From Bacteroidaceae bacterium (lineage in GTDB: Bacteria; Bacteroidota; Bacteroidia; Bacteroidales; Bacteroidaceae), in contig JAFXDG010000049.1 of NCBI GenBank assembly GCA_017521285.1, positions 1-56,141 of the forward strand: DNA of 56,141 nucleotides, in the 5' to 3' direction. This document shows positions 1 through 56,141 of the stretch, in pieces (position 1 is the stretch's first letter; each line of letters starts with the position of its first letter). A program made the position numbers and the translations under genes. Under the pieces are notes generated by a model, which ran no database searches, had not been told where the DNA came from, and was given only the letters and a program-made list of their open reading frames with translations.

Positions 1-2
1 CC

Positions 3-128
3 AAAGTAACTCCTTTTATCGATGAATATTCAAATACATTAACTCCCAATCAGCCGGAAGGTGCATTTATGGGAGAAAATATAATCTTTCAAGAAAAAAA
101 GCGATGTTTTATTTGCATAGAAACATAG
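3..128 (+). CDS. C-terminal end of an unidentified protein (5' partial)
   Basis: An open frame enters the window from its left edge and stops with TAG at 126-128, giving 41 residues (ending ...KKRCFICIET). The composition looks protein-like (Asn/Pro/Glu/Gly rich middle, mixed codon use) and the stop lies 39 bases before the convergent hpt stop, a usual spacing for tail-to-tail genes. I do not recognise the family. With only 41 residues visible it could also be a chance frame, so confidence is low. Confidence 0.35.
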   Translation, partial: KVTPFIDEYSNTLTPNQPEGAFMGENIIFQEKKRCFICIET

Positions 129-167
129 AATGCACACCCTCTTATGAATTATTCTTTGTTTTATTCC

Positions 168-704
168 TTATTCTACTACTTGATAGATATGGCGCAAGTT
201 GCGTCCTTCATGATCGTAGTCAAGGCCGTAGCCCACGATGAACTCATTGGCGATGTCGAAGCAGCGGTATGGGATGTCCAAATCAACTTGCAGATTGCCG
301 GGTTTTACCAACAGGGATGAAATGTGTATTTCTGCAGGATGCTTTTCTTCCAGCATACGGAGCAGTTCTTTCATGGTAAAGCCTGTGTCGATGATATCCT
401 CAACGATGATGACGGTGCGTCCTTCAATGTTTTGTGTCAATCCTAACAGTTGCTTGACTTCTCCTGTAGAACTTACTCCTTCGTAGGATGCTACACGTAC
501 GAAGGTGATTTCGCAAGGGATAGTGATGTCGCGCAACAGGTCGGCGGCAAATACGAATGAACCATTCAGTATGACCAAAAACAGGGGGTTCTTTCCTGCC
601 AAGTCGGTGTTCATCCGATTGGCCAGTTCTTTTACACGGGCTAATATTTCTTCTTCTGAGATATATAAAGCAAATTGTTTGTCTTTTACTTGTACGGTGT
701 TCAT
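168..704 (-). CDS. hpt: Hypoxanthine phosphoribosyltransferase
   Basis: Cytoplasmic purine-salvage enzyme that condenses hypoxanthine or guanine with PRPP to give IMP or GMP. The 178-residue length is normal for the family. The PRPP-binding loop VEDIIDTG lies at residues 101-108 and is followed by the conserved Thr-Met; an LNGSF segment near residues 46-50 matches the pyrophosphate-binding loop. It is the last gene of a three-gene minus-strand set behind an NCS2 purine permease and a DUF5020 outer-membrane protein, with 38 bases to the gene upstream, so uptake and salvage are probably co-transcribed. Identification is firm; the preference for hypoxanthine over guanine cannot be read from sequence. 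Confidence 0.95.
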   Translation of the reverse strand: MNTVQVKDKQFALYISEEEILARVKELANRMNTDLAGKNPLFLVILNGSFVFAADLLRDITIPCEITFVRVASYEGVSSTGEVKQLLGLTQNIEGRTVIIVEDIIDTGFTMKELLRMLEEKHPAEIHISSLLVKPGNLQVDLDIPYRCFDIANEFIVGYGLDYDHEGRNLRHIYQVVE

Positions 705-742
705 TGGTTAGATTTTTTTCTATTTGTTTTTTCTTGTGTTAG

Positions 743-1462
743 TTAGAAAGTCCATTTGGCCGCCAATGTTGGGATGGCATAGAAGCGGTTGTTTTTACCG
801 TCGGTAGGCCATACCAAATTGTTACAGATTTCCACTTCTGCACCTACACTCAGTTTGCATGCATCATCCACACCGTCAAGCGCCCACAGGTTTACCCAGA
901 ATTGGGGTTCGCTGCTCAGTACCAATGCACCGTTGACACTGTTGTCGTGCCACAAATCGGCATATCCGCTGAATGTATAGAGGCCTTGACCGAAATGGAT
1001 ACCCCATACAGTGGTGAGTTGCCAACTGTGTTTGTTGATTGGGTGGTTGGCCAAGTACTTGTATAAAGCCTGTACGGAGAATGTCTTGCTGAAATCTGCG
1101 TTTGCCCAATTCCATGCAGCACCAGCCAGATAGGCATCGTCGTAGCAGCCTGTAGCTCCGGCCAATCCGCCGTTATACTCCACGTGGACAGCTATCGGGG
1201 CATCCCAAAAGCGAAGTTCGCGGGAGAGTTCGGCATAAACGCTGGTCATGGTATTGTCGGCAAAGTTTCCGTCAACGAAGAAGTAAGTGTTTCCCCATTT
1301 GTCAGCGGTGAAGTTCTCGATGGTGGCCGTCCAACGCGGGCGGTTAGAGAGTTCGCTACCATAGATGTCGTTTCCAAAATCGTGATGTATCTGCACATTC
1401 AGTTGTGCATTTATCTGTATAGTTGCCAGCGTCAAGGCAATGGCTAAAAATATTCTTTTCAT
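743..1462 (-). CDS. DUF5020 family outer-membrane protein (Tsx-like nucleoside channel)
   Basis: A 239-residue exported protein: residues 1-19 are a clear signal peptide ending in NAQ, and the rest alternates aromatic and polar residues as in a beta-barrel, ending in Phe (AAKWTF), the usual barrel C-terminus. I recognise it as DUF5020, a Bacteroidales family distantly resembling the nucleoside channel Tsx. It sits between an NCS2 purine permease (25 bases upstream) and hpt (38 bases downstream), so a role in passing nucleosides or bases across the outer membrane is a sound inference, not a demonstrated function. Start chosen because the signal peptide begins there. Confidence 0.85.
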   Translation of the reverse strand: MKRIFLAIALTLATIQINAQLNVQIHHDFGNDIYGSELSNRPRWTATIENFTADKWGNTYFFVDGNFADNTMTSVYAELSRELRFWDAPIAVHVEYNGGLAGATGCYDDAYLAGAAWNWANADFSKTFSVQALYKYLANHPINKHSWQLTTVWGIHFGQGLYTFSGYADLWHDNSVNGALVLSSEPQFWVNLWALDGVDDACKLSVGAEVEICNNLVWPTDGKNNRFYAIPTLAAKWTF

Positions 1463-1487
1463 AATGAATGTTGTTTGATAATGCTTG

Positions 1488-2774
1488 TTAAACCATAAAT
1501 TTGATAAGGAAGAATGCAGCCAGGATGTACATGCCGATACTCATTTTACGGTAGTTTCCGCTACAGAGGTTGATGAAGATGTAGCTCAAATGTCCCAATA
1601 CAATACCGTCGGAGATACTGTACGACAACGGCATGAACAGGATGCAGATGAAAGCAGGAATGGCCTCTGAGTAGTTGTTGAAATCTATTTTCAATATGGA
1701 ACCCATCATCATGAGGCCTACCAATACCAATACGGGAGTGGTGGCTGCTGCCGGGATAGCCAAAAACAATGGGGCAAAGAACAGTGCCAACAGGAAGCAG
1801 GCACCTGTCACAACGGCAGTCAGTCCGCTACGTCCTCCTTCGTTCACACCAGCGGCACTCTCCACATACACGGCTACTGTGCTGGTACCCATGGCGGCAC
1901 CTGCTGCTGTAGAAATTGAATCTACCATAAACACCTCTTTTAGCTTAGGTATCTTACCATCAGCCTTTATCATGCCGGCACGGCTGGTTACACCGATAAC
2001 CGTACCGATACAGTCGAACAAATCAACAAAGAGCAGGGTAAATACGATGATAACCATATCTTTACTGAGTATCTGATTCCATTCAAACTTCAGGAAGATA
2101 GGCTCTATGGAAGGGGGAATACTGAATATGCCGTCGAAGTTTGTCACTCCCAAGGGGATGCCTATCAGTGTAGTTATCAGAATGCCGAAAAGCAGTGCAC
2201 CTTTTATGTTCTTGACCAGCAACACCGAGGTCAGCACAATACCGATGACTCCTAATAGAGCTGAACCTGAGGTCAGATTGCCAAGGCTCACCAAAGTGGC
2301 GTCGTTGTTCACGATGATGTCTGCACTCTTTAGTCCGATGAAGGCTATGTAGAGACCGATACCAGCACTGATGGCATTCTTTAGCGTATTGGGAATGACA
2401 TCTACTATCTTTTCACGCAAGTTTGTGACGGTCAGCAGGATGAATACCAATCCTTCGAGGAAGACGGCCGTCAAGGCAAATTGCCACGAGTAGCCCATAA
2501 TCATACACACCGTATAGGCAAAGAAGGCATTCAAGCCCATGCCCGGTGCCAAGGCCAGCGGCAATTTGGCATAGAGTCCCATGAAGATGGTAGGCAATGC
2601 CGACATGATAACTGTGGTAGTGAACAAGGCCCCCTTGTCCATACCGGTTTCACCGAGAATATTGGGGTTTACGGCCAAAATGTAGGCCATAGTGAGGAAA
2701 GTGGTGATTCCAGCCATCACTTCCGTCTTGACAGTGGATGTTTTCGGGTCGAATCCGAAAAGTTTTTCAAGCAT
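1488..2774 (-). CDS. NCS2-family purine permease (guanine/hypoxanthine type)
   Basis: A 428-residue polytopic inner-membrane transporter of the AzgA-like branch of the NCS2 family. It opens with the characteristic FGFDPKTSTVKTEVMAGITT stretch and contains the family's GLNAFFAYT and ESAAGVNEGGRSGLTA segments. Length and the many hydrophobic helices fit the family. It probably imports adenine, guanine or hypoxanthine by proton symport and feeds the hpt-encoded phosphoribosyltransferase two genes downstream. It is the first gene of the purine operon; a TATATTTG -7 box lies 36 bases upstream. The exact base specificity is not visible. Confidence 0.93.
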   Translation of the reverse strand: MLEKLFGFDPKTSTVKTEVMAGITTFLTMAYILAVNPNILGETGMDKGALFTTTVIMSALPTIFMGLYAKLPLALAPGMGLNAFFAYTVCMIMGYSWQFALTAVFLEGLVFILLTVTNLREKIVDVIPNTLKNAISAGIGLYIAFIGLKSADIIVNNDATLVSLGNLTSGSALLGVIGIVLTSVLLVKNIKGALLFGILITTLIGIPLGVTNFDGIFSIPPSIEPIFLKFEWNQILSKDMVIIVFTLLFVDLFDCIGTVIGVTSRAGMIKADGKIPKLKEVFMVDSISTAAGAAMGTSTVAVYVESAAGVNEGGRSGLTAVVTGACFLLALFFAPLFLAIPAAATTPVLVLVGLMMMGSILKIDFNNYSEAIPAFICILFMPLSYSISDGIVLGHLSYIFINLCSGNYRKMSIGMYILAAFFLIKFMV

Positions 2775-2809
2775 AATAGATAATCAGATGTGTTTTTTAT
2801 TCTAAGCCA

Positions 2810-2817
2810 CAAATATA
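2810..2817 (-). promoter_or_regulatory. Putative -7 box for the purine permease operon
   Basis: On the minus strand this reads TATATTTG, matching TAnnTTTG, 36 bases before the permease start codon. I do not see a convincing TTTG at the -33 position, so support is moderate. Confidence 0.4.
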
Positions 2818-2892
2818 AAGACTATTTTTGAATTGGACGAAGAAAAGATAAAAAAACTTAATGCTGAGTGTGCAATATTTTATATAAAAGAC

Positions 2893-2959
2893 TTAGGCGC
2901 GGATTATGTGGACGGACATGGAAGGGTATTTCCGTGCAATCCGCATAATCCGCGCCTAA
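2893..2959. repeat. Intergenic hairpin, ATCCGCG family copy 1
   Basis: Imperfect inverted repeat whose arms begin TTAGGCGCGGATTATG and end in its complement. It sits directly after the dapA stop and before the permease promoter, so it probably ends dapA transcription. Related copies lie at 8662-8745, 12203-12298, 33016-33052 (half) and 38267-38531. Confidence 0.75.
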
Positions 2960-2977
2960 AATACTTTGGGCTTATGC

Positions 2978-3871
2978 TCAATACTTTATGTGCAGTTCCT
3001 GCAATATCTGACGCATCTTCTCAAAAGTGGTGATGCGTGTGGGCACCAACGGCAGGCGCAGACGGTTTTCAATCATGCCCATGGCATTGAGCATGGCCTT
3101 CACACCGGCAGGATTGCCATCCACGAAGAGGAGGCTGAACAGTTCGGTGAAACTGTGGTGAATCTTCAAGGCATTGGCATAGTCGCCCTGCAGAGCCAGA
3201 CGGGTCATGCGACTGAACTCCTTGGGGAAAGCATTTCCGATAACCGAGATGACTCGCACGGCACCCAATGTGATGAGCGGGAAGGTGATGCCGTCGTCGC
3301 CCGAGATGACGTCGAAGTTTTCCGGCTTGTTCTTGATGATGTCGTCCATCTGTGTGATGTTGCCCGAAGCCTCCTTGATAGCAATGACGTTCTTGAAGTC
3401 GCGTGCAATGCGCAAGGTTGTTTCTGCCGTCATGTTCACGCCCGTGCGTCCCGGTACGTTGTAGAGCACGATGGGCAGGTCGGTCGATTCAGCGATGGCC
3501 TTATAGTGCTGGTAGATGCCTTCTTGCGAGGGCTTATTATAATAAGGTACTACGGAAAGGATGGCATCGATGCCAGTGAAATCATCGTTTTTCAGCGAAT
3601 CAATGACGGCTTGTGTATTGTTTCCTCCGCAACCCAACATGATGGGGATGCGTCCGTTCACACGCTCCACAACCAGGCGGGTAATTTCTCGTTTCTCTTC
3701 CGTTGTCAGTGTCGGGGTTTCGGCCGTGGTACCCAATACACACAGGAAGTCTGCACCATTCTGCACCAAGTGGTCCACCATGCGCATCAAGGCCGGATAA
3801 TCCACCGAGCCATCTTCCTTAAATGGAGTGATAAGGGCCACGCCCATTCCTTTAAATCTGCGGTATATCAT
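2978..3871 (-). CDS. dapA: 4-hydroxy-tetrahydrodipicolinate synthase
   Basis: Cytoplasmic class I aldolase that condenses pyruvate with aspartate semialdehyde, the first committed step to diaminopimelate and lysine. The 297-residue length is normal. Visible motifs are GTTAE at 47-51, the catalytic Tyr137 in LYNVPGRTG, and the Schiff-base Lys166 in IKEASGN. It stands alone on the minus strand with a hairpin after the stop and a TAATTTTG -7 box about 44 bases upstream of the start. Members of the N-acetylneuraminate lyase branch share the fold, but the YNVPGRTG pattern fits DapA. Confidence 0.95.
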   Translation of the reverse strand: MIYRRFKGMGVALITPFKEDGSVDYPALMRMVDHLVQNGADFLCVLGTTAETPTLTTEEKREITRLVVERVNGRIPIMLGCGGNNTQAVIDSLKNDDFTGIDAILSVVPYYNKPSQEGIYQHYKAIAESTDLPIVLYNVPGRTGVNMTAETTLRIARDFKNVIAIKEASGNITQMDDIIKNKPENFDVISGDDGITFPLITLGAVRVISVIGNAFPKEFSRMTRLALQGDYANALKIHHSFTELFSLLFVDGNPAGVKAMLNAMGMIENRLRLPLVPTRITTFEKMRQILQELHIKY

Positions 3872-3914
3872 ATAGATAGCGTTTCTTACGTTTCAATTTT
3901 AAACTAATTGGCCG

Positions 3915-3922
3915 CAAAATTA
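3915..3922 (-). promoter_or_regulatory. Putative dapA -7 box
   Basis: Minus-strand TAATTTTG matches TAnnTTTG, 44 bases before the dapA start. No clear -33 element was seen. Confidence 0.4.
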
Positions 3923-4130
3923 CAAAATAAATTCGGTAAAAGCTGCATTTTGCTTGACAAATATTCCTCTTTTCTGTGATTTTAGAAACAATTTTTTCTG
4001 AACAGATTGGTAGGCGATGATGCACCTTTCCTTTCTATAGTCATAATAGCTCCTTATTTTCATGTCCTTCTTTCCTCATCTTGTCTTGTTGTCATAGTGA
4101 AGGTAATCTCCTGCCACGGTGATGGAAGTT

Positions 4131-4195
4131 CTCTGCCTTATACTTGGCAGAGTTTTGCCTCCATGGTGGCAGATGTCTGCCAACGGCGTTGGCAG
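4131..4195. repeat. Cluster of GGCAG/CTGCC hairpins in a gene-free stretch
   Basis: The 320 bases between the dapA promoter and the next gene hold no credible gene. They contain two perfect 7-bp hairpins: CTCTGCC (4131-4137) with GGCAGAG (4146-4152), and CTGCCAA (4177-4183) with TTGGCAG (4189-4195). They lie just 3' of the gene at 4244-4651 and may act as its terminator region, though no long U-tract follows. Confidence 0.45.
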
Positions 4196-4243
4196 TAGTA
4201 AAAGGAACGAATGGGTAAGCAAAAAGATACAGATGAATCCGTG

Positions 4244-4651
4244 TTACCAAAGGTAATCTTCCACGTAAGCGTCGAAATCCCACTCCTCAGTGAAGCCGAG
4301 TCGGGCGATTATCTGGCGCACAGCCTTCTGCTCGTCGGGTGAAAGCGGTCGTTCGCCCTTGCGGATGCGGTAGTAGCTCCGTTCGCTGAAGTGCATCGAC
4401 AAGGCCGTTACTGTCCGTTCGTGAATTTTGTAGGGCAGTTCTCCCATCACCTTTTTCATCCCTTTGGCGTAGCGCACCTTTTGTGCCGAAGTATAGTGCT
4501 TGCATCCGTTTTCGGATGTTTCAAGATGCTTGGGGTTAAAAATCGTAACTTGTGCATCATCGCACTCTGTCAGAGCCACATGGCGCAAGCATTCCTTTGC
4601 CTTCGGACATTCCGTCCGTGTGCATAGGGGGTAGTTGAATGGGATTTTCAT
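4244..4651 (-). CDS. Small cysteine-containing protein, probably DUF6078 family
   Basis: A 135-residue soluble protein. The N-terminus carries closely spaced cysteines (C10, C15, C22 region) followed by a basic middle and a segment (RSYYRIRKGERPLSPDEQKA) that reads like a helix-turn-helix-type DNA-binding unit. I believe it belongs to DUF6078, a Bacteroidales family of unknown function, but could not check this. Monocistronic on the minus strand; composition matches the surrounding chromosome. Possible roles include a small zinc-binding regulator, but nothing in the sequence fixes one. Confidence 0.7.
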   Translation of the reverse strand: MKIPFNYPLCTRTECPKAKECLRHVALTECDDAQVTIFNPKHLETSENGCKHYTSAQKVRYAKGMKKVMGELPYKIHERTVTALSMHFSERSYYRIRKGERPLSPDEQKAVRQIIARLGFTEEWDFDAYVEDYLW

Positions 4652-4776
4652 ATTTGTGGTATTTATTATAATTGCATTTTCGATGTAAAGTTAATCATTT
4701 TTGTGGGTATAATCGAATATTTAGAGAGAAAAAGTTGGAAAAGTTTTTCTTTTCCTGATTTAGTTTGGATAAACGA

Positions 4777-4944
4777 TTAATAAAGGACAAAACAGTCTAT
4801 AACGTTAGTGCTTCTTGTATTTACAAGTGCTTCTTCAACCATAGAAATAGCGGTCATCTCCGCTTCTGCTTCTGATGATGCATAAATTTGTACAACGATA
4901 CATTCTTCTAAATCGGTAGTTATTTGAACGTCATAATGTGTCAT
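4777..4944 (-). CDS. Small unknown protein (55 residues) overlapping the UDG-like gene
   Basis: An ATG-started frame of 55 residues (begins MTHYDVQITTDLEECI) that ends in TAA at 4777-4779. Its start codon overlaps the last 14 bases of the upstream uracil-DNA-glycosylase-like gene, the arrangement expected for translational coupling. The acidic stretch SSEAEAEMTAISMVEEAL looks like one amphipathic helix preceded by a beta-strand. I do not recognise a family. The overlap, clean codons and shared AT-rich composition argue that it is real. Confidence 0.5.
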   Translation of the reverse strand: MTHYDVQITTDLEECIVVQIYASSEAEAEMTAISMVEEALVNTRSTNVIDCFVLY

Positions 4945-5470
4945 TATCTAGTGTCTTTTTTATATCGGCATAAATGGCAACTTTTATATTTGTACAGATG
5001 CTGTTTCCATGTGGGAATGGTACGTAATAAAAAACAGTGTTACAATTGTCTAATAATTTGCCTGCATAGCCTTTGGTAATATTCTTCTTAAGATATTCGT
5101 TAACAAAGCATTTAACAACTTTGCTATGTAATAAAACCACAATTCTAGGCTTATATAACATTATATCTTCTTGCAATCTTATGCAATTCTTAAGTGTTGG
5201 TTTTACTATAGAGCTATTGCTTTCTGCCAAATAATTAACCAAATCTGTGATGCCATATTCGTAATTATGGTGATTTATTGAGGAACTTCCAAAAACGACA
5301 TTGTCAGCAACATCTTTATCTATATGTTCCTTAATAAGTCCAGATTCATATAACTGATTCCAAAAGGATTGATTGGTTGAGAAATAATGTCCCTTTTTGC
5401 TTGATGTGTTTGCAGGATTAAGACCAACGAATAAAATGTCTAAATTTCTTCTTAGAAAAGGATATATCAT
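4931..5470 (-). CDS. Uracil-DNA glycosylase superfamily protein (Mug-like)
   Basis: A 179-residue protein whose N-terminal FVGLNPANTSSKKGHYFS (residues 14-31) followed by NQSFWNQLYESG matches motif 1 and the FW segment of Mug-type (family 2) uracil/thymine DNA glycosylases. VPFPHGNSI at 150-158 sits where motif 2 of the superfamily (NPSG or HPS type) is found. It would remove mismatched or deaminated bases in base-excision repair. The catalytic Asn18 of motif 1 is present; the motif 2 sequence is unusual, so substrate range is uncertain. It lies two genes after ligA on the same strand, in an AT-rich segment that looks acquired. Confidence 0.75.
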   Translation of the reverse strand: MIYPFLRRNLDILFVGLNPANTSSKKGHYFSTNQSFWNQLYESGLIKEHIDKDVADNVVFGSSSINHHNYEYGITDLVNYLAESNSSIVKPTLKNCIRLQEDIMLYKPRIVVLLHSKVVKCFVNEYLKKNITKGYAGKLLDNCNTVFYYVPFPHGNSICTNIKVAIYADIKKTLDNDTL

Positions 5471-5517
5471 GTTTGTTATATGAATTAAATTGTTGTAGCT
5501 TTAGAAGAAAAGGTAAT

Positions 5518-5793
5518 TTAGATTAATTTTGCTTCCATCAGAATGGCTAAAGATGGTGATTGTACTCTATCAACGTATTTTTTTAATGATTTGGTATTAA
5601 TGTGTTCCAATTCTTTGTATGCTAAATAGAGATTGTCTATATTTATAACAAAAGGTTTCCCTGTGTCCTCTCGAATACCAGAACATTCATTTCCTTTTAT
5701 TTGAATGGAAGAATATTTCTTTCCTGTTACACTTATTGCATAGTGAACATTTTGAATTTTTCTGAGAAATTCGTCTTTACTGATTTTAATCAT
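5518..5793 (-). CDS. Unknown 91-residue protein
   Basis: A 91-residue soluble protein with no recognised family. The first 60 residues suggest a small beta-sheet (alternating ISVTGKKYSSIQIKG and PFVINIDNLYLAYKEL), the last 25 a helix containing VDRVQSPSLAILMEAKLI. It starts 16 bases after the ligA stop and ends 47 bases before the UDG-like gene, so it probably belongs to the same transcript and may be part of a small DNA-repair or defence add-on. Composition is AT-rich compared with ligA. Confidence 0.65.
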   Translation of the reverse strand: MIKISKDEFLRKIQNVHYAISVTGKKYSSIQIKGNECSGIREDTGKPFVINIDNLYLAYKELEHINTKSLKKYVDRVQSPSLAILMEAKLI

Positions 5794-5809
5794 ACTCTAA
5801 TGTTATTTT

Positions 5810-7939
<2,130 letters not shown>

Positions 7940-7941
7940 TT

Positions 7942-8628
7942 ATGCGCATAGACATCATAACCGTATTGCCCGAGATGATTGAAGGATTCTTCAATTGCTC
8001 CATTATGAGCCGGGCGCAAAAGAAGGGATTGGCAGAGATTCATTTGCACCATCTTCGCGAATATACTCTCGATAAGCATCGTCGCGTGGATGACTATCCG
8101 TATGGCGGATGTGCCGGCATGGTGATGCAGATTGAGCCGATTGACCGTTGCATTTCAATGTTGAAGGAGCAACGCGAATATGACGAGGTCATCTTCACTT
8201 CACCCGATGGTGAGCAGTTCAACCAACGGATGGCAAACACTCTTTCCCTCTCACAAAATCTTATCATTTTATGCGGACATTTCAAGGGTATTGATTTCCG
8301 CATCCGTGAGCATCTGATTACGAAAGAAATCAGTATTGGTGATTATGTCCTTACGGGAGGTGAACTGGCCGCAGCTGTGATTGCCGATTCTATTGTCCGT
8401 ATCATACCTGGAGTCATCTCTGATGAGCAATCAGCTTTGTCCGATTCTTTCCAAGACAATCTGTTGGCTCCGCCCGTCTATACCCGTCCGGCAGAATACA
8501 AAGGTTGGCGTGTGCCCGATGTGCTTCTTTCCGGCCACGAAGCCAACATCCGCGATTGGGAACTTCAGCAAGCTATTGAGCGAACCAAGCAACTTCGTCC
8601 TGACTTGTTGGAGGGAAGTGGGTGGTAA
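7942..8628 (+). CDS. trmD: tRNA (guanine-N1-)-methyltransferase
   Basis: A 228-residue SPOUT methyltransferase that makes m1G37 in tRNAs reading CNN codons and so prevents +1 frameshifting; S-adenosylmethionine donor, cytoplasmic. Family marks are the N-terminal [12 protein letters not shown], the [13 protein letters not shown] loop, the knot segment [12 protein letters not shown] and [13 protein letters not shown], and the late [13 protein letters not shown]. Length is usual. It is divergent from ligA and converges on pyrD, with a long hairpin between the two stops. Confidence 0.97.
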
Positions 8629-8661
8629 AAAATTGATACCGTAAGTTCGTACTTATAAAAA

Positions 8662-8745
8662 AGGCACGGATTACACGGATAAACACGGATTCTTATTCAT
8701 GATTGATATTATTAGAAATCCGTGTAGTCCGTGTAATCCGTGCCT
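8662..8745. repeat. Intergenic hairpin, ATCCGCG family copy 2
   Basis: Arms 8662-8691 and 8717-8745 (starting AGGCACGGATTACACGGAT) are near-perfect inverted repeats located exactly between the convergent trmD and pyrD stops. It probably acts as a two-way terminator. Confidence 0.75.
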
Positions 8746-8768
8746 GAATTATATCTTGTAAGTCGTTT

Positions 8769-9680
8769 TTACACTTCCAATCCGCCGATAATATCCTTTA
8801 CCGATGCGAATCCGTGACGGTTCAGGTAGTCGTCAATACCTTGAGCAACTTTCACGGTGATAGCCGGATCGATGAAGTTTGCCGTACCTATCTGGATGGC
8901 GGTAGCACCGGCAAGAAGAAATTCAACGGCATCGCTCCAGTTCATGATGCCTCCCAATCCGATAACAGGAATTTTCACTGCCTGAGCCACTTGCCATACC
9001 ATACGCAGGGCAATGGGCTTCACGGCTGCACCACTCATTCCGCCTGTGATGGTAGAGAGGATGGGTTTGCGTTTCTCGGCATCGATAGCCATACCTAAAA
9101 GGGTGTTGATGAGCGATACACTATCAGCTCCTGCGGCTTCTACGGCACGGGCAATTTCGGCAATGTTTGTCACGTTGGGCGAAAGCTTCACAATCAGTGT
9201 TTTGCCGTATGCTTTGCGTACGGCACTTACCACTTCTGCGGCACCATCAGGAGTCACTCCGAAAGCCATACCGCCTTGTTTTACGTTAGGACATGAGATG
9301 TTCAATTCGATGGCGGGGATGTTATCCAACTCATTGATGCGTTCGGCTGTCTTTACGTAAGACTCAATGTCAGAGCCAGATACGTTGACAATCATGTTGG
9401 TGTTGATGTCCTTGATTTTCGGATAGATTTTCTCCACAAAGTAATCTACACCTTTATTCTGCAGACCTACGGCATTCAACATGCCCGAGGGGGTCTCTGC
9501 CATACGTGGATAGGGATTTCCTTCGCGATGATTGAGGGTGGTTCCCTTTACGATGATACCGCCAATCTGCTCAAGATCAACAAAATCCTCAAACTCTACT
9601 CCATATCCGAATGTACCCGAAGCCGTCATGACGGGGTTCTTCAGGTTCAGGTTTCCTATGTTTACGCTTAAATCTGCCAT
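8769..9680 (-). CDS. pyrD: Dihydroorotate dehydrogenase B, catalytic subunit
   Basis: FMN enzyme of pyrimidine synthesis that oxidises dihydroorotate to orotate and passes electrons through PyrK to NAD+. The 303 residues form a TIM barrel with [19 protein letters not shown] at the N-terminus, the catalytic-Cys region [14 protein letters not shown] (type 1B uses Cys as base), and [25 protein letters not shown] near the end for FMN phosphate binding. The start overlaps the pyrK end by 13 bases, as expected for the stable heterotetramer subunits. Confidence 0.95.
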
Positions 9681-10444
9681 AATAGTTTCTTTATATTAAA
9701 TACGGGACCCTCTTTACATACACACACATGGCCTTCGTCGGTGTTTTCCACACAGCAGAGGCAAGCGCCTACACCGCAAGCCATTGTATTTTCCAGCGAA
9801 ACTTCGCATTCGATGCCGCTTTGCTTGGCATAACGGGCAACTGACACCATCATCGGCTTGGGGCCGCAGGTGTGGATGCTGTCGAACTGCTTCTCGTTCA
9901 ATACCGTGTGTTGGGTGACAAAGCCTTTTTCGCCCATTGAACCATCTTCGGTGGTGCAATATACATCGCCAAGCTGCTTGAATTCATCCAGTTGCAGCAG
10001 GTCTTTGGCCGAGCGGGCACCTAACAGGAAGGTCGGGCGGATGCCCATTTCCTGTAGCTTCTTACCGAAGTAGAGAAGCGGTGCAGTACCCACGCCACCA
10101 CCGATGAGCAACGGACGTTGTGTGTTGTTTGCAGGCATGGTGAAGCCGTTTCCTAATGGGAGTACTACATTTACGATATCGCCCACGTTTACGGTTGCCA
10201 GCTTGCGTGTGCCATCTCCTGCCAAGCGGACGAGGAACCACACTTCATTCTTCTCAGTATCAACGTAATTGATTGAAATAGGGCGGCGCAGGAAAGTGGT
10301 GGGTGAATTATCCACGCGAATCTCTGCAAACTGTCCTGGTAACATTTCGGGCAGGGCCTCGGAGTGCGTCAGTTTCAGCAACACATAGCTATCGTGTAGC
10401 TTTGTGTTTTCTGTGACGGTCAGGTCTAAAATGTATTTCTTCAT
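9668..10444 (-). CDS. pyrK: Dihydroorotate dehydrogenase B, electron-transfer subunit
   Basis: A 258-residue iron-sulphur flavoprotein that takes electrons from PyrD and reduces NAD+. It shows a ferredoxin-reductase-type FAD domain ([11 protein letters not shown]), an NAD-binding part ([19 protein letters not shown]) and a C-terminal [2Fe-2S] cysteine cluster ([21 protein letters not shown]). First gene of the pyrK-pyrD pair. The promoter region contains a symmetric TTATCTTTG-GTG-CAAAGATAA. Confidence 0.95.
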
Positions 10445-10474
10445 TATATAATTAAAGTATGTTGTTTATCTTTG

Positions 10475-10487
10475 GTGCAAAGATAAC
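10475..10487 (-). promoter_or_regulatory. pyrK -7 box within a symmetric sequence
   Basis: Minus-strand TATCTTTG occupies 10478-10485, about 34 bases before pyrK. The surrounding 10466-10486 reads TTATCTTTGGTGCAAAGATAA, a perfect inverted repeat, so a -7 box is present on both strands. Confidence 0.45.
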
Positions 10488-10497
10488 TCATTTTTTC

Positions 10498-10570
10498 AAC
10501 ACAGAGACACAGAGACGCAGAGAATTTATAAAAAGGGGGAGAGAACTCTGTGTCTTTGTGCCTCTGTGTT
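10498..10570. repeat. Intergenic hairpin, CACAGAG family copy 1
   Basis: Arms 10498-10522 and 10546-10570 (AACACAGAGACACAGAG and its complement) with a few mismatches. Located between the stop of the XRE-type gene and the pyrK promoter. A second copy is at 13383-13472. Confidence 0.7.
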
Positions 10571-10593
10571 CTTCTTGAGGATATGCTTGTTGT

Positions 10594-11049
10594 TTACTTT
10601 TGTGGTACAAATGTCTCGTACGTACCGTCATCATAGAAAATTTTTATTTCGCGAATTTTCTTGGCAGGCTTTTCTATGTATCTAACTTCTTCAATTTCAG
10701 CTGTTCTACTATGTTCTTGGGGACGATATGGTGCGAAATCCTTGCGATTTTCTGAGTCGTCCGTCCTCTCGGTCGCAAATTCGCGATTCTCGTCGGGGGT
10801 TGAAGGGGTATTTTCGTCCACAAAGGGGAGTGTGGGCTCTTCCTTGCACATTTCACCTTCTCCAGAGATAATCCAGTCATAGCTGAGGAAAGGGAAAGCC
10901 GTACGAATCTTGGTCACAACCTCCAAGCTGGGATTGTTGCGTCCGTTCAATATCTGGGAGAGTGTAGCCAGTTTAATATTAGTTGCACCTGCAAATGTTG
11001 ATGGTTTCATCTGCAAGTAATTCATTATATCAATAATTCTGTCCTTCAT
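10594..11049 (-). CDS. XRE-type helix-turn-helix regulator with acidic tail
   Basis: A 151-residue protein. The N-terminal 55 residues form a lambda-repressor-type HTH (MNYLQMKPSTFAGATNIKLATLSQILNGRNNPSLEVVTKI), followed by LSYDWIISGEGEM, a common junction in Bacteroidales XRE proteins, then a charged, probably disordered linker and a C-terminal beta hairpin (IREIKIFYDDGTYETFVP). An in-frame ATG exists 36 bases upstream (11085), but it lies only 8 bases past the -7 box, so ATG 11049 is preferred. The target is unknown; autoregulation is common in the family but not visible here. Confidence 0.8.
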   Translation of the reverse strand: MKDRIIDIMNYLQMKPSTFAGATNIKLATLSQILNGRNNPSLEVVTKIRTAFPFLSYDWIISGEGEMCKEEPTLPFVDENTPSTPDENREFATERTDDSENRKDFAPYRPQEHSRTAEIEEVRYIEKPAKKIREIKIFYDDGTYETFVPQK

Positions 11050-11093
11050 TTGTAAAATCGGTCTGGATTGAAAGGTGGAAATCATTTCCGATA

Positions 11094-11125
11094 CAAAAGT
11101 AAATATAATATTTTATCTTTGCAAA
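11094..11125 (-). promoter_or_regulatory. Promoter of the XRE-type gene
   Basis: Minus-strand TTTG (11122-11125), 20 bases, TACTTTTG (11094-11101): a full match to the Bacteroidetes housekeeping promoter. Confidence 0.7.
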
Positions 11126-12115
11126 TTTAAAAGTATAAAATTAAAGGTTTACAATTGTGTCTATAAATATGTTTGTGTTTATAAATGTATTACTTTTGTT
11201 TTGTAAAGTGATATAATGATAAGCTATAAAATAATAGAATAAAAACAGATAATTAACTGACTGAAAATATGGTTAATAAATAAATTATAAAGAATAAGGT
11301 GGATTTGCTACAAAAATAGTATAAAAGGCGTATTTTGTTACTCTATAACTTGTTTAAATCTGTATAAATTATTGGTGTGCAATGAAATACTGATTTTTGT
11401 TTATTTTGTATAATCATAAGTTTATTTATGCAAACATTGTATTTTTAAACACAGAATATATTTATTAAGATAGAGTGTTTAATCGTAAACAGGCGAATTT
11501 TTGTTTATGACTTTACTTTTGTATCTCAATTGGTTTATGATTGTTGAATGTTGCAGGTGTAAACAATTGATGTATGAAGCATTTTTTTCTTCAAATGTAA
11601 CTAAATTCATTTGCTTACTAATTGATAGATGTATTAAAATGTTAAATTATGGAAGAATGGCATTCATCTCTGTTTTTCTATCAAGATGTATTTTTTCATC
11701 TGGCTTTACTGTTTCTTCGATAAACTTCAGGGTTGCTTCTTGTTTGAGAAGCGGAATAATAGTTGTCTGTGTAACTATCCGCTTCTTGTATTGTGTATGA
11801 CTTTTTGGCATTCTCCTCTATTGGGGGGAAAGTTAGATTCGAGGTAAGGCCACTCTCCTGCCCTTTTACCCTTAAAATGGCATTTCCTTCGCGTATTTCG
11901 ACCCTTGGTTCGGTTTGGTTGATTTTGCGCGATTCTCAAAGGGGTAATTTAGCTTTAATATGTTGATACTTAGTTTGATATATGTGATTTTCTTGTTTGT
12001 AAAATAGCGTCAAATAGAAAAATATCTATAAGATCTTTCCTTTTTGGCTCAATCCGAAGTATAAATGGTGAAAATATCCGCTCCTAAAATTCTGCTGAAT
12101 CAATCCTAAACTTCT
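11126..12115. other. AT-rich gene-poor intergenic region
   Basis: About 1 kb with no recognisable protein gene. The first 400 bases are very AT-rich with runs of A and T. The only candidate is a 54-codon minus-strand frame (11647-11811). A plus-strand frame of 99 codons (11501-11800) has a low-complexity, cysteine- and phenylalanine-rich product and is not credible. Confidence 0.6.
11647..11811 (-). CDS. Possible small basic protein (54 residues)
   Basis: ATG-started frame of 54 residues (begins MPKSHTQYKKRIVTQTTIIP) preceded on the minus strand by AGAGGAGA directly before the ATG, an unusually good ribosome-binding sequence for this phylum though close to the start. The product is a plausible charged helical protein (LLKQEATLKFIEETVKPDEK). 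No family recognised. It could be a remnant of a mobile-element gene. Confidence 0.3.
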   Translation of the reverse strand: MPKSHTQYKKRIVTQTTIIPLLKQEATLKFIEETVKPDEKIHLDRKTEMNAILP

Positions 12116-12162
12116 ACCGAACTTCTCCTATGCATCGTATCAGTGCATAGGAGAAGTTCGGT
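12116..12162. repeat. Perfect 19-bp hairpin
   Basis: ACCGAACTTCTCCTATGCA (12116-12134) and its exact complement (12144-12162) flank a 9-base loop. No U-tract follows, so it is not a standard terminator. Confidence 0.75.
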
Positions 12163-12202
12163 GGAAATGTGAAGGTGTGTCGAAATGTAGCCATTCCAGA
12201 TT

Positions 12203-12298
12203 TTAGGCGCGGATTACGCGGATTTCGCGGATAAATTATACTCTTTTGGGTCTATATTTTAAATATAAATCCGTGTAATCCGCGTAATCCGCGCCTAA
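12203..12298. repeat. Intergenic hairpin, ATCCGCG family copy 3
   Basis: Outer arms TTAGGCGCGGATTACGCGGAT and complement, ending 46 bases after the holA stop. Same family and same outer arm as the dapA-side copy at 2893-2959. Confidence 0.75.
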
Positions 12299-12344
12299 TT
12301 TTATTTTTGACACACCTTCTTGGTAAAATGCTCTTTCTTCTTTC

Positions 12345-13364
12345 TTAGTGAAGTATCTTATAGATAAGTTCCTTTAGTAAGTCACCATTACTGGTTGATG
12401 GGTTCCCTACTCCTTTCGAGCGGGCATCACATTCGCGGATGTCACTGATGATGTACATCACCTTTACGGCTGAATATTTTCGCATGGCCGACATATAGTC
12501 GCGAGATTGCCAGGGAGTGCGAAGTCCCAATTGGGCGGCTATCCCCTGTTCGCTTTTCTCTGGTGCATAGTATGCCAGCATCAGGTTGGAGAAGAAATTG
12601 AAGAGTACCGAGAGAGTCATCTGTATAGGGTTACTCTTTGGATTTTCTTCAAAATATTTTATTATCTGATTGGCTTTGAAAACATTCTTTTCGATGAGCG
12701 CATTGCGTAATTCAAAGTTGTTGAAGTCCTTGCTGATGCCAATGTGCCGCTCCACCAACTCGGGCGTGACACGCTTTTGTTGAGGCGAAAGACTAAGAAA
12801 AAGTTTGTCAAGTTCGCTACTGATTCTATTCAAGTCGGAGCCGATGGATTCGGCAATCAGTTGGCAAGCTTGTGGTTCGATGTCGATACCTTTCTTCTTC
12901 AAGTAAGTGGTGATGAAGCCTGGGAGTTGTGCTTCTTTCATCCGTTTTGATTCGAAAAGAACACCTGTTTTTTCAATCTCAAGTGTAATCTTTTTTCGCT
13001 TGTCAAGTGTCCCGTTTTTGTGACAAAAGACAAGGATGGTCGAGGGTTGTGGTTTTTGCAGGTAGAAGGACAGTTCGTCCAGGTTCTTCAGATTTTGTGC
13101 TTCCTTTACTATAATGACTTGGTGTTCGGCCATCATCGGATAGCGTTTGGCGGCATTGATAATTGTTGACAATTCGGTGTCCGAAGCATAGAGGATGATT
13201 TGGTTGAATTCCTTCTCCTCTTCGGTCAGGATAGTGTCGGCCATATAGTCGGCTATGCGGTCGATATAGTACGACTCCTCTCCCATCAAGTAATAGACAG
13301 GTTTGTATTTTTTTGCTTGTAAATCCTTGACGATGTCAACGTGTGTAATTTCCTGCTTTGCCAT
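12345..13364 (-). CDS. holA: DNA polymerase III subunit delta
   Basis: A 339-residue clamp-loader subunit of the AAA+ fold that opens the beta clamp during replication. Typical segments are KPVYYLMGEESYYIDRI at the N-terminus, the Walker-like region without a P-loop, STILVFCHKNGTLDKRKK, and the C-terminal LGLRTPWQSRDYMSAMRKYS collar. Length fits the family. It lies next to AMP nucleosidase and the HsdR-N protein, an arrangement I recall from other Bacteroidales. Confidence 0.92.
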   Translation of the reverse strand: MAKQEITHVDIVKDLQAKKYKPVYYLMGEESYYIDRIADYMADTILTEEEKEFNQIILYASDTELSTIINAAKRYPMMAEHQVIIVKEAQNLKNLDELSFYLQKPQPSTILVFCHKNGTLDKRKKITLEIEKTGVLFESKRMKEAQLPGFITTYLKKKGIDIEPQACQLIAESIGSDLNRISSELDKLFLSLSPQQKRVTPELVERHIGISKDFNNFELRNALIEKNVFKANQIIKYFEENPKSNPIQMTLSVLFNFFSNLMLAYYAPEKSEQGIAAQLGLRTPWQSRDYMSAMRKYSAVKVMYIISDIRECDARSKGVGNPSTSNGDLLKELIYKILH

Positions 13365-13382
13365 TTATTTTTTGTTATTTTA

Positions 13383-13472
13383 GAACACAGATACACGACA
13401 CGGAGGCCACAGAGATTTTATTGATATATGTAAATATTATTTAAAACTCTGTGTCTTTGTGTCTCTGTGTTC
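13383..13472. repeat. Intergenic hairpin, CACAGAG family copy 2
   Basis: Arms 13383-13414 and 13447-13472 (GAACACAGATACACGACACGG; CTCTGTGTCTTTGTGTCTC), imperfect inverted repeat between the amn stop and the holA start. Confidence 0.7.
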
Positions 13473-13509
13473 AATATGTATAATTCATACTATGTCGTAG
13501 TTATATATG

Positions 13510-14286
13510 TTACCATTCGAATTTCAGATGTTTCACCGTTCTCTTTTCGTCTCGAATCATCTGTATGGCATCGATCCCGATTTTCACGTGGTCACATACA
13601 TATTTCTGTGTCACGTAGTTATCCAATTTCTCCGTCTTCACTCCTTCGGGTATCATCGGTTGGTCCGATACCAGTAGGAGTGCCCCTGTCGGGATGCGGT
13701 TGGCAAACCCAGTGCAGAAGAGTGTGGCTGTCTCCATATCCACTGCCATGGCGCGTGTTTCACGAAGTAGTTGTTTAAATTCTTCATCGTGTTCCCAGAT
13801 GCGACGGTTGGTCGTATATACAGTGCCTGTCCAGTAGTCACTTCCGTGGTCGCGGATAGCCGATGATACAGCTCGTTGGAGCATAAACGAAGGCAGTGCC
13901 GGCACCTCGGCAGGCAGATAATCGTTCGATGTACCCTCTCCTCTGATGGCCGCAATGGGCAGGATGAGGTCACCGATGAGCGTGTGTTTACTGATGCCTC
14001 CGCATTTGCCCAAAAAGAGGCAAGCCTTGGGTTGGATGGCACCCAACAGATCCATGATGATGGCCGCATTGGGGCTTCCCATGCCGAAGTTGATGATGGT
14101 GATGTTGCCTGCAGTGGCCGATGTCATGTTGGCATCTCTTCCGAGCACCTCCACTCCCATCAGTTCCGCAAATATCTCCACATATTTGTTGAAGTTGGTC
14201 AGCAGGATGTATTCGCCAAACTCCTCCAACGGTCTTTTTGTGTATCGGGGCAACCAATTGGTGACGATTTCTTTCTTCGTTTTCAT
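13510..14286 (-). CDS. amn: AMP nucleosidase / nucleoside phosphorylase-fold enzyme
   Basis: A 258-residue enzyme of the purine nucleoside phosphorylase fold (INFGMGSPNAAIIMDLLGA, then AMAVDMETATLFCTGFANRIPTGALLLVSD with the family's ME nucleoside-binding pair). Bacteroidales proteins of this length are annotated AMP nucleosidase, which hydrolyses AMP to adenine and ribose 5-phosphate; it lacks the long N-terminal domain of the enterobacterial Amn. It is divergent from the HsdR-N gene. A purine or uridine phosphorylase activity cannot be excluded. Confidence 0.85.
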   Translation of the reverse strand: MKTKKEIVTNWLPRYTKRPLEEFGEYILLTNFNKYVEIFAELMGVEVLGRDANMTSATAGNITIINFGMGSPNAAIIMDLLGAIQPKACLFLGKCGGISKHTLIGDLILPIAAIRGEGTSNDYLPAEVPALPSFMLQRAVSSAIRDHGSDYWTGTVYTTNRRIWEHDEEFKQLLRETRAMAVDMETATLFCTGFANRIPTGALLLVSDQPMIPEGVKTEKLDNYVTQKYVCDHVKIGIDAIQMIRDEKRTVKHLKFEW

Positions 14287-14296
14287 AAAAACTTGC

Positions 14297-14348
14297 TACT
14301 TTTGCATACGGAAAACTATCCGATGTCGAATTTATAGTTGCAAAAATA
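14297..14348. promoter_or_regulatory. Face-to-face -7 boxes for amn and the HsdR-N gene
   Basis: A plus-strand TACTTTTG (14297-14304) serves the HsdR-N gene at 14353, and a minus-strand TATTTTTG (14341-14348) serves amn at 14286. Because each box lies beyond the other, the two 5' leaders would be complementary over about 35 bases. Confidence 0.45.
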
Positions 14349-14352
14349 GTAA

Positions 14353-14802
14353 ATGTTATCATTAAATCTGCCACCTTATGCCACAAAAATTGCGGTTCGT
14401 GATGGAAAAAATACCATTTGGGACATTATCCGCCGCAAATATGTAGCTTTGACACCCGAAGAATGGGTGCGTCAGCATTTTGTACATTTTCTTGTTGAGC
14501 ATAAGGGCTACCCTGCTTCATTGTTGGCCAACGAGGTGGCGCTGACGTTGAATGGTACTTCCCGTCGGTGCGACACTGTGCTTTACGACCGCACCCTCTC
14601 CCCTCGCATGATTATTGAATACAAGGCTCCGCACATTCCCATTACCCAAAAAGTGTTTGATCAAATCAGTCGCTACAATCTTGTTTTCCGTGTCGATTAT
14701 CTTATCGTCAGCAATGGCCTCTCCCACTATTGTTGCCGCATGGATTATGCCCGTCAGTCGTATCAGTTCTTGACCGATGTGCCAGGTTATAGCGAATTGT
14801 AG
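14353..14802 (+). CDS. Orphan HsdR N-terminal-domain (PD-(D/E)XK) protein
   Basis: A 149-residue protein matching only the N-terminal nuclease domain of type I restriction R subunits. The catalytic pattern is visible as CDTVLYDRTLSPRMIIEYKAP: Asp, then Glu-Tyr-Lys (ExK). There is no helicase domain, and no HsdM or HsdS gene nearby. Family members of this length occur beside holA and amn across Bacteroidales, so it is probably a conserved single-domain protein and not a broken restriction gene. Its substrate is unknown. Confidence 0.85.
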   Translation: MLSLNLPPYATKIAVRDGKNTIWDIIRRKYVALTPEEWVRQHFVHFLVEHKGYPASLLANEVALTLNGTSRRCDTVLYDRTLSPRMIIEYKAPHIPITQKVFDQISRYNLVFRVDYLIVSNGLSHYCCRMDYARQSYQFLTDVPGYSEL

Positions 14803-14817
14803 AATAAAGTGTATATC

Positions 14818-16203
14818 CTATCCGAAAATGATGCGGAAGGCTTCCTCCACTTTGCGTACAGGGGTAATTTCTATTTTGTATTTCTTCCTGTCCAATCCCT
14901 GCAGGTTGTAGCGTGGGATGATGATGGAGGTGAATCCCAGCTTTTCGGCTTCAGCAATGCGTTGCTCGATGCGGCTTACAGGGCGTATTTCGCCTGAAAG
15001 TCCCACTTCACCAGCCATGCAGAGGCCGTGGTCAACGGGAGCATCCATATTGCTGCTGAGTATGGCGGTAATGACGGCCAAGTCGATAGCCGGGTCGTTC
15101 ACTCGGAGGCCACCGGCAATGTTGAGGAATACGTCCTTTTGTGCCAATTTGAATCCCACTCGCTTCTCCAGTACAGCCAACAGCATGTTCATGCGCCGTG
15201 TGTCGAATCCCGTGGCCGAGCGCTGCGGAGTGCCATAGGCAGCAGTGCTTACCAGGGCTTGTGTCTCGATGAGGAAAGGGCGTACCCCTTCAATCGTACA
15301 GGCTACGCTGACTCCGCTCATTCCCTCGTGTTCGCTACTGAGGAGCAGTTCGCTGGGGTTGCTCACTTGGCGCAGGCCGTCTTGCCTCATTTCGTAAATG
15401 CCCAGCTCGGCTGTTGATCCGAATCGGTTCTTGATGCTCCGTAGGATACGATACATATAGTGTTGGTCACCTTCGAATTGAATCACCGTATCTACTATGT
15501 GTTCCAATACTTTAGGTCCTGCCAATGTACCTTCTTTATTTATGTGTCCGATGAGTATCACCGGTGTCCCCGTCTCTTTGGCAAACTTCAGGATAGAGGC
15601 TGCACATTCGCGCACCTGTGTGATGCTTCCCGGTGACGAGTCAACTATTTCGGTCGAGATGGTTTGTATGGAGTCGATGATGACCACGTCGGGCTTCACA
15701 TTCTTGATGTGGGTATAGATTTGCTCCAATGAAGTCTCACACACAATCAGGCAATCGTCTGACGGAGTGTGGCTGATGCGCTCAGCCCTCAACTTCAGTT
15801 GGCGCGGACTTTCCTCACCGCTCACATAGAGGATACGCCGGTTGTTCATGCGTAGCACCGTCTGTAGCACCAGTGTACTTTTTCCTATGCCCGGTTCACC
15901 ACCGAGCAACACCATCGAGCCTGGCACCAGACCTCCGCCCAACACCCGGTTCAGTTCGGCATCGTTCATGTCGATGCGCACCTCATCTCCAGCCTCTATC
16001 TCGCGGAAAGGCATCGGTTTCGGTTTACCCGTCACAAAGGCACCTGTCGTTGCCGCCCGTGCCTGTTGTATGGGCGATTCGCGACGCACCACCTGCTCTA
16101 CATACGAATTCCAAGCTCCACAAGCCGGACACTTCCCCACCCATTTGGGCGAGTCGTTTCCACACTTCGAGCACACATATACGGTTTTGTCTTTGCTGGC
16201 CAT
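14818..16203 (-). CDS. radA: DNA repair protein RadA
   Basis: RecA-like ATPase that helps process branched recombination intermediates. From MASKDK it has 461 residues: an N-terminal four-Cys zinc finger (CSKCGNDSPKWVGKCPAC), Walker A GGEPGIGKSTL, the RadA-specific KNRFGSTAE motif and a C-terminal Lon-like domain (GGLRVNDPAIDLAVITAIL). I prefer ATG 16203 to ATG 16215 because it avoids overlap with the antitoxin stop and starts right before the conserved zinc finger. Confidence 0.96.
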   Translation of the reverse strand: MASKDKTVYVCSKCGNDSPKWVGKCPACGAWNSYVEQVVRRESPIQQARAATTGAFVTGKPKPMPFREIEAGDEVRIDMNDAELNRVLGGGLVPGSMVLLGGEPGIGKSTLVLQTVLRMNNRRILYVSGEESPRQLKLRAERISHTPSDDCLIVCETSLEQIYTHIKNVKPDVVIIDSIQTISTEIVDSSPGSITQVRECAASILKFAKETGTPVILIGHINKEGTLAGPKVLEHIVDTVIQFEGDQHYMYRILRSIKNRFGSTAELGIYEMRQDGLRQVSNPSELLLSSEHEGMSGVSVACTIEGVRPFLIETQALVSTAAYGTPQRSATGFDTRRMNMLLAVLEKRVGFKLAQKDVFLNIAGGLRVNDPAIDLAVITAILSSNMDAPVDHGLCMAGEVGLSGEIRPVSRIEQRIAEAEKLGFTSIIIPRYNLQGLDRKKYKIEITPVRKVEEAFRIIFG

Positions 16204-16207
16204 GGCT

Positions 16208-16573
16208 TTATACACCTAACACTATATTCGGAGAAATATTCAATGTTTTACTGATTGCTCTTGCTATATTCAGTGTAGGTTCGCTTTTGCAAGAAAGAAT
16301 TTCGCTTATTCTTGACGCGCTGATGTTGAGCAATTTGGCAAGTCCAGCCTGTGTCAATCCCATCTCATACATCCGCAATTTAATGACTTCAACCAATGTT
16401 GGTTCTCCTACGGCATAATGTTCCTCAGAATAGTCGGCTACCAAATTGGATAGCAATACCAATTCAATGTAATTAGGGTCATCCGTCGGTGTATTGTCGT
16501 TCACTAATGGCAACAATTCTTCAACCCTTTGTTCTGCCCAAGCGTACTGGATTTCATTTTCTATCTTTGTCAT
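16208..16573 (-). CDS. higA: HigA-type antitoxin (XRE family)
   Basis: About 121 residues from the ATG at 16573 (an earlier in-frame ATG at 16600 overlaps the toxin gene). The C-terminal half is a clear helix-turn-helix (MGLTQAGLAKLLNISASRISEILSCKSEPTLNIARAISKTLNI); the N-terminal half would bind the toxin. It follows the higB-like gene by 11 bases, in the toxin-first order usual for HigBA. Together they should autorepress the promoter at 16901-16931. Confidence 0.88.
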   Translation of the reverse strand: MTKIENEIQYAWAEQRVEELLPLVNDNTPTDDPNYIELVLLSNLVADYSEEHYAVGEPTLVEVIKLRMYEMGLTQAGLAKLLNISASRISEILSCKSEPTLNIARAISKTLNISPNIVLGV

Positions 16574-16584
16574 AATACCACAAA

Positions 16585-16881
16585 TTAAATGGTTGAACAA
16601 TTTTCTATCTTATCATACTCAGCATGTGTTCCTATAAATCTGACGTACACAAACTGAGGTGTAAACTGAATGACAACTACCAATCGATAATTATTTCCTT
16701 TGATATTGAATACATAATGCTGATTTCCAATGCTATCCACGCTATTGAATGTCTTTTTTATGTCTGCAAAACATGTCCATTCGCTATGTTTGACAATAGA
16801 GACCCACTCTTGAATAGCTACCTTGGTATCAGGATGTCTTTCAATGTATTCCTTTAGCTTCTTTTCTGTAAATATTCGCAT
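16585..16881 (-). CDS. higB: HigB-type toxin
   Basis: A 98-residue protein of the HigB_toxin branch of the RelE/HigB fold, a ribosome-dependent mRNA endonuclease that halts translation when its antitoxin is degraded. The family's ending YRLVVVIQFTPQFVYVRFIGTHAEYDKI is well preserved. First gene of the pair, with a strong promoter 20 bases upstream of the start. Toxin activity itself is inferred from the family. Confidence 0.9.
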   Translation of the reverse strand: MRIFTEKKLKEYIERHPDTKVAIQEWVSIVKHSEWTCFADIKKTFNSVDSIGNQHYVFNIKGNNYRLVVVIQFTPQFVYVRFIGTHAEYDKIENCSTI

Positions 16882-16900
16882 GCCCCATTCGTTTACATTG

Positions 16901-16931
16901 CAAAGATATGTATTTTGTTTGGTTCTACAAA
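16901..16931 (-). promoter_or_regulatory. higBA promoter
   Basis: Minus-strand TTTG (16928-16931), 19 bases, TATCTTTG (16901-16908), a full consensus match 20 bases before the toxin start. The leader would be very short. Confidence 0.65.
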
Positions 16932-17029
16932 ACTTTCTTCTAAAAATAAGAATAATAATGAAGCTTTATGTAATATTTTTGTAAGTTAATCGCATTTGTT
17001 AAAATGAAATTAGTGTTCGGCTGAACAGA

Positions 17030-17079
17030 ATTAACTCCGCTCTCCTACCGTGTTTGTTCGGCAGGCGAGCGGAGTTAAT
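17030..17079. repeat. GAGCGGAGTTAA hairpin, copy 1
   Basis: Perfect 13-bp arms ATTAACTCCGCTC (17030-17042) and complement (17067-17079), with an inner CCTACCG/CGGCAGG stem. A nearly identical sequence lies in inverted orientation at 55461-55508. Confidence 0.75.
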
Positions 17080-17136
17080 AATTAATGGGCAATTGTATTT
17101 TCTCTAAACCATAAAACCTACATTATTATCTTCATT

Positions 17137-17200
17137 GGCCAAGTAAGCTTGCTCCTTTGGCCGATCAAGCTTGCTCCTTTGACCGAATAAGCAAGCTCCA
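17137..17200. repeat. 22-bp tandem repeat, about 2.8 units
   Basis: Units at 17137-17158, 17159-17180 and a degenerate third from 17181; the shared core is AAGCTTGCTCCTTT. Located just after the stop of the WG-repeat gene. The 357 bases between higB and that gene otherwise hold the promoter and hairpin listed and no gene. Confidence 0.65.
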
Positions 17201-17238
17201 AGTGGGGATGAAGATATACTGCGTTGGAGAGATGAGTT

Positions 17239-18141
17239 TCACCGACTGATGACCTCTCCCTTTCCATTCAGCACCACCTTGGCATTGTCATCGAGAAGTG
17301 TGGCAGCAAACAATTCGTTTCCAATGGCCTTTATATATAAGTATATGGGGGCGGTCAGAATATTTCCATTGCAATCCATCAGTCCACATCGGCCATTCAC
17401 CGTGTACATGCAATACTTCGTTTCCTTTGTGAAATCAGCGTTTCCATACTCATCATCTTTTTCTATCCAAAGAATATCCACCTTATCCACCACATGCCCG
17501 TTCTGTATATGGCCGGAATAGTCTATTTGCATGTTGAAACTATCCTTTACCTTCACGATGGCATAGTCCTTGCACACGATAGCATCCATGTATTCAGGAG
17601 CAATCACCCATTTGCCCGTCAGGTCAATCACACCATATTTGCCATCCACATTCGCAATGGCACAATATCCGTATCGGAATACACATTTGTCATCTCCATC
17701 CAGTTTGTTATCAGTATAATCAAATCCTATGACAGTTTCACCCTTTAGATTGATGAAGCCTACACGGCCATTCTTCACCACAGCGGCCAACCCTTGTGAG
17801 AATCTTTTTGCCTTTTCATAATCAGCTGCAATCACAATCTCTTTCGTATTCACGTTGTAGTACCCATATTTACCATCCTTCTTGAAAACACCTATCGTAT
17901 CATTGTCAAATGTTTCATATCCATCGGCAGTAACACCTGATACTACGAGTTTCTTCTCACTCCACGAATCAATTGCAGTTTCAATTCTCCTTTCTACCCC
18001 ATTTCTTCTACTGTTACTTGAACATTCACCGATAAAGAATACGATTATACATATCATCGTAAATCCCACGGCAAATCCTATTCCCATTTTCATGGCGTCA
18101 CGCCAACTCAGCAACGATTTCTTTTTCTTTTCTTCTTCCAT
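17239..18141 (-). CDS. WG-repeat protein with one membrane segment
   Basis: A 300-residue protein: short basic cytoplasmic N-terminus, a transmembrane helix at about residues 19-38 (GIGFAVGFTMICIIVFFIG), then WG-type beta repeats (KDGKYGYYNVNTKEIVIAADY; KNGRVGFINLKGETVIGFDY; VDGKYGVIDLTGKWVIAPEY; VNGRCGLMDCNGNILTAPIY). WG repeats are usually ligand- or peptidoglycan-facing sensor-like modules of unknown chemistry. It is the last gene of the minus arm of the 17-22 kb accessory block. No enzymatic motif is visible. Confidence 0.8.
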   Translation of the reverse strand: MEEEKKKKSLLSWRDAMKMGIGFAVGFTMICIIVFFIGECSSNSRRNGVERRIETAIDSWSEKKLVVSGVTADGYETFDNDTIGVFKKDGKYGYYNVNTKEIVIAADYEKAKRFSQGLAAVVKNGRVGFINLKGETVIGFDYTDNKLDGDDKCVFRYGYCAIANVDGKYGVIDLTGKWVIAPEYMDAIVCKDYAIVKVKDSFNMQIDYSGHIQNGHVVDKVDILWIEKDDEYGNADFTKETKYCMYTVNGRCGLMDCNGNILTAPIYLYIKAIGNELFAATLLDDNAKVVLNGKGEVISR

Positions 18142-18186
18142 AATAGATAGTTTTTCATATTAATATTGTACGTCTTATGCTCTTAT

Positions 18187-18684
18187 TCACAACATCGGAT
18201 TCGGTTCCTCAAAAATATACACATCATAAACACTATTCAAAAAAGTCTGGATATGTACCCCCATTTTCATATCCGAAGTTTTGACCAATACATCTGCATA
18301 ACTGTAATCCTTTCTAATCCCCGTAGGAATGACTGATGCCGAATGCACATTCAAATTCTCGAAATATTCCGAAAATAGTTTTATAAAATCCTCTTTGTCA
18401 ATCAAGTCATAGTTTTCGTCACGAGTTATTGGATGGTGATCACTGTGAAAAGAGAAAGATATCGGATTGGTCAGATAAGGCTTGATTATTGACATGTCAT
18501 TTCTCATGATAGCATCCGACAAAGCCTTATGTACAATACGCCTGTCGTATTTCCTGTGCTCACGAATAAATAGGTCTTCATACTCTCCTTCTTGGACTCT
18601 TCCCCACGAGTCCAACACTCCGTCATAATCAAACCTATAATATATTCTCTTCATCAATGATTCCATGGCTTTTATTTCAGTCAA
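18187..18684 (-). CDS. Unknown 165-residue protein
   Basis: Soluble, charged protein with no recognised family. Residues 50-165 alternate strands and helices in a way that recalls NTF2-like folds (DAIMRNDMSIIKPYLTNPIS as paired helix then strands HIQTFLNSVYDVYIFEEP), which is only an impression. Starts at residues 1, 7 or 12 are all possible. A TACCTTTG -7 box lies about 30 bases upstream, so it may be transcribed apart from the VWA gene 56 bases further upstream. Confidence 0.65.
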   Translation of the reverse strand: MTEIKAMESLMKRIYYRFDYDGVLDSWGRVQEGEYEDLFIREHRKYDRRIVHKALSDAIMRNDMSIIKPYLTNPISFSFHSDHHPITRDENYDLIDKEDFIKLFSEYFENLNVHSASVIPTGIRKDYSYADVLVKTSDMKMGVHIQTFLNSVYDVYIFEEPNPML

Positions 18685-18740
18685 TTCAGATTATATTCTT
18701 TGTGCAAAGGTAATCATTTATTCCGATTTACATTGTGACC

Positions 18741-19880
18741 TTACAGATAATCCCAAAATTCTTTCGGCAGTTTCACATTGTCGAGTTTGGCATAGTTTGC
18801 AAACATTGGAGCAATGTTGTAAACACTCCATCCAGCAGTTCCGCATCCGATGCGTGTGACAAAGAAAGTAAGTTCGGGATGGTCTGTCGCAAATTGATGG
18901 AAACGGCAGACAGCGGCATATAATTCTTTCAAGCTGACTCCATCGGTAGGAATGGCATACGATTGTCCTTGCAATCCCTCTGCTTGCCCGTTGATGGCAC
19001 CAAAGGACTGGAATGCACATGCCGATGCTCCCCCACTATGAATGCCGTAAATGTTGCTTCCGAAAACAAATATTTCATTCTCTTTCAGCGAAGTGACCAT
19101 TTCAGGAGTAATGCGGTCGGGGTTGACCTCTTTTTTCGTATAGTAGTTTCCACTATTCTCTTTCTTGCTGAATGAAGTTCTGGACATTTCATCTTCCATT
19201 AGGATATTAAAACTATATTTGGCATTTGAACGCAATCGTGCTTCGCGTTCACGTTTCCACATAGCACCTGTTTGTGCATCGGTTTGCTCAAATTGCATAA
19301 AGTTGTCTATGTGTAGTTTTTTCCCATAATCAGCCGCATCAATATTCGCTCCGATAAAAGAGAATATCACATTCTTCTCTTTCAACTCATCAATCAATAT
19401 TTTCACCGAATTAAGGTTGTATTCACACGATGCATTCTCATACCCATCTGTAATGATGGTGACATATCCCAAGCTTTCCTTTTCTCTTTCAATTGTCCGT
19501 TTCAGTTCGGTAAGCGTGAAACCCAATGCGTCAAAAAGCGGAGTACTGGCATACGGACGATAATCTTCTTCTGTAATCTCCCGAACCTTATCTACCTTTT
19601 CTTCCTTGATTATATATCGGCTTTTCGTCGTATCAAACAGATAGATTGACACATAGTGTCGTTGTGTTTCAATTGTCTGTTCCTGCATCATCCGAATGGT
19701 CTGTATCGTCTCATTACATCCCGAGATGGTAGCTCTGGTAATACACCTCATCGAACCGCTTTCATCCAATACGATGAGGTGATAGACTGAAGTCATTCTT
19801 TTAGAATCCTTACTCTTACTTGCTCCCGTTTGCGTCTTCATTTGGCGCACTTTCTTACTGAATAGATTTTTCCAAGACAT
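18741..19880 (-). CDS. VWA domain fused to an A1S_2505-type (macro-like) domain
   Basis: A 379-residue cytoplasmic protein. Residues 30-215 are a von Willebrand A domain with a complete metal-site DESGS (Asp39, Ser41, Ser43), a later Thr in STPLFDAL and the ITDGYENAS loop. Residues 268-379 match the A1S_2505 phage-associated family: FVFGSN, GIHSGGASACAFQSFGAI, GLQGQSYAIPT, TRIGCGTAGWSVYNIAPMF, KLPKEF. The Gly-rich motifs suggest a macro-domain-like pocket for ADP-ribose-type ligands (inference). It is followed by the WG-repeat arm and preceded by the DUF4407 gene 28 bases away. VWA proteins usually scaffold complexes, so this may bring a nucleotide-sensing module to partners encoded beside it. 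Confidence 0.82.
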   Translation of the reverse strand: MSWKNLFSKKVRQMKTQTGASKSKDSKRMTSVYHLIVLDESGSMRCITRATISGCNETIQTIRMMQEQTIETQRHYVSIYLFDTTKSRYIIKEEKVDKVREITEEDYRPYASTPLFDALGFTLTELKRTIEREKESLGYVTIITDGYENASCEYNLNSVKILIDELKEKNVIFSFIGANIDAADYGKKLHIDNFMQFEQTDAQTGAMWKREREARLRSNAKYSFNILMEDEMSRTSFSKKENSGNYYTKKEVNPDRITPEMVTSLKENEIFVFGSNIYGIHSGGASACAFQSFGAINGQAEGLQGQSYAIPTDGVSLKELYAAVCRFHQFATDHPELTFFVTRIGCGTAGWSVYNIAPMFANYAKLDNVKLPKEFWDYL

Positions 19881-19908
19881 ATTGCTTACAATTTATATGG
19901 TTAATTGA

Positions 19909-20880
19909 TTATTTGATATTTCGTGATAACTCTTTAAGTGTCGTTTCTTTCATTTTCAATTGGTGTTCAACTATCATGTCATAATCACATTTCTTATCTC
20001 CCATTTTACTGGCAACCACAAAAAGTTCTAATGAAATAAGGAAAGAGAAGATGATGAGATAAAATATCAAGGCTTCTGTTCTCGTGGAGACAATCTCAAT
20101 CATTGCATTTAACTCCTCCAGAAAACCTACACTTTCTGATAATTCTTTTCTTAAATTATCCTCCACATCCATTTTTCTGTTTGTATATTCATCTTGCAAG
20201 TTTCGATACCTTTTTAGCAAAGTGTCATTTGCTTCTACCTGTTTGATTCTTGGATTGGGAACATGAGAAGTCGTAACAGTTGTTTCAGGTACAGTTTTAT
20301 AGCTCCCGTCTTCTTGTAGAACTTTTTTGTATGTAGTTGACCGTCCTGTTTGTGGGACAGTAGGTGTTTTTGCTATTTCTTCATTGAGCCTGATATTTAC
20401 TTTATCCAATGAGTCTATAGTTACTTTCAGTTCTTGAAGTTTTGAATCTATCACACTCAGACGCATAGGAAGTTGTTCACGTACTTGTCGATCTGTTATC
20501 TCAACCATTTTCTTCTTTATGTCCTCACCAAAGATTACTTGATCCAAAATGGCAGAACCTAAAACTGCCATAATAATGGCGATGAAGAATCTGAACACAA
20601 CCCCCATTTTATTACTTCCCACTGTCAGAATTATCTGCCTTTCTATTTGAATAATGACAATTATGAAGATTAAAGAAGAAACTATACATCCCCATACTGG
20701 TGCATGTACATATCGTTGTGCAAAACAGAATCCTGTAAATCCCCATAAGAGTATCAGAATTAATAATGCTGAAGTATATTTCTTCAAATGCTTATAACTG
20801 GCCTCACTGCATTGTGACAAGATATTGCTATTCCATCCAGTGAGGAAACAACCGAATTTTATCCACCACTTCATAATCAA
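19909..20880 (-). CDS. DUF4407 membrane protein with long coiled coil
   Basis: A 323-residue inner-membrane protein. Predicted helices at about 38-55, 61-78, 95-115 and 270-291; between the third and fourth lies a ~140-residue coiled-coil and linker region (repeated KLQELKVTIDSLDKVNIRLNEE pattern). This topology and the N-terminal WWIKFGCFLTGWNSNILSQC fit DUF4407, a family of unknown function. Its start overlaps the upstream coiled-coil gene by 4 bases (ATGA), so the two products probably work together. Confidence 0.8.
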   Translation of the reverse strand: MIMKWWIKFGCFLTGWNSNILSQCSEASYKHLKKYTSALLILILLWGFTGFCFAQRYVHAPVWGCIVSSLIFIIVIIQIERQIILTVGSNKMGVVFRFFIAIIMAVLGSAILDQVIFGEDIKKKMVEITDRQVREQLPMRLSVIDSKLQELKVTIDSLDKVNIRLNEEIAKTPTVPQTGRSTTYKKVLQEDGSYKTVPETTVTTSHVPNPRIKQVEANDTLLKRYRNLQDEYTNRKMDVEDNLRKELSESVGFLEELNAMIEIVSTRTEALIFYLIIFSFLISLELFVVASKMGDKKCDYDMIVEHQLKMKETTLKELSRNIK

Positions 20881-21440
20881 TCCTCCTTATCGTTTACATA
20901 CATATTCATTTGCTCCATAGATACAGCCGACAGTCCTTTCAAGAAGCCCTTTTCATAGGACAAAAGCATTCCAATCATATAGGGAACATTGTTTTGAAAA
21001 TCCTTTTCCATCTGGTCAAGTCTGTCCACATGTTCTTGCAACTTGCTTTTCTCTGTTTCCAATTGCTTGACGAAATCTATCAATCCTGCTTCCCTACGCG
21101 AATTGATGTGAAAATCCAATTTCTGCAATTTGTCTGTATAGCTAAGTCGTACTTGTCTGAATTTTACCTCAAGTTTGCTACGGATAATGGCTTTGTTCAT
21201 CTCTTTGTACGAAACTTCCGGATTGGATAATGCATCTTCATATCCTTTTGATTCGTAATCCTTTTGAAGAAAAGCATAGATTAAATCTATGGGCATTCCT
21301 GTACCATACTTGATTGTTACCATAGAAGAATCCTTTTCATTTGTCGGATTTTCATTCATTACATTCTCTTCTTGCCCGAACTTCTCTGTTGATACGGGAG
21401 TATTTGACATGTTCTTTTTGAAAAAATCAATAAATCTCAT
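20877..21440 (-). CDS. Unknown coiled-coil protein (187 residues)
   Basis: Hydrophilic protein with a disordered N-terminus (Asn/Glu/Ser rich) and a predicted coiled coil at about residues 85-150 (VKFRQVRLSYTDKLQKLDFH; VKQLETEKSKLQEHVDRLDQ). No signal or membrane helix; no known family. The stop overlaps the DUF4407 start by 4 bases, which implies translational coupling and suggests it is a soluble partner of that membrane protein. Confidence 0.7.
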   Translation of the reverse strand: MRFIDFFKKNMSNTPVSTEKFGQEENVMNENPTNEKDSSMVTIKYGTGMPIDLIYAFLQKDYESKGYEDALSNPEVSYKEMNKAIIRSKLEVKFRQVRLSYTDKLQKLDFHINSRREAGLIDFVKQLETEKSKLQEHVDRLDQMEKDFQNNVPYMIGMLLSYEKGFLKGLSAVSMEQMNMYVNDKED

Positions 21441-21473
21441 ACTATTTATGTTTTAAGTTTATAAAATTCTTGT

Positions 21474-21602
21474 TTAAAGAATGGAATGTGTATCCCTACA
21501 GATTCCATTCAAGCACGAATTATTTCGTGTTCTGTCATAAATAGCATGATTTATTCTATCAACTTCGTTTCTCTTCTTGATTGTCCCAATGATGCTATTC
21601 AT
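21474..21602 (-). CDS. Possible 42-residue protein ahead of the coiled-coil gene
   Basis: ATG-started frame (MNSIIGTIKKRNEVDRINHA...) ending TAA at 21474-21476. It lies 37 bases after the bipartite motif at 21639-21667, much as the 274-residue gene lies 44 bases after the other copy, which raises its credibility. The product is short and basic with two cysteines near the end; no family recognised. It may instead be only the leader of the downstream operon. Confidence 0.35.
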   Translation of the reverse strand: MNSIIGTIKKRNEVDRINHAIYDRTRNNSCLNGICRDTHSIL

Positions 21603-21638
21603 AACTGTTTTGCTATTGTTTAATCTTTCTTTTATTTG

Positions 21639-21667
21639 TTTATCGCAAAGTTTATGAAAAGGTAAAC
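21639..21667 (-). promoter_or_regulatory. 29-bp bipartite motif, copy A
   Basis: Minus strand: GTTTACCTTTTC, 8 bases, TGCGATAAA. The same two blocks with identical total length occur at 22543-22571. It lies upstream of the coiled-coil/DUF4407/VWA arm. Could be an ECF-type promoter or an operator. Confidence 0.5.
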
Positions 21668-21674
21668 AAGAGAA

Positions 21675-22499
21675 TCAAAAAATAAATTCATTTTTGCAAT
21701 GTTGGCATTGCTTGAATCCCAATTGTTCTAATAGGAAACCTTCCATTTCAAGTTCTGGATTATATTTTACCCGATAATAATTCTGCAACAATTCGATAAT
21801 AGGCTTTTTGAATTCTTGTTCGTATTGAGCAAGCAACTCCTTTACCTCTTCATCAGAATACCCGGTATCATTATTCTGTATGGGTATCAGTCTATGGGCT
21901 AAAAAAGTCAATTTGCTGAAACGTTTTAGTATACAAGTGTTTTTGGCACTTGCATAATAAAATCTTGAGGCTCCATCTAATTTCTTGTTTATCATTTCTA
22001 CAAGTTTGTTCAATGGCAAGTTGTCTATTGCTACATATCCAGAGTTTTTGCATACAATGTCCTCCAAATGAATATTGACTCCGAAGGCTATGTTAATACG
22101 CATTTCAAGTACACTTCTATCACCATCCAATAAGTAAAGGTTTGCTTTGAACCAATTCCGAAATCGTAATCCTTCGCCTTTTTCTATGATTTCTTTAGGA
22201 ATACGGAAGTTGCAATAATCAGCATGAAGCCTCTCGCAATATGGCACATTGTGGTAACAAGGCGCTTCTCCCTCAAACACATAAGTCATAGTGTCTTCCT
22301 TTATAGGAACCCTTTGATAGACTTCTGTGATGAACTTTTGTGGTTCTTTGACAAACATTTGGTAGGCCAATAATGATTGCTCCTCCATCTTACTGAAAAA
22401 ATAAATGGGCTTTTCATAAATTGTTCCTTTCAAGTTGGCATTCTTTAAGTTCAACTTGTGGAGAATCTTTTTTGAGTTTGCTTTCGTAATGTAAGCCAT
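21675..22499 (-). CDS. Unknown 274-residue protein with C-terminal CxxC
   Basis: Soluble protein without a recognised family. Notable: a Cys/His-rich patch (APCYHNVPYCERLHADYCNFRIPKEI, residues about 79-104, split here only for reading) and a C-terminal QCQHCKNEF, which together could bind a metal. The middle contains FGVNIHLEDIVCKNSGYVAIDNLP, suggesting an alpha/beta fold. First gene of the minus arm, directly opposite the caspase operon; the bipartite motif copy B lies 44 bases upstream. Shared regulation with the caspase operon is likely, function unknown. Confidence 0.7.
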   Translation of the reverse strand: MAYITKANSKKILHKLNLKNANLKGTIYEKPIYFFSKMEEQSLLAYQMFVKEPQKFITEVYQRVPIKEDTMTYVFEGEAPCYHNVPYCERLHADYCNFRIPKEIIEKGEGLRFRNWFKANLYLLDGDRSVLEMRINIAFGVNIHLEDIVCKNSGYVAIDNLPLNKLVEMINKKLDGASRFYYASAKNTCILKRFSKLTFLAHRLIPIQNNDTGYSDEEVKELLAQYEQEFKKPIIELLQNYYRVKYNPELEMEGFLLEQLGFKQCQHCKNEFIF

Positions 22500-22542
22500 G
22501 TTATTTGATATTTATGACAGTTTTTATTCATGCTTTTACTCA

Positions 22543-22571
22543 TTTATCGCATCAAAAAGGAAAAGGTAAAC
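22543..22571 (-). promoter_or_regulatory. 29-bp bipartite motif, copy B
   Basis: Minus strand: GTTTACCTTTTC, 8 bases, TGCGATAAA. It lies in the divergent gap, 44 bases before the 274-residue gene and 68 bases before the caspase gene, so it could affect both. Confidence 0.5.
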
Positions 22572-22623
22572 AGAATAATGACAGAAAATGAGAAAAAAGT
22601 TTTTAGACTAAAGAAATTATCTA

Positions 22624-22631
22624 TACATTTG
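22624..22631 (+). promoter_or_regulatory. Putative -7 box for the caspase operon
   Basis: TACATTTG matches TAnnTTTG but ends only 7 bases before the caspase start codon, so the mRNA would be almost leaderless. The -33 region is a TTTTT run, 19 bases upstream. Confidence 0.4.
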
Positions 22632-22638
22632 CTTCGCA

Positions 22639-23502
22639 ATGAGAAAATGGATAGCCTTTATTTGCCTGTTTTTTTGTTTCTTCGCTTATGCCCAACAGAA
22701 ACACGCATTCGTGGTTGCAGTTTCCGAATATCCCTCTCAATCAGGGTGGAGTAAGATTCATAGTAACAACGATGCGGCTATCCTTGTGCCAGAATTTCAA
22801 CGATTAGGCTTTCATTGTACTGTTCTGCTCAATGAACAAGCCACTCAAAAGAACATCCTTCATCGGTTGGACTCTTTGGAAGAATCTCTCGTTAAAGGGG
22901 ATTATGTAGTATTGCACTTCTCTTGTCATGGTCAGCAGATGGAAGATGACAATGGGGATGAAATTGAAAAATTGGATGAAGCATTGATTCCTTACGATGC
23001 AGCTCATATATATAATAAAGGTATATACGAGGGGGAATCTCATTTGCGGGATGATGAGTTGGAATGTCATTTGCTGAGAATACGCAAACAGCTTGGTGAA
23101 ACAGGTTCTCTGTTTGTAACTTTGGATGCTTGTCACAGTGGAACCGCTAATCGTATAGAAGAGTATCAGGAAGATGATGAGGAAGTGCCCGTTCGTGGCA
23201 GCAGTTCTGTGTTTTCTTCTGATCCATTCTTTTTATCTCCCGAAATTAAGAAAGTGGAACGGAATACGGAACTTCCCCATTTAAAAGGATATTCTCCTGT
23301 TTGTGTTATCAGTGCTTGCCAACCCTTTCAACGGAATTTTGAAACAAAAGTTGACGGACAATATTATGGTACTCTATCCTACTCACTTTATCAAGTCTTG
23401 ACGAATTGTGACAAATGGATTCCTTCTTTATACCCGATGGTATTAGATAATGCCGAACGTTTGTCAATCAAACAAATTCCCATGATGGAAAGAACATACT
23501 GA
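22639..23502 (+). CDS. Secreted caspase-like (C14) cysteine protease
   Basis: A 287-residue protein with a signal peptide (residues 1-19, ending AYAQ), so it acts in the periplasm or at the cell surface. The caspase/metacaspase p20 core is clear: HAFVVAVSEYP start strand, catalytic His97 in FSCHGQ, catalytic Cys165 in DACHSG. The C-terminal part after ISACQP is short. It is the first gene of a tight operon: 4 bases to the ECF sigma gene, then the membrane TPR, HEPN-like and CHAT genes. By analogy with regulated proteolysis it may cut the periplasmic part of the TPR protein; that is inference. Confidence 0.88.
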   Translation: MRKWIAFICLFFCFFAYAQQKHAFVVAVSEYPSQSGWSKIHSNNDAAILVPEFQRLGFHCTVLLNEQATQKNILHRLDSLEESLVKGDYVVLHFSCHGQQMEDDNGDEIEKLDEALIPYDAAHIYNKGIYEGESHLRDDELECHLLRIRKQLGETGSLFVTLDACHSGTANRIEEYQEDDEEVPVRGSSSVFSSDPFFLSPEIKKVERNTELPHLKGYSPVCVISACQPFQRNFETKVDGQYYGTLSYSLYQVLTNCDKWIPSLYPMVLDNAERLSIKQIPMMERTY

Positions 23503-23506
23503 GCCT

Positions 23507-24067
23507 ATGGATTTATTAAGGGACATACAAAACAATCAAGAGACTAACCGCATATATGCAGAACTACGCAATGGGTTCTTTGCATATATCCATGTGGCAG
23601 TTTCTATGATTACGGAAGAAGAGCTGGAAGAGGTTTATAACGATTCTTTTTTAGCTCTTTGCGACAACATTTCTTCAGGAAAACTACAGACTTTGACCTG
23701 TTCATTGCAAACCTATATCAATCAGATTGGAAGAAACAAAGCTATCAGTTTGCTTCGGACAAAAGACAATACGACTGAATTGCCCGATTATGAAATAGGT
23801 TTGCCTGGCAGTAGCATCGATATGGCAGACGATGATGAAACAACAGTGGAAATGCAAGAAGAAGTTTACCGTATCGTGCAAGAGTTTGATTGTGATAAAT
23901 GCAAGAAGATTCTTTTCGGATTCTATTGGCAACATCTTTCATTAGAAACATTGGCCCAACTGACGGGTGCTCGTAGTACTGATGTGGTGAAGACAGAAAA
24001 GAGCCGTTGCATGAAGCGGTTGAGAGAAAAGGTAATGAATGTATTCAAGCAAAAAGGATTGATTTGA
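23507..24067 (+). CDS. ECF-type RNA polymerase sigma factor
   Basis: A 186-residue sigma-70 family protein with region 2 (EEVYNDSFLALCDN...LQTYINQIGRNKAISLLR, the ECF region 2.1-2.4 pattern) and region 4 helix-turn-helix (LSLETLAQLTGARSTDVVKTEKSRCMKRLREKV). It should direct RNA polymerase to a small regulon and normally be held inactive by a membrane partner. The next gene, 2 bases away, encodes a one-helix membrane protein of the right topology. The repeated 29-bp motif in the divergent region is a candidate target. Confidence 0.88.
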   Translation: MDLLRDIQNNQETNRIYAELRNGFFAYIHVAVSMITEEELEEVYNDSFLALCDNISSGKLQTLTCSLQTYINQIGRNKAISLLRTKDNTTELPDYEIGLPGSSIDMADDDETTVEMQEEVYRIVQEFDCDKCKKILFGFYWQHLSLETLAQLTGARSTDVVKTEKSRCMKRLREKVMNVFKQKGLI

Positions 24068-24069
24068 TT

Positions 24070-24735
24070 ATGGAAGAACAGAAAATAGATAAACTCATAG
24101 AGCAAGCTATCCAACGCGTAGGAAAGGAAAAAGATGAGCGTGACTTTACTGTATTGCGAGAATTTCTGAGTATAAAAGATGGGGAAAGGGAAAAAGCATA
24201 TAGAAAAGCTTGCGACAAACAACCATTGTCAACAGAAACTAAAAAGACATCATCAAAGATTAAGTCTATCTGGTTGTCAATCGTCTCCATTGCCGCCATC
24301 ATTGCTATAGTGTTTTCATTGAATATATATCGCGATAATCTGCGAATGGATGAAGCGTTCCGCACACATTATACCCCATTGGAATATGACCCTCAGTTGC
24401 TGTCTCGCGGTGAAGAATCTCCCCTTTCTCTTGAATTGACAGAGGCAATGGATGCTTATCAACGTCAGGACTATTCTGCGGCTTTACAGAAATTAGATGC
24501 CATTCCAAACCTTGATGAGAACTTCTTGATATACAAAGCTATTTGCTTGATTGAAACAGATCAACTTACCCAATCCATCAGCCTATTAGAGGAATTGGTT
24601 AATCATGGTGAAGCCACAGAGTATTACCAACAAGCCAATTGGTATTTGGCTTTGGCTTATTTGAAGACACATGAAGGAGAGAAAGCTAATAAACTAATAA
24701 TCAAAGGGAACTTTAATTTTAAAGAATTAAGATGA
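24070..24735 (+). CDS. Single-pass membrane TPR protein, possible anti-sigma factor
   Basis: A 221-residue protein: charged cytoplasmic N-terminus of about 65 residues, a transmembrane helix at 67-87, and a periplasmic part with TPR-like helices (AMDAYQRQDYSAALQKLDAIP; AICLIETDQLTQSISLLEEL; WYLALAYLKTHEGEKANKLI). Position right after the ECF sigma gene and the inside/outside layout match anti-sigma factors, although no standard anti-sigma motif (such as a zinc HxxxCxxC) is present. The start was placed at ATG 24070, 2 bases after the sigma stop. The last ~15 codons lie in the AT-rich block that continues into the next gene; the end overlaps the next start by 4 bases. Confidence 0.78.
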   Translation: MEEQKIDKLIEQAIQRVGKEKDERDFTVLREFLSIKDGEREKAYRKACDKQPLSTETKKTSSKIKSIWLSIVSIAAIIAIVFSLNIYRDNLRMDEAFRTHYTPLEYDPQLLSRGEESPLSLELTEAMDAYQRQDYSAALQKLDAIPNLDENFLIYKAICLIETDQLTQSISLLEELVNHGEATEYYQQANWYLALAYLKTHEGEKANKLIIKGNFNFKELR

Positions 24736-25436
24736 GAAAAGTTTTATATAAAAAGAGGTTTACCAAAAATGCATCTAAATTAGCCCTAAAATGTTATAAA
24801 TATATTGTTGATATTTTGAATAGGACTAATGCTGATTCAGAATGTTTGAAAGTTGGCGCGTTAACAGAAAATGATCGAATATTTACTGATAGTAATGGCA
24901 TTACGGATCCATGGTTAAGGGGGAATCGTTCTTTTACAGAAATAGCTCTTCCAAGAAGTTATATGAATACAGCATTAGATTTGTTATCTTTTTCCAATAT
25001 GGCAAATGATAATCTTACAAAAGATGGCTATCTATATCCTGCATTATTCTGTTTCAGACAATATTTGGAATTAACGATGAAGGATTCTATTCATTATTTT
25101 AAAGTATATAGAGGTGAAACATCCGATTCTCTACTCGGGTATGATGGAATCCATAGTTTAAAGGATATGTGGAATTCACTATCTTTTTATTTAGAAGAAA
25201 GTGAAGATAATATAATTGTAGAAAAATTAATTTATGATTTTCATAAGATTGATCCAACATCTACAAGATTCAGATATTCATATGGTGTTGGAAAGAATTT
25301 TATCACTCAGAAAAAAGAACTTATAGTACCATATAATGATGAAGGTTTTATTAACGTTGTAAATTTGCGAAATGTAATGCTCAAATTATATCGCTATTTT
25401 GAAGGAATTAACGGATTAGCAAGGAAAGAACGATGA
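24732..25436 (+). CDS. HEPN-like all-helical protein
   Basis: A 234-residue soluble protein. Helical segments YLYPALFCFRQYLELTMKD, then GIHSLKDMWNSLSFYLE, then FHKIDPTSTRFRYSYG resemble a recurring family with a HEPN-type four-helix core often found beside defence genes (recalled pattern, not searched). A canonical RxxxxH catalytic motif is not evident, so it may be a non-catalytic HEPN relative. Very AT-rich compared with the sigma and caspase genes. It overlaps its neighbours by 4 bases at both ends, so it is embedded in the operon. Confidence 0.55.
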   Translation: MRKVLYKKRFTKNASKLALKCYKYIVDILNRTNADSECLKVGALTENDRIFTDSNGITDPWLRGNRSFTEIALPRSYMNTALDLLSFSNMANDNLTKDGYLYPALFCFRQYLELTMKDSIHYFKVYRGETSDSLLGYDGIHSLKDMWNSLSFYLEESEDNIIVEKLIYDFHKIDPTSTRFRYSYGVGKNFITQKKELIVPYNDEGFINVVNLRNVMLKLYRYFEGINGLARKER

Positions 25437-28400
25437 AACATATTGCGATTAAATTTATAGTTGTATTTATTCTTTGTTGTAGTGGAATATTTGCTCAAAC
25501 TAATGAACATAACATTCTACATGGAATAGAATTGTGCAAACAGGGAAAATATAATGTAGGACTATTTTATTTACCGTCTATCAAAGAAGAAAAAGATATC
25601 CCAACACAAATAAAACTTAGAGGCGAATTTTATTTGCAATATGCTTATTATTTCTCCAATGATAAAAGATTTTCTCTAAATCAATTAGATTCTATCTGTG
25701 AGATTTATGTGCCAAATGATTCTGTTGATTTGAATTTGCCAAGAACTATTGCATACAATTTATCTAAAAAGGGGAATTACGCAATGGCACTAAAATATGG
25801 TAAAATCACAACAAAATGGAATGAATTAGTCTATGGGAAGAAATCTATACAATATGCTTATGCTTTAGATAATCTATCAATTCGTTATACAGACATCAAT
25901 GAGTATGATTCAGCCATGATATGTGCCAAAAAGGCAAATAACATAATCGGACGTACTATTGGCATAAACAATATTGATTACGTAAAAAGTTTGAATAATA
26001 TTGCTGATATTTATTTATGCACTAGAAAATATAGTAAAAGTATAAAGTATTTTGAAAAGGGGCTTGAGATTATAGAAAGAAATAATCTACAAAATGACGT
26101 AATGTATCCAATATTATTAGACAACTTGAGTATTTTATATTTTAATAATATTGATAAAGAAAAGGGAATATATTATAATGAGAAGGCTTTAAATTTGTAT
26201 TACAAGGATACACTTTCTTCTGATTATGTGACAACTTTATCTAATTTAGGTACTAAATATAGTGCCATAGGTAAACATGAAGATGCTATAAAGTGCTATT
26301 TAAAGGCATTGTCAATTACTATGAAGATTAAAGGTCCTGAAACATATGAATGCATAAATGCATATAGAAAACTCGCTTCTTCATATTTGAAATTAGGCGA
26401 TTATCAGAAATATTTAGATTTATCAATGTCTTCATTGAGTATTATGAATAAAAAAGGAATAAACAATTCATATTATATTCAAGAACTTGTAGACAATATG
26501 ATTGATTATGAAGATTATATAAATGCAAAATCTTTACTTGAACAATTGTTAGAAAAGGATTATTGTTCTCAACAAGATTCTATCAAATATTTGAGAAATC
26601 TTTCCTATTGTTGCTATGATAATATGGAAGCGTTAAAATATATGAATATATGTGTTAATGTTGCTAATAGATATTATGATTTAGATTCTGATGATGGTTT
26701 ACTGGCATTTACAACTATAGCAAGTGACTATTGCATATGTTTGATAAAGACTTTTGAAAATAGGAATATTGCTGAAGCTCTCAAATATATGCAGAATCTA
26801 CTTATGTATCGAGAAATGATTCTATCAGATACACATCCTTTATACATATCGTCTCTTTTAAACGTTATGTATTATAGTGCTTTTTTTAAAATCTCAGAAA
26901 TATCCGATAAATTGGAAGAAAAAGCAAATAATATCTTGATGAAAGAGATTTCAAATGATGATCGAATAAATTTATTGTCTAAATTGTCTATTTTATATTA
27001 CTACAAGAAAGATTATGCACAAACTGTACACTATGGAGAAGAAGCATTGTCTTATTGTAACAAATTTACTAAAAACGCCACATATGAAGACTGTTTACAC
27101 AATCTACTTCTTGCATATATAAAAAGGGAAGAACATCATAATATTTCTCGAATAATTACTAAAATTTGGAAACAGTTGGATAAAAAACACTCGGTTTTAT
27201 ATTGGATATCCCAAACGGAAAAAAAGAATTATTGGGAGAAAGAAAATTATAATAGAGTTTTACCAGAGATATATTATTTAGCAAATAAATATCCTCAAAT
27301 TAAAGAATATATCCAATGGGCATATGACGGTTTGTTAAGAAGTAAGAATTGTGACCATATTATCCTAGGAAACAACAAAAAAATAAAGCAGACATTCAGA
27401 CAACTAAGAATAATTTCAGAAAAAACAAATCGGATTATAGATCGAGGTGATATAGGTAATGAAGAGTATAAAAAAATAATAAAGACAAAAGAAGCATTAG
27501 AACGTGAAATCAATAAAAATGCAACTCTTTGGGGATTGAATGTCGATGAAAATCAATTGATGGATATTACATGGAGTGATGTAAAAAGTAAATTAGGTAA
27601 GAATGATATTGCAATTGAATTTATGGATAATGCTGCAATTCTATTAAAATATGATTGGAATTCTCCAAAGCTAATTCATATCTCATATCCTAGAAATTTT
27701 GTCAACAATATTGATTCATTAAAATGTTATAGCGATTTAATATGGAAACCAATAAAAGATTATCTAAATAATATTGAAAATATTTACTTCTCAACATCAC
27801 ATATTTTACATAAGATTCCTATTGAATCTTTACCTATAAATGATAAATACATAATGAGTGATATCTTTAATATGCATCGTTTGTCATCAACTCGTGAGTT
27901 ATTGAGTGAAAGCCAAAATATTAAATATACAACTGCAGTATTATATGGCGGACTTGATTATGATATGTCAGATGAAAAAATGCTTATTGAGAGTAATAAA
28001 TATTATAGTTATTTTACTGATAAAAAGGCTTTTATATCAAGAGGCTTACTAAATGATTCAATTAGAGGATATTTATGGAATACATTAAGCAATACAGAAA
28101 ATGAAGTTACCTACATTTCTCAGTTATTACAAAAATACGATATTTCAACCATTGTATATAAGGGAATATCTGGAAATGAAGAGTCATTTAAGAACCTTTC
28201 AGGCAATAAATATGATATCATACATATAGCGACACATGGTTTTTTCTATCCTAACGAAGAGGCTAAAAAGAAAGATTATTATAGACTATTTATGAAAAAT
28301 GATATAAAAAGTTTTTCTAATGATATAGATTTCTCCATGTGGCGCTCTGGTTTGGTGCTTTCTGGAGGTAATCGTGCATGGAAAGGCGATACAATCCCTG

Positions 28401-28741
28401 ACCAGGTGGAGGATGGAATTTTGAAAGCACAAGAAATCAGCGACCTTGATTTACGAGGTGCTGACTTGGTGGTTCTTTCCGCTTGTCAAACAGGTTTAGG
28501 TGAAATCACCAGTGACGGAGTGTTTGGTTTGCAACGCGCATTCAAAATGGCTGGTGCACAAACCATCGTGATGAGTCTTACAGAAGTGGATGACCAAACT
28601 ACCATGGCCATGATGAATAAGTTCTATACAAACTTATTTTCTGGTCAATCCAAACACGATGCATTCTACAACGCCCAACGTTATATCCGTTCCATCAAGC
28701 CTAATCCTAAATATTGGGCTGGATGGATTATGTTGGATTAA
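25433..28741 (+). CDS. Secreted TPR-CHAT protease
   Basis: A 1102-residue exported protein: signal peptide 1-21 (ending IFAQ), a long array of TPR-type helical repeats (about 80-640, e.g. IQYAYALDNLSIRYTDINEYDSAMICA split into helices; AIGKHEDAIKCYLKALSI), a linker, and a C-terminal CHAT (caspase-HetF-associated) domain from about 720. The catalytic His935 in HIATHG and Cys1018 in SACQTG are both present, as is the C-terminal YWAGWIMLD. The TPR part would recognise a partner and gate the protease. Base composition jumps at about 28,330: codons up to about 966 are AT-rich, the rest is near the chromosomal average. Last gene of the operon. Confidence 0.88.
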   Translation: MKHIAIKFIVVFILCCSGIFAQTNEHNILHGIELCKQGKYNVGLFYLPSIKEEKDIPTQIKLRGEFYLQYAYYFSNDKRFSLNQLDSICEIYVPNDSVDLNLPRTIAYNLSKKGNYAMALKYGKITTKWNELVYGKKSIQYAYALDNLSIRYTDINEYDSAMICAKKANNIIGRTIGINNIDYVKSLNNIADIYLCTRKYSKSIKYFEKGLEIIERNNLQNDVMYPILLDNLSILYFNNIDKEKGIYYNEKALNLYYKDTLSSDYVTTLSNLGTKYSAIGKHEDAIKCYLKALSITMKIKGPETYECINAYRKLASSYLKLGDYQKYLDLSMSSLSIMNKKGINNSYYIQELVDNMIDYEDYINAKSLLEQLLEKDYCSQQDSIKYLRNLSYCCYDNMEALKYMNICVNVANRYYDLDSDDGLLAFTTIASDYCICLIKTFENRNIAEALKYMQNLLMYREMILSDTHPLYISSLLNVMYYSAFFKISEISDKLEEKANNILMKEISNDDRINLLSKLSILYYYKKDYAQTVHYGEEALSYCNKFTKNATYEDCLHNLLLAYIKREEHHNISRIITKIWKQLDKKHSVLYWISQTEKKNYWEKENYNRVLPEIYYLANKYPQIKEYIQWAYDGLLRSKNCDHIILGNNKKIKQTFRQLRIISEKTNRIIDRGDIGNEEYKKIIKTKEALEREINKNATLWGLNVDENQLMDITWSDVKSKLGKNDIAIEFMDNAAILLKYDWNSPKLIHISYPRNFVNNIDSLKCYSDLIWKPIKDYLNNIENIYFSTSHILHKIPIESLPINDKYIMSDIFNMHRLSSTRELLSESQNIKYTTAVLYGGLDYDMSDEKMLIESNKYYSYFTDKKAFISRGLLNDSIRGYLWNTLSNTENEVTYISQLLQKYDISTIVYKGISGNEESFKNLSGNKYDIIHIATHGFFYPNEEAKKKDYYRLFMKNDIKSFSNDIDFSMWRSGLVLSGGNRAWKGDTIPDQVEDGILKAQEISDLDLRGADLVVLSACQTGLGEITSDGVFGLQRAFKMAGAQTIVMSLTEVDDQTTMAMMNKFYTNLFSGQSKHDAFYNAQRYIRSIKPNPKYWAGWIMLD

Positions 28742-28922
28742 TACATTGATGTCAGTAACCTCGTCTGTTGCGACTGTGAAAATATATTGATGTATTTCCA
28801 ATACTTGCAATAAAAGAGAAACTATTAACTCTATTTAATAGACAAAGGGAAAATATGTTGAAGAACATAGATTCAGGGATAATTTACTATTAAAATGAAG
28901 AGTGAAGAACGAAGAATAAGGT

Positions 28923-29002
28923 AGCCCCCTCAATCCCCCAAAGGGTGGAAGTCATATCATTACAGTTTCGTTCTCTCCCCCTTGGGGGAGTTGGAGGGGG
29001 CT
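28923..29002. repeat. CCCCCTC/GGGGGAG inverted repeat
   Basis: Arms 28923-28944 and 28980-29002 (AGCCCCCTCAATCCCCCAAAGG and its near-complement). A common type of Bacteroidales intergenic hairpin; here about 180 bases after the CHAT stop. Confidence 0.65.
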
Positions 29003-29099
29003 GAGGTTGGCGATGTCTGTTGGTTTCTCGCTATGTCTGTTGGCTATGTATGATTTTCTTTTAAAAAGGATTAAAAGAATAATGATATTGGGAGAAATA

Positions 29100-29131
29100 T
29101 TTGGAAAAAACAGATAAAGTATGTACATTTG
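29100..29131 (+). promoter_or_regulatory. Strong promoter of a candidate small RNA
   Basis: TTTG (29100-29103), 20 bases, TACATTTG (29124-29131): full consensus with no protein gene downstream within 1 kb. Confidence 0.65.
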
Positions 29132-29135
29132 CAGA

Positions 29136-29217
29136 CAGAATATCGGATTTGTTCCGATTGTGGACTGGGGTGTCCCCGGTTGGAAAAGGGTTATCGGATT
29201 CGGATAACTCTTTTTTT
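29136..29217 (+). ncRNA. Candidate small RNA, about 80 bases, three stem-loops
   Basis: Starts just after the promoter at 29100-29131. Three helices can be drawn: ATCGGA/TCCGAT around a 5-base loop, ACTGGGG/CCCCGGT around TGT, and the terminator stem GGGTTATC/GATAACTC (29188-29195, 29203-29210) followed by seven Ts. No ribosome-binding site or credible frame lies inside. I do not recognise a known family; it is too short for 6S RNA. The exact 5' end is estimated. Confidence 0.5.
29188..29217 (+). terminator. Intrinsic terminator of the candidate small RNA
   Basis: 8-bp stem with a 7-base loop followed by TTTTTTT (29211-29217). Confidence 0.7.
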
Positions 29218-29320
29218 AGTATCTAATCTTTAGGTATAATCTTTAGACCCAATAGTTTTGCATTTTCTGTGAATATATTGTCCTTTAGAATGTCGTAAGC
29301 GAAAGGCTTGATTATTATGC

Positions 29321-29511
29321 GTTGAGACGTTGATGCGTTGAAGGGTTGAGACGATGAGTTCAAGGTTAAACAGCCATCGTTCAAGGCTCATGCTGCTGTC
29401 ATGCTGACGAAGGAAGCATCTGAGGACGTATGCTTGATAATTGTTTTGCAAACGGTTACAGATCCTTCACTCCGTAAACTCCGTTCAGGATGACAGAGAC
29501 AGCATGAGCCT
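29321..29511. repeat. Intergenic repeats: GTTGAGACG units and AGGCTCATGCTG inverted repeat
   Basis: Several GTTGAGACG/GTTGATGCG units (29321-29360) followed by a perfect 12-bp inverted repeat AGGCTCATGCTG (29384-29395) / CAGCATGAGCCT (29500-29511) enclosing a TCATGCTGACGAAGG-type arm. These word families recur at 32673-32945. No gene. Confidence 0.55.
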
Positions 29512-29536
29512 GAAACCATCAAACATTCCTTACATC

Positions 29537-29905
29537 CACTGGTAACAAATCCCACTTTTCTATTTCTTCTCTATTTCATCAAAGGACAATGCTTTATGAG
29601 GTGTGGTTTTATGCATATATATACAATGTACAAAGGCCAAAAGGCAAGAGACGGGAAGGGCGTGTGCACACGTGCTGCCAACCGTGTGCACACGGTCGGC
29701 GGAGTTTCTTCAGACACTCTGCTACATGTTGTGCACACGCCCAATAGAGGATGTGCACACGGTCGCGAGGGGATGTGAGTGAAAACGAATGAAATGTATA
29801 ATTATACAATCACTCTGCATAAATATGCAAAACTGACCGCACGAGAATCGCGTATATGCACGCGACTTTCCTTTTGAACGAAAATAGACGAAAATTTTGA
29901 AAGGT
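29537..29905 (+). repeat. 370-bp dispersed palindrome-rich element, copy 1
   Basis: About 80% identical by eye to the complement of 51456-51825. Holds four GTGCAC-centred palindromes with centres at 29666.5, 29688.5, 29733.5 and 29755.5 (spacing 22/45/22), including the 16-bp perfect ACCGTGTGCACACGGT, then the pair TGTATAATTATACA (29795-29808) and TGCATAAATATGCA (29816-29829). No coding support. 29906-30167 holds no gene. Confidence 0.8.
29795..29829. promoter_or_regulatory. Pair of ARG-box-like palindromes, copy 1
   Basis: Two 14-bp sites with centres exactly 21 bp apart, the geometry of paired ArgR boxes. No arginine gene is adjacent. Confidence 0.45.
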
Positions 29906-30167
29906 GGATAAGTCGCTGAACATCAATATATAGATAAGGTGACATCATCACAGGGCTAAGGTGGCCTTACCCCTGAGGTGAGTGAGAGGGAATAATGTAA
30001 AATTTCTGTTTTTTTACATGGTGCGTTGTGAAATGTTTACAAAGTTGGTTGGATCTGCGTCTGTTGCTGATGAACTCGCTGAATCTCTTTAGGGGTGAAA
30101 ACAGACGGTGGTTTGGAAGTGTTGTTGAGGAATAGCGAAAAAATAAGAAGATTCCGAATACTTTTTG

Positions 30168-30175
30168 TATCTTTG
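30168..30175 (+). promoter_or_regulatory. pcrA-like gene -7 box
   Basis: TATCTTTG, 25 bases before the helicase start; no clear -33 element. Confidence 0.45.
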
Positions 30176-30200
30176 CACTTTCTAAAATGAAGAGAGAAAT

Positions 30201-32672
30201 ATGTCCACCAACTATCTGGAAGATTTGAACGAGGAGCAACGGGCGGCGGTGCTCTACACCGAAGGGCCAGCACTGGTGATTGCCGGAGCCGGTTCGGGTA
30301 AGACGCGTGTGCTGACCTACAAGATTGCCCATCTGATGAATGAGGGATATGCCCCATGGAATATCCTGGCACTGACCTTTACCAACAAGGCGGCGGCGGA
30401 GATGAAGAACCGTATCAGCCGGTTTGTGGGTGACGGGGCAAGAGGGTTGTGGATGGGTACGTTTCACTCCATCTTCTCACGCATCTTGCGCATGGAGGCG
30501 GAAAGCATCGGCTTTACGCACAACTTCACCATCTACGATGCAAGCGATTCGAAGAGCCTGCTGAAGAGCATCATCAAGGAGATGCAGCTCGATGACAAGA
30601 CTTATAAGCCGGGCACGGTGCAGAGCCACATCTCGAACGCCAAGAACCGGTTGATGCTCCCTTCGGCCTATGCGGCCGACCCTCAGGTGCGCAAAGCGGA
30701 CGAGGCGGCACGTATGCCGGCCATCAGCGACATCTACCGCCGGTACTGGGAGCGGTGCCGACAGGCGGATGCTATGGACTTTGATGACCTGCTGGTATAT
30801 ACCTGGTTGCTCTTTGACCAGCATCCCGAGGTGAGGGCCAAGTGGGCAGGGCAGTTCCGCTACGTACTGGTGGACGAGTATCAGGACACGAACTATGCCC
30901 AACATGCCATCGTGTGGCAACTGACGGCCGACCACCAACGGGTGTGTGTGGTGGGCGACGATGCACAGAGCATCTACTCTTTCCGTGGGGCAAACATTGA
31001 CAACATACTGAAGTTCACCCAGCAGTACAAGGGGGCGCGGCTCTTCAAATTGCAACAGAACTACCGCTCGACACAAATCATCGTGGAGGCGGCCAACAGC
31101 TTGATAGCCAAGAATAGCGAACAGATTCGCAAGGAGGTGTTTTCGGAAAAGGACCGTGGCGAGGCCATACGTGTCTATTGTGCTTATAGCGATATTGAGG
31201 AGGGCGAAATCGTGGCCAACAAGATTACCGAATTGCACCGACGTCAGGAGATTCCCTATAGCCAGCAGGCCATCCTCTACCGCACCAATGCACAGAGCCG
31301 TATCTTTGAAGAGGCCCTGCGCAAACGCTCCATCCCTTGTCGCATCTACGGAGGCATTTCGTTCTACCAGCGCAAGGAGATAAAGGACATTATCGCCTAC
31401 TTCCGCCTGGCGGTGAACCCTAACGACGAAGAGGCGCTGAAGCGCGTCATCAACTATCCGGCCCGTGGCATAGGAAACACCACGGTGAGCAAAATCATTG
31501 ATGCGGCTACAAGTGCAGGAGTGAGCCTTTGGCAAGCACTGAGTGCTCCGTTGGAGTACGGGCTTACTATAAATAAAGGTACGCACGCGAAGCTGCAAGG
31601 TTTCCGGGCGCTGATAGAGGAGTTCATGGCCGAGGCATCGGTGCGCAATGCGTACGACTTGGGACAAGACATCATCCGCCGGAGTGGAGTGATGAACGAC
31701 ATCATACAGGACCGTACGCCCGAGGGACTGAGCCGACAAGAGAACCTGGAGGAATTTGTCAGCAGTATCCACGACTTCTGTGCCACGCGCGAGGAGGAGG
31801 GCAACGAGCACATCCTGTTGGGAGATTTTCTCAGTGAGGTCTCTCTGCTTTCCGAAATGGATATGGACAAGGGCGATGCTGAAAACGAAGACAAACTGAC
31901 CCTGATGACCATCCATTCGGCCAAGGGGTTGGAATTCCGCGTGGTGTATGTGGTGGGTATGGAGGAGAACCTCTTCCCCAGTCCGATGGCGCAAGAGTCG
32001 TATCGTCAGATGGAGGAGGAGCGCCGCCTTTTCTACGTGGCGTTGACGCGTGCCGAAGAGCATTGCTTCCTCTCCTTTGCCCGTAGCCGTTTCCGCTATG
32101 GAAAGACGGAGTTCAGCAATCCCAGCCGTTTCTTGAAGGATATTGACCCGCGTTACCTGAACATGCCCGATGCGGGTGTGCCCACGCGACGTGAACCGGC
32201 AGAGACTCCCCGAAGCGAGCGTTTGCCTTTCAGTTCGTGGAGAAATCCCGATTGCGACAATTACCAGTCCCGCTCGCCATACGAACAGCGCGTGGCTACC
32301 AGCCGGCAAAGCTCTTTCCGCGATGATGAGTTGGCCGACCGCGGCTACGCGTCGTCATCAGGATATCGCCACTACGAGGAGCGTACACCTTTCCGTCAGC
32401 AGGCGACTCCCCCACCCGTTCGCCCTACCATACCGCAAGGCATGAAGCGGGTGGTTCCTACACCGGCATCCCAACGTCCTACATCTGCCGCCCAATCGTT
32501 ACCCAATGGCAGTTTGCAGGCAGGGCAGGTCATCGAACACGAGCGCTTCGGCATTGGTGATGTGCTTCGGGTGGAAGGCACGGGCGACAACATGAAGGCC
32601 ACTATCCGCTTCCGCAACGTGGGCGAGAAACAATTGCTCCTGCGCTTTGCACGCTTTAAGGTGGTTCGTTGA
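30201..32672 (+). CDS. pcrA: UvrD/PcrA-type DNA helicase
   Basis: An 823-residue superfamily 1A 3'-5' helicase for repair and for clearing stalled replication. Walker A AGAGSGKTRVLTYK near residue 30, motif II VDEYQDTN, motif III VGDDAQSIYSFRGA, motif IV QNYRST, motif V LMTIHSAKGLEF and motif VI VALTRAEE are all present. The C-terminal 150 residues are low-complexity (Arg/Ser/Pro rich) followed by a Tudor-like end (GQVIEHERFGIGDVLRVEG), as in PcrA. A long antisense frame under it is a shadow. Confidence 0.95.
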   Translation: MSTNYLEDLNEEQRAAVLYTEGPALVIAGAGSGKTRVLTYKIAHLMNEGYAPWNILALTFTNKAAAEMKNRISRFVGDGARGLWMGTFHSIFSRILRMEAESIGFTHNFTIYDASDSKSLLKSIIKEMQLDDKTYKPGTVQSHISNAKNRLMLPSAYAADPQVRKADEAARMPAISDIYRRYWERCRQADAMDFDDLLVYTWLLFDQHPEVRAKWAGQFRYVLVDEYQDTNYAQHAIVWQLTADHQRVCVVGDDAQSIYSFRGANIDNILKFTQQYKGARLFKLQQNYRSTQIIVEAANSLIAKNSEQIRKEVFSEKDRGEAIRVYCAYSDIEEGEIVANKITELHRRQEIPYSQQAILYRTNAQSRIFEEALRKRSIPCRIYGGISFYQRKEIKDIIAYFRLAVNPNDEEALKRVINYPARGIGNTTVSKIIDAATSAGVSLWQALSAPLEYGLTINKGTHAKLQGFRALIEEFMAEASVRNAYDLGQDIIRRSGVMNDIIQDRTPEGLSRQENLEEFVSSIHDFCATREEEGNEHILLGDFLSEVSLLSEMDMDKGDAENEDKLTLMTIHSAKGLEFRVVYVVGMEENLFPSPMAQESYRQMEEERRLFYVALTRAEEHCFLSFARSRFRYGKTEFSNPSRFLKDIDPRYLNMPDAGVPTRREPAETPRSERLPFSSWRNPDCDNYQSRSPYEQRVATSRQSSFRDDELADRGYASSSGYRHYEERTPFRQQATPPPVRPTIPQGMKRVVPTPASQRPTSAAQSLPNGSLQAGQVIEHERFGIGDVLRVEGTGDNMKATIRFRNVGEKQLLLRFARFKVVR

Positions 32673-33116
32673 GGGGTTGATTCGTTGATGGGTTGAGGCG
32701 TTGAGAGGTCTAAGGTCAAAGGTCGAAAGTAAAGGGGCGTTGATTCGTTCGGCGTTGAGGGGTTGAGACGTTGAGAGGTCTAAGGTCTAAGGTCTAAAGC
32801 CATAGCCATCAGCCATAGCCATCCGCCATAGCCATCAACCATCGGCCAAGGTCATGCCGTCTCTGTCATCCTGAGCGTAGTCGAAGGGTCTATCCACAAG
32901 ACTATTATTAAAATGATCCTTTGACTCCGTAAACTACGCTTAGGATGAAAAAGCACAGGAAGATGGACAATGCACAGAAAGATGAATGACAAAGCACCGG
33001 AATAATAAAAAGAAAAAATCCGCGTCATCCGCGTCATCTGCGTCTAAGGAATCATGCAAGCTATCGTTTGCACTCCTAAAAATTCATAATTCATAATTTA
33101 TAATTCATAATTAAAA
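32673..33116. repeat. Gene-free repeat stretch between pcrA and nspC
   Basis: Holds GTTGAGACGTTGAGAGGTC-type units, GGTCTAAGGTCTAAA runs, a CCATAGCCATC tandem (about 32800-32840), an inverted repeat of TCATCCTGAGCGTAG type (32867-32945), a half copy of the ATCCGCG hairpin (33016-33052) and AATTCATAATT repeats (33079-33110). No gene seen. Confidence 0.65.
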
Positions 33117-34262
33117 TTGAATACTCCCTATTACCTTCTCGAAGAGAGACTCTTGCGCAGGAATCTTGCGCTTATCAAACAGGTGGCCGATGAGGCCGGT
33201 GTGGAAATCATCCTTGCCTTCAAGGCGTTTGCCCTGTGGCGCACGTTTCCAATCTTTCGTGAATACATCAGCCACACCACGGCCAGCTCGCTCTACGAAG
33301 CACGTTTGGCGGCTGAGGAGTTTGGAAGCAAAGCCCACACCTACTCGCCTGCCTACACCGAAGAGGAATTTCCCCAAATAATGGCTTGTAGCAGCCATGT
33401 GACGTTCAACTCGCTCGGCCAGTTTGCCCGTTTTCGTCCGATGGTGGAAGCGGCAGGAAATCCCGTGTCGTGCGGTTTGCGCGTGAATCCTGAATACTCC
33501 GAAGTGGAGGTGGAGCTGTACAATCCCTGTGCCCCGGGTACCCGGTTCGGTGTAACGGCCGACCTGCTTCCCGACGACCTTCCCCAAGGTATCGAGGGCT
33601 TTCATTGCCATTGTCATTGTGAATCCGACTCGTATCAGTTGGAGCGTACACTGGTGCATCTGGAAGAGAAATTCGATCGTTGGCTTCCTCGCCTGAAGTG
33701 GCTCAACTTGGGAGGCGGACACCTGATGACGCGCAAGGATTACGACACCCGGCATCTGATTACTATATTAAAAGGTTTGCGCGCGCGTTATCCGAACCTG
33801 CGCATCATCCTTGAACCCGGTTCGGCTTTTGCCTGGCAAACGGGGCCATTGGTGGCCAGTGTGGTGGATATAGTGGAGAGCCGGGGCATACGCACGGCCA
33901 TCCTCGATGTGAGCTTCACCTGCCACATGCCCGATTGCTTGGAAATGCCCTATCAGCCGACGGTGCGTGGAGCCGTCACACTCCCTGCCGAGGCCGTGAA
34001 GGGGGCTGCTCCCGATGAACACATTTTCCGCTTGGGCGGAAACAGTTGTTTGAGTGGTGACTACATGGGAAGCTGGCAATTCGACCATGAATTGCAAATC
34101 GGTGAGACTATCTGTCTGGAGGACATGATTCACTACACCACTGTGAAGACCACTATGTTCAACGGCATCGGACATCCCGCCATTGCCCTTTTGCGCACCG
34201 ATGGCACGATTGAGGTGCTCCGGAGTTACCGATATGAAGATTATCGTGACAGAATGTGCTGA
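33117..34262 (+). CDS. nspC: Carboxynorspermidine decarboxylase
   Basis: PLP-dependent fold III enzyme that makes norspermidine or spermidine in the alternative polyamine route of Bacteroidetes. 381 residues. Motifs: PLP Lys in ILAFKAFALW, HCHCESDSYQLERT, GGGHLMTRKDYD, and EPGSAFAWQTGPL. The reading frame is closed by TAA nine bases before the start and its first ATG is about 90 codons in, so translation must begin at the TTG at 33117 or just around it. The family's N-terminus (PxYxLEExLLRxNLxLI) begins right after this TTG. Confidence 0.92.
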   Translation: MNTPYYLLEERLLRRNLALIKQVADEAGVEIILAFKAFALWRTFPIFREYISHTTASSLYEARLAAEEFGSKAHTYSPAYTEEEFPQIMACSSHVTFNSLGQFARFRPMVEAAGNPVSCGLRVNPEYSEVEVELYNPCAPGTRFGVTADLLPDDLPQGIEGFHCHCHCESDSYQLERTLVHLEEKFDRWLPRLKWLNLGGGHLMTRKDYDTRHLITILKGLRARYPNLRIILEPGSAFAWQTGPLVASVVDIVESRGIRTAILDVSFTCHMPDCLEMPYQPTVRGAVTLPAEAVKGAAPDEHIFRLGGNSCLSGDYMGSWQFDHELQIGETICLEDMIHYTTVKTTMFNGIGHPAIALLRTDGTIEVLRSYRYEDYRDRMC

Positions 34263-34280
34263 AAATCCAAAGAAATGTTG

Positions 34281-34288
34281 TACCTTTG
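34281..34288 (+). promoter_or_regulatory. Putative trpS -7 box
   Basis: TACCTTTG, about 104 bases before trpS; no T-box-like leader was recognised between. Confidence 0.35.
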
Positions 34289-34302
34289 GCGGGATTTTTT
34301 TA

Positions 34303-34334
34303 GTTGACAAGTTGACGAGTTGACAAGTTGACGA
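34303..34334. repeat. 16-bp tandem duplication in the trpS leader
   Basis: GTTGACAAGTTGACGA twice, head to tail (34303-34318, 34319-34334). Confidence 0.75.
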
Positions 34335-34391
34335 GGAAAAGCATGTTTAAGAAAATAATTAATAGTAATAAAAATAGAAAAGAAAGAAACA

Positions 34392-35516
34392 ATGGGAAAA
34401 GTGATATTGACCGGAGACCGTCCGACCGGACGTTTGCACTTGGGACACTACGTAGGTTCATTGAAGCGTCGTGTAGAATTGCAAAATTCGGGTGAATACG
34501 AAAAGATTTTCATCATGATTGCCGATGCACAGGCCTTGACCGATAATGCCGACAATCCGGAAAAGATACGTCAGAACATCATAGAGGTGGCTCTCGACTA
34601 CCTGTCGGCTGGCCTCGACCCTGAGAAGGTGACCATCTTTATCCAGAGCCAGGTGCCCGAATTGTGCGAATTGGCTTTCTACTACATGAACCTGGTGACA
34701 GTGCAGCGCCTCCAACGCAACCCGACCGTGAAGCAGGAAATTCAGCTCAGAGGTTTCTCGGATAGCGAAGAGGACGAGAGCCAGAACAAGAAGGGTACGC
34801 CTGTGGGATTCTTCACCTACCCCATCAGCCAGGCATCAGACATCACAGCCTTCCGTGCAACTACCGTGCCCGTGGGTGTTGACCAGGCACCTATGATTGA
34901 GCAGACACGCGAGATTGTGCACAAGTTCAACACCGTGTATGGCGAGACGTTGGTGACTCCGGAGATGAAGTTGCCCGACAATGCAGCCTGCCTCCGCTTG
35001 CCCGGTACCGATGGAAAGGCCAAGATGTCGAAGTCACTCGGCAACTGTATCTACTTGTCCGACTCTGCCGAAGATGTGCGCAAGAAAATCATGAGTATGT
35101 ACACCGACCCTAACCATATCCGCGTGGAAGATCCGGGACAGATTGAGGGAAACACGGTGTTCACCTACCTTGATGCTTTCTGCCAGCCCGACTCTTTCGA
35201 GAAGCATTGGCCGGAGTATCCCAATCTCGATGCCTTGAAGGAACATTACCAGCGTGGTGGATTGGGCGACGTGAAGGTGAAGAAGTTCCTCAACGCCATT
35301 CTGCAAGAGGCGCTTGAACCCATCCGCCAGCGCCGTAAGGAGTTTGAGAAGGATATCCCCGGTGTGTATGAAATCTTGCGTAAGGGTAGCCTTTGTGCAC
35401 GCGAGGTGGCAGCTGCTACCTTGGCCGATGTACGCCGTGCCATGAAGATTGACTACTTCGACGATGCTGAGCTGATAGCCGAGCACACCCGTAAGTTTGC
35501 CGAGGGAAAAGAATAA
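34392..35516 (+). CDS. trpS: Tryptophan--tRNA ligase
   Basis: A 374-residue class I aminoacyl-tRNA synthetase. The HIGH-type motif appears in [17 protein letters not shown] and the KMSKS loop in [12 protein letters not shown]. Compared with shorter bacterial TrpRS (about 330 residues) it has an extra acidic insertion ([15 protein letters not shown]), typical of the Bacteroidetes type. Monocistronic, followed by an intrinsic terminator. Confidence 0.97.
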
Positions 35517-35566
35517 AGCTTTTAGGGAGTGAAACAATGAATGATTGCTCCTGACCTGGAAAAATC

Positions 35567-35606
35567 AAAAAGGGAATCCTACCATCTGGATTCCCTTTTT
35601 CTTTTC
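35567..35606 (+). terminator. trpS terminator
   Basis: AAAAAGGGAATCC (35567-35579) and complement GGATTCCCTTTTT (35588-35600) with a T-rich tail; 50 bases after the trpS stop. Confidence 0.8.
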
Positions 35607-35735
35607 TGTTTATGTGTCTCTCTAAAATGTTAAGTTTAAGGTACAAATAGTTGTTGTCTTTATTTACGGAGGCAAAGGTAAACCTAATTCTTGAATTACA
35701 CAACATTTCTTTATATGTTGTTAAACATGTTTCTG

Positions 35736-36671
35736 TCAAAAATTGCCTATCCCATTGGTGGCTTCCAATGTATTTTCCTGTTCGTCGGGCAATTGGGGGA
35801 AGAAATCGATGCCTGTCAGCGCCTCCACACTATCAATTGTTACAGCATACTCTTTCAGCGGTGCATTGCAATCATCGTTGGGGAAAAGGAAACCTACGGC
35901 TGCGGGGCGTTTGCCTAATTTCAGCACTACTTTGAAGAATCCGTCGGGCACCGTCACTTTGGCTCTTCCGATGCGTCGGTGGTTCTTCCCCTTCTCCACG
36001 ATGGGACCACAAGCAATGTAGAGGGTAGTCCGGTGGCGTTGCACCCAGCGTCGGCATTGTTCTTCTAGGATACGCCAATCACCCTTGTTCAGGTTGGGTG
36101 CTTGTGGACACATGTTACTCATATAGAACGACTCCACCATTGCACGCTCGTCCCACTTCATGTCACCTGCAGGAGCCATGTGTCCGCGATCGTATTGTGA
36201 TCCGCTATAGTCCCGGTGTTCACTTCTCACGCGGGCAGGCAGGTCGGGGTCGGCCTCAAAAAAGTCAGTGCGTTGTACCTTTCCCTCCACCCGTTCGGGA
36301 GTCAGTTGCCAAGCCACCCAATTGGGAGTTTTCCATTCGTCGTTGTATGACAGGGTATATCCCGTCCGCTCCAGAATCCGTGTGTCCTGCTTGTGTTTGG
36401 CGGGCAGTTCTATAGCCTTGTTTTCCGTCTGTTTTCCGGAAGTGGTACTTCCGCGTTGTTCGGCCAGTTGTTGCACACGGTTCACCCCTTCGCGGGCCTG
36501 CTCCACGACCTCTTGGGCCTGTTCAACCATCTTGCCTACTTGCGAAGCCAGTTTCTCTCCATCGGAGCCATGCCGGATGCAGGCTCCCACCATCACAGCC
36601 GTGGTGGCTATCAGCAGGGCTTTTTTCATAAAGCTGCTTCCCTTTTTCCGTTTCCGTCTCTTCTTTCCCAT
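35736..36671 (-). CDS. DNA/RNA non-specific endonuclease (NUC family), exported
   Basis: About 311 residues from MGKKRRKR; an in-frame ATG 69 bases upstream is less likely since it precedes the promoter. A basic N-terminus and hydrophobic stretch lead to a lipobox-like VGAC, so it is probably a periplasm- or surface-facing lipoprotein. The beta-beta-alpha-metal nuclease domain shows DRGHMAPAGD (catalytic His in DRGH) and NMCPQAPNLNKGDWRILE with the metal-binding Asn. It would degrade extracellular DNA and RNA. Divergent from the S41 protease gene. Confidence 0.9.
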   Translation of the reverse strand: MGKKRRKRKKGSSFMKKALLIATTAVMVGACIRHGSDGEKLASQVGKMVEQAQEVVEQAREGVNRVQQLAEQRGSTTSGKQTENKAIELPAKHKQDTRILERTGYTLSYNDEWKTPNWVAWQLTPERVEGKVQRTDFFEADPDLPARVRSEHRDYSGSQYDRGHMAPAGDMKWDERAMVESFYMSNMCPQAPNLNKGDWRILEEQCRRWVQRHRTTLYIACGPIVEKGKNHRRIGRAKVTVPDGFFKVVLKLGKRPAAVGFLFPNDDCNAPLKEYAVTIDSVEALTGIDFFPQLPDEQENTLEATNGIGNF

Positions 36672-36696
36672 GTTCAGATTTTCCTTATTTTCTCTG

Positions 36697-36727
36697 CGAA
36701 AGTACAAAAAATGGGTATATTGACAAA
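36697..36727 (-). promoter_or_regulatory. Nuclease gene promoter
   Basis: Minus-strand TTTG (36724-36727), 19 bases, TACTTTCG (36697-36704); one base off the -7 consensus. Confidence 0.55.
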
Positions 36728-36767
36728 ATTTATCAGACACTCTGTAGGATTTCCTGCCCGAAATGTC

Positions 36768-36775
36768 TATTTTTG
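36768..36775 (+). promoter_or_regulatory. S41 protease gene -7 box
   Basis: TATTTTTG, 31 bases before the start; supports ATG 36807. Confidence 0.45.
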
Positions 36776-36806
36776 CAGACTTAAAAACATTTTTTCGAAA
36801 AAAGTA

Positions 36807-38213
36807 ATGAAGAAATATTCAGCAAAAAGCCTTTTAGGTACCCTTGTCGTGGGGACAGGCCTGATGTGTGGCGCGTGTGGCGAAGACCGCACGTATCAGT
36901 TCATCGAGAAGACCGAGCGTTGCCAATGGATTTGGGATGTGATGAGCCAATGGTATCTGTGGAATGGGGAGATGACCGAGCCGGACGACACACAATTCTT
37001 TGGCGAACCGGAAAGCTTCTTCAAGCGCTTGATTGTCAGTAAGGACAAGTATAGCTATTTTGAATCCACCGCTACCGACGAATCTACCCGCTCTATCGAC
37101 CTTCGCTCCAGCTATGGTATGGACTTTGCCCTCTACATCGACCCCGTCACCCAAAGTCAGAGTGCGCCTGAGCGTGTGGCTCGTGTGCTCTATGTTCTCC
37201 CCGGTTCGCCCGCCGCACAGGCAGGTGTGGAACGTGGACAATGGATTACCACCATTGACGGAGAGCATCTGACCACTACCAATTACCTGGGACTGGTTAG
37301 CGGGCCTGCTACTACGTTGGGCACTGCCATTTTGAATTACGATGATCCCGAAAACCTTTCTTGGCAACCGGGCGAAACTCTCCAACTTGCAGCCAGCCGC
37401 CATTTGGAGGACAATCCCTTCTATGTGGACACCCTCTATCAGGTGCACGGTCGCCGTGTGGCCTACCTGATGTATAACCGCTTCAGCACTGGTCCTGACG
37501 ATACGGGCAATGAGACGCAGTACAACTCCCAGATGCGCACCATCTTCCAGCATTTCAAGGAGCAGCAACCCACTGACTTCATCCTCGACTTGCGCTACAA
37601 TCCCGGTGGCTATCTTTCGTGTGCACAGGTGTTGGCCAGTTTGTTGGCTCCTTCGGAAGCCATGGGAAAGATATTCTGCCGCTTGGAGTTCAACGAGAAG
37701 ATGGCTGCCCAACGCAATGAAGTTTATCTCTTTGATAAGGCCCTCACCAGTGGAGCCGGACTTGGCCTTTCGCGCCTCTATATCATTACCAGCAGCCTTA
37801 CAGCATCGGCCTCTGAGAGTATCATCAACGGTTTGCGCCCCATTATGGGAACTGAAAATATTATCCTTGTAGGTAGCCGCACCGAGGGAAAGAATGTAGC
37901 TTCGCTCTCCTTCAAGAGCCCCTATGACTATACGCTTCACCCTATTGTTGCCACTGTTTTCAACGGTAATGGCGAGAGTGATTATGCCAATGGATTCCTT
38001 CCGACTGTTCAGGTTGATGAATTGCAATCCATAGCTCCTCTCTATCCCTTGGGCGACATGCGTGAACTGATGCTTAACACCGCTCTCTCCTCTATCGTCA
38101 GCGATGCCAAGCAGGAGGACACCCGTGCCGTAGGGGCTCATCATCTCCCCTCTCCCCTGTTGACCAGCTTCTCATTGGAAACTCCAGTGGTGGAGGTGAA
38201 GGGAGAATTTTGA
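36807..38213 (+). CDS. S41 family peptidase (PDZ, C-terminal processing type), lipoprotein
   Basis: A 468-residue secreted protease. Signal ends at MCGACG, so a lipoprotein is likely. After an N-terminal domain (WIWDVMSQWYLWNGEM) comes a PDZ segment (PGSPAAQAGVERGQWITTIDG) and the S41 catalytic core: RYNPGGYLSCAQVLASL, nucleophile Ser334 in TASASE, and Lys362 in GRTEGK-like RTEGKN. The general base Lys/Ser pair matches C-terminal processing peptidases. The longer frame that opens at 36393 antisense to the nuclease is not translated from there. Confidence 0.92.
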   Translation: MKKYSAKSLLGTLVVGTGLMCGACGEDRTYQFIEKTERCQWIWDVMSQWYLWNGEMTEPDDTQFFGEPESFFKRLIVSKDKYSYFESTATDESTRSIDLRSSYGMDFALYIDPVTQSQSAPERVARVLYVLPGSPAAQAGVERGQWITTIDGEHLTTTNYLGLVSGPATTLGTAILNYDDPENLSWQPGETLQLAASRHLEDNPFYVDTLYQVHGRRVAYLMYNRFSTGPDDTGNETQYNSQMRTIFQHFKEQQPTDFILDLRYNPGGYLSCAQVLASLLAPSEAMGKIFCRLEFNEKMAAQRNEVYLFDKALTSGAGLGLSRLYIITSSLTASASESIINGLRPIMGTENIILVGSRTEGKNVASLSFKSPYDYTLHPIVATVFNGNGESDYANGFLPTVQVDELQSIAPLYPLGDMRELMLNTALSSIVSDAKQEDTRAVGAHHLPSPLLTSFSLETPVVEVKGEF

Positions 38214-38266
38214 TTCTTGCAATTGAATGCAGACACTACTGGGAGGTGTGTCATAATTAACTTTTC

Positions 38267-38531
38267 AGACGCAGATGACGCGGATGACACGGATTTAATT
38301 ATTAATTCAACTTTCGCAAGTAAAGGAGTTGCTGAAGCGTATTTTTAGGAGTGTAGGAGTGTAGGAGGCAAATAGCTTTGACGATGACAGACAAAGCACA
38401 CCATGCAAGCAGCACTATCGTCTACACTCCTAAGCGAAGCGTCACTCCTACACTCCTGTACTCCTGAAAGTTGAGCTTGCGAAACTTTAATTATTTATAA
38501 TTTATCTGTATTATCCGCGTCATCTGTGTCT
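38267..38531. repeat. Compound nested inverted repeat (ATCCGCG family copy outside)
   Basis: Three nested pairs: outer AGACGCAGATGACGCGGATG with its complement at the right edge, middle CAACTTTCGCAAG with CTTGCGAAACTTT, inner AGGAGTGTAGGAGTG with CACTCCTACACTCCT. Fills the gap between the S41 gene and the GH31 promoter; no gene. Confidence 0.7.
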
Positions 38532-38594
38532 AAAAAATGGAATGATGGCATTTTGATTCCCCCTCTTTTCATTTCATCATTCGGATGTGAAAAT

Positions 38595-38627
38595 CAACAT
38601 TTGTTGTATCCTTTTCAACATTTGTTG
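38595..38627. promoter_or_regulatory. Tandem CAACATTTGTTG operators of the glycosidase cluster
   Basis: CAACATTTGTTG at 38595-38606 and again at 38616-38627, embedded in a longer direct repeat, 21 bp apart (same DNA face), 24-57 bases upstream of the -7 box. Likely binding sites for a dimeric regulator. Confidence 0.55.
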
Positions 38628-38651
38628 TATTCGTATGTGCGGGATTTGCAG

Positions 38652-38659
38652 TACTTTTG
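38652..38659 (+). promoter_or_regulatory. GH31 gene -7 box
   Basis: TACTTTTG, 29 bases before ATG 38689. It places the in-frame codons upstream of 38689 outside the transcript. No TTTG at -33, which fits activator dependence. Confidence 0.6.
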
Positions 38660-38688
38660 CGGTCGGAATTTATAATAATCGGATAGAC

Positions 38689-41600
38689 ATGAAAACATTG
38701 AACCCAATCAAACGTGTGGTAGTCCTGATGATGCTGTTGACAGTGGCAGGGCTGATGGCGATGGCGCAGAAGCCCTATGAATTTCGGTGTACGGATTACT
38801 TGGCGACACCCGACCGGAGTCAGGAGAAGTTTTCGTATGACACAGAAGCGAACACCTTTACCATCACCGATGGTGGCACCTTCAACATTGCTTTCCAAAT
38901 GGACAAGGGACGCGACTTTGCCTATTACATCACCAACGAGCAAACGTGGTTCGTGGTGGAGGGAAGCAACCTGAGTATGGCATTGTCGGGTAGTGCCATT
39001 TGGTGGTTCAATGGCTATAACCGAGGGGCGAGTGCTCCAGCCGATTGTGCTGTGCGAACTGAGGATGGGACATGTGTTGTGGCATGGAACATCAAGGACA
39101 ATGACCTGCTGAACGCTCACATGAATTATGCTGACAGGATGATTTACCTCACTTCTGGCGGAAGCGAGTTCAGCCATTGTTTGGGACTGACCTCCACAAC
39201 CGGTAAATCCACCATCAGCCATGTAGGATACTTTGCCCCTTATGAACTGGCAGCTACCTATCCTGCCCTGATGAAGCAGATGGGTTATACAGCTGACGGA
39301 GCTTCGCTGACGGCCGAATTGCGGACCAAGGTGGAAACCCTTATGGCTGAGGCTGAGCAGTTGATGGCTGATGAGACCTATGCCACACGGAAAACAGAAC
39401 TTGAAGAAGCCGTAGCCAAGGCAGGAAAAGCTTTGGATGCCATAGGAGAAACAGGTTACAACGAGGCTCTGCGTACACTGAAGGAACTGGACAAGGTTAT
39501 CGGCCGTGTGAAGACGGAGGCAAAGACGGGAGTCTCCACCTATTATACTATAGAAAACGGTATCGAAGCCCGTCAAGGAGAACTCTATATAAAAGCCATT
39601 TATCATGCGCCCGATGTGGTGCGCATCTATAAATCACATTTGGCTGACCTGACACGGAAGAAGAGCCTGTCCGTTGTGCAGACACCTGCTGCCCAAGCCG
39701 ACTTCACGGTGGAGGAGAAGGACGGAGTGGTGACGATGGACAATGGCCGCATCCGCGTAAGTATGGCGCTCGAAACGGGTTATATCAATGTGCTCCGCAC
39801 CGACGGTACGGTGCTCATCCAAGAGGGGGAATGTAGCTTTGTCCCCTACATGGACGGCCCGAATGAGAGCTACCGTATCCGACAGACTTTCCATCTCGAC
39901 AAAGAGGAATACATCTTCGGTATGGGACAGATACAGAACGGTGCCCTCAACCAACGTGGAAAGATGGCGACCTTGGTACAGGACAATATGAAGGTGTGTA
40001 TCCCCTACTTCCAATCGACCAAAAACTATGGATTCTTTTGGGATAACTACTCGCCCACTACATTCACCGACTCCGAGGAAGAGACTTGCTTCCAATCCAC
40101 TGGTACGGAGATTGATTATTACGTGTTGGCCGGAGAGAATAGCACTGATGTAGTGCCCATCATGCGCCGTTTGACGGGTCATTGCCCCATGCCAGCCCTG
40201 TGGAACCTGGGCCTTTATCAGAGTAAGGAGCGTTATACGAGTGCTGATGAAACGCGGGGTGTAGTTGAGAAATACCGTGCATTGGGAGTCCCTCTTGATT
40301 GTATTGTGCAGGATTGGCAATATTGGGGCGATGATGCACATTGGAATGCTATGGAGTTTCTGAACCCTGCCTTTGCCAACTACCAGCGAATGATACAAGG
40401 GGTGCACGACATGAATGCCAAACTGATGATCAGTGTGTGGGCAAACTTCGGACCACAAACCAAGCAATATGCCCATTTCAATGGTAAGGGACGTATGATT
40501 GAAGCTGTATCGTATCCCTTCGGTGCAGGGGTGAAACCCTATGATTGCTACGACGAGACCACACGCGATGAATATTGGGCTTACCTCTACAACGGACTCA
40601 TGTCTAAGGATATTGATGCCCTGTGGCTCGACTCCAGTGAGCCAGATTACCAGCAACAAAGCCCCAATGATTATGATTATGTGACAGGTACCGGACAGAC
40701 GTGGCGCGAGCTGCGCAATGCATTTCCCCTGGCTCATGTGGGTGGTGTGCACGACCACTTCCGCAACGATGCTCTTAGTGGAAAAATGGGACTTGATGGC
40801 AAGCGTGTGTCTATCCTTACCCGTTCGGCCTTTGCCGGCCAACAACGGTATGGAGCCAATACATGGAGTGGCGACGTGACGGCCAGTTGGGAAAATCTGA
40901 AGGCTCAGATTCCTGCCGCCCTCAACTTGTCAGCTTGCGGAATACCCTATTGGAATAGCGATATAGGCGGATTCTTTGTCGGCGGATACGGAGGCGTAGG
41001 CGATGCCAACTGGCGGAGACTCTACATGCGATGGTTGCAATTCGGAACCTTTACTCCCATGATGCGTTTCCATGGTACAGGCACTCCGCGTGAAATCTAC
41101 CAGTTCGGTTCCGAGGGTGATGGTATCGGAGAATTTGACCACGTGTTGAAGTATGTGAAACTTCGTTATCGCTTGCTCCCCTATCTCTATAGTACTGCCC
41201 GACAGGTGAACAATTCCGATGCTTCTTTTATGACCGCACTTCCCATAGCTTTCGGCTTTGACCGCAATTGTTATGATGTGGATGACCAGTACATGTTTGG
41301 TGATGCTTTTATGGTGGCTCCCATTGTGACCGACCATGTGAACGGCCGCGATGTGTATCTACCTGAGGGAAACCGTTGGATTGATTTCTGGACAGGACAA
41401 ATGCACGAAGGCGGACGGACGGTGTACAAAGCGGGAAAGGCTGATATGATTCCCCTTTATGTGAAAGCGGGGAGCATTCTTCCCTGGGGGCCTGATGTGC
41501 AGTACGCTACTGAAAAGTCATGGGACAATCTTGAAATCCGTGTATATCCAGGAGCTGACGGTTCGTTCACTCTCTATGAAGACGAAAACGACAACTACAA

Positions 41601-42531
41601 TTACGAGAGCGGACACTATACCGAAATACCCTTCAGATGGGACGATGCAAACCGTACGCTCACCATTGGCAAACGCACCGGACGCTTCGATGGGATGTTG
41701 GCCAATCGCACTTTCAACCTCTGCATGGTGACGAAGCACAATGCCACGGGTGACCTTCATGCCATCCGTTACTTGGCTTCTGTTGCATATACGGGCGAGG
41801 AAGTTTCGGTTGTCCTTGATGACAAACAGGGAGAGCCTGCTGTGTTGACAGACATTACCACTGAATACATTGTAAATCCCAGTTTTGAAGCCGATGGAGG
41901 AACTCTCTACAAAATGGCTCCGCGAGGATGGCTGGTCAGCAGTAATACTGAGTGGTGGGGGGTGAATCGTGGCGGAGGAAACGGAGACCCTGTGGCCACT
42001 GATGGTGCACACATCTTCGGTGTGTGGGATGGCAGAAACACACTTTCTCCCAGTATCAGCCAGACCATCAATGGATTGCCTGCCGGAAACTATACACTCA
42101 CCGTGGATATGCATGTGTCGGGCACTATGGCTGAGTCCCGCTTGGGTAACCAATGTCTCTTTGCAGGTGACGAAAGTGTCCGTTTCCGTGATCAGATGCT
42201 GACCTGTGGCACGGGCGACAATTTCCCCATGCAAACCCTTGTGCTCCACTTTACCCAACAGAAGGAAAAGACACCCATAACCATTGGAGTACGCACGGAA
42301 GGGGCACCGGCACAAACATGGTTCAAGATTGACAATTTCCGTCTCTATGCCACCATTGATGAAGATTTCGTGCCTACCCGTATCACATCCACAGGAAATA
42401 CCCAACGCGTGGTGGCCATCGAAATGTTCGACCTCAGTGGCCGGCGTATCAGTCGGATGCAACGCGGTGTGAACATTGTGCGCATGAAGATGGAAGACGG
42501 AAATGTAAAAATAGAAAAAATAATTAAATAA
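38689..42531 (+). CDS. Secreted GH31 glycosidase with helical insert, binding module and sorting-like tail
   Basis: A 1280-residue exported enzyme (signal 1-25, ending AMAQ). Order: N-terminal beta-domain; an unusual helical insert around 200-285 (ELRTKVETLMAEAEQLMADE...); GH31 beta-sandwich and barrel with nucleophile Asp648 in WLDSSEP and acid/base Asp729 in WSGDV; DUF5110-like C-terminal sheet; a carbohydrate-binding-like module at about 1060-1225 (NPSFEADGG...WFKIDNFRL); and a final VVAIEMFDLSGRRISR segment resembling type IX secretion or Por sorting domains. Likely an alpha-glucosidase or alpha-xylosidase. First gene of the cluster. Confidence 0.9.
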   Translation: MKTLNPIKRVVVLMMLLTVAGLMAMAQKPYEFRCTDYLATPDRSQEKFSYDTEANTFTITDGGTFNIAFQMDKGRDFAYYITNEQTWFVVEGSNLSMALSGSAIWWFNGYNRGASAPADCAVRTEDGTCVVAWNIKDNDLLNAHMNYADRMIYLTSGGSEFSHCLGLTSTTGKSTISHVGYFAPYELAATYPALMKQMGYTADGASLTAELRTKVETLMAEAEQLMADETYATRKTELEEAVAKAGKALDAIGETGYNEALRTLKELDKVIGRVKTEAKTGVSTYYTIENGIEARQGELYIKAIYHAPDVVRIYKSHLADLTRKKSLSVVQTPAAQADFTVEEKDGVVTMDNGRIRVSMALETGYINVLRTDGTVLIQEGECSFVPYMDGPNESYRIRQTFHLDKEEYIFGMGQIQNGALNQRGKMATLVQDNMKVCIPYFQSTKNYGFFWDNYSPTTFTDSEEETCFQSTGTEIDYYVLAGENSTDVVPIMRRLTGHCPMPALWNLGLYQSKERYTSADETRGVVEKYRALGVPLDCIVQDWQYWGDDAHWNAMEFLNPAFANYQRMIQGVHDMNAKLMISVWANFGPQTKQYAHFNGKGRMIEAVSYPFGAGVKPYDCYDETTRDEYWAYLYNGLMSKDIDALWLDSSEPDYQQQSPNDYDYVTGTGQTWRELRNAFPLAHVGGVHDHFRNDALSGKMGLDGKRVSILTRSAFAGQQRYGANTWSGDVTASWENLKAQIPAALNLSACGIPYWNSDIGGFFVGGYGGVGDANWRRLYMRWLQFGTFTPMMRFHGTGTPREIYQFGSEGDGIGEFDHVLKYVKLRYRLLPYLYSTARQVNNSDASFMTALPIAFGFDRNCYDVDDQYMFGDAFMVAPIVTDHVNGRDVYLPEGNRWIDFWTGQMHEGGRTVYKAGKADMIPLYVKAGSILPWGPDVQYATEKSWDNLEIRVYPGADGSFTLYEDENDNYNYESGHYTEIPFRWDDANRTLTIGKRTGRFDGMLANRTFNLCMVTKHNATGDLHAIRYLASVAYTGEEVSVVLDDKQGEPAVLTDITTEYIVNPSFEADGGTLYKMAPRGWLVSSNTEWWGVNRGGGNGDPVATDGAHIFGVWDGRNTLSPSISQTINGLPAGNYTLTVDMHVSGTMAESRLGNQCLFAGDESVRFRDQMLTCGTGDNFPMQTLVLHFTQQKEKTPITIGVRTEGAPAQTWFKIDNFRLYATIDEDFVPTRITSTGNTQRVVAIEMFDLSGRRISRMQRGVNIVRMKMEDGNVKIEKIIK

Positions 42532-42576
42532 TACAATTTTTATAACAAAATTAATGCCGCTTTGAGAATTTATTGT

Positions 42577-42584
42577 TACATTTG
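42577..42584 (+). promoter_or_regulatory. Putative internal -7 box before the GH27 gene
   Basis: TACATTTG, 83 bases before the GH27 start; no properly spaced -33. Confidence 0.35.
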
Positions 42585-42666
42585 CCGCGATATAGGACGG
42601 CGGCTGTGAGCGGGCGTTCTCAGACTTGTGAGCAAGGACTAATGACTAATACCAAAGAGATAGATA

Positions 42667-45246
42667 ATGAATACTAAATTTTTGATGACGGCACTACTGG
42701 CAGCAGTAGGTGGCATGGGCTGTAGCTGTACGGCTGAGGACGGACGTACATCGGAGTTCAAGACGTGGGCACAGACACCACCCATGGGGTGGAATTCGTG
42801 GGATTGTTTCGGTCCTACAGTGGTGGAGGCCGAGGTTAAGCAGAATGCTGACTATATGGCCGAAAAGTTGCTTCCCTATGGATGGGAATATGTGGTAGTG
42901 GATATCCGTTGGTTTGTAGAGAACGACAAAGCGGGCGGATACAATCAGACAAATCCTATTTATGTTTATGACCAATACGGACGCTACACTCCGGCATTGA
43001 ACCGATTCCCTTCGGCTGCTGGCGGGGTGGGATTCAAAGCGTTGGCTGACTATGTGCATGCCAAAGGATTGAAATTCGGCATCCACCTGATGCGTGGCCT
43101 TCCCAAGGTGGCAGCTCAGAAGAAATTGCCTGTCAAGGGAACGAATGGAATCACATGTGACATGATTTGCAATAATGACTCGGCATGTACCTGGTTGCGC
43201 GACAATTACAAGGTGGATTGTACTAAGCCGGGTGCACAAGAGTATTACAATTCGTGCTTCGACCTCTATGCCGAATGGGGAGTGGACTTCGTGAAGATTG
43301 ATGACCTTGCCCGTCCTTATCACACGGGTGAAATAGAGATGATACGTCGGGCCATAGACCAATGCGGACGTTCCATTGTGCTCAGCATATCACCGGGAGA
43401 GACACCTATTGACAAGGTGGAGCATGTGAAAGGACATGCTAATATGTGGCGCACGGTAGATGACTTTTGGGACAACTGGAGCCAGTTGAACTACCAGTTC
43501 GAAGTGTGTGCCAAATGGGCTCCTCACATTGCACCGGGCACATGGCCGGATGCCGATATGTTGCCTTTAGGACGCATCAGTATTCGTGGTGAGCGGGGTG
43601 CTGAGCGATGGACGCAATTCAGCCGCGACGAGCAATACACGATGATGAACCTGTGGACAATTTTCAAGAGTCCCCTGATGTTTGGCGGACACTTGCCGAT
43701 GAACGATGCAGCTACGGATTCGCTCCTGACCAATCGTGAAGTGCTTTATATGCATGCCCACTCGGTGAACAACCGTCAGGTGAGTCGCGAGGATAACCGC
43801 GTGGTGTGGAGTGCTGACGATCCGAAGAATCATGACAAGTTTGTGGCTCTGTTCAACCTGGGCGGTTCAGAATTTGTGAACCCCAAGAATGCTCTTTGGC
43901 GGAGCGGTACCATTTCGTATCTGACTACGGGACACGCTACTGAGGTGGATGTGGAAATACCTGAAGGCACACGCGAACTGGCTCTCATTGCCACCGATGG
44001 AGGCGACGGATATGATTGCGACCATGCCGACTGGATAAACCCCACCGTGACCCTGGCCGACGGTAGTACGATTGACCTTACGGCCAAGAAATATTTGCGT
44101 GGCACTTGCGGATGGGGCAGCATTGCCGTTAACAGAAATTTGAGCGGAGGAACCCTTAGTATCAATGGTAAGAAATATGCCAAGGGATTGGCCACACACG
44201 CCAATTCCATCCTGCTTTATAGTTTGCCCGAGGGGGCTATACGTTTTACTGCCTTTGCCGGTATTGACAACACGGGTAGCGATCAGGGAAGCAAGTCGTC
44301 GATGGAGTTCATGGTATTTGCCAGTGACCCAACCATCCGTAAAGAGACGACTGACCAGTGGAGAGGCGGAAATGTGACTATCCACGTTGACCCCACCCGA
44401 CAGGTGGCTACCAGCGGATTCATCGGACGGGCTGCCGGTGTGCAACAGGCTCACATCGAGGCCGACATTACGGGTGCACGGAAACTGTATTTGGTGGTGA
44501 CGAACGGTGGTGACGGATTGGATTATGACCATGCCGACTGGGCGAATCCCGTGCTTGTTGACAAGGAGGGCAACGAGCGTTCATTGATGGAGTTTGCTTG
44601 GGATGCCACCCCTGTGAACGGATGGAATGCTCCGCGCAGAAACTCGAACAACGACGGAAACACCATCAGTATTGGTGGAGTGAAATATGCAAAAGGATTC
44701 GGAGTGAATGCTCCTTCTATATTGACCTTCACCTTACCCGAGGGACACGAATACGTTGCTTTCCGCTCGGTGGTGGGGCACGATGACGATGTGAAGAATG
44801 CTCCTCAAGGAGCCACGATGGAGTTTCGCGTTTTCACCCAAGATCCTACACCCGACAACAGTATAGCTGTTCCGCTCGACTTGGCTGCGCTTGGATTTGC
44901 CGAAGGACAGGAATGCCGCATTACCGAGATGTGGAAAGGTACTGATATGGGAGTCTATTCGGGCGACCAGTTTGCTCCTGTACTTCGTCAACATGCCAGT
45001 GGCCTTTATCGTGTAAGCCCCGTGACAGAATCCGTGGATGCTCCCAAGCAAACAGCTCAGGCTACGCATGTGTCGGCCACCAAAGGGGGATTGAATCTGA
45101 CGGTTTCCGACTCGTGTCAGATGCCCGTTTATCTGTTGGATGGTGCTTTGGTGAAGATACTCAGTTTGGAGACAGGCACTCATTTCGTCAGCCTTCCCCA
45201 AGGAAGATATGTGGTGGGCGGACAGGTGGTGGCCGTTGCCCGTTGA
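42667..45246 (+). CDS. GH27 alpha-galactosidase with two NPCBM domains
   Basis: An 859-residue secreted enzyme (signal ending GMGC, probable lipoprotein). The GH27 barrel starts PPMGWNSWDCFG; nucleophile Asp212 lies in VKIDD and acid/base Asp295 in WPDADML; DCxxRW-type substrate loop is modified to DIRWF. After the barrel come two NPCBM-type galactose-binding-like domains (both with SINGKKYAKGLATHANS or SIGGVKYAKGFGVNAPS), then an unassigned end. It removes alpha-galactosyl groups from plant or host glycans, working beside the GH31 enzymes. Confidence 0.92.
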   Translation: MNTKFLMTALLAAVGGMGCSCTAEDGRTSEFKTWAQTPPMGWNSWDCFGPTVVEAEVKQNADYMAEKLLPYGWEYVVVDIRWFVENDKAGGYNQTNPIYVYDQYGRYTPALNRFPSAAGGVGFKALADYVHAKGLKFGIHLMRGLPKVAAQKKLPVKGTNGITCDMICNNDSACTWLRDNYKVDCTKPGAQEYYNSCFDLYAEWGVDFVKIDDLARPYHTGEIEMIRRAIDQCGRSIVLSISPGETPIDKVEHVKGHANMWRTVDDFWDNWSQLNYQFEVCAKWAPHIAPGTWPDADMLPLGRISIRGERGAERWTQFSRDEQYTMMNLWTIFKSPLMFGGHLPMNDAATDSLLTNREVLYMHAHSVNNRQVSREDNRVVWSADDPKNHDKFVALFNLGGSEFVNPKNALWRSGTISYLTTGHATEVDVEIPEGTRELALIATDGGDGYDCDHADWINPTVTLADGSTIDLTAKKYLRGTCGWGSIAVNRNLSGGTLSINGKKYAKGLATHANSILLYSLPEGAIRFTAFAGIDNTGSDQGSKSSMEFMVFASDPTIRKETTDQWRGGNVTIHVDPTRQVATSGFIGRAAGVQQAHIEADITGARKLYLVVTNGGDGLDYDHADWANPVLVDKEGNERSLMEFAWDATPVNGWNAPRRNSNNDGNTISIGGVKYAKGFGVNAPSILTFTLPEGHEYVAFRSVVGHDDDVKNAPQGATMEFRVFTQDPTPDNSIAVPLDLAALGFAEGQECRITEMWKGTDMGVYSGDQFAPVLRQHASGLYRVSPVTESVDAPKQTAQATHVSATKGGLNLTVSDSCQMPVYLLDGALVKILSLETGTHFVSLPQGRYVVGGQVVAVAR

Positions 45247-45334
45247 GGCCGTTCGCTCCTGCCCTCTCTCTGATTGATTATTCAAATATTTTATTTATAA
45301 CTCAGTTTTAATAACTTTTTTAAACCATCATTTT

Positions 45335-48286
45335 ATGAAGAACTTTAACTTCAAGAATTTGGGTTTGTGTGGCGCTTTGCTGACCACCGCCCTGAGTGTG
45401 CAGGCCATCGAAGCACCTGCTCCCGCTGCTCTTGAGACACTTACTTCTGGTCAGGAGTATGTTCTCGTCAGCCCGATGAACCCCACTGGTTATATGTCAC
45501 GTACCAGTTGGGACGGTGCCCTTTATTTCTTGGGACCGAACGATTCAAATTTTGCCAACTACGCATTGACCGCTGTGCAGAATGAAGATGAAACCTGGTC
45601 GTTCATCCGTACTGCTGCCGACGGAAGCGTGAGCTACATGCTCTTGCCCGAAGGAGCTGCCAATGTCAATATGGGTGACTCGGCAGTTTGGCACGTAGAA
45701 AAGGGTTCTCTTGACGGATATTATTGGTTGAAAGCCGGTGCAGGAAACAACTCTGTAGCTGCACAATATGGCCTTTATATGCACCTGAATAAGAGTATGC
45801 AATATTGGTGTATCTCTTACAGTGGTGGCCCTTGGTATCCTGACTTCGAAATCAAGACTGATGAATTGGGTAACCAATTGCTTGATGAAGTTACCGGTAA
45901 CTGGCAGATGGCCGACAGTACCCAACTCAACTGGGGATTCGTCACCGTAGAAAATATGAAGAACTACGTAGCCAAGAAGAGTGCTTATGACGTGTTGGCC
46001 GGTTATGACACCATCTATTGTGTGTTGGAAGAATACGGCGCTGGTTTTGAATTGGCTTCCAAGGCTGCCAAGGAAATCTATGAAAATCCTGCTTTCGATG
46101 GCGCTATGGCCGACTCTTTGCTGGCTATCCTTAACGGCAAGATTGCCCTCTTCGAGGAAATTCAGAAGACAATCGAAGAGAATGCCGATGGAGACGCTAC
46201 TCTGGGTGCTGCCATCCAAGCTGCTATGGATGTGTTCAATACATCGGTTAAGGCTGCTGACATGAGTGCCTCTGTTGTTGCTTTACGCGATGCCGTTGCT
46301 GCTTATGAACAGGGTTTTGGTGACTACACTACCATGGGACAGAACATGAGCTTCGAGGACCTCTCGGCTCAGGGTGGAAATCCCACTTCAGGTATTGTTG
46401 ATGCACCTGCCGGATGGAATCTCTATATTAATGGTGTGCTTTGCCGTACAGCAGACGAATTGCGTGCTGCCGGTATGGGTGCTTGGTGTGGTATCAATGC
46501 CGATTGCACCGGTGAAGCTAAGGACGGAAACTATGGCTTCGGTATCTGGAACCAAGGTATTCCTGTTATTGAGCTGAGCCAGACTATCAGTGGATTGGAG
46601 AACGGTACGTATGAAATCAGTGCTGCCCTCATGGTAGGAGCCAATGGTAACGGTTCACGCCGTACAACCCAGCGTATCTTCGGCAACCTCAATTCTACTT
46701 ACTTTGCCAGCGAGCCGGAGTATAACACAGCTTTGCTCGATGCAAACGAAGTTTATACCTTTGCCGGATTGGTTGAGCCTGTAACTGATACCGAGATGCA
46801 GCCTATCAGCGTTCGTGCATACGTTTACGACGGTACACTCACTTTCGGTTTCCGCACCGACAACAACATTCAGGCGGCTAACCGTACCAACTCAAATAGT
46901 GCCGGTGGTGACGGATGGTTCAAGATAGACAACTTCCGTATCCAGAAGGTTGGTTACGAAAACAAGGATGCTTTGAACGTACTCCAGCACTATGTTGACA
47001 TTCTCGATGAGTATTACTACGAAAACACTGGTATCTATGTGGGTATCGTTGAGAAGTTGGAGAGCACAATGGAAGAGTTTGAAGACCTGGACGACAATAC
47101 TTCGCAAGAGGAAATCAATAAGGGAATCCACACTGCCATCGCTCTGATGAACGAAGTGAAGCCCTACATGGACGCTTATGCCCGCTTGAGCGAAGCTATC
47201 ACTGCTGCTTATGCCGGATTGGATGAATATGCCCACATGCCTGGTGCTGTTGCCTTTGCTGAAATCATTGCTGAGGTTGAGTCTAACCTCTCTGAGGGAG
47301 TTTATGACATGGCCGGTGTAGATGCTGCTATCCTCCGTCTGGAAGTTGCTCTCGAAGATTGCAAGAAGTCTGAAATCACTACAGGTATGGACATCACCAA
47401 CCTTATCGCCAACTACAGCTTCGAGGATATGACTTCACAACCCGGTGGTGACACAGGTGGTGTGGCCGATGCTCCTAAGGGCTGGACACTCGTTATCAAT
47501 GGCGACACTTGCCGCACAGTTTCTGACATCAATGCTCAGGGTATCAACGCATGGTGTGGTATCAATAGCGGTGACCCGATCAAGGTGGGCATTGCCGAGG
47601 GTGATACCGTATATCAGCAACCCGTTGACGGAGCCAAGTTGTGGGGTATCTGGAATAGCAATATTCCTGAAGTGGAACTTTCACAGACAATCACCGGTCT
47701 GCCTATGGGTACCTATACATTGACGGCCAACGTCATGGTTGAGTACAACTGGGCAGGTGACAACATCACCACTCAGCGCATCTTCGGTAACGATTGTGTA
47801 CAGATGTTCTCTACCGACGGTAATCACGAATTGAACTTGCCTGCCGACGCTGTTGCCGCACGCACAATTGATGAGGCTTATCCCGAAGATGGCTTCCGTC
47901 ACTTGACTTATGCTGACCATGTATGCATCTCTGGCGACGCTACAAGTTCTTTGCTCCGTCCGATGAAGGTTACCTTCTGTGTAGGTGAAACAGGCGAAGC
48001 ACACATCGGTTTCCGCACCAATGGTATCAACATCGAAGGTCAGACATACGCTGAAGGTGGACGCAATGGCCAGGGATGGTTCAAGGTGGACAACTTCCGC
48101 TTGACTTACGACTCTGAGACTGTTTCTACCGGTATTGAAGAAGTGGTATCAGGTGCCGCTCTGGTGGTTGGTCGCCAGTACTTCACTATCGATGGTGTAC
48201 AGGTGGCAGCTCCCCAACAGGGTGTAATCATCGTGAAGGAAATCCTCAGCAACGGACAGGTTAAGGTCAGCAAGTTGCTGAAGTAA
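45335..48286 (+). CDS. Large secreted modular binding protein
   Basis: A 983-residue exported protein (signal 1-24) without a catalytic domain that I can see. It has an N-terminal beta-trefoil-like part, helical FIVAR-type linkers (about 205-330 and 545-690), and two related beta-sandwich modules at about 334-540 and 690-935, both with N(M/Y)SFED...APxGW, CRT, WCGIN, W(N)xxIPxxELSQTI, TTQRIFGN and GWFKxDNFR. The same module ends the first GH31 enzyme. The tail (YFTIDGVQVAAPQQGVIIVK) resembles Por-type sorting ends. Probably a glycan-binding or scaffolding surface protein for the cluster. Confidence 0.75.
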   Translation: MKNFNFKNLGLCGALLTTALSVQAIEAPAPAALETLTSGQEYVLVSPMNPTGYMSRTSWDGALYFLGPNDSNFANYALTAVQNEDETWSFIRTAADGSVSYMLLPEGAANVNMGDSAVWHVEKGSLDGYYWLKAGAGNNSVAAQYGLYMHLNKSMQYWCISYSGGPWYPDFEIKTDELGNQLLDEVTGNWQMADSTQLNWGFVTVENMKNYVAKKSAYDVLAGYDTIYCVLEEYGAGFELASKAAKEIYENPAFDGAMADSLLAILNGKIALFEEIQKTIEENADGDATLGAAIQAAMDVFNTSVKAADMSASVVALRDAVAAYEQGFGDYTTMGQNMSFEDLSAQGGNPTSGIVDAPAGWNLYINGVLCRTADELRAAGMGAWCGINADCTGEAKDGNYGFGIWNQGIPVIELSQTISGLENGTYEISAALMVGANGNGSRRTTQRIFGNLNSTYFASEPEYNTALLDANEVYTFAGLVEPVTDTEMQPISVRAYVYDGTLTFGFRTDNNIQAANRTNSNSAGGDGWFKIDNFRIQKVGYENKDALNVLQHYVDILDEYYYENTGIYVGIVEKLESTMEEFEDLDDNTSQEEINKGIHTAIALMNEVKPYMDAYARLSEAITAAYAGLDEYAHMPGAVAFAEIIAEVESNLSEGVYDMAGVDAAILRLEVALEDCKKSEITTGMDITNLIANYSFEDMTSQPGGDTGGVADAPKGWTLVINGDTCRTVSDINAQGINAWCGINSGDPIKVGIAEGDTVYQQPVDGAKLWGIWNSNIPEVELSQTITGLPMGTYTLTANVMVEYNWAGDNITTQRIFGNDCVQMFSTDGNHELNLPADAVAARTIDEAYPEDGFRHLTYADHVCISGDATSSLLRPMKVTFCVGETGEAHIGFRTNGINIEGQTYAEGGRNGQGWFKVDNFRLTYDSETVSTGIEEVVSGAALVVGRQYFTIDGVQVAAPQQGVIIVKEILSNGQVKVSKLLK

Positions 48287-48314
48287 GCCACGTTGCATTG
48301 AGCAATTGAAGAAT

Positions 48315-48357
48315 GAAGAGTGAAGAATCCGAGTGATTCCTCACTCTTCTTTTTTTA
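48315..48357 (+). terminator. Terminator after the GH31-GH27-binding-protein operon
   Basis: GAAGAGTGAAGAATC (48315-48329) pairs with 48335-48349 and is followed by eight Ts. Confidence 0.8.
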
Positions 48358-48412
48358 TTGTCAAAGAGTTCAATATTTGCCGGTTAGGATATGTCGGGTC
48401 AGGATATTTTTG

Positions 48413-48420
48413 TACTTTTG
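48413..48420 (+). promoter_or_regulatory. -7 box of the second GH31 gene
   Basis: TACTTTTG, 46 bases before ATG 48467; follows the terminator, so this gene has its own transcript. Confidence 0.5.
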
Positions 48421-48466
48421 CGCGATAATAATCAAATCTTGAATGATTGCTAATATTTACGGCTCC

Positions 48467-51325
48467 ATGAAACGCATGAAATCTTTATTTTTGCCACTTT
48501 GCTTGGCAATGCCTCTGATGACGATGGCCGATGAAAGGCCGGCTCAGATGCCTCATATCCATCATACAGATTCAACGATTGTGGTGAAGGCTGCACGTGG
48601 CGGACACACCGTGTGTCTGCAAGCCATGACGGAGAGCATCATCCGTGTGACCATCACTCCCGACAAGGAGTTTCCCAGGGACAGCAGCCTTATCGTCCTT
48701 CCCCGCACCTGGGAGAAACCCGTGTACAAGGCTTCGCAAGACCTGCGGGCTGCCACGTTGAAGACCTCCCGAGTGACGGCACAGGTGGATTTGACCGACG
48801 GACGCATCACCTTCCTTCGTCCCGACGGTACCCCCTTGTTGGCCGAACACCGCCCTACCCGCTCGTTCACTCCCATCGAGGTGGAGGGAAAGCAGGCATA
48901 TACGACGTGCTACAGCTTCAGCGGACCTGCCGAAGAGGCTCTCTATGGCCTTGGCCAGCATCAGGCCGACGAGTTCAACTATAAGGGAAAGAGCGAAGAA
49001 CTCTTCCAATACAACACGAAAGTGTCCGTGCCCTTCATCGTTTCTACCCATGGATACGGCATCTTGTGGGACAGCTATTCATTGGGGCGCGTTGGCGACC
49101 CGCGCGACTATGCCCAGCTGCACCGTGCCTTTACCTTATATAATAATAAAGGAGAGGTGGGAAGCCTTACCGGCACATACCGTCACAAGCAATTGAAGGA
49201 ACCCTTCGTGCGCCGTGAAGATTCGCTCTACTTCGAGAATCTGAAGACCATCAGGAATCTGCCGAAGAATGTTCCCTTGTATGGATCGGAAGTGACTTAT
49301 GAGGGATGGCTGGAACCTCGCGCGACGGGCATTCACGACTTTCTGCTCTACTATGCCGGCTATGTGAGCGTGTATGCCGACGGACACCTCATTGTGCCCG
49401 AGCGTTGGCGCACGGCATGGAATCCCAATGCACACAAGTTCAGTTTGCCGATGTCGGAAGGCAAACGCGTGAAGTTGCGCATCGAGTGGAGGCCCGATGG
49501 AGGCGAATCGTATTGTGGCCTTCGTGTGCTCACTCCCCGCACGGACGACGAGCGCCAGCGTCTGACCATTTGGAATGAGATGGAGAGTCAGATTGACTAT
49601 TACTTCATTGCCGGTGAAACGATGGATGAAGTGATTGGCGGATACCGCACGCTCACGGGTAAAGCTCCTGTCATGCCCCGTTGGGCCATGGGATATTGGC
49701 AAAGCCGCGAACGGTACAAGACACAGAAGGAACTGACCGCCACACTCGATGAATTCCGCCAGCGACGTCTGCCCATCGACAACATTGTGCAGGATTGGAG
49801 CTACTGGCCCGAAGATGCCTGGGGAAGCCACGAGTTCGACCTCAAGCGTTTCCCCGACCCCAAGGGAATGGTGGATGAGGTGCACTGGCAGAATGCCCAT
49901 CTGATGATTTCCGTGTGGCCGAAATTCTATGCCTCGACGGAGCATTACAAGGAGTTTGACCGCCAGGGATGGATGTACCAGCAGGCGGTGAAGGACAGCA
50001 TCCGCGACTGGATAGGCCCCGGCTACATCGGTTCCTTCTATGATGCATATAGCTATGGCGCACGCCGTCTTTTCTGGAAGCAGTTGAAGGACCACCTCTA
50101 CCCCCTCGGCATCGATGCCTGGTGGATGGATGCCAGCGAGCCGAATGTGCGCGATTGCACCGACATGGAGTATCGCAAGGCACTGTGTGGCCCTACGGCC
50201 CTTGGCCCTTCGGCCGAATACTTCAATGCATACGCGCTGATGAATGCCCACGCCATCTATACCGGCCTTCGCGAGGAAGATGCCGACCGCCGTGTCTTCC
50301 AACTTACCCGCTCGGGCTTTGCCGGTCTCCAGCGCTACTCTACCGCTACGTGGAGTGGCGACATCGCTTCGCGTTGGGAGGATTTGAAGGCACAAATCCC
50401 TGCCGGCATCAACTTCTCGCTCAGTGGAGTACCCTTCTGGACAATGGATATCGGTGGCTTCTGTGTGGAAAACCGCTATGTGAATGCCTACAAGGATTTC
50501 TTGAAGACAGGCAAGGAGAGCCGCACGCTGGACGAATGGCGCGAGTTGAACACCCGATGGTTCCAGTTCGGAGCCTTCTGTCCGCTCTTCCGCAGCCATG
50601 GGCAATACCCCTACCGTGAGCCGTGGCACATCGCTCCCCAAGGCCACGAGGCTTACGAAAGCATGGCCTATTACCTCGACCTCCGCTATCGTCTGATGCC
50701 CTACCTCTACAGTTTGGCCGGAGCAGCCCACCACACCGACTACACCCTGATGCGTGCCTTGGCAATGGACTTTACGCACGACAAGAACACCTACCATGTG
50801 GGCGATCAGTATATGTTCGGTCCTGCCCTGATGGTGGCTCCCGTCTATGAATACAAGGTCCGCACACGCAACGTGTATCTGCCCGAAGGACGCACATGGT
50901 ACGACTTCTATACAGGGACTCCCCATCAAGGCGGACAGACTTTGAAGGCCGATGCACCCTACGGACGCATCCCCCTCTATGTGCCTGCGGGCAGCATCCT
51001 TGTCACCGGACGTCCGATGCAATATGCCGATGAACTCCCCACTGACACACTCACCATCCACATCTATCAGGGAACCGACGGAGCCTTCACCCTCTACGAA
51101 GACAATGGTACCACATACGCCTACGAGCGTGGCGAATATCTGCAAATCCCCCTCACCTACAATGAAAAGAAGCATACACTCACCATCGGTGCCCAACAAG
51201 GCACTTACCCCGAAGCGGTCAAGGAGCGCACGTTGAACATCTTTACTACCTCACCCGATGGTCACCAGTGCGGGGTGAAGACGGTGACTTATAAAGGCAA
51301 GGCTGTAAAGGTGAAACTCTTGTAA
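48467..51325 (+). CDS. GH31 alpha-xylosidase-type enzyme with PA14 insert
   Basis: About 952 residues from MKRMKSLF (another ATG lies 24 bases upstream); signal peptide ends TMAD. The N-terminal sandwich is interrupted by a PA14 domain (about 230-345: YEGWLEPRATGIHDFLLYYAGYVSVYADG). The GH31 barrel has nucleophile Asp555 in WWMDASEP and acid/base Asp632 in WSGDI. This length and PA14 insertion resemble xyloglucan alpha-xylosidases of Bacteroides and Cellvibrio, so removal of alpha-xylosyl side chains is the best guess. No other xyloglucan gene (SusC/D, GH5, GH9) lies in the window. Confidence 0.92.
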   Translation: MKRMKSLFLPLCLAMPLMTMADERPAQMPHIHHTDSTIVVKAARGGHTVCLQAMTESIIRVTITPDKEFPRDSSLIVLPRTWEKPVYKASQDLRAATLKTSRVTAQVDLTDGRITFLRPDGTPLLAEHRPTRSFTPIEVEGKQAYTTCYSFSGPAEEALYGLGQHQADEFNYKGKSEELFQYNTKVSVPFIVSTHGYGILWDSYSLGRVGDPRDYAQLHRAFTLYNNKGEVGSLTGTYRHKQLKEPFVRREDSLYFENLKTIRNLPKNVPLYGSEVTYEGWLEPRATGIHDFLLYYAGYVSVYADGHLIVPERWRTAWNPNAHKFSLPMSEGKRVKLRIEWRPDGGESYCGLRVLTPRTDDERQRLTIWNEMESQIDYYFIAGETMDEVIGGYRTLTGKAPVMPRWAMGYWQSRERYKTQKELTATLDEFRQRRLPIDNIVQDWSYWPEDAWGSHEFDLKRFPDPKGMVDEVHWQNAHLMISVWPKFYASTEHYKEFDRQGWMYQQAVKDSIRDWIGPGYIGSFYDAYSYGARRLFWKQLKDHLYPLGIDAWWMDASEPNVRDCTDMEYRKALCGPTALGPSAEYFNAYALMNAHAIYTGLREEDADRRVFQLTRSGFAGLQRYSTATWSGDIASRWEDLKAQIPAGINFSLSGVPFWTMDIGGFCVENRYVNAYKDFLKTGKESRTLDEWRELNTRWFQFGAFCPLFRSHGQYPYREPWHIAPQGHEAYESMAYYLDLRYRLMPYLYSLAGAAHHTDYTLMRALAMDFTHDKNTYHVGDQYMFGPALMVAPVYEYKVRTRNVYLPEGRTWYDFYTGTPHQGGQTLKADAPYGRIPLYVPAGSILVTGRPMQYADELPTDTLTIHIYQGTDGAFTLYEDNGTTYAYERGEYLQIPLTYNEKKHTLTIGAQQGTYPEAVKERTLNIFTTSPDGHQCGVKTVTYKGKAVKVKLL

Positions 51326-51382
51326 ACATTTCGTCATTCGCTATGTAAAGAAACAGGAAAAACAGTATCCTCCTCTACTCTC

Positions 51383-51427
51383 AAGCCATGAATGAACCAA
51401 CCTCATTCATGGCTTGTTGTTTGTTTA
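51383..51427 (+). terminator. Terminator after the second GH31 gene
   Basis: Perfect 13-bp stem AAGCCATGAATGA (51383-51395) / TCATTCATGGCTT (51403-51415), followed by a T/G-rich tail. Confidence 0.75.
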
Positions 51428-51455
51428 TCTAAGAATTGATTATCAATAGTTTATT

Positions 51456-51825
51456 CCCCTTTCAAAATTCTCGCCTATTTTCGTCCGAAAGGAAAGACGC
51501 GCCCATATACGCGATTCTCGCACGGTCAGTTTTGCATATTTATGCAGTCGGATTGTATAATTATACATTTCACCCGTTGACAGTCACATTCTCATCTGCC
51601 CGTGTGCACACCGTCTATTGGGCGTGTGCACAACCTGTAGCATAGTGTCTGAAGAAACTCCGCCGACCGTGTGCACACGGTCAGCGGTACGTGTGCACAC
51701 GCCCTTCCCGTTTTCTGTCTTCCGGCCTTCGGGTATTGCATATATATACAGAAAACTATCCATTACAAACCATTCCCCTTTGATGAAATAGAAACAGAAT
51801 AGAGATGTGGGATTTGTTACCAGTG
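51456..51825 (-). repeat. 370-bp dispersed palindrome-rich element, copy 2 (inverted)
   Basis: Complementary to 29537-29905. GTGCAC centres at 51606.5, 51628.5, 51673.5 and 51695.5, the same 22/45/22 spacing; the ACCGTGTGCACACGGT palindrome is intact. The stretch 51326-51914 has no gene. Confidence 0.8.
51533..51567. promoter_or_regulatory. Pair of ARG-box-like palindromes, copy 2
   Basis: TGCATATTTATGCA (51533-51546) and TGTATAATTATACA (51554-51567), centres 21 bp apart, same as copy 1. Confidence 0.45.
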
Positions 51826-51914
51826 TGTGTAAGAAAAGGAGAAAATAAAGGTGAATATAGAAGGATACACTTTCAAAAATTGCAGCCAAGTCCTTAGGAA
51901 TATTGCACTGTTTA

Positions 51915-52124
51915 TTATTTCTCGATTATCTCGTCGGTGTAGTATTTGAAAAAATCATGATTAAGAATAACACTGATACGAAGAAGCAGTTCGGTATCAA
52001 TGCTTTTACGTTGGAAAATATCATATACGTTTGTCCGGTCGCAAAAGAGTTTTCTTGCAAACCAACTGACCGTTCGCTCTTGGCGATGCAGTTCTTCCCT
52101 TATGAGTTTTCCAATGTGCAGCAT
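51915..52124 (-). CDS. Small XRE-type DNA-binding protein
   Basis: A 69-residue protein almost entirely a helix-turn-helix: LIREELHRQERTVSWFARKLFCDRTNVYDIFQRKSIDTELLLRIS. This stand-alone type is common in Bacteroidales. It is preceded by a ~225-base leader containing a long nested hairpin (52160-52278) and a consensus promoter, which suggests RNA-level control of its own expression. Target unknown. Confidence 0.75.
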   Translation of the reverse strand: MLHIGKLIREELHRQERTVSWFARKLFCDRTNVYDIFQRKSIDTELLLRISVILNHDFFKYYTDEIIEK

Positions 52125-52159
52125 ATAAAAATGGGCGGAACCATTCAGTACTTATTTCC

Positions 52160-52278
52160 GAACTGAGGTACCGCCAAGCACCGTGTAACAAAATAAGCAC
52201 GAACAGTTCACACCCAAAAGGGCATGAACCATCACTTGCTTATTCTCCGTTACATTATTTTTGGCGGTTTTCAGTTCG
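52160..52278 (-). ncRNA. Long structured leader ahead of the small XRE gene
   Basis: Three stacked helices: outer CGAACTG...CCGCCAA with its complement (52160-52178 / 52261-52278), middle TGTAAC/AATAAGCA (52185-52200 / 52238-52255), apical GTTCA..CCC around AAAA (52207-52230). On the minus-strand RNA the mismatched positions become G-U pairs, on the plus strand they would be C-A clashes, so the RNA is probably minus-strand. Confidence 0.6.
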
Positions 52279-52356
52279 TGAGAATAAGAGCAAAAGCTCA
52301 AATATCATCATTAAATATGAATGGAAACGCTTTTCCGTTTGTTTTTTATTTCGTTG

Positions 52357-52387
52357 CAAATTTACGCTTTCTTCCGCATAATTCAAT
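52357..52387 (-). promoter_or_regulatory. Promoter of the structured leader
   Basis: Minus-strand ATTG (52384-52387), 19 bases, TAAATTTG (52357-52364). Confidence 0.55.
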
Positions 52388-52406
52388 AATATAAACTGAA
52401 TATTTG

Positions 52407-52443
52407 CAAAAAAAGTCTGCTTGGAGCCCAAACAGACTTTAAT
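52407..52443 (-). terminator. Terminator after the 174-residue envelope protein gene
   Basis: Minus-strand AAAGTCTGTTTGG / CCAAGCAGACTTT stem (one G-U) followed by seven Ts; 30 bases after the stop. Confidence 0.8.
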
Positions 52444-52471
52444 ATACATACTTATACAATGCTACATCTGA

Positions 52472-52996
52472 TTATTGAACGTTAATCTCTGTGTTAGACA
52501 TTACCGAAGCATTGATTTGTGTACCAGCAGGGATTTCACCCTTTCCGCCCTTGATGAGGAAGCCAAACAAGCAACAAAGAGTAACAACCACAGAAAGTAC
52601 AACTTTATTCTTTCCTTCATCAAATACGTTTCCGTTAGTCAAATAAACGGGAGTTCCATCCACAGCTTGAACAGATTTTACAGCAATTTCCACTTCACCG
52701 GCAGAACCGAGAAGACCGTTCTTTTCGGCACGAACAACTTGACCTTGTGCAAAGCTACCCGCAGCAATGATGGTTTTACCATCTACCTTGATGTCTTGCA
52801 TCACTCTGAACTGTACGGTTTGACCTGTACGGACATTGTTTCCATCAATGGTGGTTTCCAATGACAAAGGAACCGTAGTACCAGCTTTCAACACAACAGT
52901 TCCACTCGGAGCCGTAAATGACATGAAAAGCATTGCCATAGCCATCAACATGAGGCTGGGCTTGAAGCATCTTGAATTGATAAGTTTTCTAAACAT
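52472..52996 (-). CDS. Exported envelope protein of unknown function
   Basis: A 174-residue protein with a hydrophobic N-terminal export segment (about 13-30), a beta-rich domain (TVVLKAGTTVPLSLETTIDGNNVRTGQTVQFRVMQDI...) that resembles the capping or SAF-like beta-clip of several secreted proteins, and a second hydrophobic stretch at about 131-148 (VVLSVVVTLCCLFGFLI). Glycine and alanine repeats IIAAGSFAQGQV are typical of these beta domains. Family not certain. It follows the YidD-fusion gene by 21 bases and may share its transcript. Confidence 0.65.
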   Translation of the reverse strand: MFRKLINSRCFKPSLMLMAMAMLFMSFTAPSGTVVLKAGTTVPLSLETTIDGNNVRTGQTVQFRVMQDIKVDGKTIIAAGSFAQGQVVRAEKNGLLGSAGEVEIAVKSVQAVDGTPVYLTNGNVFDEGKNKVVLSVVVTLCCLFGFLIKGGKGEIPAGTQINASVMSNTEINVQ

Positions 52997-53017
52997 AATA
53001 ATTAAAATTTTAAATGG

Positions 53018-54217
53018 TTAGTAAATAAATAGTTTATTCGCATTGTATATTCTTGTCGTATAGTCACGATGGATTTTCTCATTATATCTGATGGCACTCC
53101 TCCCTGACCCGTTGATATTTCCAAAGTAAAAGGAGAGGGAAAGAAAACCACAAATACTTGCCAGACCGTAATTCTCAGATTTAACACTAGTGTAAGTGGC
53201 ATAGGCAAGAAGTGAGTTCATCACCAATGACGTAATGGCACTTCCTGTATGTTTTGTGTACAGATAGCCTCCACCAGGAATGATGGAAAGGACTCGTGCC
53301 AATGTGGGACTTTTGTATTTGGCCCTTTGCATTTGAGTCAGTAATTGTATGTTTTCGGAAGCACAGAAGTCAATCTCACTTCTATAACTATCCGCAAGAA
53401 GGAAGGATTCTTTGGCCTTCACGTATTCTTTCCGTTTGGTTTGCAAGTACGCTTTATAGACAATGCTTCTATAATAGGAAGTCGTATCATTCTTCATATT
53501 CACATCAGCCAAAGTCTCTTCGGCTAATTCCAGATTCTCAACCCTATCATAGAGAATGGCTGCTTGTAGGGCAATCTTTGCGTCCCGCTTCAGTGAAGGA
53601 GAAAAATAATTCTCGTATTCAAAAATTCCATCTTCATACCTCTGCAATCCTCTGTAACAAAGAAGCTTTTGTTGATAAAGGTTCGTTTCTTGCACACCAT
53701 TGAATTGAAGGCGTTCAATCTCTGTCAGTGCAGGTTCATAGAGTTTTCGGTTTATCAGATGATAGATGAATTGCTCATCCAATCTGTATGAGCGTCTTTG
53801 CAAAACATCCACCTGTGGTTCTATTCTGATATTATATGCAAGTTTTTTTGACAATTCGTCATTGAAAGGATAATCCAATATGCTTTTATATCCGTATTCA
53901 TATGTCGTATCGTAATATTGTGCATCATGGCTACACCGTATCACCCTATCGGCTATCAAGGGCAAGGCTTTATAAATAGGATATTTGTCAAGTACCATCA
54001 ATCCGTAGTTTGAACACGACGGATACATGGCACACTTCCCATTCTTATGTTTACTGATATATTTTTGATACTGTTTGATGTAATCCGTCGATGCTTCGCT
54101 TATTGTATCGGTGTTATAATGAGTGTTTATAACTTCTCCATCTACTTTTTCTTGTGGGAAAAGCAGTAAGGCAAATTGTGAAACGATAATCAGAGATAGG
54201 ATTTTTTTCATCTGCAT
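53018..54217 (-). CDS. YidD-like domain fused to helical repeats and a DUF5683-like tail
   Basis: A 399-residue exported protein (signal 1-20). Residues 46-100 carry the YidD signature: YQKYISKHKNGKCAMYPSCSNYGL then a basic RVIRC. YidD proteins are normally free-standing ~80-residue factors next to YidC that aid membrane-protein insertion. Here the domain is followed by TPR-like helices (about 140-290) and a C-terminal membrane-type segment (SIIPGGGYLYTKHTGSAITSLVMNSLLAYA) similar to DUF5683. The signal peptide places the YidD part outside the cytoplasm, unlike classical YidD. Function unknown. Confidence 0.75.
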   Translation of the reverse strand: MQMKKILSLIIVSQFALLLFPQEKVDGEVINTHYNTDTISEASTDYIKQYQKYISKHKNGKCAMYPSCSNYGLMVLDKYPIYKALPLIADRVIRCSHDAQYYDTTYEYGYKSILDYPFNDELSKKLAYNIRIEPQVDVLQRRSYRLDEQFIYHLINRKLYEPALTEIERLQFNGVQETNLYQQKLLCYRGLQRYEDGIFEYENYFSPSLKRDAKIALQAAILYDRVENLELAEETLADVNMKNDTTSYYRSIVYKAYLQTKRKEYVKAKESFLLADSYRSEIDFCASENIQLLTQMQRAKYKSPTLARVLSIIPGGGYLYTKHTGSAITSLVMNSLLAYATYTSVKSENYGLASICGFLSLSFYFGNINGSGRSAIRYNEKIHRDYTTRIYNANKLFIY

Positions 54218-54239
54218 TGTTTACGGTTTCATACATGAA

Positions 54240-54273
54240 AATCCCTCCACGAAGAACTGTCCTTTGTGGAGGG
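54240..54273 (-). terminator. Terminator after the beta-barrel gene
   Basis: CCCTCCAC (54243-54250) / GTGGAGGG (54266-54273) with an ATTTTC tail on the minus strand. Confidence 0.6.
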
Positions 54274-54292
54274 AACAAATTGCAGCAATTAA

Positions 54293-54865
54293 TTAGAATT
54301 TATATCCAAAAGTCAAACCATAAGTTTGGTTATAGGCTTTAAGTTCTGAATCCAATTTGGTCAATCCACGGCTATATTCTGCACCAATAACAAAGTCACT
54401 GATTTCGAGGGAAACACCAGCAATCACACCTGCGTCAAATTTTTCAAATGCATCAAATACATTTGTAGTCTCTCCATAGTCCCATTCAATATCCGATCCA
54501 AATAAACCATAAGAAGCATAGGGGCCGGCCTTAATAGCCAATTTCATATCATCTGAAATGTTCAATTTGAATGCAGCGAAAACTGGAATCTGCAAATAAG
54601 TCATTCTTATATCTCCATCAATAGCCTCTTCTGAGTATCCTTTACTAACGAGTTCTACCCCTGGAATAACAGAAAAACTTTCAGACAATCCAAGATCGTA
54701 AGAGAGTCCAGCTTTGAAAGATATGATGTTGTCACATCCATCAGCATCGCTACCTGCAATACCAGAGAAACCAACTCCTGCGTTTACAGCAAATTTAGAT
54801 TCTTCTTGTGCACTCATTGTTAAAGTGGTCAGTGCAAGAGCCACCATCATCAATACTTTTTTCAT
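54293..54865 (-). CDS. Outer-membrane beta-barrel protein (PorT-like fold)
   Basis: A 190-residue exported protein (signal 1-19, ending SAQ). Alternating strands with Gly/aromatic turns (AVNAGVGFSGIAG; IISFKAGLSYDLGL; FVIGAEYSRGLTKL) and a C-terminal TFGYKF are typical of the OmpW/PorT-like eight-stranded barrels of Bacteroidales. Function cannot be read from sequence; such barrels anchor or stabilise envelope complexes. Monocistronic with a TACTTTTG box about 94 bases upstream. Confidence 0.85.
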   Translation of the reverse strand: MKKVLMMVALALTTLTMSAQEESKFAVNAGVGFSGIAGSDADGCDNIISFKAGLSYDLGLSESFSVIPGVELVSKGYSEEAIDGDIRMTYLQIPVFAAFKLNISDDMKLAIKAGPYASYGLFGSDIEWDYGETTNVFDAFEKFDAGVIAGVSLEISDFVIGAEYSRGLTKLDSELKAYNQTYGLTFGYKF

Positions 54866-54958
54866 ATGTAAATGAATTTAGAACACAAAGTATCCTTTTG
54901 TGCATGTTACTTTTAGGTTAGGATACAACCTTTGTTTGTTGCTAAATGTTAGCAAGTG

Positions 54959-54966
54959 CAAAAGTA
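54959..54966 (-). promoter_or_regulatory. Beta-barrel gene -7 box
   Basis: Minus-strand TACTTTTG; a TTTG lies 22 bases upstream (54989-54992), slightly long. Confidence 0.45.
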
Positions 54967-54992
54967 CTTAAAATGCATTTTGAACTAACAAA

Positions 54993-55371
54993 TGGCTTAT
55001 AGTACATTATTCACGATAGTGTAGAGAATAATTCAACACTTATAAAATGGCTATCAGTACACAATTCACACACATAGAATAAACTTTGCTCAAATCTGAA
55101 AAATAATTCATTTCAGCAGAAGAGCATGTATAATGTATGGACGTAATGAGTATAGTACGAGAATACACCTTTAACTTCAACAGTTTTCCATCATATATAA
55201 TAAGGTAATTGGGAACGAATACCAATCTTTGTACAGAAGTGTAAACAATATCAGTACGGAAACGCGTAAAATGTAAAGACTTTCAGTTGGCCTCCAAAAG
55301 AAGTGTCTATTGATTCAGTGTATGAAAGCGGAAAAAGAAGACATCTCTCCAGCAATATACCTTCAACTGCA
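54993..55371. other. AT-rich stretch without a gene
   Basis: No credible gene. A 61-codon minus-strand frame (55040-55225) has a low-complexity, Ile/Ser/Val-rich product without start context and is not called. Confidence 0.5.
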
Positions 55372-55437
55372 AAGTATCCTAAGATATATCGCCAAACATC
55401 TTAGGATAAACGGGCAAATATCTTAGGATACTTTTTT
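55372..55437 (+). terminator. Three-copy ATCTTAGGATA structure with U-tract
   Basis: Copy A is inverted (AAGTATCCTAAGATAT, 55372-55387); copy B (55398-55408) and copy C (ATATCTTAGGATACTT, 55418-55433) are direct. A pairs with B or C, and only A-C is followed by six Ts, so it could terminate or antiterminate. Confidence 0.5.
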
Positions 55438-55460
55438 GTTGCAATTTCAATTGTAAACTG

Positions 55461-55508
55461 TTAACTCCGCTCGCCTGCCGAACAAACACGGCAAGCGAGC
55501 GGAGTTAA
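55461..55508. repeat. GAGCGGAGTTAA hairpin, copy 2 (inverted)
   Basis: TTAACTCCGCTCGC and its perfect complement, with a TGCCG/CGGCA inner stem. Inverted relative to 17030-17079. The following 260 bases hold two direct copies of TTTTCGGAGAATC (about 55679-55692 and 55711-55724) before the ATPase promoter. Confidence 0.75.
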
Positions 55509-55768
55509 TTCATTTCAACCGAAGATTATAGAACGAAGTTGTGGAGTATGGAAGTGCACGCCTACAGTCTGGAAATCCAAGCGTGGAGTATGGAAGTGTA
55601 GAAGTATGGCAATGTAATCATAAAGATACAATATTCGGGAAAGAGGGATAGTGATGAGTGACAAGTCTACACGAAAGATTTTCGGAGAATCGGTATTCTT
55701 TGCACTTAAAATTTTCGGAGAATCGACATTTTCTATGTTTTAAATTTGCGGGAAAATTAGGAAAGTTA

Positions 55769-55776
55769 TATCTTTG
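55769..55776 (+). promoter_or_regulatory. ATPase gene -7 box
   Basis: TATCTTTG; it overlaps the possible TTG start at 55774, so translation must start later, most likely at the GTG at 55801. Confidence 0.5.
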
Positions 55777-55800
55777 CAACTGAAATATAATTATTTAGTT

Positions 55801-55968
55801 GTGGAAAAGAGGGTATTTAAAAGAAAAATATACAATAAAATGCTTCAATGGAAGCAGGAATCGTATGGTAGAAGCGCTTTGATGATACAGGGAGCAAGGC
55901 GTATTGGCAAATCGACTATAGCAGAAGAATTTGCCAAAAATGAATATGTATCGGAAAGTGGGACTTAG
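55801..55968 (+). pseudogene. N-terminal fragment of an AAA-type (DUF4143-type) ATPase
   Basis: From the GTG at 55801 the frame reads FKRKIYNKMLQWKQESYGRSALMIQGARRIGKSTIAEEFAKNEY, which matches the start of the Bacteroidales ATP-binding proteins with a Walker A GARRIGKST. Full-length members have about 400-500 residues; here the frame ends six residues later (VSESGT, stop). The break sits where a new, unrelated sequence begins, so the gene was probably cut by an insertion. Confidence 0.6.
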
Positions 55969-56141
55969 GTACTATTTAACGTGTTGATAATCAGCTAAAA
56001 GTAAATTAGAAAAATTGCTGATGTTCCCAACGTGTTCCCGATATTTTTACGTTAACGGAATTTAGTTTTTTGACGTCCGTTGGAGTTAGTTAGCGTTCAA
56101 AAACGCATATTCAAAGAACTAAAAATGATGCCCGAAATTAG
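55951..56141. mobile_element. Possible end of an integrated element
   Basis: After the ATPase break the sequence changes to a segment with ACGTGTTCCCG-type and TTACGTTAACGGAAT words that I associate with the region upstream of Bacteroidetes tyrosine integrases. An ATG ATG frame begins at about 56124 and runs off the window. No integrase is visible here, so this is tentative. Confidence 0.35.

Follow-up and report, generated by a model that had tools for sequence, protein, structure and literature searches.

A Bacteroidales locus predicted to couple an exported metacaspase-type protease to an ECF-type sigma factor

Discussion of prokaryotic caspases mostly casts them as cytoplasmic enzymes that carry out cell death or defense. 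Proteolysis of the RseA (DegS) and RsiW type combines a sigma factor, an anti-sigma factor with one transmembrane segment (one-TM) and an extracytoplasmic first cut; the protease of RsiW is PrsW. In Craspase/CASP (type III-E Cas7-11, Csx29, Csx30, and CASP-sigma), an ECF sigma factor is inhibited by Csx30, which the TPR-CHAT protein Csx29 cleaves, and the sigma motifs lie within the locus itself (PMC10028731). In EACC2-caspase neighborhoods, genes for a caspase, an ECF sigma factor, and a DUF1822 TPR protein are adjacent, and a transcriptional output has been proposed (PMC8195603). These three are the nearest known systems to the locus described here. The BcpT-induced sigma/anti-sigma pair shares with it an envelope-stress ECF response in Bacteroidales, but has an anti-sigma factor with an outer-membrane beta-barrel, and the word “caspase” is absent from the main text of that report (PMC9308784).

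The window analyzed here is a 56,141-nucleotide contig of a Bacteroidaceae bacterium (JAFXDG010000049.1). Its locus likewise carries a clan CD protease, a putative sigma inhibitor, an ECF-like sigma factor, and internal sigma motifs, and the likeness to Craspase is one of analogy only: the proteases look exported, the predicted cutter is a caspase, and the inhibitor would be a membrane protein. The window contains no CRISPR-like array, no Cas match was obtained among the window proteins scanned, and the locus was not classed as Craspase. Compared with RseA and RsiW, the site-1 cut would fall to an Arg/Lys protease of caspase fold, which would have a TPR-CHAT protein as its partner. EACC2 neighborhoods differ in that an EACC2 domain precedes the caspase and the C termini are variable, and the passages describing them mention no exported stand-alone caspase and no anti-sigma cleavage site (PMC8195603).

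The plus-strand operon runs in the order caspase (22639 to 23502), ECF-type sigma factor (23507 to 24067), one-TM anti-sigma-like membrane protein (24070 to 24735), variable-slot protein (24732 to 25436), and TPR-CHAT protein (25433 to 28741). The positions and gaps (4, 2, −4, and −4 bases), taken from open reading frame (ORF) calls, are those of the initial annotation; the one-TM ORF was started at the ATG at 24070, where the ORF list had a TTG at 24007. Gene order, motifs, and conservation were computed. The core order is identical in three related loci (L006 to L008), whose flanking ORFs differ as judged by eye. The earlier notion of a conserved operon is supported; the VWA and slot genes are not retained across the three nearest relatives.

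The caspase (PF00656, 2.2e-16) is probably an exported metacaspase-type protease, as judged by sequence motifs. It presents the features of type C14B, namely, a His/Cys dyad, formed by the previously annotated His97 and Cys165, and acidic S1-pocket motifs. Asp45, Ser95, and Asp163 are invariant in 33 of 33 caspases and are proposed S1-pocket equivalents, with Asp95, Ser156, and Asp211 of TbMCA2 as their motif counterparts (PMC4357240). At the level of motifs, the protein retains the acidic pocket of Arg/Lys-specific metacaspases. By a simple rule, signal-peptide-like N termini occur in 30 of the 33 caspases and in all 23 CHAT proteins, those of the window included, which is consistent with the annotated export of both proteases. 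The linker of the caspase carries Arg186-Gly187, but this was rejected as special evidence, since R-G is family-wide and found in nonoperonic caspases too. Identity as an EACC1-associated caspase was also rejected (NF047832, 26.4 versus 140 bits).

The product of the second gene, annotated as an ECF sigma factor, matched TIGR02937 (4.9e-10) at 39.3 bits, under the cutoff of 42.9 bits, and no Pfam sigma family matched it at an E value of ≤0.1. Among 24 strong caspase loci, counted without five weak caspase matches (E values of 7e-6 to 8e-4), a sigma factor lies within 1 kb of the caspase in 22 and a CHAT gene within 3 kb in 18. The loci lacking a sigma factor within 1 kb are L080 and L092, the latter with one 4.8 kb away; at L174, a caspase and a one-TM protein were found and no sigma factor. 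Such linkage is widespread in the window's family, and a relative of the locus is present in Bacteroides oleiciplenus; the outside-order check covered 1.5-kb flanks. In two sister loci, PrsW (3.7e-36 and 1.5e-35) stands directly upstream of the sigma factor and takes the position of the caspase, a further feature shared with RsiW-type control.

The protein encoded next to the sigma factor has, as annotated, a single TM segment by hydropathy (approximately residues 66 to 84), followed by a TPR-like C-terminal part (TPR_19, 0.0019, under the cutoff) that presumably faces outward. Its N-terminal part matched no family and no PDB entry, and lacks a motif present in about 17 of 29 relatives. The protein is predicted to be an anti-sigma factor. 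The stem between the TM segment and the TPR-like part contains Arg113-Gly114 (codons at 24406 to 24411, plus strand), the predicted site-1 cleavage site. In an alignment of 29 one-TM proteins (median identity, 19%), the column of Arg113, outside the TM segment, holds R in 27, K in 1, and H in 1, and the following column holds G in 19, S in 5, A in 4, and D in 1. The single K belongs to L190, whose caspase also has Lys at its own linker site. These 29 come from a set of 32, from which a truncated protein (L183) had been removed beforehand; L085, L086, and L087, near relatives of L083, were left out of the alignment. R[GSA] occurs 8 to 48 residues past the TM segment in 29 of the 32 proteins, at distances of 11 to 41 residues, and in 17 of 20 representatives compared with 4.6 expected from shuffling, where both the shuffling and the Fisher P values ignore the common ancestry of these related proteins.

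Sigma-linked proteins without a caspase carry the basic-small dipeptide at chance level. In a first control set, with related sigma factors and no caspase in the fetched flanks, R[GSA] was found in 0 of 7 proteins (interval 5 to 45); L036 and L037 of this set have R-S where the TM segment ends, outside the interval used. In a second set, likewise beside related sigma factors with no caspase in the fetched flanks, it was found in 3 of 15, compared with 3.9 expected. Several controls are poor: L228 is probably no anti-sigma factor, and L239 and L244 have just 15 residues past the TM segment. One of 8 controls in the first set and 5 of 20 in the second had no usable TM ORF. Among the one-TM controls of the same subfamily, two of three match R[GSA], with L237/L247 having YRG beside PrsW and no caspase and L236 having RA deeper in the TPR-like part.

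The TPR-CHAT protein contains TPRs and a CHAT domain (PF12770, 7.4e-47) with His935 and Cys1018 as catalytic residues, in line with the initial annotation, and is a putative sensor or activator. At six of the strong caspase loci, no CHAT gene was matched and R-[SA] is nevertheless kept; about 5 to 10 kb was viewed on either side at four of them (L088, L089, L090, and L092), and two (L084 and L091) are near a contig end. Because these loci keep the Arg, the first cut is more plausibly assigned to the caspase than to the CHAT protein. The description of the slot protein as HEPN-like found no informative match in four libraries, and a HEPN ribonuclease was rejected, as no RX4-6H is conserved among four homologues. 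The corresponding slot genes in L006 and L008 are SIR2_2, and a plasmid homologue of the window's slot protein adjoins a Shedu nuclease gene.

The shared motif proposed for the divergent arm, TGTTTACCTTTT-N10-GCGATAAA, was recovered twice with 0 mismatches (0.01 expected), both copies standing in front of divergent-arm genes. These are predicted sigma-dependent promoters of the 274-amino-acid (aa) protein gene (22543 to 22572, minus strand) and of the 187-aa/DUF4407 operon (21639 to 21668, minus strand). In four genomes, 7 of 7 perfect matches to the promoter core lie inside this locus; a further promoter scan used a pattern derived from most of the sites that it recovered. The spacer is 10 bases, with 11 in one L007 copy, and a motif search with an 11-base spacer gave no match. 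The region upstream of the sigma operon itself has no motif copy. It holds instead TACATTTG (22624 to 22631, plus strand), a housekeeping-type −7 box (consensus, TAnnTTTG) that is also found upstream of the caspase in L006, L007, and L008, with a chance expectation of about 0.05 per 60 bp. The divergent arm is predicted to be the sigma output. A structured leader (21432 to 21568, minus strand; z = −5.76 for region 21430 to 21650), whose start-codon segment is able to base-pair with an inverted copy, has similar hairpins in L007 and L008 and a weaker related copy in L006. No Rfam identity was adopted for it, the only match at an E value of ≤1 being elsewhere (18094 to 18194) and under the gathering score.

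All divergent-arm genes are on the minus strand. The 274-aa protein (21675 to 22499), with a C-terminal CxxC, is 52 to 56% identical in L006 to L008 and is predicted to be the first sigma target. It has plasmid homologues; a viral home for the gene was discarded, none being confirmed in viral_contigs. The 187-aa protein (20877 to 21440) adjoins the DUF4407 membrane protein (19909 to 20880; PF14362, 2.1e-45, as annotated) wherever it is found (all 9 genomes that gave a match). Profile searches of PDB with the one-TM, 274-aa, slot, and 187-aa proteins yielded no convincing match. In the annotated VWA-A1S_2505 fusion (18741 to 19880), the A1S_2505_Nterm part was clear (1.6e-36) and VWA, at 20 bits, fell under the Pfam cutoff of 23.8; the label “macro” was dropped and only the family name kept, because PDB gave no match there. 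Two further genes encode a 165-aa protein (18187 to 18684), which has a relative in the L008 arm (2e-12), and a WG-repeat protein (17239 to 18141), whose relatives adjoin DUF4407/187-aa genes in two other genomes (L134 and L135). TerY-type cassettes have a PP2C phosphatase and a kinase beside VWA/DUF4407. Neither enzyme was found among the locus proteins scanned, and the arm was not placed with that type. A long-DUF4407 locus, L138, does hold a kinase.

With belief tipped somewhat in its favor, we read the caspase operon and divergent arm as an inner-membrane signal-transduction switch in which the caspase cuts the anti-sigma factor at Arg113. For this switch we infer topology, binding, cleavage, release, promoter recognition, sensing, and a role in defense. 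The one-TM protein would tether the ECF sigma factor at the membrane, inactive. An envelope event, which the exported TPR-CHAT protein may sense, would activate the exported metacaspase-type protease. This caspase would cut the Arg-Gly bond that follows Arg113, some 29 residues from the TM segment on its outer side. General intramembrane and cytoplasmic proteases would next liberate the sigma factor, which would transcribe the divergent arm from the two GTTTACC/CGATAAA promoters, yielding the 274-aa protein and the 187-aa protein with DUF4407 plus a variable tail. Slot genes before CHAT (SIR2, ART-like, and the window's protein) may encode local effectors.

The sigma factor could also be controlled without proteolysis, by a ligand or partner on the TPR-like part, with the caspase and CHAT protein acting on other envelope proteins and Arg113 serving as a contact. 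The TPR-like nature of the outer part fits this, as does YRG at L247, where the sigma factor has PrsW in place of the caspase; the position of Arg113 in the stem speaks against it, as does its variable spacing, which would suit a site of cleavage, and we consider such control unlikely. Slightly less likely still is a scheme like that of Craspase, in which CHAT makes the site-1 cut and the caspase acts in parallel or further downstream as an executioner: Csx29 sets a precedent (PMC10028731) and CHAT is near at 18 of 24 loci, but the Arg persists at the six loci with no CHAT match.

A chiefly anti-phage role by abortive infection, with proteases and slot genes killing the cell and the sigma arm auxiliary, would suit the patchy, low-GC locus, the SIR2_2 slot genes, and the Shedu neighbor of the slot homologue. 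Both proteases look exported, however, PADLOC gave only a weak caspase match (1.8e-5), and the caspase-sigma core is spread more widely than the slot genes seen, making this quite improbable as the main function. That the genes are unrelated neighbors is hardly credible: the three nearest relatives do not all retain the VWA, 165-aa, and slot genes, but for the core the idea is already largely refuted by the order kept between different flanks and by the caspase-sigma linkage.

Returning to the switch with the caspase as first cutter, its extension to a widespread Bacteroidales envelope system is more tentative, falling just short of an even chance. There, an exported metacaspase would make the first cut in the anti-sigma factor at an Arg/Lys-small site, CHAT would be the sensor or activator, PrsW would be interchangeable with the caspase, and the slot would hold exchangeable likely effectors. 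The natural substrate and exact bond of an exported caspase, the anti-sigma Arg113-Gly114, can be predicted here from sequence, and the function of this caspase family is therefore directly testable. If the reading is true, caspase and CHAT proteases would be tied to transcription in gut Bacteroidales, and the locus would be a compact protease-to-promoter sensor in which a caspase drives transcription from the periplasm.

Open reading frame analysis bore out the gene positions and intergenic gaps of the initial annotation, and profile matches showed its domain assignments to be correct for the caspase (22639..23502), CHAT (25433..28741), DUF4407 (19909..20880) and A1S_2505 (18741..19880). The sigma factor (23507..24067) and the VWA part of the A1S_2505 protein were also matched, the former with a score just below the curated cut-off and the latter below the Pfam cut-off. 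The label HEPN-like, given to the protein encoded in the variable slot before CHAT (24732..25436), is unsupported in Pfam, NCBIfam, PADLOC and PHROGs, and RX4-6H is absent from the plasmid homologues compared; these share R109, H141xL and FRY180-182 with the window protein, and a Shedu nuclease gene lies immediately upstream of one of them. The GC content is 0.26 to 0.41 at 16 to 30 kb of the window versus 0.49 to 0.54 at 30 to 52 kb, which amounts to no more than a hint that the island was acquired, given a left flank that itself ranges from 0.37 to 0.52. Adjoining the locus is a toxin-antitoxin-like pair of a HigB-type toxin (PF09907, 5e-32) and an HTH protein (16208-16881, minus strand), and a stand-alone HSDR_N_2 protein (1.8e-42) is encoded close to it (14353-14802, plus strand).

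The two arms that the initial annotation joined in one locus retain their core in the nearest relatives, a Bacteroidaceae MAG (locus L006), Bacteroides oleiciplenus (L007) and Mediterranea massiliensis (L008). In all three, the genes for DUF4407, a 187-aa protein (20877..21440 in the window) and a 274-aa protein (21675..22499) diverge from those for the caspase, the sigma factor, a one-TM protein (24070..24735), the variable slot and TPR-CHAT, and the ORFs flanking this core, as judged by eye, are unlike one another. SIR2_2 proteins occupy the slot in L006 and L008, and in L007 it is empty. Farther afield, the genes found before or beside CHAT include DUF2971 in L009 and an ART-like DUF3990 gene in L010. 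Among 151 genomes of the window's family, 28 have caspase matches, with 24 strong loci from 23 of those genomes; a same-strand sigma gene lies within 1 kb of the caspase in 22 of the 24, and CHAT within 3 kb in 18. Across the same 151 genomes, the slot protein has no match and the 274-aa protein one marginal match beyond the window's own genome. The order sample contains a caspase match at E ≤ 1e-20 in 28 of 344 genomes, with caspase-sigma pairs at L172, L173, L177 and L195 and, at L189, a sigma-like gene about 1 kb away from a long caspase. For 15 caspase loci from elsewhere in the class, outside this order, the 1.5-kb flanks contained neither sigma nor CHAT. We found no account of the full gene set in the literature searched, including passages of PMC10028731 (Craspase), PMC8195603, PMC9308784 and PMC4357240.

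The motif that the initial annotation had described for the divergent arm, TGTTTACCTTTT-N10-GCGATAAA, was recovered as two perfect copies on the minus strand of the window, against 0.01 expected. Its core pattern gave 29 matches at ≤2 mismatches in four genomes; all seven perfect ones fall in the locus, and the 22 imperfect ones equal the 22 obtained with a reversed-pattern control. When 38 loci were scanned with a looser pattern, 11 sites were found versus 0.7 expected from mononucleotide shuffles. They include two each in the window locus and L006 to L008, located 43 to 46 bp before the 274-aa gene and 55 to 200 bp before the 187-aa gene, together with one in L075, again in front of the 187-aa gene. 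The looser pattern was composed with the sequences of these sites in view, and therefore only two of the 11 are new: one in L077, 37 bp before a gene downstream of the sigma there, the closest caspase-less one, and of its anti-sigma, and an unexplained one in L010. These two sites are suggestive and, taken alone, not significant. Upstream of the caspase operon, a TAnnTTTG box, the consensus of the housekeeping-type -7 box, occurs instead of this motif within 60 bp in the window and L006 to L008, with about 0.05 expected per locus.

DUF4407 adjoins the 187-aa gene in all nine genomes with a match, and WG proteins are encoded close to these genes in L134 and L135. The tail of the L006 arm contains an FtsZ-family gene (PF00091, 2e-43; 2966-4207, minus strand), and an FtsZ C-terminal fragment directly follows DUF4407 in L007 (5813-6280, minus strand). 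A long DUF4407 protein in L138 belongs to a cassette with kinase-like genes, and VWA-like and PP2C-like ORFs were seen by eye in the long-DUF4407 cassettes of L138 and L139. Homologues of the 274-aa protein (L204 to L207) are found on plasmids of Bacteroidota and a small Raoultella plasmid; on the Hymenobacter plasmid, a longer protein carrying the annotation S1 RNA-binding contains the match at its end.

The 187-aa gene has a structured leader with a conserved hairpin, TGTAGNGATACA, located on the minus strand at 21432-21568 of the window; the element also occurs on the minus strand at 6418-6551 of L006 and 40-167 of L211. The window leader folds strongly (z = −5.76), and by eye the fold is alike in L007 and L008 despite some differing stem letters. 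Its start-codon segment is predicted to pair with an inverted copy, possibly sequestering the start codon, and an alternative pairing of this copy upstream is also possible. The L006 copy (5.2e-7) lies upstream of a different gene of the divergent arm, with a less striking fold (z = −2.10), the copy in genome G574 is placed at a contig end, away from the locus, and both lack the start-codon stem. The element occurs in two of 301 genomes, the window's counted. A regulatory role is a guess, and the element may be a mobile hairpin.

Asp45, Ser95, His97, Asp163 and Cys165 are invariant among 33 caspases compared. According to PMC4357240, the proposed S1 pocket of TbMCA2 comprises Cys92, Asp95, Ser156 and Asp211; in MALT1, four residues including Asp365 bind the P1 Arg, and Asp462 is part of the pocket. 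From motifs and from matches to 3bij and metacaspases, we read the caspase pocket residues as putative equivalents of these, and from this equivalence a specificity for Arg or Lys is likely. A simple rule finds signal-peptide-like N termini in 30 of 33 caspases and all 23 CHATs. At L189, L192 and L193, the neighbour of a long caspase is a small protein that looks exported and contains two SRG motifs, which make it a possible substrate.

The one-TM proteins combine one TM with a TPR-like part, and about 17 of 29 have, by a loose pattern, a RIDRYLxGxM-like N terminus, which we take to be of anti-sigma type; the window protein and its three nearest relatives lack it. In an alignment of the 29 (median identity, 19%), the only columns conserved at ≥90% apart from Met1 are A75, R113 and W191. 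The R113 column, the predicted cut site, contains 27 Arg, one Lys (L190, which also has Lys in its caspase linker) and one His (L174, with no sigma detectable at the locus), followed by Gly in 19, Ser in five, Ala in four and Asp in one (L177, Arg-Asp). R[GSA] lies 8 to 48 residues past the TM in 29 of 32 one-TM proteins; of 20 representatives sharing less than 45% identity, 17 have it, versus 4.6 expected from shuffles. The Arg is kept in six caspase loci with no CHAT match, four covered for about 5 to 10 kb on each side (L088, L089, L090 and L092) and two near contig ends (L084 and L091), and the caspase is therefore the protease common to the loci.

Proteins beside related sigmas with no caspase within the fetched flanks served as controls. 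R[GSA] was present 5 to 45 residues past the TM in none of seven, and in a second set in three of 15 versus 3.9 expected, L228, L239 and L244 being poor controls. The sigma is of the same subfamily in three of the 15 (L236, L237 and L242), two of which match: L237/L247 has YRG, apparently equivalent to the predicted cut site, and L236 has RA deeper in the protein. These matches weigh against the predicted cut. PrsW, which cuts RsiW, is encoded directly upstream of the sigma in two of four caspase-less sister loci, with a one-TM protein downstream in L247 and none in L250. Cleavage of the anti-sigma at the Arg site is a specific prediction, not a result, with good but not decisive support, and the locus itself is a real, conserved regulatory cassette.
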